Part shown: one piece after another, positions 1 through 38,221 of the stretch
Layout: each line of letters starts with the position of its first letter
How positions within the stretch are numbered: position 1 is the stretch's first letter
Notes under the pieces: generated by a model
Database searches by the model: none
Told to the model about the DNA's origin: nothing
What the model saw: the letters and a program-made list of their open reading frames with translations, nothing else
Translations under genes and position numbers: made by a program
Source: Planctomycetales bacterium
GTDB taxonomy: Bacteria; Planctomycetota; Phycisphaerae; Sedimentisphaerales; Anaerohalosphaeraceae
Assembly (NCBI GenBank): GCA_022615575.1
Contig: JAKEGM010000063.1
Coordinates: forward strand, 1-38,221
Length of the DNA stretch: 38,221 nucleotides
Direction of reading: 5' to 3'

Positions 1-1
1 C

Positions 2-295
2 CTGCACCATGTGCCGATTGTGGATGGAACCCTTCCGCATCCGGTCATCGGCAAATGCCGTGCAACGCAGGTAACGCTGCTGCCGGCCAGTCCGGGAACC
101 GGTGTGATCGCCGGTTCGGCGGCCCGGTCCGTGCTGGAATACACCGGCGTTCGCAACGTTCTGACCAAGGTGTACGGAAGCCGTTCGGCCAAGAATGTAG
201 TCAAGGCGGTCATGGACGGCTTAATGAAACTTCGTGACAAAGAAACTGTCGAAGCTCTGCGCGGCGTAGAGGTCGAAGTCGAAAAAAGGTGGTGA
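2..295 (+). CDS. rpsE: 30S ribosomal protein S5, C-terminal part (5' truncated by window edge)
   Basis: Open frame from base 2; HHVPIVDGTLPHPVIGKCRATQVTLLPASPGTGVIAGSAARSVLEYTGVRNVLTKVYGS is typical S5; followed by rplO. Confidence 0.96.
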   Translation: MHHVPIVDGTLPHPVIGKCRATQVTLLPASPGTGVIAGSAARSVLEYTGVRNVLTKVYGSRSAKNVVKAVMDGLMKLRDKETVEALRGVEVEVEKRW

Positions 296-302
296 TAACG
301 GC

Positions 303-752
303 ATGTTAAGCAATGAAATTACACAAAACGTCGGAGCTTATCCGAAACGTAAACGCATCGGCCGCGGAAAAGGGTCCGGGCATGGCAAGACATCCGGCCG
401 CGGTCACAAGGGCAATGCCAGCCGGTCCGGCGCATCAATGCCGCTGATGTTTGAAGGCGGCCAGATGCAGTTGTTCCGCCGCTTGCCGAAACGCGGTTTC
501 AATAATGCGCAATTCACAACCCGGTATGAGGTTGTGAATCTGTCCCAGCTGGAACGGCTTTTTACGGACGGAACCAATGTCGGTCTCAATGAGCTGGTTA
601 ACGCCGGCCTGGTGGGGTCGCGCAAATGTCGGGTCAAGATTCTCGGCGACGGGGAATTGACCAAGAAGCTCAACGTAACGGCTCACAAGTTCAGCAAGAG
701 CGCTCAGGAAAAGATTTCCGGCTGCGGCGGCTCGGCAAAGGTGGTTGCCTAA
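303..752 (+). CDS. rplO: 50S ribosomal protein L15
   Basis: RKRIGRGKGSGHGKTSGRGHKGNASRSG N-terminus; spc operon position. Confidence 0.97.
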   Translation: MLSNEITQNVGAYPKRKRIGRGKGSGHGKTSGRGHKGNASRSGASMPLMFEGGQMQLFRRLPKRGFNNAQFTTRYEVVNLSQLERLFTDGTNVGLNELVNAGLVGSRKCRVKILGDGELTKKLNVTAHKFSKSAQEKISGCGGSAKVVA

Positions 753-776
753 CGCCCTTACAGGGAAGGAAAAAGT

Positions 777-2141
777 ATGCTGGGAACATTTGCCAATGTT
801 TTTAAGGTTCCGGATCTGCGAAACAAGATTCTGTTTACGCTGGCGCTGCTGTGCATTTACAGGGTTGGCTTTCATATTCCGGTTCCCGGGTTTGATTCGG
901 CCAAAATCAGCCAGATTGCCCAGGAACGGTCGGAGGATTCCCCGCTGGGTCGAGCGGCGGATTATCTTCAGATGTTCACCGGCGGAACGCTGGAACATTC
1001 CAGTCTGTTCGGGCTGGGAATTATGCCGTATATCTCGGCCTCGATTATCCTGATGCTGATGGGGGAAATCATTCCGGCGCTGCGAAAACTGCGTCAGGAA
1101 GGCCAGACCGGATATAAGAAAATCCAGGAATATACGCGCTACCTGACAGTGCCGCTGTGCCTGATCAATGCGCTGATGTATATGAAAATGTTTGCCGGCG
1201 GCGAAGGATATATCTATCCCGGCATGAAAGTCCCGGCAATCCTGATGGGCATTGTGGGAATGACCGCCGGAACCATGTTTTTGATGTGGCTGGGCGAGCA
1301 GATTGATGAATATGGTATGGGCAACGGCATCAGCTTGATTATCATGGCCGGCATTCTGTCCCGGATGCCGTGGGCGGTTATGCAGGTCTGGCAGAATACC
1401 GAGCTGAAAGTCGGCGTCGAACCCGGAAAATACGGACCGGGAACGCTGGTGTTTCTGGTTGCGGCGTTTATGTTTGTCGTGGCCGGTGCCATCCTGATTA
1501 CCCAGGGGCAGCGGCGGATACCCATTCAGCAGGCCAAGCAGATGCGCGGTCACCGGATGTACGGCGGGGCGCGTCATTACCTGCCGCTGCGGGTCAATCA
1601 CGGCGGCGTGATGCCGATTATCTTCGCCTCCAGCTTGATGATGTTTCCGCCGATTGTGCTTGAACAAATCGCCCGAATTCCGGCCTTGGCCGGCTCGGTA
1701 GTGCTTCAGCAGCTTACCGAAGCGTTTGGTCCAACGGCGTTTACGTACAATGTAACGTTTATTGTGTTGATTTTCCTGTTTGCGTACTTCTGGACGACCG
1801 TTCAGTTTCAGCCCAAAGATATGGCCAAAAACCTGCGCGATCGGGGAAGTTTTATTCCCGGCCTGCGTCCCGGCCACCGGACGGCAGAATATCTTGAAAC
1901 CGTGATGGTTCGGATTACGTTCTTTGGGGCGGCCTTCCTGTCGATTATTGCGGTGGTTCCCAGTTTGGTGACCCAATTGCTGGGAGTTTCGTTTGCCGTG
2001 GCCTCATTTTTGGGCGGTACCGGTTTGCTGATTGTAGTGAGCGTGTCTTTGGATTTGGTACAGCGCATTGAAGCGAACCTGATTATGCGGAATTACGAAG
2101 GATTCAGCGAGTCCGGACGAATTAAAGGGGCCTTCCGATGA
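777..2141 (+). CDS. secY: Preprotein translocase subunit SecY
   Basis: 454 aa multi-spanning membrane protein; GIMPYISASIILMLM, GMGNGISLIIMAGI, LRDRGSFIPGLRPG motifs. Confidence 0.98.
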   Translation: MLGTFANVFKVPDLRNKILFTLALLCIYRVGFHIPVPGFDSAKISQIAQERSEDSPLGRAADYLQMFTGGTLEHSSLFGLGIMPYISASIILMLMGEIIPALRKLRQEGQTGYKKIQEYTRYLTVPLCLINALMYMKMFAGGEGYIYPGMKVPAILMGIVGMTAGTMFLMWLGEQIDEYGMGNGISLIIMAGILSRMPWAVMQVWQNTELKVGVEPGKYGPGTLVFLVAAFMFVVAGAILITQGQRRIPIQQAKQMRGHRMYGGARHYLPLRVNHGGVMPIIFASSLMMFPPIVLEQIARIPALAGSVVLQQLTEAFGPTAFTYNVTFIVLIFLFAYFWTTVQFQPKDMAKNLRDRGSFIPGLRPGHRTAEYLETVMVRITFFGAAFLSIIAVVPSLVTQLLGVSFAVASFLGGTGLLIVVSVSLDLVQRIEANLIMRNYEGFSESGRIKGAFR

Positions 2142-2812
2142 AATTGATTCTGTTAGGCCCTCCCGGTGCGGGAAAAGGAACCCAGTGCAAGCGTATTATT
2201 GAAAAATACGGGATGGCGCACCTGTCCAGCGGCGATAGCCTGCGTGCCGAACGGGCCGCCGGTTCCGAACTTGGAAAAAAGGCCCAAAGCTATATGGATA
2301 GCGGGGCGCTGGTTCCGGACGGTCTGATTATTGAGATGATGATTGCGGCGATTAAGAAAGCGCCGTCCGGTTATGTGCTGGACGGTTTTCCGCGGACGGT
2401 GGTTCAGGGCGAAGGCCTGGATGCGGCGCTGAAAAAAGCGGGCGAGCGGATTGATGCCGTGGTCAACCTGATTGTGCCGGATGAGGCGATTTTGTTGCGA
2501 ATGACCGGCCGGCGGAGCTGCCCCAAGTGCGGGGCCGTGTATCACGTTGAAAACCTCAAACCGAAGGTTGTCGGTCAATGTGATAAGGGATGCGGTCCTC
2601 TGGTACAGCGGCAGGACGATACGCCCGCAGTGGTTGCCAACCGGCTGAAGACCTACCATGAGCAGACAGCGGCAGTGGTGGGGTTCTATGCCCAAAAAGG
2701 CAATTCGATAATGGATATCGATGCCAACCGCGGTATTGACGCGGTTACGGGTGATATTTTCAGGAAGCTTGATGCCCTCAGCGGGTGTACATCTGGAAAA
2801 CGATGCCGATAA
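2138..2812 (+). CDS. adk: Adenylate kinase with Cys4 (zinc-type) LID
   Basis: LLGPPGAGKGTQ P-loop, LDGFPRT, CPKCGAVYHV...CDKGC lid; 4-nt overlap with secY. Confidence 0.97.
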   Translation: MKLILLGPPGAGKGTQCKRIIEKYGMAHLSSGDSLRAERAAGSELGKKAQSYMDSGALVPDGLIIEMMIAAIKKAPSGYVLDGFPRTVVQGEGLDAALKKAGERIDAVVNLIVPDEAILLRMTGRRSCPKCGAVYHVENLKPKVVGQCDKGCGPLVQRQDDTPAVVANRLKTYHEQTAAVVGFYAQKGNSIMDIDANRGIDAVTGDIFRKLDALSGCTSGKRCR

Positions 2813-3585
2813 CGCTTCGCAGCAGCAGAGAAATTGAGTTAATTCGCAAGGCCGGAATCGTCGTTGCGAATGTTCTTTCAAAATTAAAGGAACATGCAAA
2901 GCCCGGTGTCAGCACCGCTGAGCTGGACGATATTGCCATGGAAATGACTCGTCAGGCGGGAGCGGTAGCCCTGTTCAAAGGGGTGCCGTGTCCGCACATG
3001 AATCGTCCTTTTCCCGGCGGGATTTGTACCTCCATCAATGAACAGTTGGTGCACGGGATTCCGTCCCGACGAGTGGTTCTGAAAGAAGGCGACATTCTAA
3101 GCGTTGATTTCGGTGTTCGGCTGAACGGGTATTGCGGAGATGCGGCGACAACGGTTGGCATAGGAACCATTGCACCGGACAGGCAGAAACTGCTGGAAGT
3201 AACCAGCCGGCTGCTGGAAATTGCCATCGCGGCGATGGCGCCAGGCGTCAAATGGAGCACGATTGCCGGCTTGATGGAAGACACCGCCAAACAGGCGGGG
3301 TTTTCAATTGTCCGTGATTATGTCGGACACGGCATTGGAACCGAGATGCACGAAGACCCCAAGGTTCCGAACTTCGTCAGTCGGGAACTGTTGCGGGATG
3401 ACATCCTCCTGAGAGAGGGAATGGTGCTGGCGGTCGAGCCGATGGTCAACATGGGAACTGCCGGCGTCAGGACGCTGTCGGACGGGTGGACGGTGGTAAC
3501 GAAAGATAAAAAATGCTCGGCGCATTTTGAACATACGATTGCGGTGGTCAGCGGCGGTTGCCGGGTTTTAACCGCTGAACCGTAA
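2803..3585 (+). CDS. map: Type I methionine aminopeptidase
   Basis: MPITLRSSREIELIRKAG; SVDFGVRLNGYCGDAATT, GHGIGTEMHEDP, LAVEPMV. Start 2803 preferred over the track start 2785. Confidence 0.96.
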   Translation: MPITLRSSREIELIRKAGIVVANVLSKLKEHAKPGVSTAELDDIAMEMTRQAGAVALFKGVPCPHMNRPFPGGICTSINEQLVHGIPSRRVVLKEGDILSVDFGVRLNGYCGDAATTVGIGTIAPDRQKLLEVTSRLLEIAIAAMAPGVKWSTIAGLMEDTAKQAGFSIVRDYVGHGIGTEMHEDPKVPNFVSRELLRDDILLREGMVLAVEPMVNMGTAGVRTLSDGWTVVTKDKKCSAHFEHTIAVVSGGCRVLTAEP

Positions 3586-3618
3586 TGGTAATGCGGGAAA
3601 TGGAATTTTAAAAGGCCT

Positions 3619-3834
3619 ATGGCGGATAAAGACGCGATAAAATTCGAAGCGAAAGTCGTCGAAGCCCTGCCGAATGCGATGTTCCGAGTGGAACTGGAAA
3701 ATGGGCACCAGATATTGGCCCATGTGTCGGGAAAAATGAGGATGCATTTTATCCGCATCCTGCCTGGCGATACGGTCACGGTTGAGATGAGTCCTTACGA
3801 TCTGACGCGGGGCCGTATTGTATTAAGAAACTAA
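3619..3834 (+). CDS. infA: Translation initiation factor IF-1
   Basis: 71 aa; [47 protein letters not shown]. Confidence 0.97.
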
Positions 3835-3852
3835 GAAACCGAAGGTGGTCTC

Positions 3853-3969
3853 ATGAAAGTAAGAAGTTCAGTCAAACGAATTTGTGAAAACTGCAAAGTC
3901 ATCCGGCGCAAGGGCGTTTTGCGCGTGATTTGCTCCGCCAATCCGCGCCATAAGCAGCGCCAGGGTTAA
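3853..3969 (+). CDS. rpmJ: 50S ribosomal protein L36 (zinc-ribbon type); below the ORF-track size cutoff
   Basis: Translated by eye: [38 protein letters not shown]; between infA and rpsM; upstream GAAGGTGG. Confidence 0.97.
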
Positions 3970-4010
3970 GGGTGATAAACGAATAACGTTTCATAGGTAC
4001 AGGAGTTATT

Positions 4011-4394
4011 ATGCCGCGTATAGTGGGTGTCGATGTTCCAAACAATAAGCCGTCTTGGATTGCGCTGACCTATATCCACGGGATCGGCGCTTATACGGCC
4101 AAACAGATTCTTGCGGAAGTGGGGATTGACGGGGCGGTTCGTGCAGGCAAGCTGTCGGAAGACGAGGTCAGCCGGATCAGCCAGATTATCGACCGCGATT
4201 ACGAAGTGGAAGGCCCGCTTCGCCGCCGTGTTTCGCAGAACATCGTTCGTTTGAAAGATATTGCCTGTTATCGCGGGATGCGGCATCGCCGCGGACTGCC
4301 GGTTCGCGGTCAGCAGACCCAGAGTAACGCACGCACCCGTAAAGGCAAGAAGAAGACCGTAGCCGGAAAGAAGGGCGTAAAGGAACTGCGTTAA
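4011..4394 (+). CDS. rpsM: 30S ribosomal protein S13
   Basis: [45 protein letters not shown]. Confidence 0.97.
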
Positions 4395-4449
4395 TCGGTT
4401 GCCGCATAAACCGGTTATCAAAAGCAACAATCTTGGGAATCGATAGAAA

Positions 4450-4830
4450 ATGGCAAAAACTGTCAAGAAAAAAGTCAGAAAAAACGTTGTACGCGGGGTT
4501 GTCCATATCAAGGCGACCTTTAACAATACGCTGGTAACGATTTCGGATGCCGAGGGCGATGTGATCTGCCAGGATTCCGGCGGATCGGTCGGCTTTAAGG
4601 GCTCTCGCAAGAGCACCCCGTTTGCCGCCCAGAGAGCGGCGGAAAAATGTGCCCGCACCGCCATGCGGTCCGGACTCCGTGAAGTGGAAATCCGCGTCAA
4701 AGGGCCGGGGTCCGGACGCGAATCTGCGATTTCCGCGATTCAGCAGGCCGGGCTGCGAATTTCGTCGATTGAAGACGTAACGCCCATCCCGCACAACGGG
4801 TGCCGTCCGCGGAAACGCCGGCGCGTCTAA
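4450..4830 (+). CDS. rpsK: 30S ribosomal protein S11
   Basis: [59 protein letters not shown]-terminus. Confidence 0.97.
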
Positions 4831-4882
4831 TCAGGAAACCAAAACGAATCAGTAAGTTTTTAGATAAAGGAACCGATAAACG

Positions 4883-5515
4883 ATGTCACGATATCTTGGT
4901 CCATCATGCAGACTTTGCCGTCGGGAAGGCATGAAGCTGATGCTGAAGGGTGGCCGGTGCGAAACCGCCAAATGTGCGATTGAGAAACGCGAACGCAGCA
5001 TGGCGCCGGGACAACACGGGTGGCGGCGCGGACGAAAAAGCGATTACGCGGTTCGTCTCCGCGAAAAACAGAAAGTGAAGCGTTTTTATGGTCTGATGGA
5101 ACGGCAGTTTAAGGCCTATTTTCACCAGGCCGAGCGCGGCACGGGCAATACCGGCCAGGATCTGCTTCGGCTTCTGGAGCGGCGCCTGGACAATGTGGTG
5201 TACAAGTTGAACTTTGCCTCTTCGCGGAAGTCGGCGCGGCAATTGATTACGCATGGCCATCTCTGTCTCAATGGCCGCCGTGTGGATGTGCCGGATTTGC
5301 TCGTTAAGATTGGCGACAAGATTACCCTGAAGAACTCCGACAAGAGTCGCAAAATCGTTAAAGAGCATTTGGAAAGCAACCCGAATTTTGTGGTCCAGGG
5401 ATGGCTGCAGCTGGATGCGGCTAAACCGATGGCAACCGTCGTAGGGCTGCCGACACGGGATGATGTCCAGTTGGCGGTTGAAGAACAGCTTGTTGTGGAA
5501 TTCTGCTCACGTTAA
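4883..5515 (+). CDS. rpsD: 30S ribosomal protein S4 (Cys-rich zinc-type N-terminus)
   Basis: MSRYLGPSCRLCRREGMKLMLKGGRCETAKCAIEKR; RRLDNVVYKLNFASSRKSARQLITHGH. Confidence 0.97.
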   Translation: MSRYLGPSCRLCRREGMKLMLKGGRCETAKCAIEKRERSMAPGQHGWRRGRKSDYAVRLREKQKVKRFYGLMERQFKAYFHQAERGTGNTGQDLLRLLERRLDNVVYKLNFASSRKSARQLITHGHLCLNGRRVDVPDLLVKIGDKITLKNSDKSRKIVKEHLESNPNFVVQGWLQLDAAKPMATVVGLPTRDDVQLAVEEQLVVEFCSR

Positions 5516-5615
5516 AATTTCGTAACCTTTGGTGAATACCGGATAGCAGCTTAAGCCGAACAGGCCCCAAACGGATGCTGCTGAGAACATTCACCTGATT
5601 ATGGGAGGCCGATAT

Positions 5616-6617
5616 ATGAGAATTACCTGGAGAGGTTTGGAATTGCCCACGCGGATGGAAAAAGACGAACTCGTCTCCGCGGGGAACTATGGACGATTCT
5701 ACATTGAACCGTTTGAACGCGGTTTTGGCACGACGATTGGCAACGGTCTTCGCCGGGTTCTGCTGTCTTCGCTGGAAGGCAGCGCGGTTGAATCCATCAA
5801 GATTGCCGGTGTGGATCACGAGTTTTCCTCCATCAAGGGGGTGATGGAAGATGTGACCAATATCGTTCTGAATGTCAAGCAATTGGTCGTTCGGCTTCAG
5901 GGCTTTCCCTCGAAAACCATTACGGTCAAAGCGTCCAAGGCCGGCCCCGTCAAGGCAGGGATGATTGAGTGCGACAGTTCGGTCCATATCATCAATAAGG
6001 ACATGGTGCTGGCCACGCTGACCGAAGACGTCAAGTTTGAGATGGAAATGGTTGTCGGAAACGGCCGGGGGTATTCGCCCGCCGCCGAACGGATTGCCGA
6101 GGCGGATCGCTTTGAGCAGGAACACGGGCGGATCGATATTGATGCGATTTATTCACCGGTTGTTCGTGTTCGTTATAAAACCGAAGACACGCGTGTCGGT
6201 CAGCGCACCAACTATGATAAGCTGATCCTTGAAATATGGACGGATGGAACGGTCACGCCGGAAATGGCGATGGTGGAAGCGGCCAAGATACTTCGCAAGT
6301 ATATCAATCCGTTTGTCCAATACGCACAAATCGGCGAAGAAACAGTTGAAGAAGAGGTCCATACGGAAGAGAGCGAAGCCGGTGTCGTCGATGCGGCGTT
6401 GGCGGGTAAACTGGCAATGTCGATTGAATCGCTGGATTTGACTGTGCGGTCAAGCAACTGCCTCGAAGCGAATCATATCCAGACGGTCGGCCAGTTGGTG
6501 AAGACGACCGAGGCCGAGTTACTGAAGATACGCAGCTTCGGCAAGACCAGCCTGCGTGAGATTCGCCGGAAACTGGCGGATATGGGCTTGACACTGGGCA
6601 TGATGGGTATAGAGTAA
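5616..6617 (+). CDS. rpoA: DNA-directed RNA polymerase subunit alpha
   Basis: GNYGRFYIEPFERGFGTTIGNGLRRVLLSSLEG; CTD RSFGKTSLREIRRKLADMGL. Start 5616 chosen because GGGAGG lies just upstream. Confidence 0.97.
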   Translation: MRITWRGLELPTRMEKDELVSAGNYGRFYIEPFERGFGTTIGNGLRRVLLSSLEGSAVESIKIAGVDHEFSSIKGVMEDVTNIVLNVKQLVVRLQGFPSKTITVKASKAGPVKAGMIECDSSVHIINKDMVLATLTEDVKFEMEMVVGNGRGYSPAAERIAEADRFEQEHGRIDIDAIYSPVVRVRYKTEDTRVGQRTNYDKLILEIWTDGTVTPEMAMVEAAKILRKYINPFVQYAQIGEETVEEEVHTEESEAGVVDAALAGKLAMSIESLDLTVRSSNCLEANHIQTVGQLVKTTEAELLKIRSFGKTSLREIRRKLADMGLTLGMMGIE

Positions 6618-6665
6618 ACGTATAAAAGAATTGGGATTTCCACGAAGTAAAAAGGATATGACAAT

Positions 6666-7088
6666 ATGCGTCATCGAGTTGCTGGACGTCAGTTAAGCAG
6701 AACAAGTGAACATCGTCTTGCGTTGCGCCGCAATATGGCCGCTTCGTTGTTTGAACATGAGACGATCTCCACAACACTGGAAAAAGCCAAGGAAGTTCGC
6801 GGCTTTGCCGAAAAACTCATCACCCTGGCCAAAAAAGGAACATTGCCGGCCCGCCGTCGTGCGATTGCCTTATTGAACAACCGTTCAATTTTTGCGGAAG
6901 AAGATGGTAAGATGGTCAAGAAGGGGACGGTCATCGGAAAACTTTTCAGCGAAATCGGACCGCGTTATCTGGATCGGGCCGGCGGGTACACCCGTATCAT
7001 CAAGCTGCCGAAACGCCGGCTGGGCGATGGCGGCCAGTTGGTGTTGCTGCAATTGGTCGAAATGGGCAAGGACAAGGCGGACTCTTAA
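6666..7088 (+). CDS. rplQ: 50S ribosomal protein L17
   Basis: MRHRVAGRQLSRTSEHRLALRRNMAASLFEHETISTTLEKAKEVR. Confidence 0.97.
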   Translation: MRHRVAGRQLSRTSEHRLALRRNMAASLFEHETISTTLEKAKEVRGFAEKLITLAKKGTLPARRRAIALLNNRSIFAEEDGKMVKKGTVIGKLFSEIGPRYLDRAGGYTRIIKLPKRRLGDGGQLVLLQLVEMGKDKADS

Positions 7089-7145
7089 CAAACTGTCAGC
7101 GGCTTAGGCGGGAATGTTCAAAAACGGAAGGGAGTCGGTGTCAAG

Positions 7146-7583
7146 GTGAACGTTCAAACGTGCGTTTTCTGCAAAATCATCGCCGGGCAGATTCCCTGTA
7201 CAAAGGTCTATGAAAACGATGCGGTACTGGCATTTTTGGATATAGGCCCGATTAGCGATGGGCATACTCTGGTGGTGCCAAAGGCCCATACACCGCGGGT
7301 GGACAAAACGGATTCTCACACCATGGCCGCACTGGCACAGGCGTTGCCGATGCTGGCCGATGCCGTTCAACAAGCCGTCGGTGCCGATGGATACAATATC
7401 CTGTGCAACAACGGTCTTTCAGCAGGGCAGATAGTCGAGCATGTCCATCTGCATATTGTTCCCCGCAAGAAAAATGACGGCCTGTTTAACCAATGGCCTT
7501 CATTTCAATATCCACAGGGCAAAGCAGGGGCGATTGCTGAAAAAATAATCCAAAATCTGAATCTTTCAAGAGTACGGCCTTGA
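7146..7583 (+). CDS. HIT family protein (histidine triad hydrolase)
   Basis: CVFCKIIAGQIPCTKVYENDAVLAFLDIGPISDGHTLVVPKAH; VEHVHLHIVPR HIT motif. Confidence 0.93.
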   Translation: MNVQTCVFCKIIAGQIPCTKVYENDAVLAFLDIGPISDGHTLVVPKAHTPRVDKTDSHTMAALAQALPMLADAVQQAVGADGYNILCNNGLSAGQIVEHVHLHIVPRKKNDGLFNQWPSFQYPQGKAGAIAEKIIQNLNLSRVRP

Positions 7584-7608
7584 TAGATGGCGGTGTTTAT
7601 GCTATAAG
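7580..7608 (+). promoter_or_regulatory. Sigma70-like promoter for tRNA-fMet, overlapping the HIT gene stop codon
   Basis: TTGATA - 17 nt - TATAAG, 14 nt before the tRNA 5' end. Confidence 0.65.
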
Positions 7609-7622
7609 GAACGAAAACTTGT

Positions 7623-7696
<74 letters not shown>

Positions 7697-7710
7697 ATAC
7701 ATTGTAAATA

Positions 7711-7743
7711 AAGGACTTGCAGTAAATTGCGAGTCCTTTTTTT
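7711..7743 (+). terminator. Rho-independent terminator after tRNA-fMet
   Basis: AAGGACTTGC-AGTAAATT-GCGAGTCCTT stem-loop followed by a T run. Confidence 0.88.
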
Positions 7744-7782
7744 GTTTCTTTTGGGTCATCTTGTCACCGTAACCAAATTTGA

Positions 7783-7811
7783 TTGACGCTCTGTACGGTG
7801 TTTGTTAAAGT
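7783..7811 (+). promoter_or_regulatory. Candidate promoter for the gcv operon
   Basis: TTGACG - 17 nt - TAAAGT upstream of gcvT. Confidence 0.5.
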
Positions 7812-7871
7812 AACCGGAGTATTAGATGCTTTTTCAGACAGATTTCGAATTTGTTTTTCAAGGTTTTAAAA

Positions 7872-9089
7872 ATGAGACAAACACCGTTTTATGATCGGCA
7901 TAGTGCCCTTGGGGCGAGAATAGTCGATTTTGCCGGCTGGCAGATGCCGATTCAGTATCCTCAGGGCATTGTTGCTGAACATCTGACCACGCGCAGACAC
8001 GCCGGACTGTTTGATGTTTCGCACATGGGGCGTTTTTGCATTACAGGAAAAGGCGCCGCCAGGTTTTTGCGATATGTATTGACCAATGATTGCGATCAAT
8101 TGGCGATCGGGCAGGCGCAATATACCGTTTTGGCCAACGAAAACGGCGGGGCAATGGATGATGCTTTTCTGTACCGTCCGACGGCGGATAAATTTCTGCT
8201 GGTGGTCAATGCCTCGAATAAAGACAAGGACTGGGCACATTTACAGACGCATGTGTCCGGGTTTTCCGACGCCGTTCTGGAAGATGTCAGCGAAACGGCA
8301 GCCATGCTGGCCTTGCAGGGGCCGCAGAGCGAGGCGATTCTGCGGTCGCTTGTAACAAGCGGTGCGCTGCCCCAGGCCCGGCGGAATGCCGTCGGTTCTG
8401 TCACGGTTGGCTCAACTGAGGTCTGTGTTGCGCGAACCGGCTATACCGGCGAGCCGGTATGTTTTGAGGTGTTTATTCCCGCCCAGGGCGCATTGGCGGT
8501 TTGGGATAAGCTGATTGAGGCAGGGGCAAGCCCTGTCGGGCTGGGTGCAAGGGATACGCTCCGGCTGGAGGCCGGTTTGCCGCTGTATGGGCATGAATTG
8601 GGAATTGGCAAAGACGGCAGGGAAATTCCCGTTTATGCAATTCCGCAGGCGGCATTTGCCATCAGTTTCGATGACCCGAATCGTAAATTCATCGGTCGGC
8701 CGTTGCTGGAAAAACAGGCGCAGGCGCGGCAGCGATACAAAGCCGGCGATTTTTCAGATACCGGTGTGCTGCCGAAAGTCGTTCGGCAAATGCGGCTGCT
8801 GGATAAAGGAATTGCCAGGGATGGGGCTGCGGTTTATTATGAAGGCCGTCAGGTCGGCGGGGTTACAAGCGGCACGATGGTTCCATGCTGGGACTATACC
8901 AAAGACGGCGACCGCATTGAACTTCGTGATACCCACGCGCAGCGGGCGGTCGGGCTTTGTCTGGTCAATGCCGATGTGCCGGTCGGTGTCCGCATTGAGG
9001 TGGAGATTCGTGAGAAAAAACTGAATGCTCAAACCGTAGTGCGGAATCTGGAAAACAGAAGCGGGCCTGTTACGGCGGCGGTACTTTAG
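7872..9089 (+). CDS. gcvT: Glycine cleavage system aminomethyltransferase (T protein)
   Basis: MRQTPFYDRHSALGARIVDFAGWQMPIQY; ARTGYTGEPVCFEVF; start 7872 preferred. Confidence 0.96.
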   Translation: MRQTPFYDRHSALGARIVDFAGWQMPIQYPQGIVAEHLTTRRHAGLFDVSHMGRFCITGKGAARFLRYVLTNDCDQLAIGQAQYTVLANENGGAMDDAFLYRPTADKFLLVVNASNKDKDWAHLQTHVSGFSDAVLEDVSETAAMLALQGPQSEAILRSLVTSGALPQARRNAVGSVTVGSTEVCVARTGYTGEPVCFEVFIPAQGALAVWDKLIEAGASPVGLGARDTLRLEAGLPLYGHELGIGKDGREIPVYAIPQAAFAISFDDPNRKFIGRPLLEKQAQARQRYKAGDFSDTGVLPKVVRQMRLLDKGIARDGAAVYYEGRQVGGVTSGTMVPCWDYTKDGDRIELRDTHAQRAVGLCLVNADVPVGVRIEVEIREKKLNAQTVVRNLENRSGPVTAAVL

Positions 9090-9152
9090 CCGCCTGCAAA
9101 TATAAACGATAACTAATGACGAAAAAGAAAACTCGTATCGGAGACGCCAGTC

Positions 9153-9542
9153 ATGATGATTGATCCAAAAGCAAGGTACATGAAGTCGCACGAGTGGGCA
9201 AAACACCAGAGCGGCAATATCTTTACGGTGGGTTTAACGGCGTACGCCATCGAGCAGTTGGGGGATATTGTATATATGGAACTGCCTGAGGCGGGCAAGA
9301 AAATTGACAGAGAAGGATCATTCGGTGTTATCGAATCGGTGAAGAGCGCTTCGGACATGTATGCCCCGCTGGGCGGTACGGTTCGCGAGGCCAACACGGA
9401 GGTCCGGGATAACCCCGATATGCTTAAGAAGGACGCTTATGAAACGGGCTGGCTGATAAAGATTGAGGCCTCGTCCCCCGCCGAGTTCGACGGTCTGATG
9501 GATGCGGCGGCCTATCAAAAGTATCTGGAAACGGAAGCGTAA
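9153..9542 (+). CDS. gcvH: Glycine cleavage system H protein
   Basis: YMKSHEWAK...VGLTAYAIEQLGDIVYMELPEAGK; lipoyl-Lys region GVIESVKSASDMYAPLGG. Confidence 0.97.
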   Translation: MMIDPKARYMKSHEWAKHQSGNIFTVGLTAYAIEQLGDIVYMELPEAGKKIDREGSFGVIESVKSASDMYAPLGGTVREANTEVRDNPDMLKKDAYETGWLIKIEASSPAEFDGLMDAAAYQKYLETEA

Positions 9543-9585
9543 AGAATATCAAAATCGGAAGTCTGAGGACGAAGGACTGAATAGT

Positions 9586-10917
9586 ATGCCTTTTATAGCG
9601 AATACAGATGAGCAGCGTGCGGCGATGCTGGCCGAAATCGGCCTGACGACGGAGGGTTTGTTTGCGGATGTTCCGGCGGCGCTGCGGTGCGGCGGTCTGA
9701 ATCTGCCCGAAGGAATCAGCGAGCAGGAAGTCCGCGATAAACTGGCGGGTATTGCCGCCAAGAACTACACCCATCTGACCGGCTTTCTGGGCGGGGGGTT
9801 TTACGACCATTTTATCCCGTCGGCGGTTTATGCGACGCTGTCCCGCAGCGAGTTTTACACGGCCTATACGCCCTATCAGCCGGAAACGTCGCAGGGCACA
9901 TTGCAGGCGATTTATGAGTTTCAGTCGCTGATTTGCCGCCTGACCGAGATGGAGGCCTCCAATGCCTCGATGTACGACGGCGGCACGGCCCTGTACGAAG
10001 CGATAATGATGGCCCTGCGGATCACCCAGCGCAACAAGATCATCATCGACGATTCCGTCAATCCGATCTACCGCGTCATGATTCATTCCTACACGCGGAA
10101 CCTGAAGATTGACCTGACCGAGACGAACAATCATGAAGGGCTGGCTAACCGCGACGCGATATTAAAAGCGATGGATAAAAACACCGCCGCGGTGATCCTG
10201 CAGAATCCGAATTTCTTCGGCTGCATCGACGATTTTACGGATATTGCCGAAGCGGCGCACGCCAAAGGGGTGCTGCTGATTGTCTCGTGCTATCCGATTT
10301 CCCTGGGCGTTTTGAAAACGCCCGGAGCGATGGGGGCCGATATCGTTACCGGCGAAGGCCAGTCGCTGGGTTTGCCGATGTCGTTCGGCGGGCCGTATCT
10401 GGGATTCATGGCGACGCTTAAAAAACATGTGCGGAATCTGCCCGGCCGCATTGTGGGCGAAACGACCGATGCAAACGGAAAACGCGGCTTCGTGTTGACC
10501 CTGCAAACGCGGGAGCAGCATATCCGCCGCGACAAGGCCACCTCCAATATCTGCTCCAACGAGGCCCTGTGCGCGCTGGCGGCGACGGTGTATCTGACCC
10601 TGTTGGGCAAGGAAGGTCTCAAGGAAACCGCACAGCTCTGTGCCGACAAGGCCAGCTACGCCTACCAGCGGCTTACTGCGATCCCCGGCGTGACCCCGCG
10701 GTTTCGCGACAACTGGGTTTTTAACGAGATGGTGCTTGATCTGCCGTGCGATGCGGCGGATGTCGTCGGCAAGCTGATTGAAAAGGGCTTTGCTGCGGGT
10801 TTTCCGCTGAGCCGCTATTACAGGGGCATGGATAATTCGATTTTGATTGCGGTAACGGAAAAACGCACGAAGCAGCAAATCGGTATGTTAGCCGAAGAAC
10901 TGGAAGCGATTTTGTGA
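9586..10917 (+). CDS. gcvPA: Glycine dehydrogenase (decarboxylating) subunit 1
   Basis: MPFIANTDEQRAAMLAEIGL; FLGGGFYDHFIPSAV, TAYTPYQPETSQGTLQAIYEFQ; start 9586 preferred. Confidence 0.96.
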   Translation: MPFIANTDEQRAAMLAEIGLTTEGLFADVPAALRCGGLNLPEGISEQEVRDKLAGIAAKNYTHLTGFLGGGFYDHFIPSAVYATLSRSEFYTAYTPYQPETSQGTLQAIYEFQSLICRLTEMEASNASMYDGGTALYEAIMMALRITQRNKIIIDDSVNPIYRVMIHSYTRNLKIDLTETNNHEGLANRDAILKAMDKNTAAVILQNPNFFGCIDDFTDIAEAAHAKGVLLIVSCYPISLGVLKTPGAMGADIVTGEGQSLGLPMSFGGPYLGFMATLKKHVRNLPGRIVGETTDANGKRGFVLTLQTREQHIRRDKATSNICSNEALCALAATVYLTLLGKEGLKETAQLCADKASYAYQRLTAIPGVTPRFRDNWVFNEMVLDLPCDAADVVGKLIEKGFAAGFPLSRYYRGMDNSILIAVTEKRTKQQIGMLAEELEAIL

Positions 10918-10940
10918 TTGATGATTGACGAATTTTCGTA

Positions 10941-11010
10941 GCAGAGGATACAGGGTGATAAGAGAAAAATATATCTCTGGAATTTTCTGTGAACTTTGTG
11001 GCCAAAAATA
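10941..11010. repeat. Copy 1 of a ~65-70 bp imperfect hairpin element (CAGAGG...AGAGAAAAA...TCTGTGnnCTTTGTGGC(C)AAAATAA)
   Basis: Aligns by eye to 18679-18745; lies between gcvPA and gcvPB. Confidence 0.75.
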
Positions 11011-11041
11011 ATTTGTGATAATTCGTGGCTAAGGAAATAAT

Positions 11042-12490
11042 ATGAAGCTGTCGTTTGAAAAGAGTGTCAAGGGCCGGCGGGGAGTGCGGGTTGCTCAAAG
11101 CGATGTGCCGACGAGCACCCACCTGCGGAAAGAATTTTTGCGGGACAAAGATGCCCAACTGCCGGAATTGAGTGAACTGGATGTGGTGCGGCATTTTACG
11201 GAATTGTCCCGGCGGAACTTCGGCGTGGATACCAATTTCTATCCCCTCGGTTCCTGCACGATGAAATACAATCCCAAGGTCTGCGAGCGCATCGCGGCCT
11301 ATCCCGGCTTTGCTCATCTCCACCCGTTGTTGCCGCAGCTTCGCGGCGGCGGCATGCTTACGCAGGGGGCCTTGCAGGTACTCCATGATATGGACATCCT
11401 TTTGCGTGAAATCTGCGGCATGGCGGCTTTCACGATGCAGCCGATGGCCGGAGCGCACGGAGAATTGACCGGCATTATGATGATGGCTGCTTATCACCAT
11501 GACAAGGGCAATAAAAAGAGTGTTATTCTGGCCCCGGACAGCGCCCACGGAACCAACCCCGCCAGCGCTGCCATTGCGGGCTACACGGTCAAGACCGTCC
11601 CCAGTGATGCAGAGGGCGATATATCGCTCAGAGCGCTCAAAGAAATGCTCAATGATGAAGTGGCCGGCATTATGCTGACCTGCCCGAATACACTGGGCCT
11701 GTTCAATCCGCATGTGCGCGAAATCTGCGACCTCATCCACAGCGTGGATGGTCTGGCCTATTACGATGGCGCCAACCTCAACGCCATCGTCGGCAAGGTT
11801 CGACCTGGTGATTTGGGCTTCGACATCGTCCACCTCAACCTGCACAAGACCTTCGCTACGCCGCACGGCGGCGGCGGACCTGGCGCCGGCCCGGTCGGCG
11901 TTGTGAAAAAACTGGTTGATTATCTGCCTGTTTCAACCGTTGTCAAACGTGAAGACGGCACGTTTGCCCTGGACTATAACAAGCCCAAATCCATCGGCTA
12001 CATAGCCCCGTTCTACGGCAACTTCGGCATCATTCTGCGGGCGTATGTTTATATCCTCATGGCAGGCAGAGAGGGTCTGGAACGTGTGGCCGAAAATGCC
12101 GTTCTCAATGCCAATTACATCAAGGAAAAGCTCAAACCCTGGTACGATATTGAGCACGGTCAATTATGCAAGCATGAGTGTGTATTCAGCGCAACCCGGC
12201 AGGCCAAAAACGGCGTTCACGCCCTCGACATTGCCAAGGGATTGATCGATGCGGGCTATCATCCGCCCACCATGTATTTTCCGCTGATCGTCAAGGAAGC
12301 CCTGATGATTGAGCCGACCGAGTGCGAGAGCAAGGAAACGCTGGACGCCTTTATTGCAGCGATGATTGCGATAGCTGAGAAGGCCAGGACAAATCCCGAA
12401 GAACTCAAGGCCGCCCCCAAGACAACGCCGATTGGCCGGTTAGACGAAACCAAGGCCGCCCGCGAGATGAATATCGCCAAGCTGTCTTAA
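11042..12490 (+). CDS. gcvPB: Glycine dehydrogenase (decarboxylating) subunit 2
   Basis: FYPLGSCTMKYNPK, HGTNPASAA, DYNKPKSIGYIAPFYGNFG, HLNLHKTFATPHGGGGPGAGPVGV PLP-Lys motif. Confidence 0.97.
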   Translation: MKLSFEKSVKGRRGVRVAQSDVPTSTHLRKEFLRDKDAQLPELSELDVVRHFTELSRRNFGVDTNFYPLGSCTMKYNPKVCERIAAYPGFAHLHPLLPQLRGGGMLTQGALQVLHDMDILLREICGMAAFTMQPMAGAHGELTGIMMMAAYHHDKGNKKSVILAPDSAHGTNPASAAIAGYTVKTVPSDAEGDISLRALKEMLNDEVAGIMLTCPNTLGLFNPHVREICDLIHSVDGLAYYDGANLNAIVGKVRPGDLGFDIVHLNLHKTFATPHGGGGPGAGPVGVVKKLVDYLPVSTVVKREDGTFALDYNKPKSIGYIAPFYGNFGIILRAYVYILMAGREGLERVAENAVLNANYIKEKLKPWYDIEHGQLCKHECVFSATRQAKNGVHALDIAKGLIDAGYHPPTMYFPLIVKEALMIEPTECESKETLDAFIAAMIAIAEKARTNPEELKAAPKTTPIGRLDETKAAREMNIAKLS

Positions 12491-12589
12491 GGCGTTTTCG
12501 TGTTCGGCGATGCGGGGGATTTTGAGGTCGGGCAGGACGGCCGGTTTGTTGACCCCGGAAGTAATTAAAACATAAGGATAAATTCGGTT

Positions 12590-13060
12590 GTGAGCAAAAA
12601 AACGTCAGGTAAACGTCCGACCGGGAAAAAAACGGCCGCAGTAACCCATCCGTGCAAAAAATGTACAGGCCGGTGCTGCCGTTATTTTGCCCTCCCGATT
12701 GACACCCCCCAGGAGTGGGACGATTTTGACGATATTCGCTGGTATCTGTCGCACGAGGATGTAACGGTGTTTGTGGAAAAAGGCGATTGGTATCTGAATG
12801 TCAAAAATACCTGCCGGTACCTTTGCCCAAAAGATTTTCGCTGCCGAAATTACGAGCTTCGGCCGCATATCTGCCGCAAATACAATACCGGAACCTGTGA
12901 TCTGATGGGTGATGAATATGACCACGAGATGCACTTTCTCGATGATCGGCAGATGGAGGAATATATGCGGATTAAGTTCGGTCCTCGGGTTTTTGAAAAA
13001 CTGGAGCCGAAGAAGAGAAAGAAATCAAAAACCAAAAAAATTCTTCAAAAACGCTCATGA
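12590..13060 (+). CDS. YkgJ-type cysteine-cluster protein (putative metal-chelating domain)
   Basis: CKKCTGRCCRYFALPID...CRYLCPKDFRCRNYELRPHICRKY Cys pattern; GTG start; 4-nt overlap with hisS. Confidence 0.78.
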   Translation: MSKKTSGKRPTGKKTAAVTHPCKKCTGRCCRYFALPIDTPQEWDDFDDIRWYLSHEDVTVFVEKGDWYLNVKNTCRYLCPKDFRCRNYELRPHICRKYNTGTCDLMGDEYDHEMHFLDDRQMEEYMRIKFGPRVFEKLEPKKRKKSKTKKILQKRS

Positions 13061-14340
13061 AAATACAATCGGTTAAAGGTACGCGGGATTTTTATCCGCC
13101 GCAGATGGCGGTTCGCAATTTCATTATCGACGGCTGGAAAGCGGCCTCCAAACGTTGCGGCTTTGTCGAGTATGACGGGCCGATTTTTGAATACCTCCAG
13201 ATGTACCAAATCAAAAGCGGCCAGGAGATCGTTGAGCAGTTGTTCAATTTCCAAGATCGCGGCGGTCGGCTTCTGGCCATTCGTCCCGAGATTACGCCCA
13301 CGCTGGCCCGCATGGTCAACCAGCAGATCAATACACTGCCCCGGCCGGTCAAATGGTTCTCAGTACCCCGGCTGTGCCGCGCCGAACGCCCGCAAAAGGG
13401 ACGCTTGCGCGAGTTTTTCCAGTGGAATATCGACATCATCGGCGCCGACGATGTACTGGCCGATGCGGAAATAGTGTATTGCTCGCTGGATTATCTGCGG
13501 TCGGCGGGACTGACCGAAAAAGATGTGGTCGCCAGGATTTCCAGCCGCCGGCTGCTGGCGGCGCTGCTGAAAAATATCGGCATCGCCGAGGACCGGCTCG
13601 ACGTGCTTTATCCGATTCTGGACAAAAAATCCAAAGTTCCCGCCGAAGCGTTTGAAGAGATGCTCCAAAAGGAGGTTTCCTCGGGGCAGATCATTCGGAC
13701 GATTCAGCAATTGATGGAGGTGCATTTGGTCGATGCCATTCCTTCCATCGTGAACTTGAATAACGAGGCCCAGGCCGCACTGGATGAAGTGGCGAGGGTG
13801 TTTGCGTACCTTGACAGGATGGGAGTCCGGGACTTTTGCCGGTTCGATATGGGGATTGTGCGGGGATTGGCGTATTACACGGGGATGGTCTTTGAGATTC
13901 ATGAGGTGGCCGGCGAACTTCGCGCAATCTGCGGCGGCGGACGGTACGACAACCTCTTGAGCGATTTCGGCGGCCCGAAAATTACCGCTACCGGCATGGG
14001 CATGGGCGATTGCGTGCTGGAGATACTGCTGCGTCAAAAGGGGTTGCTGAAAGACGATACGCTGGATGTGCAGACGCTGGACTACTTTGTGGTCTGTGCC
14101 GATGCGGAATTATTTGATAAAGCCGTGTCGGTTGCCGCAGTACTTCGGCGAAAAGGGTTTTCGTGCGATTTCAGCTATAAACCTGTTGCGCTGGGCAAAC
14201 AGCTCAAGCAGGCCGATGCCCTCAAGGCCGCTCAATGCGTTATTGTCGGTCAGGAATTGAAAGAGTCCAATCAGCTTGTGATTAAGGACATGAAATCCGG
14301 CGAGCAGAAATTGGTAAATGCGGATGCGTTTTTAACGTAA
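13057..14340 (+). CDS. hisS: Histidine--tRNA ligase
   Basis: VKGTRDFYPPQM; RPEITPTLARMV; GLAYYTGMVFEIH; CGGGRYDNLL. Confidence 0.96.
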   Translation: MKIQSVKGTRDFYPPQMAVRNFIIDGWKAASKRCGFVEYDGPIFEYLQMYQIKSGQEIVEQLFNFQDRGGRLLAIRPEITPTLARMVNQQINTLPRPVKWFSVPRLCRAERPQKGRLREFFQWNIDIIGADDVLADAEIVYCSLDYLRSAGLTEKDVVARISSRRLLAALLKNIGIAEDRLDVLYPILDKKSKVPAEAFEEMLQKEVSSGQIIRTIQQLMEVHLVDAIPSIVNLNNEAQAALDEVARVFAYLDRMGVRDFCRFDMGIVRGLAYYTGMVFEIHEVAGELRAICGGGRYDNLLSDFGGPKITATGMGMGDCVLEILLRQKGLLKDDTLDVQTLDYFVVCADAELFDKAVSVAAVLRRKGFSCDFSYKPVALGKQLKQADALKAAQCVIVGQELKESNQLVIKDMKSGEQKLVNADAFLT

Positions 14341-14341
14341 C

Positions 14342-14364
14342 GCCGGCTTCCGGCCGGTTTTTTT
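14342..14364 (+). terminator. Rho-independent terminator after hisS
   Basis: CCGGC-TTCCG-GCCGG stem immediately followed by TTTTTTT. Confidence 0.75.
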
Positions 14365-14373
14365 CATATTGTT

Positions 14374-14390
14374 GCCGGCAGGATGCCGGC
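14374..14390. repeat. Short perfect palindrome GCCGGCA-GGA-TGCCGGC
   Basis: 7-bp perfect stem with 3-nt loop, directly after the hisS terminator, no T tail. Confidence 0.6.
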
Positions 14391-14408
14391 GATGTTTTTG
14401 AGGGGCTT

Positions 14409-14948
14409 ATGCAATCCGAACAGCCCAATCTGTACGAGCAGGTCTTTGAATACTGGCTTAAGGAAAACCATGTCCCCTTTGTCTTTATTGACCAGGCCAA
14501 ACGCATTCCGCAGGAGCAGGGCGACATCAAGAATTTTGATTTTTTGCTCTGGCCGGACTCCCCCCGTCCTTTGCTGACGGAGGTCAAGGGCCGCACGTTT
14601 CACGGGACTTCTTTGGCGGGCTTAAAAGGTCTTGACGGCTGGGTGACATTCGAGGATGTCCAGGCCTTATCATGCTGGCTGGGGGTTTTTCAGAAGGAAA
14701 AACTCGATGCAAATGCGGTTTTTGTGTTTGTTTTTCGTCTGGAGCAGATTGACGTTGAAACCGACGGCTGGCCGGTTTATGATTGCAGCGGCCAAAGATT
14801 TCTCCTGCTGGCGGTGCCGCTGGAACGCTACCGCGACCGGATGAAGCTCCGCAGTCCGAGATGGCGAACTGTTTGCCTGGCACCAGGTGACTTCAGGGCG
14901 GTGGCTGTGCCGGTCAGCACAATGCTCCGTTGTGATAAGGTGATATAA
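14409..14948 (+). CDS. HYExAFE-type protein, possible PD-(D/E)XK nuclease-like fold
   Basis: N-terminal LYEQVFEYWL resembles the HYExAFE signature; DFLLWPDSPRPLLTEVKGRTF fits D...ExK; GAGGGG upstream of ATG. Confidence 0.65.
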   Translation: MQSEQPNLYEQVFEYWLKENHVPFVFIDQAKRIPQEQGDIKNFDFLLWPDSPRPLLTEVKGRTFHGTSLAGLKGLDGWVTFEDVQALSCWLGVFQKEKLDANAVFVFVFRLEQIDVETDGWPVYDCSGQRFLLLAVPLERYRDRMKLRSPRWRTVCLAPGDFRAVAVPVSTMLRCDKVI

Positions 14949-14970
14949 ATTTTAAAAAGAATTACCGCTT

Positions 14971-17118
14971 ATGAGTATAATATCAGACAAGGGAAACTCA
15001 AAATCATCGGAACAACCCCGGTCGGTTGTGGACTTATTTGAGTATGCTGGCCGCCTGAAGGCATCAAGCGTCATTGTTGCCGGGGGGGAGCGGATTGAGG
15101 ACCTTCGGCTTGTGGAGTCCGCACGAGACCACGGGATTATCAAACGGATCGTGCTGGTTGGCAAAGAAAAGCTGATCCGCGAATCGACCGAAAAAGTGGG
15201 CTTTGAAATCCCGTCTGAGGATATCGTCTCGGCGGCCACGCCCGAGGAAGCTGCCGCAAAAACGGTTGAAATCACTAAACGCGACAGCATCGATATCGTA
15301 CTCAAGGGCAGTATCTCTTCAAATATCATCAATCGGGCCATGCTGGCATTTGCCGTTCGTCCGACGGTCAGTTTGGTAACGGCTTTCGATGCGATTTCAA
15401 TCAACAAAGGCAAGCTGATGCTGTTCAGCGATGCCGGAATGACGACCGTATGCAATTTCGGACGCATGGTGGGGATTATTAACAATTGTATTGATGCCGC
15501 TCAGACGATCCTGGGTCTCCAAAAACCGCGTATCGCCATCTTGTCCGCCAATGAAAAACAGGTTCCCTCGCTTCCTTCAACGCGGATTGGGTTGCAGCTG
15601 GCTGAGCGAAACTGGCCGGATGCGATTGTTGCCGGCCCTGTTTCGTTCGACCTGGCGACGGATATGGAATCCGTAAAGATCAAAGGCATCCCGGATATTC
15701 CCAATGCCGAAGCGGTGGCTGGGCAGGCGGACATTCTGATCTGCCCGGGAATTGATGCGGGCAATATTCTCTATAAAACGCTCCTGTCCATGTGCCGATA
15801 TGGGCAGGCCTCTTTGGCGGATATTACAATGGGATTTGAAGTTCCGTTTGGCCTGTTATCCCGATCGGATACGCTTGAAACACGGATTCTCTCAATTGCG
15901 ATGTGCGGCATTTATGCCCAGCAGAAACAAAAAAAACAACGCGCGCCTCATGTGCTCGTTGAAAAGACGCCCATCGGTTCCAGACGTGTTTTGGTCATCA
16001 ATCCCGGCTCAACCTCGCTAAAATTGGCCGCCTATGAGAATGAAACCGTCTTGTATTCCGCCGAACGGTCTTTCGACGTGTCAGCCCTTTCCGCCCGCAC
16101 CCGGGACGAACAGATCGAATACCTCGAATCGCTTGTCCGGGAGGAAATGTCGTCGCATCCGGAGGTCGCCTTTGATGCCGTGGCGGGCCGCGGCGGATTT
16201 CTGTCGAGCGGGGAAGAGAAAATCAGCAGCGGAACCTATGCGGTTGCGATTCGCGGCGGCGATGGGCAAATCCGGATCGAGCAGGACATCGTCCGCTCCC
16301 TCCAGTTTGCTCAACTGGAACACGCCAGCAATCTGGGGATTCCGGTTGCGGCAAAACTGGCCCAAACCTATCAGATACCGGCCTTTACCGTGGACCCTGT
16401 AATCGTTGATGAGTTTGATGAACGAGCTGAAATTAGCGGATACAGCCGCATTATTCGGCGTAACGTTTCACATGCCTTAAGTGTCAAAGCCGCCGCGGCC
16501 AAAGCCGCCCTCGCTGTCGGAAGGCCCTTCGAGGATACCAATCAGGTTGTCGCGCACTTGGGAGGCGGCATCACTATCGCAGCCATTCGAAAGGGACGGA
16601 TTGTTGACACCAATATTGCTTTGCTGGGGGGCGGCCCGTTTACGCCCCGGCGGGCAGGTACGCTGCCGTTAAAAGAGGTCATCGACCTCTGTTACAGCGG
16701 GGAATTTACCAAAGAGCAGTTAATCCGCGAACTCACCTCCTGCGGCGGGCTGGTTTCGTATCTGGGGGAGCATCGCATGACGGTCATCGAAGAACGCATT
16801 GGCCGGGGAGATGAAAAGGCCAAGCGGATCGTCGAGGCCATGATTTACCAAATTTCACGTGAAATCGGTGCGGCGGCCGTTGCCGCCGGACTTGATCTGG
16901 AGGCCATCGTGCTGACTGGCGGGTTGGCACACAGCGCCCGTATTGTTTCCGGAATCAAGCAGGCCGTGGGGCTATTGGCGCCGGTGATGGTGTTCGAAGG
17001 TTCACTGGAAATGGAGGCGCTGGCGAAGGGGGCGCTGGATGTATTGTCCGGCCGAAGCCAGCCCAAACATTATAAACTTCCCATCGCAGTCAGGACCTTG
17101 CAGGGAGAGAGCAAATAA
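14971..17118 (+). CDS. Fused phosphate butyryltransferase (N-terminal) - butyrate kinase (C-terminal)
   Basis: aa ~1-320 Ptb-like (LFSDAGMTTVCNFGRMVGIINNCIDAA, ADILICPGIDAGNILYKTL, ADITMGFEVPFGLLSRSD); aa ~338-715 Buk-like (VLVINPGSTSLKLAAYE, AHLGGGITIAAIRKGRIVDTNIALLGGGPFTPRRAGTLP). One uninterrupted 715-aa frame. Confidence 0.9.
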   Translation: MSIISDKGNSKSSEQPRSVVDLFEYAGRLKASSVIVAGGERIEDLRLVESARDHGIIKRIVLVGKEKLIRESTEKVGFEIPSEDIVSAATPEEAAAKTVEITKRDSIDIVLKGSISSNIINRAMLAFAVRPTVSLVTAFDAISINKGKLMLFSDAGMTTVCNFGRMVGIINNCIDAAQTILGLQKPRIAILSANEKQVPSLPSTRIGLQLAERNWPDAIVAGPVSFDLATDMESVKIKGIPDIPNAEAVAGQADILICPGIDAGNILYKTLLSMCRYGQASLADITMGFEVPFGLLSRSDTLETRILSIAMCGIYAQQKQKKQRAPHVLVEKTPIGSRRVLVINPGSTSLKLAAYENETVLYSAERSFDVSALSARTRDEQIEYLESLVREEMSSHPEVAFDAVAGRGGFLSSGEEKISSGTYAVAIRGGDGQIRIEQDIVRSLQFAQLEHASNLGIPVAAKLAQTYQIPAFTVDPVIVDEFDERAEISGYSRIIRRNVSHALSVKAAAAKAALAVGRPFEDTNQVVAHLGGGITIAAIRKGRIVDTNIALLGGGPFTPRRAGTLPLKEVIDLCYSGEFTKEQLIRELTSCGGLVSYLGEHRMTVIEERIGRGDEKAKRIVEAMIYQISREIGAAAVAAGLDLEAIVLTGGLAHSARIVSGIKQAVGLLAPVMVFEGSLEMEALAKGALDVLSGRSQPKHYKLPIAVRTLQGESK

Positions 17119-17167
17119 CAAAATTAAAGCCGATTTCCGTTGGCGGCAGAATCAGGAGATAATCAGC

Positions 17168-17653
17168 ATGAGTGAACAGAAAAAACACCATTGGGCGTTC
17201 AGGACACATCTGGTGGACCGTGCCGGAGCGGTAACAAGCATCGCCTCGGCCTTCAGCAATGAGGACATCAGCATCGACACCCTTGTGGCCTGCAAATCCG
17301 AGAAACAGATGCAAACGGATGGCGGGGCCATTATTACCTTTTATTGCACCGAAGAAGAAAAAGATATGATGGTTCGAAAAATCCGGCGCCTCAGCAAGGT
17401 TAAGGAGCTTTACGAACACCCCTATGAGTCCCATAGCCTTAGAAAATCCGCAACCATTAAAGTTACTCGCAGATTGTTTCCTTGTGATGTTGCCGGCGAA
17501 AAAACATTTCTGACCTGCGAATTGGTTAAGGAAGACAAGGGGGTGTTTGTTTATTTCCTGGCCGGATCCCCCTATGAACTGGACCAAATCCTTAAAAAAC
17601 TCGGCAATGCCGGTCTTATCAAGGATATGGTGTACTCGGTCATTGGCCTGTAA
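17168..17653 (+). CDS. ACT-domain protein resembling the acetolactate synthase small subunit (IlvH/IlvN-like)
   Basis: HWAFRTHLVDRAGAVTSIASAFSNEDISIDTLVACKSE ACT-like N-terminus; ~161 aa; 49 nt after ptb-buk; start 17168 rather than the track start 17039. Confidence 0.7.
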   Translation: MSEQKKHHWAFRTHLVDRAGAVTSIASAFSNEDISIDTLVACKSEKQMQTDGGAIITFYCTEEEKDMMVRKIRRLSKVKELYEHPYESHSLRKSATIKVTRRLFPCDVAGEKTFLTCELVKEDKGVFVYFLAGSPYELDQILKKLGNAGLIKDMVYSVIGL

Positions 17654-17694
17654 CCGTAGGCCGTCACTGACGGCCGATAAAGAACGAAAACCGT

Positions 17695-18672
17695 ATGAAC
17701 GCAACGATTGAACACCATGCAAAACAGATATTAAACGGCGCTCTCCTTAAGCATGCCGAGATTAGAGAACTGTCGATACTTTCCGCTGCGTATCTGGATG
17801 ACTTGCTCTACTGGGCCAACCAAATACGCAAAGCCAGCTTTGGCAGTAAGGTCAGGATATGTTCCATTGTGCCGGGCCGATTGGGCGGGTGCAGTCAGGA
17901 TTGCGCATTCTGTGCCCAGTCGCTGCATTACGATACGGCCGTTGACAAAACCCCAAAAACCCTGAGCGATGAAGACATCATAGCCGCGGCAAGAGAGGCA
18001 AAACAGAAGGGCGTGCCCAATTTCGGCATTGTCTATAGCGGCAAGAAGGTTAGCGAGGCCGAGCTGTACCGGCTGATTGAACTGACCAAACGCATCAAAA
18101 AAGAGTTAGGACTGGGCATCTGCATGGGACTGGGCATTCTCAGTGATGAAAATATGCAGCGGTTGGCCGATGCGGGCGTGGTGCGGTTTAATCACAATCT
18201 GGAGACATCCGAGCGGCATTTTAAGAATATTGTGACAACCCACACCTACGAGGACCGCGTTAAAACCATTCAGGCCGCCTTAAAGGCCGGTCTGGGCGTC
18301 TGTGCCGGCGGCATTTTCGGTATTGGCGAGACCGAGGACGACCGGATAGATATGGCCTTGGAGCTTCGCAATCTGGGTGTGGACATGGTGCCGATGAACT
18401 TCCTGCACCCAATAGCCGGGACGCCCCTGGGCAATACCGAAACGCTCAAACCGCGCGAAATACTGCGAATTATTGCCCTGTATCGGTTTATCCTGCCCAA
18501 AACGCACTTAAAGGTCGCCGGTGGCCGCGTCCTGAACCTGCGCGATGTGCAAAGCTGGATATTCTATGCCGGGTGCACCAGCATCCTCTCCGGCAACTAC
18601 CTCACCACCGCCGGCCGTGCCGTCGAAGACGACCTCCAAATGCTCAAAGATTTAGGACTGGAACCAGTTTAA
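17695..18672 (+). CDS. bioB: Biotin synthase (radical SAM)
   Basis: RICSIVPGRLGGCSQDCAFCAQS (CxxxCxxC), RFNHNLETS, PMNFLHPIAGTPLG. Confidence 0.95.
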   Translation: MNATIEHHAKQILNGALLKHAEIRELSILSAAYLDDLLYWANQIRKASFGSKVRICSIVPGRLGGCSQDCAFCAQSLHYDTAVDKTPKTLSDEDIIAAAREAKQKGVPNFGIVYSGKKVSEAELYRLIELTKRIKKELGLGICMGLGILSDENMQRLADAGVVRFNHNLETSERHFKNIVTTHTYEDRVKTIQAALKAGLGVCAGGIFGIGETEDDRIDMALELRNLGVDMVPMNFLHPIAGTPLGNTETLKPREILRIIALYRFILPKTHLKVAGGRVLNLRDVQSWIFYAGCTSILSGNYLTTAGRAVEDDLQMLKDLGLEPV

Positions 18673-18678
18673 TTTTTT

Positions 18679-18745
18679 AGCCGCAGAGGCCACGGAGGTT
18701 TAAGAGAAAAAATAAAAAACTCTGTGCCCTTTGTGGCAAAATAAA
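18679..18745. repeat. Copy 2 of the ~65-70 bp imperfect hairpin element
   Basis: AGCCGCAGAGGCCACGGAG...CTCTGTGCCCTTTGTGGC arms form an imperfect inverted repeat (14/18 by eye); matches 10941-11010. Confidence 0.75.
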
Positions 18746-18756
18746 AAAAAGGGAAA

Positions 18757-19395
18757 ATGAGAATTATCGCGGGGACAAAAAAGGGAATGCGGCTGGTTTC
18801 ACCCAAGGGCACCGATACCCGGCCGGTGACTGACCGGGTCAAGGAGTCCCTGTTCAATATCCTGTGGAACAAGGGTCGCATCGAGGATTGTGTGACGGCG
18901 GACCTGTTCTGCGGCACCGGCTCGATGGGGATGGAGGCCCTCAGCCGCGGGGCCCAATGGGTGACGTTTATCGACGGCAGCCGGGATGTGATGCCGTTAC
19001 TCCGGCAGAACATCCAGAAAGCCGGTTTTTCCAACCAGTCCAAGACCGTCTGCGCCAACATCCTCAAGGTCGGCGCTGCCCCCACGCCGGAATTCGGTCT
19101 GTATGATTTGGTCTTTTGCGACCCGCCCTACGAAATGAGTACCCACTGCGGCCCCGACAGCAAGGTCGGCAAGCTGATGGAACTGATTGATGTGCAGGTC
19201 AACAGGGGCGCCTGGGTTGTCCTGCGAACCCACTTGCGGTCGCATATTGAGGACGCCTATGGCCAACTGGTAAAATTCGACCAGCGCGAGTGGGGCAGCA
19301 TGAAAATCGCCTTCTTCGAAAAATCCGAACGTGAAAGTCCGAGCGGGGAGCGCCAGCGACCCGATGAAAAAACCACAGATTTCACAGATGGTTGA
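18757..19395 (+). CDS. rsmD: 16S rRNA (guanine(966)-N(2))-methyltransferase RsmD
   Basis: MRIIAGTKKGMRL...RPVTDRVKESLFNIL; DLFCGTGSMGMEALSRGA; FCDPPYE. Confidence 0.93.
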   Translation: MRIIAGTKKGMRLVSPKGTDTRPVTDRVKESLFNILWNKGRIEDCVTADLFCGTGSMGMEALSRGAQWVTFIDGSRDVMPLLRQNIQKAGFSNQSKTVCANILKVGAAPTPEFGLYDLVFCDPPYEMSTHCGPDSKVGKLMELIDVQVNRGAWVVLRTHLRSHIEDAYGQLVKFDQREWGSMKIAFFEKSERESPSGERQRPDEKTTDFTDG

Positions 19396-19427
19396 AAAAA
19401 AAGATTCAAGGAGAAAGAATGTAAGCG

Positions 19428-20642
19428 ATGTCCAATCGTGAGGCGGCATATAAGGTGGTTCGTCGATTGCGTAAAGAGGGCTACGAAGCCCTGTTTGCGG
19501 GGGGGTGCGTGCGCGACCGGCTGCTGGGCCGACCCGCCAGCGATTACGATGTTGTAACGGATGCTGTGCCGGATGCGGTGATCAAACTCTTCCGACGTGC
19601 ACTCAAGATAGGCGCCAAGTTCGGCGTGGTCATGGTGCTGACCGACGGCAAGCAGGTCGAAGTGGCCACTTTCCGCACCGAGGGCGGCTATCAGGACGGC
19701 CGCCATCCCGGCCATGTGGAGTTTGCCTCGGCAAAAGAGGACGCCGCCCGGCGGGATTTTACCGTCAACGGGATGTTTTACGACCCGATTGCCAAAGAGG
19801 TACTGGATTTTGTCAGCGGCCGGAAAGACCTTCAAAAACGCATCCTGCGGACTATCGGCAGCCCGGACGAGCGTTTCAGCGAGGACTTTTTGCGGATGCT
19901 GCGGGCGGTGCGGTTTGCCGTCAAGCTGGGCTTCTGTATCGAGCCGGCCACATGGCGTTCGATTCAGAAACATGCGTCGAAAATCAGCGGTATCAGCGCC
20001 GAACGCATCGCGGCGGAAATCGAGCAGATTCTTTCTTACCCGGACCGTGCCCGCGGAGCGCAGTTGCTGATTGAATCCGGCCTGGCATTTCGGATATTCG
20101 ACAACTATAAAGCGGAATCGGCGGCATTCGGCAAAGCCGTTCTCGAACATTTGCCGCCGGCAGTGGACTTTCCCCTGGCGCTGGCGGCGTTCTGGGCGGA
20201 TTTGCCGGTCAAAGAGGCCGTTGCCCAATGCGCCAAACTCAAGCTCAGCAATGACCAGACCAAACATGTTCGTTTCCTTCTGGAAAAACGGGGTGTCCTG
20301 CTGGATGCCGAAATGCCCGTTTCCCGTCTGAAGCTGCTGATGCACGAGCCGTACTTCTGGGATTTGATTGCTCTTGAAAAAGCGATTGCGGCGGCCGCAG
20401 GACAGACCCTCCGGCCGCTTAAAACAATCCGCAAACGAGCGCTGGATATGGATGAAAAAGACATCCACCCCGCCCCCTTGCTGGACGGCCATGAATTGAT
20501 AGCCCTTGGCGCTGTGCCCGGCCCGAGAGTCGGGCAGTTGGCCCAGGAAATGTACATCGCCCAGCTCGAGGGGCAGATTCGAACAAGGCAGCAGGCCCGA
20601 ACCTGGTGCCTTAACTGGCTCGGCAAACACGCGGTCGGTTGA
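19428..20642 (+). CDS. CCA tRNA nucleotidyltransferase / poly(A) polymerase family protein
   Basis: ALFAGGCVRDRLLGRPASDYDVVTDAVPD; RRDFTVNGMFYDP; EDFLRMLRAVRFAVKLGF. Confidence 0.93.
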   Translation: MSNREAAYKVVRRLRKEGYEALFAGGCVRDRLLGRPASDYDVVTDAVPDAVIKLFRRALKIGAKFGVVMVLTDGKQVEVATFRTEGGYQDGRHPGHVEFASAKEDAARRDFTVNGMFYDPIAKEVLDFVSGRKDLQKRILRTIGSPDERFSEDFLRMLRAVRFAVKLGFCIEPATWRSIQKHASKISGISAERIAAEIEQILSYPDRARGAQLLIESGLAFRIFDNYKAESAAFGKAVLEHLPPAVDFPLALAAFWADLPVKEAVAQCAKLKLSNDQTKHVRFLLEKRGVLLDAEMPVSRLKLLMHEPYFWDLIALEKAIAAAAGQTLRPLKTIRKRALDMDEKDIHPAPLLDGHELIALGAVPGPRVGQLAQEMYIAQLEGQIRTRQQARTWCLNWLGKHAVG

Positions 20643-20693
20643 TACCGATGAAGCATCGGCCTTGTATGACTGATTTTGGAGTTGCGGGTCGGT

Positions 20694-20978
20694 TTACCGG
20701 GGGTGTTTTCGAAGCAATTGAATCTGCTTGGTCATGGCCACGGTTTTCCACGTTCCAATCGCAAGACAAACCGCCGCTGCGATAAAAAACAGAATTCCAA
20801 GCGAAAACAGGGGTCTCGAATTTGGAAACAGGTGGATGCATGTGCCGCCGACAATCGCCAGGGCCAAAGCAGTTCGCACATAAGCCAGAAATGTCCGTTC
20901 ATTGGCCAATCGGGTTCGATCGATCGCCAGTTCATCCCGCAGGATAAGTTCCTGTTGTTCAAAACGCGTGTACACCAT
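20694..20978 (-). CDS. DUF202 / YidH-type small membrane protein
   Basis: ELAIDRTRLANERTFLAYVRTALALAIVGGTCIHLF plus a second hydrophobic segment; start 20978 preferred (GAGG upstream). Confidence 0.88.
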   Translation of the reverse strand: MVYTRFEQQELILRDELAIDRTRLANERTFLAYVRTALALAIVGGTCIHLFPNSRPLFSLGILFFIAAAVCLAIGTWKTVAMTKQIQLLRKHPR

Positions 20979-21173
20979 CGTCTCAGTCCTCAAAAAATTG
21001 TCTTCTAAAAAAACATAGTATAGAAAAGCAAAGACCCGAAATAAAGGGTTTTTTATCAAGGTGGCGGCAGGACGTTTGGTCAAGACCACTCGATAAACAC
21101 GAAGGGAACAAATGAAAGTGCGATAAGGGCAAGAGTACGGATGGAAGAAGCAGAAGTAAAAGAGTGCTTTTGT

Positions 21174-21266
21174 TCAGGAATTCGGCGGGCCTCGCATGAA
21201 CGCAAAAAACAGCGGTGGTGATTTTCGGTTTGCGGTGTTATTGAATGGATTTTCGAGTGGATTCAT
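21174..21266 (-). CDS. Candidate small ORF of 30 aa, unlisted in the ORF track
   Basis: MNPLENPFNNTANRKSPPLFFAFMRGPPNS*; AGAGG upstream of ATG on the minus strand; no homology evidence. Confidence 0.3.
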   Translation of the reverse strand: MNPLENPFNNTANRKSPPLFFAFMRGPPNS

Positions 21267-21316
21267 TTTGTGCCTCTTTTTTTAAGGGATGATTGCGGAT
21301 TAAACGAAAGGTTTTT

Positions 21317-21385
21317 TTAATTTTCCGGCGGTCCCCGTCCCGCTTCGACGTTCTGAAAGTACTTGCTGTTCGTGGTTTTTATCAT
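21317..21385 (-). CDS. Candidate small ORF of 22 aa, unlisted in the ORF track
   Basis: MIKTTNSKYFQNVEAGRGPPEN*; GGGGGG upstream of ATG; sits just downstream of a consensus minus-strand promoter. Confidence 0.38.
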   Translation of the reverse strand: MIKTTNSKYFQNVEAGRGPPEN

Positions 21386-21425
21386 TTTCTGACCCCCCGG
21401 TCATGTCGTGCCATTACAAGGTTGT

Positions 21426-21454
21426 AGTATAACAGATTGGCGTGCAAAAGTCAA
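21426..21454 (-). promoter_or_regulatory. Near-consensus sigma70-type promoter on the minus strand
   Basis: Reverse complement reads TTGACT - 17 nt - TATACT. Confidence 0.75.
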
Positions 21455-21607
21455 TGAAATGTTAAGGAAATGCGAAGGGGATTAAAAAATATCTTTAAGA
21501 ATTGAAATGAATGCTTGAAATTCCTATATTATCAGACGGTAATGTGAATTTTATGAAAAGAGGCGTTTTTTTTCTTGGAACATAGAAGATTTGTTTCGGT
21601 ATTGCAG

Positions 21608-21635
21608 TTGGTGTCGGGGATTTTGCCCGTATAAT
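21608..21635 (+). promoter_or_regulatory. Candidate promoter for the hyp operon
   Basis: TTGGTG - 16 nt - TATAAT, 32 nt before hypF ATG. Confidence 0.6.
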
Positions 21636-21667
21636 AATCACGACTGACGACTGAATGAAAGATACAG

Positions 21668-23986
21668 ATGCTCGGCAGACAGCGCATTACAATTCGAGGC
21701 CGCGTTCAGGGGGTGGGGTGCAGGCCGTTTGTGTACCGCCTTGCAGCAGAAGGGGTACTGGCGGGCATGGTGTATAATAATACCCAGGGAGTAACCATCG
21801 AAGTGCAGGGTCAGCCAGCGGCCATCGAGCGGTTTATCAGGGATTTACAGGACCGTTCACGTCGGGATTATCCTGCCTTATTGGACATTTTCTCGATAGC
21901 CGTCGAATCCTTGGACGTTATGGAAGGTCAGCAGGGTTTTCACATCGTCCAAAGTGATGCAGCCGGCCAGACGATAACGCAGGTCACGCCGGACTGTGCA
22001 ACATGCCCCGCCTGTCTGAGGGAGTTGAAGGAACCGTCGGATTTCCGCTATCGCTATCCGTTTATCAACTGCACCCATTGCGGCCCGCGCTATTCGATTG
22101 TGAAAACAATTCCTTATGACCGGCCCAATACCACGATGGCCTCTTTTGGGATGTGCGGCAGATGCAAATCACAATACACCGATGTGCGGGATCGCCGGTT
22201 TCACGCCCAGCCGACCGGCTGTCCGGTCTGCGGCCCGAAAATATGGCTGACGGACAGTGCGGGCAGCGCTATTGAAACGGATTCCGATAAGACAATCGTC
22301 CGCTGTGCCGAGGTCTTGCGCGCCGGCGGCATTGCGGCTGTCAAGGGCATCGGCGGCTTTCATCTGGCGGTCGATGCGCTGAATGAATCGGCGGTACGGG
22401 AACTTCGCAAACGCAAGCATCGCGACGCCAAGCCGTTTGCGTTAATGGCCGCGTCCGTTGAAACGGTATCCCGATATGCTGTCGTGAACGACATGAACGA
22501 GCGGCTTTTGAAAAGCCCCCAGGCTCCGATTGTGCTGCTGGATAAAAAAGAGCCGAACGGCATAGCGCCGTCAGCGGCGTTCGGAACGCATCGATTCGGT
22601 TTTATGCTCTGTTATGCCCCGTTGCATCATTTATTGTTTGCCCAGCCGGGGATGGAAGTGCTGGTGATGACCAGCGCCAATTTGTCCGATGAACCGCTGA
22701 TCTGCAAAAATGAACAGGCCCTCGAGGAATTGGGCGGCATTGCAGATGTATTTTTAATGCACAACCGCGACATTTACAGGCAGGTGGACGATTCGGTCAT
22801 TCACGAGGTCAACGGTCAGGCGGCGTTTTTACGGCGGGCGCGCGGCTATGTGCCGTCGCCGATTTATCGCAGTCAAGCTGCTTGCGGGGATATCTTCGCT
22901 GCCGGGCCGGACCTGAAAAATACCTTTTGCTTTGTGAAGGGCGATCAGTATCTGGTAAGCGAACACATCGGCGACTTGGCCGATGGGCGGGTCTATCGCC
23001 ATTATATACGCTCTGTGGAGCATCTGCGGCAATTGTTCCGGGTGCAGCCGGAAATCGCCGTTTGCGACCTGCACCCGGCGTACCTGTCAACCCATTTTGC
23101 TGAACAGATGTCCGGCGTAGAATTGATTCGCGTCCAGCATCACTGGGCGCACATTGCGTCGGTATTGGCGGACTGCAATGAATTTGGGCCGGTGATCGGC
23201 CTGGTCGCCGACGGAACCGGCTACGGCACGGATGGGGCGATCTGGGGCTGTGAATGCCTGATTTCAACGCTGACCGGGTTTGAGCGGTTTGGCCATCTGG
23301 CTTATTACCCGCTGGCCGGTGGTGACAGGGCGGCTAAAGAAGCGATCCGGCCACTGGTGGGACTGCTCTGTCCGAGCGGCGATTTTGACGCGTTGTACGA
23401 ACATGGCAGGTTGTTATCTGCGATTGATCCGGATGCCGACAAAATACGGCTGATATGCAGCCAGATAAAACAGGGAATCAATACGGTTCCGACATCAAGC
23501 ATGGGCCGGTTGTTTGACGCTGTTGCGGCTTTGCTGGGGGCCGGTGCAAAAAATCGCTTTGAGGCCGAGCTGCCGATGGCCCTTGAAGCCATGCTCGAAA
23601 ACGGCGTCAATCAGGCGTATCCGATAGAACTGCATCAGGCCGACGGTGCACAAATTTTCCCATTTGAGCCGGTTATAAAAGGGGTTATTCGAGATATAGA
23701 AAATGCCGAAAACGGGCGGATCATTGCCGCTCGTTTTCATAACACAATCTGCGAAGGGTTGCTGGAATTAGCGAAAAAGGCCCGCCTTGTGCGGAGACTC
23801 AACGATGTCGCATTAAGCGGCGGCGTTTTCTGCAACCGCTATTTAGCCAATCGGCTGATTGAACGTTTGAAACAGGAGCAGTTTCGGGTATTATGGAAGC
23901 AATCGGTGCCGGTCAATGACGGCGGTATCTGTTTCGGACAGGCAGCGATTGCGGCGGAAATGATAAACAAGAATAGGATTGGGTAA
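21668..23986 (+). CDS. hypF: Carbamoyltransferase HypF (NiFe hydrogenase maturation)
   Basis: Acylphosphatase domain RGRVQGVGCRPFVYRLA; CATCPACLREL and CTHCG zinc fingers; YrdC and Kae1-like regions. Confidence 0.97.
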   Translation: MLGRQRITIRGRVQGVGCRPFVYRLAAEGVLAGMVYNNTQGVTIEVQGQPAAIERFIRDLQDRSRRDYPALLDIFSIAVESLDVMEGQQGFHIVQSDAAGQTITQVTPDCATCPACLRELKEPSDFRYRYPFINCTHCGPRYSIVKTIPYDRPNTTMASFGMCGRCKSQYTDVRDRRFHAQPTGCPVCGPKIWLTDSAGSAIETDSDKTIVRCAEVLRAGGIAAVKGIGGFHLAVDALNESAVRELRKRKHRDAKPFALMAASVETVSRYAVVNDMNERLLKSPQAPIVLLDKKEPNGIAPSAAFGTHRFGFMLCYAPLHHLLFAQPGMEVLVMTSANLSDEPLICKNEQALEELGGIADVFLMHNRDIYRQVDDSVIHEVNGQAAFLRRARGYVPSPIYRSQAACGDIFAAGPDLKNTFCFVKGDQYLVSEHIGDLADGRVYRHYIRSVEHLRQLFRVQPEIAVCDLHPAYLSTHFAEQMSGVELIRVQHHWAHIASVLADCNEFGPVIGLVADGTGYGTDGAIWGCECLISTLTGFERFGHLAYYPLAGGDRAAKEAIRPLVGLLCPSGDFDALYEHGRLLSAIDPDADKIRLICSQIKQGINTVPTSSMGRLFDAVAALLGAGAKNRFEAELPMALEAMLENGVNQAYPIELHQADGAQIFPFEPVIKGVIRDIENAENGRIIAARFHNTICEGLLELAKKARLVRRLNDVALSGGVFCNRYLANRLIERLKQEQFRVLWKQSVPVNDGGICFGQAAIAAEMINKNRIG

Positions 23987-23990
23987 AACG

Positions 23991-24251
23991 ATGTGCTTGG
24001 CGGTACCAGCGAGAATTATTGAGATAAACGTCGATAAAGCGGTTGCCGATGCCATGGGCAACCGCTGGAACATTCGTATCACCCTCACGCCGGACATTGA
24101 AGTAGGCGACATTGTGCTGATTCACGCCGGCTATGCGATTACGAAGGTCGATGAAGAAGAAGCCCAAAAGACATGGGAGCTGTTCGAGGAAATTGCCCGC
24201 TTTGAGGACCAGCGGCAAAAGGCCCAGGAGGGAGGGGGTGCGGATGCTTGA
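23991..24251 (+). CDS. hypC: Hydrogenase maturation chaperone HypC
   Basis: MCLAVPARI N-terminus (start 23991); VGDIVLIHAGYAITKVDEEEA. Confidence 0.96.
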   Translation: MCLAVPARIIEINVDKAVADAMGNRWNIRITLTPDIEVGDIVLIHAGYAITKVDEEEAQKTWELFEEIARFEDQRQKAQEGGGADA

Positions 24252-25305
24252 ACGGATTGAAAAAGCCAGAAAAGCCATCGCCGGAGCATGCCGAAAGGTT
24301 GACAAACCGATTCAGGTGATGGAAGTGTGCGGGACGCATACCGTGGCGATTTTCCGGCACGGGATTCGATCGCTGCTGCCGAAAAATCTGAAATTGCTCA
24401 GCGGGCCGGGGTGTCCGGTCTGTGTGACGGATCAGGGCTATATTGATGTTATTCTGGAACTGGCGCAGCGGGATGACGTGATTCTGGCAACGTATGGCGA
24501 TATGATGCGTGTGCCGGGAAAGGCCGGTTCGCTGGAGAGCTTACACCGCTCAACCATCAAAGTCGTTTTGAGCACGGATGATGCGTTGACGCTGGCCCAA
24601 AAGCATCCCGATAAAATCGTGGTGTTTGCGGCGGTGGGTTTCGAAACGACCACGCCGCCCAGTGCGGTTGCGGTGGCTGATGCGGCCAAAGAAGGAGTCA
24701 AAAACTTCTGTATTCTCAGCGGCCATAAGCTGGTGGTACCAGCGATGCAGGCATTGCTCGGTGCTAAAAATGATAAGATTGATGCGTTTCTGTGTCCGGG
24801 TCATGTCAGCGTGATTCTCGGCTCCGATGCGTATAAGCCCGTGGTGGAGCAGTTCAAACGCCCGTGCGTGGTGGCGGGCTTTGAGGCGGTGCAGATTCTG
24901 GAAGGACTGGCGAATATCTGTGAGCAGGTCGCCGAAGGCACGGCCAGGGTGGACTCGATCTATGGGGCGGCTGTAACGCCGCAGGGAAATGCGACTGCCC
25001 GTAAGATTATTGCCGAGGCGTTTGAGCCATGCGATGGCGCATGGCGGGGGCTGGGCGTGATTCCGGGGGCAACGCTGAGGTTGAAAGAAAAGTACAGCCG
25101 GTTCGATGCCCTCAAGCGGTTTGGCATGGAGGAAATTCCCGCCGAAGAATTGGGCGGCTGTCAGTGCGGGCGGGTCTTGTGCGGGCTGATTGACCCGCCG
25201 CAGTGTCCGTTGTTTGGCCGCACATGCACGCCGGATGCGCCGATTGGTCCCTGCATGGTCAGCACCGAAGGCGCCTGTTCGGCGTGGTATAAATACGGAA
25301 AGTAA
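24244..25305 (+). CDS. hypD: Hydrogenase maturation protein HypD
   Basis: VMEVCGTHTVAIFRHGIRSLLP; GPGCPVCVT; start 24244; C-terminal Cys-rich region. Confidence 0.97.
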   Translation: MLERIEKARKAIAGACRKVDKPIQVMEVCGTHTVAIFRHGIRSLLPKNLKLLSGPGCPVCVTDQGYIDVILELAQRDDVILATYGDMMRVPGKAGSLESLHRSTIKVVLSTDDALTLAQKHPDKIVVFAAVGFETTTPPSAVAVADAAKEGVKNFCILSGHKLVVPAMQALLGAKNDKIDAFLCPGHVSVILGSDAYKPVVEQFKRPCVVAGFEAVQILEGLANICEQVAEGTARVDSIYGAAVTPQGNATARKIIAEAFEPCDGAWRGLGVIPGATLRLKEKYSRFDALKRFGMEEIPAEELGGCQCGRVLCGLIDPPQCPLFGRTCTPDAPIGPCMVSTEGACSAWYKYGK

Positions 25306-25306
25306 A

Positions 25307-26326
25307 ATGGAAGAAAAGAAAAAAATCATGCTGGCGCATGGCGGGGGCGGGCGGCTGATGGCAGACCTGATCAATCGAACGATTGTGCCCAAATTCGGCG
25401 AGGGTCAGTCCGTGCAGTTGACGGATTCGGCGGTGCTGGATATGCCGGCGGGCAAGCTGTGCTTTACGACGGACAGTTTTGTGGTCAAACCCCTGTTCTT
25501 TAATGGCGGCGATATCGGAAAACTGGCCGTCTGCGGGACGGTCAATGATTTGGCGGTTGCCGGGGCAAAACCAGTCGCCCTGAGTTTGTCGCTGATTCTG
25601 GAGGAAGGACTGGAACTGGAGGTGCTGGAAAGGATTCTCGAAAGCATCGGCCGGACAGCAAAAAACGCCAATGTCCCGATAGTTACCGGCGATACCAAGG
25701 TGGTTGAAAAGGGGTCGGCGGACAGTATTTTTATCAATACCTCCGGCGTGGGTGTGCGTCTGGATAAGGCCGATCCATCCTTTGCGCGAATTGAACCCGG
25801 CGATGCGATTTTAATCAATGGCACCCTTGGCGAGCACGGCATGACGATTATGTCCCAGCGGGAGGGGCTGAAATTCCAGACTCCGCTGGCCAGCGATTGT
25901 GCCTGCCTGCATGACTTGACCGGAATCCTTTATGAAGAACTGGGGTCTTCGGTTAAGTTTATGCGCGACCCCACCCGCGGCGGCATTGCGGCGACACTGA
26001 ATGAAATCGCTCAATCGGCCAGGGTTGCTGTCGAATTGCAGGAAGCATGCCTGCCGATGGATAAGACCGTTCAAACGGCGGCGGACATGCTGGGCTTTGA
26101 TTTGCTGAACATCGCCAATGAAGGCAAGGTGCTGGCGGTGGTGGCCCGGGAGGATGCCGACAAGGCGCTGACGCTGTGGAAAAACCACCCCCTCGGACAA
26201 AAGGCGGCCATCATCGGAACGATTACCGAAGCCGCTGACGGCCCGCTGGTGGAACTGGTAACGAAAATCGGCGGGCGGCGGATGGTTCAGACGCCGTATG
26301 GCCGGGAACTGCCGAGGATTTGCTGA
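25307..26326 (+). CDS. hypE: Hydrogenase maturation protein HypE
   Basis: MLAHGGGGRLM; TTDSFVVKPLFFNGGDIGKLAVCGTVNDLA; C-terminal PRIC; start 25307. Confidence 0.97.
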   Translation: MEEKKKIMLAHGGGGRLMADLINRTIVPKFGEGQSVQLTDSAVLDMPAGKLCFTTDSFVVKPLFFNGGDIGKLAVCGTVNDLAVAGAKPVALSLSLILEEGLELEVLERILESIGRTAKNANVPIVTGDTKVVEKGSADSIFINTSGVGVRLDKADPSFARIEPGDAILINGTLGEHGMTIMSQREGLKFQTPLASDCACLHDLTGILYEELGSSVKFMRDPTRGGIAATLNEIAQSARVAVELQEACLPMDKTVQTAADMLGFDLLNIANEGKVLAVVAREDADKALTLWKNHPLGQKAAIIGTITEAADGPLVELVTKIGGRRMVQTPYGRELPRIC

Positions 26327-26676
26327 TGCACGAAACATCCGTTGCCGAAAGTATTTTAAGCACGATTCTCGAAACAGCCGGTCGGGTCAATGCCCAACCC
26401 GTCGGTGCGACCATCTCCTGCGGTCAGTTCAATGCCCTCAATGACGAGGTAATGAACTTTGCGTTTGAGACCGCTGCGGCGGGAACGGTGTGCGAAGGCA
26501 TGACGCTTACGATCAGGCATGTTCCCCTGCGGGCGACCTGCCGGCAATGCGGGACGACGTTTGAGTTTGATATTTATCGGCCAGTGTGCAGGCAATGCTC
26601 CAGTGCGGAATTCGTTTTTAAACCCGACGCGCCGCTGCTGCTGGAAACAATCGAATTTAAGGACGGCAAAGAATAA
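26326..26676 (+). CDS. hypA: Hydrogenase nickel insertion protein HypA
   Basis: MHETSVAESILSTILE; CRQCGTTFEFDIYRPVCRQCSS zinc site; ATGA overlap with hypE stop. Confidence 0.95.
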   Translation: MHETSVAESILSTILETAGRVNAQPVGATISCGQFNALNDEVMNFAFETAAAGTVCEGMTLTIRHVPLRATCRQCGTTFEFDIYRPVCRQCSSAEFVFKPDAPLLLETIEFKDGKE

Positions 26677-26736
26677 ACCGGCATAAAAGCGCAAAGCAGC
26701 GCGATAACCCTTGACAAGGAATGGATCAAGCAAAAA

Positions 26737-27393
26737 ATGAAACTATCGCTGAATCAGAAAATTTTAAGCCGCAACGAAGAATATGCCCAAAAGAACAGAG
26801 CGTTTTTTGCCAAACATAAGGTGTTGTGCCTGAATGTCATTTCCTCGCCCGGCGCCGGAAAAACAACAACCTTGGCGCGGACCATCCGCGATATGAAGGA
26901 TACGCTGACCATCGGCGTCATCGAAGGCGATATCAAAACGGACACCGATGCGCAGAAAATCCGCGCCGCCGGCGCCGAAGCCGTGCAGATTGAAACAAAG
27001 GGCGCCTGCCATCTGTCCGCCGAGCAGGTTCACGGCGTCCTCAAGTCAATTCACGCCGACACTAAAGACGTGGTGTTTATTGAGAATGTGGGAAATCTGG
27101 TTTGCCCGTCGGCCTTTGACCTGGGTGAACATAAGCGGGTGGTTATCCTGTCGATTCCGGAGGGGGATGATAAACCCGTCAAATATCCGGGCACATTCGC
27201 CGGGGCCGATGTTGTGCTGGTCAACAAGATAGACTTGTCCGATTATATCGAATTCAATCTCCAGCGGGTTTTGGCGGACATCTGTGCGGTCAATCCCGAT
27301 GCCCAAATATATCAGGTTTCCGCCGCCACCGGCGAAGGAATGGACGCTTGGTACGACTGGCTGTGCCAGCAGCGACAGCAGATTACAGAATAG
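26737..27393 (+). CDS. hypB: Hydrogenase nickel incorporation GTPase HypB
   Basis: NVISSPGAGKTTTLARTI P-loop; GVIEGDIKTDTDAQKIRAAGAEAVQIETKGACHLSA; VLVNKIDLSDY. Confidence 0.96.
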   Translation: MKLSLNQKILSRNEEYAQKNRAFFAKHKVLCLNVISSPGAGKTTTLARTIRDMKDTLTIGVIEGDIKTDTDAQKIRAAGAEAVQIETKGACHLSAEQVHGVLKSIHADTKDVVFIENVGNLVCPSAFDLGEHKRVVILSIPEGDDKPVKYPGTFAGADVVLVNKIDLSDYIEFNLQRVLADICAVNPDAQIYQVSAATGEGMDAWYDWLCQQRQQITE

Positions 27394-27492
27394 GACAAAA
27401 ACCAATTTGGATATAGCAAAGCCAAATCACGCGATCGCAATGGGAAAAAATTCATAGTTTTTCTAAAAAAGTAGATAAAATTCGTTTTTTTG

Positions 27493-27521
27493 TTTACCCA
27501 TAACGCCCCTTTTTCTATAAT
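27493..27521 (+). promoter_or_regulatory. Candidate promoter for the multiheme cytochrome gene
   Basis: TTTACC - 17 nt - TATAAT; SD GGAGGT at 27544-27549. Confidence 0.65.
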
Positions 27522-27550
27522 AACAGCATCTTTATAAGGAAACGGAGGTA

Positions 27551-30106
27551 ATGATGAGTAGGGCAAGTTCGTCTTGGGTAGTGGGGACTCAGGGGTGTTC
27601 CGTGTCCTCAGCAAAAACCCTTTTTTTTTCATTCTTGATTTTGCTCTTCTTTTTTTCTTCCCTTTCGGCCTTTGCCAGAAATCCGTACAAAACCCAATTC
27701 CTGACCGCTTACCCTTCTGCCGCGAACACTATTTTGGATAAGGTCTCCGGCACATCCCACTGCGGCGTCTGCCATTATGCCTTTACGGGCGGCGGGCCGC
27801 GAAATCCTTACGGCCTGGCGGTTGAAGGAACGGCCAATAGAAATGCGGCGGAGATTCTGGCCTTGGGGCCGCTGGATTCGGATGCTGATGGATACACCAA
27901 TAATGTGGAGATTACCGACCGCACGCTCTATGTAAATACCCCGACCTTTCCGGGACTCACCGCCTCCAATGTGAATCAGGTCACCGGTGTTGTCATTGCC
28001 AACATCCGGGACCATCTGACCCCGCACACCGGTGCCGATACAACGCCTCCCACGGTAACCGTGAACTCCCCCGACGGCGGACAAACCTTAACGGCCAATA
28101 CATCGACCGCAATCCAATGGACAGCCGAGGATACTGGCGGAATTGCCGTAGTAAAGATTTACCTGTCCACGGACAGCGGCGCAACCTTTGCCATGATCGC
28201 TTCCGGCCTGTCCAATACGGGCACCTACACATGGTTTCCGGCCAATCGACCCACCACCGTCGCCCTGATTCGTGTGGAAGCTACGGATAACTCGTTTAAT
28301 ACCGCCCATGACGACAGCAATCAGGTCTTTGCGATTATTTCGCCGCCGGGAGGGCGCGTGCCGACAACCCTGCGGGATTTCGACATGCCCGGCACCCAGC
28401 CGTTTGAAGCGGGAACGCTTAACAACCCTTCCAACTGTGCGGCCTGTCACGGCGACTATGATCCGTCGGTTGAACCGTACTACAATTGGCAAGGCAGCAT
28501 GATGGCCCAGGCCTCCTTCGATCCCCTGTTTAAGGCCAATATGGTAATCGCCAATCAGGACGCTCCGGATTCGGGCGACCTGTGCCTGCGGTGTCACTTG
28601 TCCGCCGGCTGGATGCAGGGACGCTCTGTGCCGACCGATGGCAGCGCAATGCTGGAAGCAGACGAAATCGGTGTGGCCTGCGATTTGTGCCACCGCATGG
28701 TTGACCCGATCTATACGGCGGGCGTCAGCCCGGTGGAAGATGCCGCTATCCTTGCGGCCTTGGTTTCTCCGACGACGGAATTCGGACTGGGGATGTTCAC
28801 GGTGGATCCGGCCGGCAGTGCCCGGCGGGGGCCGTTTGTCAATGCTGCCACGGGGCATCCGGTCATTGTGTCGCCGTTTCATCAGGAGGCGGCATTTTGC
28901 GGAACCTGCCACGATGTGAGCAATCCGGCCTTTGAAAAGAATGAACAGGGCAGCTATGCCCCCAATACGCTGGGTGCTCCTGCGACGGATTTTGCCTCCA
29001 CCAAACTGCTGCCCGTTGAACGCACCTACAGCGAATGGCTCCATAGTGCCTACAGCAATACCCCCGGAGGTATTTATGCCCCCGAGTTTGGCGGCAACAA
29101 GGCCTTTGTTGCCACCTGCCAGGACTGCCACATGCGGGATATCACCGGTCAGGGGTGCAATATGAATCCGCCGGTACGTACCGACCTGCCGCTGCACGAT
29201 ATGACCGGCGGAAGCACCTGGTTGCCGACGCTGCTGCCGGCCATGCATCCGGGAAAGGTCAATGCTGCGGCCCTGAACAGCGGCGTCACGCGTGCCCGCT
29301 ACATGCTCCAGAATGCCGCCTTGATGACGGCTTCGCAGGTTGATGAAACCCTCAAGGTAACCGTCACCAACAATACCGGCCATAAACTGCCGACTGGCTA
29401 CCCGGAAGGTCGCCGCATCTGGCTCAATGTCAGATTTTATGACAGGTCGATGAATCTGCTTAAGGAATCGGCCGTTTACGACCCCAATACCGGCGTGCTC
29501 GATGCCCACGATACGGAGGCCAAGGTTTACGATATTGAACCGGCGATTGACAGCACGATTTCTTCCATTACCGGGCTTCCGGAAGGCCACTCCTTCCACT
29601 TTGTGCTCAACAGCACCGTTGCCAAAGACAACCGTATTCCGCCTCGGGGCTTTACCAATACGGCCTTCGCCGCCTTTGGCGGCAGCCCGGTGGCGTACTC
29701 CTACCCCGATGGTCAGTACTGGGATGATACCCTCTATGCTATTCCCGAGGGGGCCGCAACGGCCCAGGCAACGCTGTATTACCAGAGTACCAGCAAGGAA
29801 TTTATCGAATTTCTGCAGGGTGAGAATACAACCAATTCAGCCGGCGACGAAATGTACAACCTCTGGAACAGCAACAGCAAGTGCCCGCCGGAGGTAATGG
29901 AGCAAACGCAGATCCAATTGACGGTTGCAGCTGACCTGAACCGCGATTACGAAGTGAATTTCGATGATTTAGCCCAATTGTGCGCAAACTGGCTGAGTGA
30001 GAATTGTACACAGCCGGACGATTGCGGCAGGGCTGACCTGGTCGATGACGGCAGGGTGGATTTGCAGGATTTTGAGGCGTTTGCCGAATACTGGATATGG
30101 CCGTAA
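27551..30106 (+). CDS. Secreted multiheme cytochrome c-like protein (six CXXCH) with dockerin-like C-terminus
   Basis: Hydrophobic signal segment; CGVCH, CAACH, CLRCH, CDLCH, CGTCH, CQDCH; NTGHKLPTGYPEGRRIWLNV; C-terminal DLNRDYEVNFDDLAQLCANWL...ADLVDDGRVDLQDFEAFAEYWI. Confidence 0.88.
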   Translation: MMSRASSSWVVGTQGCSVSSAKTLFFSFLILLFFFSSLSAFARNPYKTQFLTAYPSAANTILDKVSGTSHCGVCHYAFTGGGPRNPYGLAVEGTANRNAAEILALGPLDSDADGYTNNVEITDRTLYVNTPTFPGLTASNVNQVTGVVIANIRDHLTPHTGADTTPPTVTVNSPDGGQTLTANTSTAIQWTAEDTGGIAVVKIYLSTDSGATFAMIASGLSNTGTYTWFPANRPTTVALIRVEATDNSFNTAHDDSNQVFAIISPPGGRVPTTLRDFDMPGTQPFEAGTLNNPSNCAACHGDYDPSVEPYYNWQGSMMAQASFDPLFKANMVIANQDAPDSGDLCLRCHLSAGWMQGRSVPTDGSAMLEADEIGVACDLCHRMVDPIYTAGVSPVEDAAILAALVSPTTEFGLGMFTVDPAGSARRGPFVNAATGHPVIVSPFHQEAAFCGTCHDVSNPAFEKNEQGSYAPNTLGAPATDFASTKLLPVERTYSEWLHSAYSNTPGGIYAPEFGGNKAFVATCQDCHMRDITGQGCNMNPPVRTDLPLHDMTGGSTWLPTLLPAMHPGKVNAAALNSGVTRARYMLQNAALMTASQVDETLKVTVTNNTGHKLPTGYPEGRRIWLNVRFYDRSMNLLKESAVYDPNTGVLDAHDTEAKVYDIEPAIDSTISSITGLPEGHSFHFVLNSTVAKDNRIPPRGFTNTAFAAFGGSPVAYSYPDGQYWDDTLYAIPEGAATAQATLYYQSTSKEFIEFLQGENTTNSAGDEMYNLWNSNSKCPPEVMEQTQIQLTVAADLNRDYEVNFDDLAQLCANWLSENCTQPDDCGRADLVDDGRVDLQDFEAFAEYWIWP

Positions 30107-30193
30107 GACACAGCCGGGTAGGACCGGCAAAATGTAGGGCGGGCAATGCCCACGCGGAAATTGAATTGCTCTTTTGACAATTGAATAATGCAG

Positions 30194-30304
30194 CCGAAGT
30201 GTCCCGCTTCGGGAAATGGGACGCAGGCATCTTGCCTGCTGCTGGGAGCGCGACCGTCCGGGTCGCATGGGATTCCGTTTGCGGGCGAAACGCCCGCGTT
30301 CCCA
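30194..30304. repeat. Cluster of four short palindromes in the gap after the cytochrome gene
   Basis: CCGAAG..CTTCGG (30194-30212), GCAGGCA-TCT-TGCCTGC (30223-30239), GCGACC..GGTCGC (30250-30266), GCGGGCG-AAA-CGCCCGC (30281-30297). Confidence 0.7.
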
Positions 30305-30366
30305 GCCGGGGAACGCCGTACCCGCGCGGTTTTTGCAAAGAATGGAGTTCGGCCTGTCCAATAATC

Positions 30367-30402
30367 AAAAAGCCCTGAGCGGTTTTCCGCACAGGGCTTT
30401 TC
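30367..30402. terminator. Bidirectional rho-independent terminator between convergent genes
   Basis: AAAAGCCCTG-AGCGGTTTTCCGCA-CAGGGCTTTT, A/T flanks on both sides. Confidence 0.85.
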
Positions 30403-30427
30403 TTGTTTTACGATTAGCCGCAAGCAA

Positions 30428-33226
30428 TCATTTTTCCATCTGGATAACGTTCACCGGTGCAATCTTGGACAGCGGTTCTTTAAGCTGCTGAGCGTCCCCG
30501 ACGACAACAATGGACAATTGATTGGGGTTGAGAATTTTCTGCGCCAGTTTAAGGCAGTCCTCTTTGTCGGCCTTCTTCATCGCGGCAAAGAACTTGTGGA
30601 AGTAGTTCTTCCCCAGCTTCTGCGATTCAACCAGCCAGACATCCCTGGCAACATCCTGCGGTGTCTCCCGATTAACCGCAAAACTGCCTATAAAGTAGCT
30701 TCGTGAGTCATAAAATTCCGCATCGGTCGGAAGAACGGTTTGCAGTTGGTGAATCTGCTCCAGAATAACCTTCACGGTTTGGTCCGCTGATTCATTTTTG
30801 GTGAATGTGGATATCTCAAAGGTGCCGGCCATGTTTTGGGCCCGCCAGCCGCCAAAAGCGCCGTAGGTCAGACCGCGTTTGACGCGGAGGTTTTCATTCA
30901 GCCGGCTGTGAAAGGAGCCGCCGAAATAAGCGCTGGTAATCAATCCGGCAAAGTAATCCGGCTGCTGACGGCGGGTCATCCCCAACTGACCCACTTTTAT
31001 CTGGGCCTGAGCGCTGCCGGGCCGGTCCACCAGATAAATCTGTGTAGGCCGAGGGGCTGGAATCGGCGGCAGGGTGATGCTGGGTTCGGCGGTGGTTGCT
31101 TTCCACCGGCCCAGATACTGCTTGGCCATCGCCACCGCCTTTTCTTTTGTAATGTCGCCGGAAAAAATCAGCGTGGCTTGGTCCGGCTGGGCGAAAGCCG
31201 ACCACCATTGTTTTAAATCCGCAGGGGTCAGTTGCTTGATATCCTGTACATCGCCTTCAGCCGTTCGGGAATAAGGATGGGTTCCGAACAGTGAACGGTT
31301 GAAGTATTGGTCGGCCAGATGTTCGGGATCCTGCTCCCGGATATTCAGATTGGTGGTCTGCTGCTGAGCCAGTTTGGCGAACTGGGTTTCATCGAAGGCC
31401 GGCTCCAGCACCACTTCCGACAGCAGCGCCAGCCCGCGGTCCAGCTGTTCCGTCAGACAGCCCATCCCGACCGTCACCGTGTCCATTTCTGCCGAACCCG
31501 ACAGCGAAATACCATACTGCTCCATTGCCGTGGCCAGTTCGGCTTCGCTGTGGCGGGTTGTTCCCCGCGTCAGCATCCCCATGGCCATCGAAGCGGTACC
31601 CGGTTTGTTTTCCGTCCAGGCCCCGTTGGTCAGTCCAAGCACGACCGAAACAAAGGGCACCTCGTGATTCGAGATAACGCGCACATTCAGCCCGTTCGGC
31701 AAACGGGCCTGCTGATATGATATGTCAAAATCGGATGTTTTTTTGTCGGCCAAAGGCGGCTTGGCCGGAAAATCGGCAGGGCGAAGCACACCCAGCCGTC
31801 CCAGCGGCGGCGCCTGCAGTTCCGGTTCGGCAGTAATCGGGCTGGCATCGTTGTCTTTGCGGGCAAGCTCCATTCCCTGATTTTTACGGATGATAAAGCG
31901 AAAGACGCTATCGTCTTTCAGATAGGTCTTTGCCGCCTGCTGAATCTCTTCTCGCGTTACGGAGCGGATTTCTGCCATCCGCGTATTGGCCCAGCCTGCG
32001 TCTCCCACAGTAACCGCCGCATGGCCCAGCATCGCGGCCTTTTTCTCGATGGAAAGGGTGCCGGTTATCAGCTCTTTTAATAACTGATTTCGGGCTTTTT
32101 CCAACTCCGCCTCGCTGACCCCGTCGGTTTGGATGGCCTGCACCTGGTTTTCAATGGCTGTAGCCAGGCCGTCGTAATCTTCGGAATCCGGCGGCAGGGT
32201 GGCGCTGGCGACAAAAATCCCGTCCTGCTGAAGATTGAACCCCCATGTGCCCGCTTCCACGGCTGCGCCCGTGTCGGCGACCAGCGCCCGGTACAGCCGG
32301 CTGCTGTTGCCGCTTCCGAGTATCTGCGATAAAAAGTCCAAAACAGTTTCATCCCGTTCGCCTGTCGACACGGTGCGCCACACCAGCATCACTTCTCCGG
32401 CGGGGGCATTTTCATCATTAATGACGACGGTTCGCGATTTTGTCTGCGGCGGTTCTTGGACGGTCACCCGCTGGGGTTCAGTCTCCGCGGGAATCCAGCC
32501 AAAGTATCGGTTGGCCAGCTCTTGCGCCTTTTGATGCTTGATGGCCCCCACGATAATCAGCGTGGCGTTGTTGGGGACATAATAATTTGTCCAGAATGCC
32601 CGCAGGTCTGCGACACTGGTAGCCCGTAGATTGGCCAGATTGCCGATTGGCGTCCAGCGGTAGGGATGTACGCTGAACAGTTCGGCCGCTATTTTCTTAA
32701 AGACATTCCCATAGGGCTGGTTTTCCCGCATCCGCAGTTCTTCTTCAACAACCTTGCGTTCGGTATCAAAGGTTTTCTGGTCAATCTTCAAAAAAGTCAT
32801 CCGTTCAGCTTCCAGCCACAGTGCTAATTCAACCTGCTCTGCCGGCAGCGTTTGAATATAAACTGTCTGGTCGTGGCTGGTATAGGCGTTGCAATCGCCT
32901 CCGATCTTGCGAATCAGGTTGAAATGGTCGCTCTCGCTGACACGGTCGGTGCCCATGAACATCATGTGTTCGAACAGGTGCGCGTAGCCCTGGCGGTCCG
33001 GTTTTTCGTCTTTGGATCCCACCTGGTACCACACCTGAACCGCGACAATCGGACATGAAAAATCTTCCAGCGTAATCACGTCCAAACCATTGTCGAGGGT
33101 GATTTTCCGATAGTCAAAAAGCGGTTGAGCGGACGATTCCAGGTTGGGCGTGATTTTATTGGCTTGAGCAAGACAACACGATGTTACGGCGGCCAACAGA
33201 AGACCCGTTAAAGCGAAATGTTTCAT
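30428..33226 (-). CDS. M16 family zinc metallopeptidase, duplicated-domain form
   Basis: Signal peptide MKHFALTGLLLAAVTSCCLAQA; HLFEH (HxxEH) in the N-half; second M16-like half without HxxEH; start 33226 preferred. Confidence 0.93.
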   Translation of the reverse strand: MKHFALTGLLLAAVTSCCLAQANKITPNLESSAQPLFDYRKITLDNGLDVITLEDFSCPIVAVQVWYQVGSKDEKPDRQGYAHLFEHMMFMGTDRVSESDHFNLIRKIGGDCNAYTSHDQTVYIQTLPAEQVELALWLEAERMTFLKIDQKTFDTERKVVEEELRMRENQPYGNVFKKIAAELFSVHPYRWTPIGNLANLRATSVADLRAFWTNYYVPNNATLIIVGAIKHQKAQELANRYFGWIPAETEPQRVTVQEPPQTKSRTVVINDENAPAGEVMLVWRTVSTGERDETVLDFLSQILGSGNSSRLYRALVADTGAAVEAGTWGFNLQQDGIFVASATLPPDSEDYDGLATAIENQVQAIQTDGVSEAELEKARNQLLKELITGTLSIEKKAAMLGHAAVTVGDAGWANTRMAEIRSVTREEIQQAAKTYLKDDSVFRFIIRKNQGMELARKDNDASPITAEPELQAPPLGRLGVLRPADFPAKPPLADKKTSDFDISYQQARLPNGLNVRVISNHEVPFVSVVLGLTNGAWTENKPGTASMAMGMLTRGTTRHSEAELATAMEQYGISLSGSAEMDTVTVGMGCLTEQLDRGLALLSEVVLEPAFDETQFAKLAQQQTTNLNIREQDPEHLADQYFNRSLFGTHPYSRTAEGDVQDIKQLTPADLKQWWSAFAQPDQATLIFSGDITKEKAVAMAKQYLGRWKATTAEPSITLPPIPAPRPTQIYLVDRPGSAQAQIKVGQLGMTRRQQPDYFAGLITSAYFGGSFHSRLNENLRVKRGLTYGAFGGWRAQNMAGTFEISTFTKNESADQTVKVILEQIHQLQTVLPTDAEFYDSRSYFIGSFAVNRETPQDVARDVWLVESQKLGKNYFHKFFAAMKKADKEDCLKLAQKILNPNQLSIVVVGDAQQLKEPLSKIAPVNVIQMEK

Positions 33227-33301
33227 GTTAAACCTCTTGACGTTAGTTTTCAGTTTGTTTTTGTGCGTACAGGACAATCTCGGCATTTTCGAGCGTTTTT
33301 A

Positions 33302-33691
33302 TTACGCCGTATTTCCCAATATGGTTCGTGCCAATATCAGTCCGGCCATTGTAGCTCCCAGTCCCAGCAGGAGATTGGCTGCGATGTTGCAAAAGGCCAG
33401 TGTCCAGCGTCCGTCCTCAATATAGCAGAGAGTTTCACGGGTGAAGGTTGAAAATGTCGTCAATGCCCCCAGAAAACCGACGCTCAGAGCCATTCGCATT
33501 TCCGCGGACAGTTTTGTGCTGACCAGCCCCGGATACATCAGAAATCCAAGCAGAAAGCAGCCGACCACATTGGCGATCAGCGTCCCCCAGGCAAATCCCG
33601 CCCCCAGCAGACGATACCCTGCTGCGTTGATTCCCCAGCGGCTCAGAGCCCCCAGCGCTCCGGCGGCTGCAATGCTGATAACTTGTATCAT
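33302..33691 (-). CDS. crcB: Fluoride efflux transporter CrcB
   Basis: GALGALSRWGINA; GTLIANVVGCFLLGFLM; GFLGALTTFSTFTRET. Confidence 0.93.
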   Translation of the reverse strand: MIQVISIAAAGALGALSRWGINAAGYRLLGAGFAWGTLIANVVGCFLLGFLMYPGLVSTKLSAEMRMALSVGFLGALTTFSTFTRETLCYIEDGRWTLAFCNIAANLLLGLGATMAGLILARTILGNTA

Positions 33692-33860
33692 ATTTATCTC
33701 CAAAAGTACAAACGGCTTATGAGCAAATTCTTATAGCGGAATCCCTCCCGGCAGTCAAATAGAAAAGGTTGAACAAGTCCCGTCTTGGGAGTATCATCAT
33801 AGCGGAAAATCTCTTGGCGATTTGCTGAACCATCGATAATCGATTTTAAACAGGCGGCCT

Positions 33861-34613
33861 TTGATCGATACAACAACCGAACTGGATAGTGGGCAGCATG
33901 ACCGGACACTTACGGCGGGGCATCAAACAATTCTGGAGGACGGATTGCGAAACGCCTACCAGTGGATTGCGATCGTCACCATGGTTCTGGACCACCTTGG
34001 CTATATGTATGACATCTCATGGCTGCGTTATGTTGGCCGTATCTCGATGCCGATTTATACTATCCTTTTTGTCGTAACGATGAAAACAGGGCAGGTCAAT
34101 CTAAAACGGCTGCTGATCCTGGCCCTGTTGAGCCAGCCGCCGATTATCTATATCTTTGAGGATTCCAAACTGAACATTATTTTCGGCTTTGCTATTTTTG
34201 CTTTCACCGCTGCCGCAATCGAAAAATGCCGCTGGTTTGCGATTCTGGCCGGCCTGGCGATGATGTGCATCCCCATTGCCTACGGCTGGTACCTGTATGC
34301 AACGCTGGCGGCATTTTACTGGCTAAGGGGATACTGGCTCCAGCGGGGGGCTTTTGCCGCCGCAACAGGAATCTACGTCTGTCTGACTGTTGCCCACCCC
34401 CGTCAATTACTGGCTGCCCTGGCGCCGTTTATCAGCGGTGTCCATGCCCCGCGTCTCAACAAGTACCTTTATCGCTATTTTTATCCCGGCCATTTGTATG
34501 TCTTGGCGGTCTTGAATTATTTTATCGTTGGGTCGGTTGCGGAACCTTTTGTGTACCTGCGATACTCGCCTGAAATCCTGCTGGTCGAGCAATTTTTGCG
34601 TTGGCTGTTCTAA
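33861..34613 (+). CDS. TraX family membrane protein
   Basis: QWIAIVTMVLDHLGYM...WLRYVGRISMPIYTILF plus multiple hydrophobic segments; start uncertain. Confidence 0.75.
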   Translation: MIDTTTELDSGQHDRTLTAGHQTILEDGLRNAYQWIAIVTMVLDHLGYMYDISWLRYVGRISMPIYTILFVVTMKTGQVNLKRLLILALLSQPPIIYIFEDSKLNIIFGFAIFAFTAAAIEKCRWFAILAGLAMMCIPIAYGWYLYATLAAFYWLRGYWLQRGAFAAATGIYVCLTVAHPRQLLAALAPFISGVHAPRLNKYLYRYFYPGHLYVLAVLNYFIVGSVAEPFVYLRYSPEILLVEQFLRWLF

Positions 34614-34645
34614 AATTACAACTCCCTCTCTAAAATGTTTTATGC

Positions 34646-34673
34646 TTGACTGGACCGGTTTGAAATGTATAAT
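34646..34673 (+). promoter_or_regulatory. Candidate promoter for the pseudopilin-like gene
   Basis: TTGACT - 16 nt - TATAAT. Confidence 0.7.
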
Positions 34674-34716
34674 GTTATAAAGGTAGACGGAGCTCCAAAC
34701 AGAGAAACGAGGCGAT

Positions 34717-35526
34717 ATGCGTGGGAAGTGTGCATTCACATTAATCGAGTTGCTGGTTGTGATTGCGATTATTGCATTGCTGATTGCGGTTATTGCTCCA
34801 GCACTTAAATCTGCCAAAATCCAGGCGCAGGCGGCGGTCTGCCTTCACAATGCCAATGGATTGACCAAGGCCTGGTGGGTCTATGCAGAGGAAAATCACG
34901 GATGCCTGGTTGGTGCGGCGACCCGAAGGGCCGGCGATCCGGATTATTCGTGGGTGTTATGGCCGCAGGATAGAAATGGGGCTGATGTACCCATCAATGC
35001 TACCGTTCCGGACGACGAAATACGGGGTATCCAGAAAGGCCTGCTGTTTCAGTACGTTGAAAACGCCGAGAACTATCACTGTCCTGCCGATAAACGGTAC
35101 CTGAAACCCTTCGGAACCGGCATGCTTGGCTATCGAACTTATAGTATTACATCGGGTATGGGATACGCCTGGCAGGGGGAAATCGACTGGCAGGGGTACT
35201 ATCCACACATCAAACTTGCCACGATTCCAACGCCTGGAAATAAGTATGTTTTTGTTGAGGAAGGGGAACTCCAGCGGGGGTTTAATCTGAATGCCTGGGC
35301 ATTCAGACCCCAGATTGAGGGCGAATTAATGGATCCGCTGGGTTTTTTCCATGGCGAAAAAAGTATTATGGGATTCGCAGACGGCCACGCGGAAAAACAC
35401 AGGTGGCGGGATGAGAAACTCATTAAAAAGGCATGGGAAGGTCACGCGGGTGTCTCTTCGATTGATCCGAAAAGTCCGGATTATCTATTCCTGAAGCAAA
35501 GTTTTACCTGTGAAAGGTTCAAATAG
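34717..35526 (+). CDS. Prepilin-type N-terminal cleavage/methylation protein (type II pseudopilin-like)
   Basis: CAFTLIELLVVIAIIALLIAVIAPAL; HGEKSIMGFADGH resembles the HX9DG motif. Confidence 0.92.
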   Translation: MRGKCAFTLIELLVVIAIIALLIAVIAPALKSAKIQAQAAVCLHNANGLTKAWWVYAEENHGCLVGAATRRAGDPDYSWVLWPQDRNGADVPINATVPDDEIRGIQKGLLFQYVENAENYHCPADKRYLKPFGTGMLGYRTYSITSGMGYAWQGEIDWQGYYPHIKLATIPTPGNKYVFVEEGELQRGFNLNAWAFRPQIEGELMDPLGFFHGEKSIMGFADGHAEKHRWRDEKLIKKAWEGHAGVSSIDPKSPDYLFLKQSFTCERFK

Positions 35527-35548
35527 GAAGAAACAGTATCTGTACCAG

Positions 35549-35579
35549 GCCCGCAGGCAGTCAGCTTGCGGGCTTTTTT
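35549..35579 (+). terminator. Rho-independent terminator
   Basis: GCCCGCA...TGCGGGC followed by TTTTTT. Confidence 0.85.
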
Positions 35580-35648
35580 GTTATCCGTCCCAATAGCCCG
35601 TGTCGGTTTCGGCCTGTTGGTCACAGCCTGGGTCGTTCGATAAATTCT

Positions 35649-35676
35649 TTGCACATCCCCGGTTAACGGCTATAAT
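35649..35676 (+). promoter_or_regulatory. Candidate promoter for the small Cys protein / MTAP pair
   Basis: TTGCAC - 16 nt - TATAAT. Confidence 0.55.
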
Positions 35677-35746
35677 AAACCCTGTGGCATAAAAAGACGG
35701 TGGTAATGAAATGCTCGTTATCGCATATCAGGAAAGGAGTTAGGCA

Positions 35747-35986
35747 ATGAGTTCATCGGTCCCCGGAATTAGCTGTGCCAACTGCGTGTATTATGAAAAA
35801 ACCGAGGAAACGCACGGCGAGTGCCATCGTTACGCGCCGCACCCCAATTCTGCGATGTATGTACCCAAGGCCGACTCGGTCGGACAAATCAAGTTCGATA
35901 TTCACTGGCCGAGGGTCTATGACAACAACTGGTGCGGGCAGTTCGGCTCACGAAAGAAACCCGGCCAGCCGGTGTCTGACCAATAG
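35747..35986 (+). CDS. Small four-cysteine protein, putative metal/Fe-S binding
   Basis: SCANCVYYEKTEETHGECHRYAP...WPRVYDNNWCGQFG; SD AAGGAG upstream. Confidence 0.7.
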   Translation: MSSSVPGISCANCVYYEKTEETHGECHRYAPHPNSAMYVPKADSVGQIKFDIHWPRVYDNNWCGQFGSRKKPGQPVSDQ

Positions 35987-36068
35987 GATACAGCAGGGGG
36001 CCGAAATATCGGGGCAAATTGCGATGTGCCGCAATCCGGTCTCACAAACGGCCGGCAGGAGCAGGACA

Positions 36069-36944
36069 ATGGCGGACAAATTAATCGGCATTATCGGCGG
36101 TACGGGTTTGGGCGATGCCCTGACCGCCCGTATCGAAAACCCTGTCTTTGACGACAGAGGCACGCCCTTTGGAAAACCCAGCAGCCCGGTTCTGCTCGGG
36201 ACGCTTGGCCCCCACCGTGTTGCTTTTCTGGCCCGTCACGGCAGGGACCATCGCTATCATCCGGGTGTCGTGCCGTACGCCGCCAACATCTTTGCCCTAA
36301 AGTCGCTGGGTGTAACCACGCTGATTGCAAGCGGCGCCGTCGGCTCGCTGCGACAGGAAATCCAGCCGGGGCATCTGGTTCTGGCAGACCAGTTCATCGA
36401 TAAGACCTTTCGCCGGCAGAATACCTTCTTTGACGCGTTTGGCGCTGTGCATGTGGAGTTTGCCCGGCCGTGCTGCCAGCGGCTGCGTGAAAAAATCATG
36501 CTGGCCTCCGAACAAGCGGCGGCGGTGACGCACGCCGACGGGACGTATGTCTGCATGGAAGGGCCGCAGTTTTCCAGCCGGGCCGAATCGATGATGCACC
36601 GTGCCTGGGGCGGCGACCTGATTGGCATGACCGCCTTGCCGGAGGCCAAACTCGCCCGCGAGGCCCAGATGTGCTATGCGCTGGTGGCGCTGGTCAGCGA
36701 TTATGACTGCTGGCGCGAACATAAACCGGGTCTGGCTAAGCAAGGCCTGCTGGCGGAGATTATCGCCAACCTCAGCCGCGCCACGGCCAATGCCATAACG
36801 CTGATTGAAAAGGCCCTCGAAATCAATTCCGCCCTGTGCGATGAATCCTGCCCCTGCCGAAGGTCGCTTGAATCGGCGGTGTGGACCAGTCCATCCGCCC
36901 TCGACCCCGCCACACGCTCCCAACTCGCCCCCTTGTTTGAATAG
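36069..36944 (+). CDS. S-methyl-5'-thioadenosine phosphorylase / purine nucleoside phosphorylase family
   Basis: IGIIGGTGLGD; VAFLARHGRDHRYHPGVVPYAANIFALKSLGV; TYVCMEGPQFSSRAES; GMTALPEAKLAREAQMCYA; start 36069 after SD AGGAG. Confidence 0.92.
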   Translation: MADKLIGIIGGTGLGDALTARIENPVFDDRGTPFGKPSSPVLLGTLGPHRVAFLARHGRDHRYHPGVVPYAANIFALKSLGVTTLIASGAVGSLRQEIQPGHLVLADQFIDKTFRRQNTFFDAFGAVHVEFARPCCQRLREKIMLASEQAAAVTHADGTYVCMEGPQFSSRAESMMHRAWGGDLIGMTALPEAKLAREAQMCYALVALVSDYDCWREHKPGLAKQGLLAEIIANLSRATANAITLIEKALEINSALCDESCPCRRSLESAVWTSPSALDPATRSQLAPLFE

Positions 36945-36953
36945 CCAATGTGG

Positions 36954-37372
36954 CGCCAAGCATCCTGCTTCGGATGTTAGTACCCCCGGCTTCCCGCCGG
37001 CACGTTTAATGGGAACGCGGGCGTCCCGCCCGCATTATGGTGCCAAGCGTCTCACTCCCTGTCATGCCGGACTTATTCCGGCATCCAGAAAAGCCCATCG
37101 GGCTTAGACAACAATAGCCCCAGGTTGAACAGACCAACCTGTCCGAACGGTCATTCCGAGCGCAGTCGAGGAATCTGATTATTCAGCAAAATTCCACCCG
37201 GCCTGAAAAGCCAATGTAACTTAGCCCAGGGCAGCGCCCTGGGTACTCAAATCCCAAAACACATTGAACGCCCTGTAAGGGCAACATAAAATCCCCTCTA
37301 TCTCATTTGTCCTGTTTATCCCATACCCCCGTGTTCGTCCGTGCCTGTCCGTGTGTTTGTCCATACCCGTCC
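36954..37372. repeat. Mosaic of many different short palindromic / dispersed-type sequence modules
   Basis: CCGGC..GCCGG, GCGGGCG-TCC-CGCCCGC, GCCGGA..TCCGGC, AAGCCC-ATC-GGGCTT, CAGGTTG-N7-CAACCTG, ATTCC..GGAAT, CCCAGGGC-AGC-GCCCTGGG, GCCCT-GTA-AGGGC, then GTCCGTGCCTGTCCGTGTG tract. Confidence 0.8.
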
Positions 37373-37374
37373 GA

Positions 37375-38221
37375 CTATTCTTCAAACTCAAAAGCCATCT
37401 GCTTGCTTGCTTTTTGAACCTTTGGCCCTTCCCGCATTTCTTCCGGCACATCCGGCAGTTCGCTGGCGCTGAATAACTCGCTTTCAAGTACTTTTTCAAA
37501 CAGCTCAATCTGTTTCGGATAGCCGTCTATTGTCTTTTCCAGCACCCACAATAGTTCCAGCAGTTCGCGCGTAAAGGCGTGTGTCCAGTGTTTGGGACGA
37601 ATCTCATCCAGCGGCGACGATTTACGCCCCGACCGTTGTTTCATCCGATACCCCAGCCACGACTGTGCCACCTTCAGCCCGGATACTTCAAACTCCAAAA
37701 CCTCTTGGCTGACCGGCCCGAAAGTCCCATCGCCCACAAATAGCGTTTGAGTGGCTTCATCGTAATGGTATTCTTCCGGATAGTTGTCCTCTGCATCCGA
37801 AACCGCCTTTTTACATTTGACGCTGCCCGCAGGCGTTTTGCCTTTGGCACGCCCGCCCCCCGTCATCCGCTGGCCGTAGGTATGCAGCCAGATTAAGCCC
37901 TTGCCGAATTCAGACAATTCAAAAAACAGCTTTCCGTCTTTGGTCAGCGGCACATGAATCTGGCGATTGGTCAGTTCCTTTTCAAAACGCCGGGTGTACT
38001 CCGGCTGCGCCAGAATCCCATACAGATACCCCGCAAAATCCTCCGGCGATACCTTTTTGCTGTATGTATCCTTTAACAACTCAAGCAGCCCCGGCAAAAG
38101 ATTCGGCTCTGTTGTTTCTGCATTGCGGTAAAGAGGCAACACCGCTTTTGCGCCATAAGAACCCCGGAAATAATCAAGGTCAGGAATATCCGAACATGCA
38201 ACAACTGCAGGGCCATACCCC
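37375..38221 (-). CDS. Type ISP restriction-modification enzyme, C-terminal portion (N-terminus beyond window edge)
   Basis: Frame stays open past the track start: GYGPAVVACSDIPDLDYFRGSYGAKAVLPLYRN...YLYGILAQPEYTRRFEKEL...GLKVAQSWLGYRMKQRSGRKSSPLDEIRPKHWT...LLELLWVLEKTIDGYPKQIELFEKVL, typical of Type ISP C-terminal domains. Confidence 0.83.
   Translation of the reverse strand, partial: GYGPAVVACSDIPDLDYFRGSYGAKAVLPLYRNAETTEPNLLPGLLELLKDTYSKKVSPEDFAGYLYGILAQPEYTRRFEKELTNRQIHVPLTKDGKLFFELSEFGKGLIWLHTYGQRMTGGGRAKGKTPAGSVKCKKAVSDAEDNYPEEYHYDEATQTLFVGDGTFGPVSQEVLEFEVSGLKVAQSWLGYRMKQRSGRKSSPLDEIRPKHWTHAFTRELLELLWVLEKTIDGYPKQIELFEKVLESELFSASELPDVPEEMREGPKVQKASKQMAFEFEE

What the first reader, a model, noticed from the sequence alone, without database searches (positions are those of the whole stretch)
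36954..37372. Convergent intergenic gap built from at least eight unrelated short palindromic modules
Between MTAP (+) and the Type ISP gene (-), ~420 bp of non-coding DNA is almost fully tiled by different palindromes, each present once here: CCGGCTTCCCGCCGG, GCGGGCGTCCCGCCCGC, GTCATGCCGGACTTATTCCGGCATCCAG, AAGCCCATCGGGCTT, CAGGTTGAACAGACCAACCTG, TCATTCCGAGCGCAGTCGAGGAATCTG, CCCAGGGCAGCGCCCTGGG, GCCCTGTAAGGGC, and a GTCCGTGCCTGTCCGTGTG tract. Several look like short dispersed sequences I recall from intergenic DNA of many unrelated bacteria. A site collecting many families side by side suggests a nested landing zone or composite REP-like element. No mobilising gene is visible.
Basis: partly seen in the sequence, partly recalled or inferred. 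Interest (0 to 1): 0.72.

Follow-up and report, generated by a model that had tools for sequence, protein, structure and literature searches.

The report
Gap tiled by mobile hairpin repeats
The gap between these two genes is a pile-up of a few families of short mobile DNA hairpins, and one of them, catalogued until now as a small RNA (Acido-Lenti-1), appears to be the end structure of a single-strand DNA transposase system.

Summary
All nine strings are at the stated places and hairpin cover far exceeds shuffles, but perfect hairpins cover 22-33% of the gap rather than nearly all of it, and the "eight unrelated palindromes" reduce to about three dispersed families. (1) M1/M2 are REP-like hairpins; this genome's only detected Y1/RAYT-like gene is flanked by a perfect inverted pair of M2-type hairpins. 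(2) M7, M8 and an unlisted hairpin before M7 form one three-hairpin unit, 37200-37282, containing Rfam RF01687 (Acido-Lenti-1, filed as sRNA), with about 16 copies in 1.1 Mb of this genome. In relatives the same unit brackets a Y1/HUH transposase gene as facing pairs: 28 of 30 loci on at least one side, 24 on both, about 20-26 nt from the gene. Genome-level co-occurrence is strong (36/41 vs 0/39; 27/51 vs 1/47) and linkage recurs in Bacteroidota. The transposase carries the motif of TnpA subclass 1.2, reported to lack REP sequences. (3) M3/M6 are GTCAT-type repeats; M6 abuts Acido-Lenti-1 units at several sites. M5 and M9 stayed single-copy. Likeliest reading: REP units mobilised in trans by Y1 transposases accumulated in a permissive convergent gap. 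Transposition itself is not shown.

The parts
36945..37374 (.). the whole convergent intergenic gap
   Evidence: between ORF ending 36944 (+) and ORF 37375-38220 (-)
36960..36977 (+).
   Evidence: 4 related copies in 1.1 Mb, 0 in the reversed control; sits next to an M2-type hairpin in L082 and near an Acido-Lenti-1 unit in L085
36986..37000 (+). M1: hairpin CCGGC-TTCCC-GCCGG, same build as M2
   Evidence: weak relatives in L036 and L062; count alone not above chance
37010..37034 (+). M2: GGGA-tagged REP TGGGAACGCGGGCGTCCCGCCCGCA
   Evidence: 11 copies of the core within 2 mismatches in 1.1 Mb against 0 in random sequence; the same hairpin type flanks the genome's RAYT-like gene as a 27-nt perfect inverted pair
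37061..37088 (+). M3: GTCAT-type palindrome GTCATGCCGG...CCGGCATCCAG
   Evidence: second copy L095:4948
37091..37141 (+). M4+M5: possible diverged Acido-Lenti-1-type unit (hairpin, TAG at 37115-37117, hairpin)
   Evidence: AAGCCC...TAGCCCC stretch 26 of 31 identical to a unit in same-genus locus L335, but model R1 does not detect it
37150..37196 (+). M6: GTCAT-type element GTCATTCCGAGCGCAGTCGAGGAATCT with its CAG...ATTCCA tail
   Evidence: 6 copies in this genome and copies in 40 of 98 genomes, 0 for the reversed pattern; tail conserved
37200..37212 (+). H1, first hairpin of the Acido-Lenti-1 unit
   Evidence: R1 alignment; within the RF01687 match 37199-37243
37200..37282 (+). complete three-hairpin unit H1-TAG-H2-spacer-H3 (RF01687 on the minus strand plus H3)
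   Evidence: R1 42 bits, E 2.6e-9 over 1.1 Mb; RF01687 28.6 bits, below the gathering score of 37
37225..37243 (+). M7 = H2, CCCAGGGC-AGC-GCCCTGGG after TAG 37222-37224
37270..37282 (+). M8 = H3, GCCCT-GTA-AGGGC; in bracketed elements this hairpin lies next to the transposase gene
37337..37355 (+). M9: GTCCGTG repeat tract, unassigned
   Evidence: only copy in 1.1 Mb; longer CCGTGTCCATCCGTG-like tracts lie beside M6 copies in a same-genus genome (L344, L345)

Best explanation
The gap is a mosaic of short hairpin elements from at least three families (GGGA-tagged REPs; Acido-Lenti-1 three-hairpin units; GTCAT-type repeats) that were copied or moved into it in trans and tolerated because it lies between the 3' ends of two convergent genes. 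For the first two families the likely mobilisers are Y1/HUH single-strand DNA transposases. M1/M2 match the hairpins that flank the genome's RAYT-like gene. The unit 37200-37282 is the end structure of a second Y1 transposase (TnpA with Y-x3-Q-x2-HH): in relatives it occurs as facing copies immediately before and after tnpA (H1-H2-H3-tnpA-H3'-H2'-H1'), as gene-less facing pairs, and as solitary or tandem units like the one here. Inferred mechanism, by analogy with IS608/ISDra2 TnpA and E. coli TnpA-REP: the transposase binds the hairpins when the strand is single-stranded, cuts next to them and joins them elsewhere. Shown: sequence, copy number, linkage, orientation, co-occurrence and stem matching. 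Inferred: cutting, movement, order of arrival, absence of further function.
For: M2: 11 copies vs 0 expected; RAYT-like gene with 27-nt perfect inverted M2-type flanks; Bacteroidales kin of that gene flanked by analogous GGA/GGG-tagged hairpins. Acido-Lenti-1 unit: gap copy 42 bits, 16 full-length matches at E<0.01 in 1.1 Mb; RF01687 in 58 of 199 and 51 of 98 genomes, up to 44 copies each. Linkage to tnpA: RF01687, a model independent of this work, lies within 300 nt of 24/30 tnpA genes, 17 on both sides; within 200 nt upstream hits are minus strand 17:3 and downstream hits plus strand 26:1. With R1 28/30, both sides facing 24/30, median 26 and 21 nt. Co-occurrence 36/41 vs 0/39 (Fisher 1e-17) and, in an unselected set, 27/51 vs 1/47 (4e-9). 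Both ends of one element carry the same 8-nt stem in 15/17 cases; dispersed copies match their own genome's tnpA-end stems 28/74 vs 5.1 in shuffles, p<0.0005. tnpA copies within a genome are divergent, median 42% identity, so it behaves like a REPtron rather than a spreading IS. Replicated in Bacteroidota: 12/22 tnpA loci, 6 on both sides. tnpA resembles ISHp608 and other solved Y1 transposases (E ~1e-14).
Against: No tnpA of the second kind was found in this genome's assembly (89.6% complete), so its own units may be relics. The gap copy is degenerate by Rfam's standard (28.6 bits). M4+M5 is not recognised by the model; M5 and M9 are single-copy. No Y1 gene lies near M6 in 30 sampled loci. 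No empty site was seen. A first stem-matching test on 5 genomes was not significant (p 0.12). Ten of 22 Bacteroidota tnpA loci lack R1 matches; by eye several carry other hairpin arrays.
Confidence: 0.8

Rival explanations
1. Acido-Lenti-1 is, as Rfam files it, a small RNA (or an RNA-level regulator at 3' ends) and its nearness to transposase genes is secondary, for instance regulation of tnpA by an RNA hairpin.
For: Three helices with strong two-sided changes (13 of 18 pairs), compatible with RNA; Rfam type 'Gene; sRNA'; a 2026 paper still suggests a regulatory ncRNA (PMC13298647).
Against: It sits on both sides of tnpA in facing orientation, including upstream on the opposite strand; both ends share the same stem; it is dispersed in tens of copies and as facing pairs without a gene; tandem arrays occur (L170). 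The covariation count is biased because units were chosen by a stem-requiring search.
Confidence: 0.1
2. The whole bracketed unit is an ordinary insertion sequence of the IS200/IS605 family and the gap copy is a truncated IS end.
For: NCBIfam names the protein IS200/IS605 family transposase over its cut-off; facing end structures at fixed distance.
Against: tnpA copies in one genome are 29-86% identical, median 42%, while hairpin units outnumber tnpA many-fold, and gene-less pairs are common.
Confidence: 0.15
3. The modules are functional 3'-end hairpins (terminators, mRNA stabilisers) kept by selection, and the family resemblances are convergent.
For: Position between convergent genes; hairpins are GC-rich; copies are rarely in divergent gaps (1 of 16 and 1 of 17 against 96 of 392 background gaps).
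Against: No intrinsic-terminator-like site in the gap; shared sequence outside the stems (TAG, spacer, H3) and exact dispersed words argue for common origin.
Confidence: 0.1
4. The gap is a special landing zone in which one element's end is the target of another (for instance Acido-Lenti-1 units inserting beside GTCAT-type elements). This can be true together with the best explanation.
For: M6-type elements directly abut H1 of a unit in this gap, L086, L050, L094 and in same-genus L332 and L335, and M3 abuts M4; a hairpin of M3 type is nested in M6 loops in L343, L345, L346.
Against: Most units have no such neighbour and most M6 copies lack a unit; no empty sites; the excess was not tested formally.
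Confidence: 0.3

Closest known systems
REP/BIME/REPIN elements with RAYT (TnpA-REP) genes (PMC3116915, PMC3733652, PMC6006769)
   Same: short intergenic hairpins in many copies, single units, facing pairs and arrays, linked to a Y1/HUH gene flanked by the same hairpins
   Different: the Acido-Lenti-1 unit is three hairpins of about 83 nt with a conserved TAG before the second; its partner carries Y-x3-Q-x2-HH, not the Y---NP of RAYTs; M2 carries GGGA/GGAG, not GTAG or CGTC
Rfam RF01687 Acido-Lenti-1 (PMC2864571)
   Same: hairpins H2 and H1 of the unit are this model; the own-genome copy in L036 scores 45.6 bits, over the gathering score
   Different: Rfam files it as sRNA; here it is dispersed DNA bracketing transposase genes, and the third hairpin is not in the model
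TnpA-Y1 subclass 1.2 (PMC6006769)
   Same: Y---Q--HH motif, WQ, about 150 aa, low identity among copies of one genome
   Different: the paper reports no REP association and no typical IS ends for it; here it is flanked by hairpin triples on both sides
TIRYT/TIRtron elements (PMC3733652)
   Same: Y1 genes flanked by inverted structures that also occur as a dispersed family in a few genomes
   Different: PMC6006769 mentions TIRYTs under its subclass 2.1, and those TIRs are not described as H1-TAG-H2-H3 triples
GTAG/CGTC-tagged REP superfamilies (PMC3733652)
   Same: M3/M6 recall CGTC repeats: short palindromes in several phyla with no known dedicated transposase
   Different: tag here is GGTC or TGTC before ATTCC/ATGCC; membership not established

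Membership tests
REP element with RAYT (for M2) | dispersed short hairpin, multi-copy in the genome | tested here: met
   11 copies within 2 mismatches in 1.1 Mb vs 0
REP element with RAYT (for M2) | same hairpin flanks a Y1 gene in the genome | tested here: met
   27-nt perfect inverted pair around L031:92-667
REP element with RAYT (for M2) | GT[AG]G or CGTC tetranucleotide at the hairpin foot | tested here: not met
   foot reads GGGA/GGAG/GGAA
REP element with RAYT (for M2) | partner protein is a REP-associated tyrosine transposase | tested here: inconclusive
   NF047646 58 bits, cut-off 80; PF01797 43.9 bits, over its cut-off of 23
Rfam RF01687 Acido-Lenti-1 (gap copy) | score over the gathering threshold of 37 bits | tested here: not met
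   28.6 bits, E 2.4e-4; other own-genome copies reach 43.9-45.7 bits
Three-hairpin unit defined here (model R1) | full-length match H1-TAG-H2-H3 | tested here: met
   42 bits, E 2.6e-9 over 1.1 Mb; the gap copy was not in the model's alignment A4
TnpA-Y1 subclass 1.2 | Y-x3-Q-x2-HH, WQ and HUH motifs | tested here: met
   alignment A2 invariant columns; compared with the motif table of PMC6006769
TnpA-Y1 subclass 1.2 | position in that paper's protein clustering or tree | not tested
   the paper's sequences were not held
REPtron (tnpA flanked by its dispersed hairpins, tnpA itself not proliferating) | facing hairpins on both sides of tnpA | tested here: met
   24/30 loci with R1, 17/30 with Rfam
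REPtron (tnpA flanked by its dispersed hairpins, tnpA itself not proliferating) | tnpA copies in one genome not near-identical | tested here: met
   median 42%, maximum 86%
REPtron (tnpA flanked by its dispersed hairpins, tnpA itself not proliferating) | transposase binds and cuts the hairpins | not testable with these tools
   needs biochemistry
CGTC-tagged REP (for M3/M6) | CGTC tag at one end | tested here: not met
   the gap copies read GGTC and TGTC

The most novel reading that the evidence does not exclude
Acido-Lenti-1 is not an RNA gene but the three-hairpin recognition structure of a previously partnerless class of Y1 single-strand transposases (subclass 1.2), forming a new REPtron class spread over at least two phyla and able to leave gene-less pairs and solo units by the tens per genome, with GTCAT-type repeats as preferred neighbours or targets.
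Probability: 0.7. Interest if true: 0.7.

Novelty: new variant of a known kind. Interest (0 to 1): 0.6.

Why it matters
It gives a probable identity to an Rfam 'sRNA' family whose function is unknown and which is still being read as regulatory RNA downstream of genes (PMC13298647). It gives TnpA subclass 1.2, described as lacking REP sequences (PMC6006769), a concrete DNA substrate that can be tested in vitro. It also warns that hairpin-rich convergent gaps can be layered mobile-element debris rather than regulatory landscapes.

Tried and rejected
Orthologous gap in relatives: MTAP found in 81 of 98 genomes, but in the loci read no relative has the Type ISP gene after it, so no presence/absence comparison. 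M1, M4 and M8 as bare words are not above chance. M4+M5 as an Acido-Lenti-1 unit: suggestive by eye, not found by R1, left open. M6 near a Y1 gene: none in 30 loci with two profiles. Intrinsic terminators: none. The first stem-matching test missed many tnpA genes because of a narrow motif and was not significant; repeated with an HMM. Strict absence of G-U pairs was not used as an argument because the unit finder demanded Watson-Crick stems. Group II introns near the units (a memory of a note on this RNA family): none in 20 loci.

Full report
Observation. Perfect hairpins cover 33% (stems of 5 or more) or 22% (6 or more) of the gap, which no shuffle of 500 reached. The gap is therefore really hairpin-rich, but not almost fully tiled. 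Among 78 noncoding stretches of 200 bp or more in a 1.1 Mb sample, taken by a crude ORF mask, only 2 reach its value.

How many families. In the sampled 1.1 Mb of the genome, M2 has 11 copies within two mismatches and M7 has 10 within three, against none in random sequence; M3 has a second copy. M6 has 6 strict copies genome-wide and occurs in 40 of 98 relatives, with zero for the reversed pattern. M5 and M9 had no second copy in the sample.

Family 1, M1/M2. The genome has one detected Y1-type gene (PF01797). It is bracketed by ACTGGGAGCGCGGGCGTCTCGCCCGCA, a 27-nt perfect inverted pair, which differs from M2 by one base in the loop and one in the foot. Kin of the protein in Bacteroidales (41-51% identity) are flanked by hairpins of the same build with GGAG, GGAA or similar feet. 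The foot is neither GTAG nor CGTC, so M2 is REP-like with its transposase but outside the two named superfamilies of PMC3733652. The protein scores under the curated cut-off of the REP-transposase model (58 of 80 bits). For M1 the link rests on shape only.

Family 2, M7/M8. Rfam places RF01687, Acido-Lenti-1, on 37199-37243 (28.6 bits, under the gathering score) and over threshold on another own copy. Across the phylum sample 58 of 199 genomes carry it, often with tens of copies, often as facing pairs. Comparing copies showed a third hairpin outside the Rfam model, giving the unit H1, about 10 nt, TAG, H2, about 25 nt, H3. A model of this unit (R1) finds the gap copy at 42 bits (E 2.6e-9) and 16 full-length matches at E<0.01 in the sample.

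The partner gene. Several of the first Acido-Lenti-1 loci held the same small ORF, a Y1 transposase with HUH, WQ and Y-x3-Q-x2-HH motifs, assigned to the IS200 family by NCBIfam and similar to solved Y1 transposases such as ISHp608 TnpA. The motif is the published signature of TnpA subclass 1.2, for which no REP and no typical IS ends were reported (PMC6006769).

Linkage tests. (a) Co-occurrence: among 80 genomes, 36 of 41 with RF01687 and 0 of 39 without carry the gene. The 41 were picked towards genomes with more hits, so this set is somewhat selected. In the unselected relatives set the figures are 27 of 51 and 1 of 47; Fisher p 1e-17 and 4e-9, without correction for shared descent. (b) Position: with Rfam's own model 24 of 30 tnpA genes have a unit within 300 nt, 17 on both sides, with strong orientation bias. 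With R1, 28 of 30 have one, 24 on both sides facing, median 26 nt and 21 nt from the aligned gene ends; some of these loci contributed rows to R1, so the Rfam figure is the independent one. (c) Bacteroidota, not used for the model: 12 of 22 loci, 6 on both sides; by eye, several others carry arrays of other hairpins. (d) Both ends of one element share the same 8-nt stem in 15 of 17 cases, and dispersed copies match the stems of their own genome's tnpA 28 times in 74 against 5.1 after shuffling genomes (an earlier, smaller attempt was not significant). (e) tnpA copies inside one genome are about as divergent as between genomes (median identity 42% and 39%), so the gene is not spreading as an IS while its hairpins are numerous.

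This genome. It has 9 RF01687 hits and no such tnpA in its 89.6% complete assembly, whereas five same-genus genomes have 20-43 hits with 1-8 tnpA genes. Its units may be relics, or the gene may lie in the missing part.

Family 3, M3/M6. These GTCAT-type repeats have no Y1 gene nearby in 30 loci, which recalls the statement that CGTC repeats lack a dedicated transposase (PMC3733652). It abuts H1 of an Acido-Lenti-1 unit here, in L086, L050 and L094, and in two same-genus loci. M3 abuts M4 in the same way, and M4+M5 looks like a diverged unit, but R1 does not confirm it. The gap may thus be two consecutive [GTCAT element + Acido-Lenti-1 unit] composites behind a pair of GGGA-type REPs; that is an inference.

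Context. Copies are mostly intergenic by a crude ORF caller and rarely in divergent gaps, as reported for REPs. No terminator-like site was found. Other mixed sites exist: L045:8686-9000, L044:18369-18599, L094:4225-4493, L050:2376-2516. The simplest account is that this gap is a permissive place that several independent hairpin families reached.

What is not shown. I rate the gap itself as a new example of a known kind of mosaic, and the Acido-Lenti-1/TnpA pairing as a new variant of the REPtron.

Noticed in passing
window 30222-30304: Cluster of three GGGA-tagged M2-type hairpins in alternating orientation.
   Followed up: partly
L343, L345, L346 (same-genus genome G005): A hairpin of M3 type lies nested inside the loop of the M6-type element.
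   Followed up: no
L050:2376-2516, L332: A further dispersed-looking word, TGTCCTGAGC..AGCCGAA.GG, sits inside the tail of an M6 element between CAG and ATTCC.
   Followed up: no
L366 (G300), L170 (G239): Acido-Lenti-1 units in regular tandem arrays beside tnpA, spaced about 66-70 bp.
   Followed up: partly
L363, L365, L367, L368, L373, L379 (Bacteroidota): The same tnpA type is flanked by arrays of a single short hairpin (for example ATTCCCCGTAGGGGATTTCG; AAGCTGCGTAGCTGC) instead of the triple.
   Followed up: no
G005, same genus: 92 M6-type copies in one genome against 6 here; the mobiliser was not looked for there beyond one locus.
   Followed up: no
L031:92-667: The genome's RAYT-like protein ends YIQNNG, lacking the NP of the usual Y motif, with its stop codon close to the flanking hairpin.
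   Followed up: no
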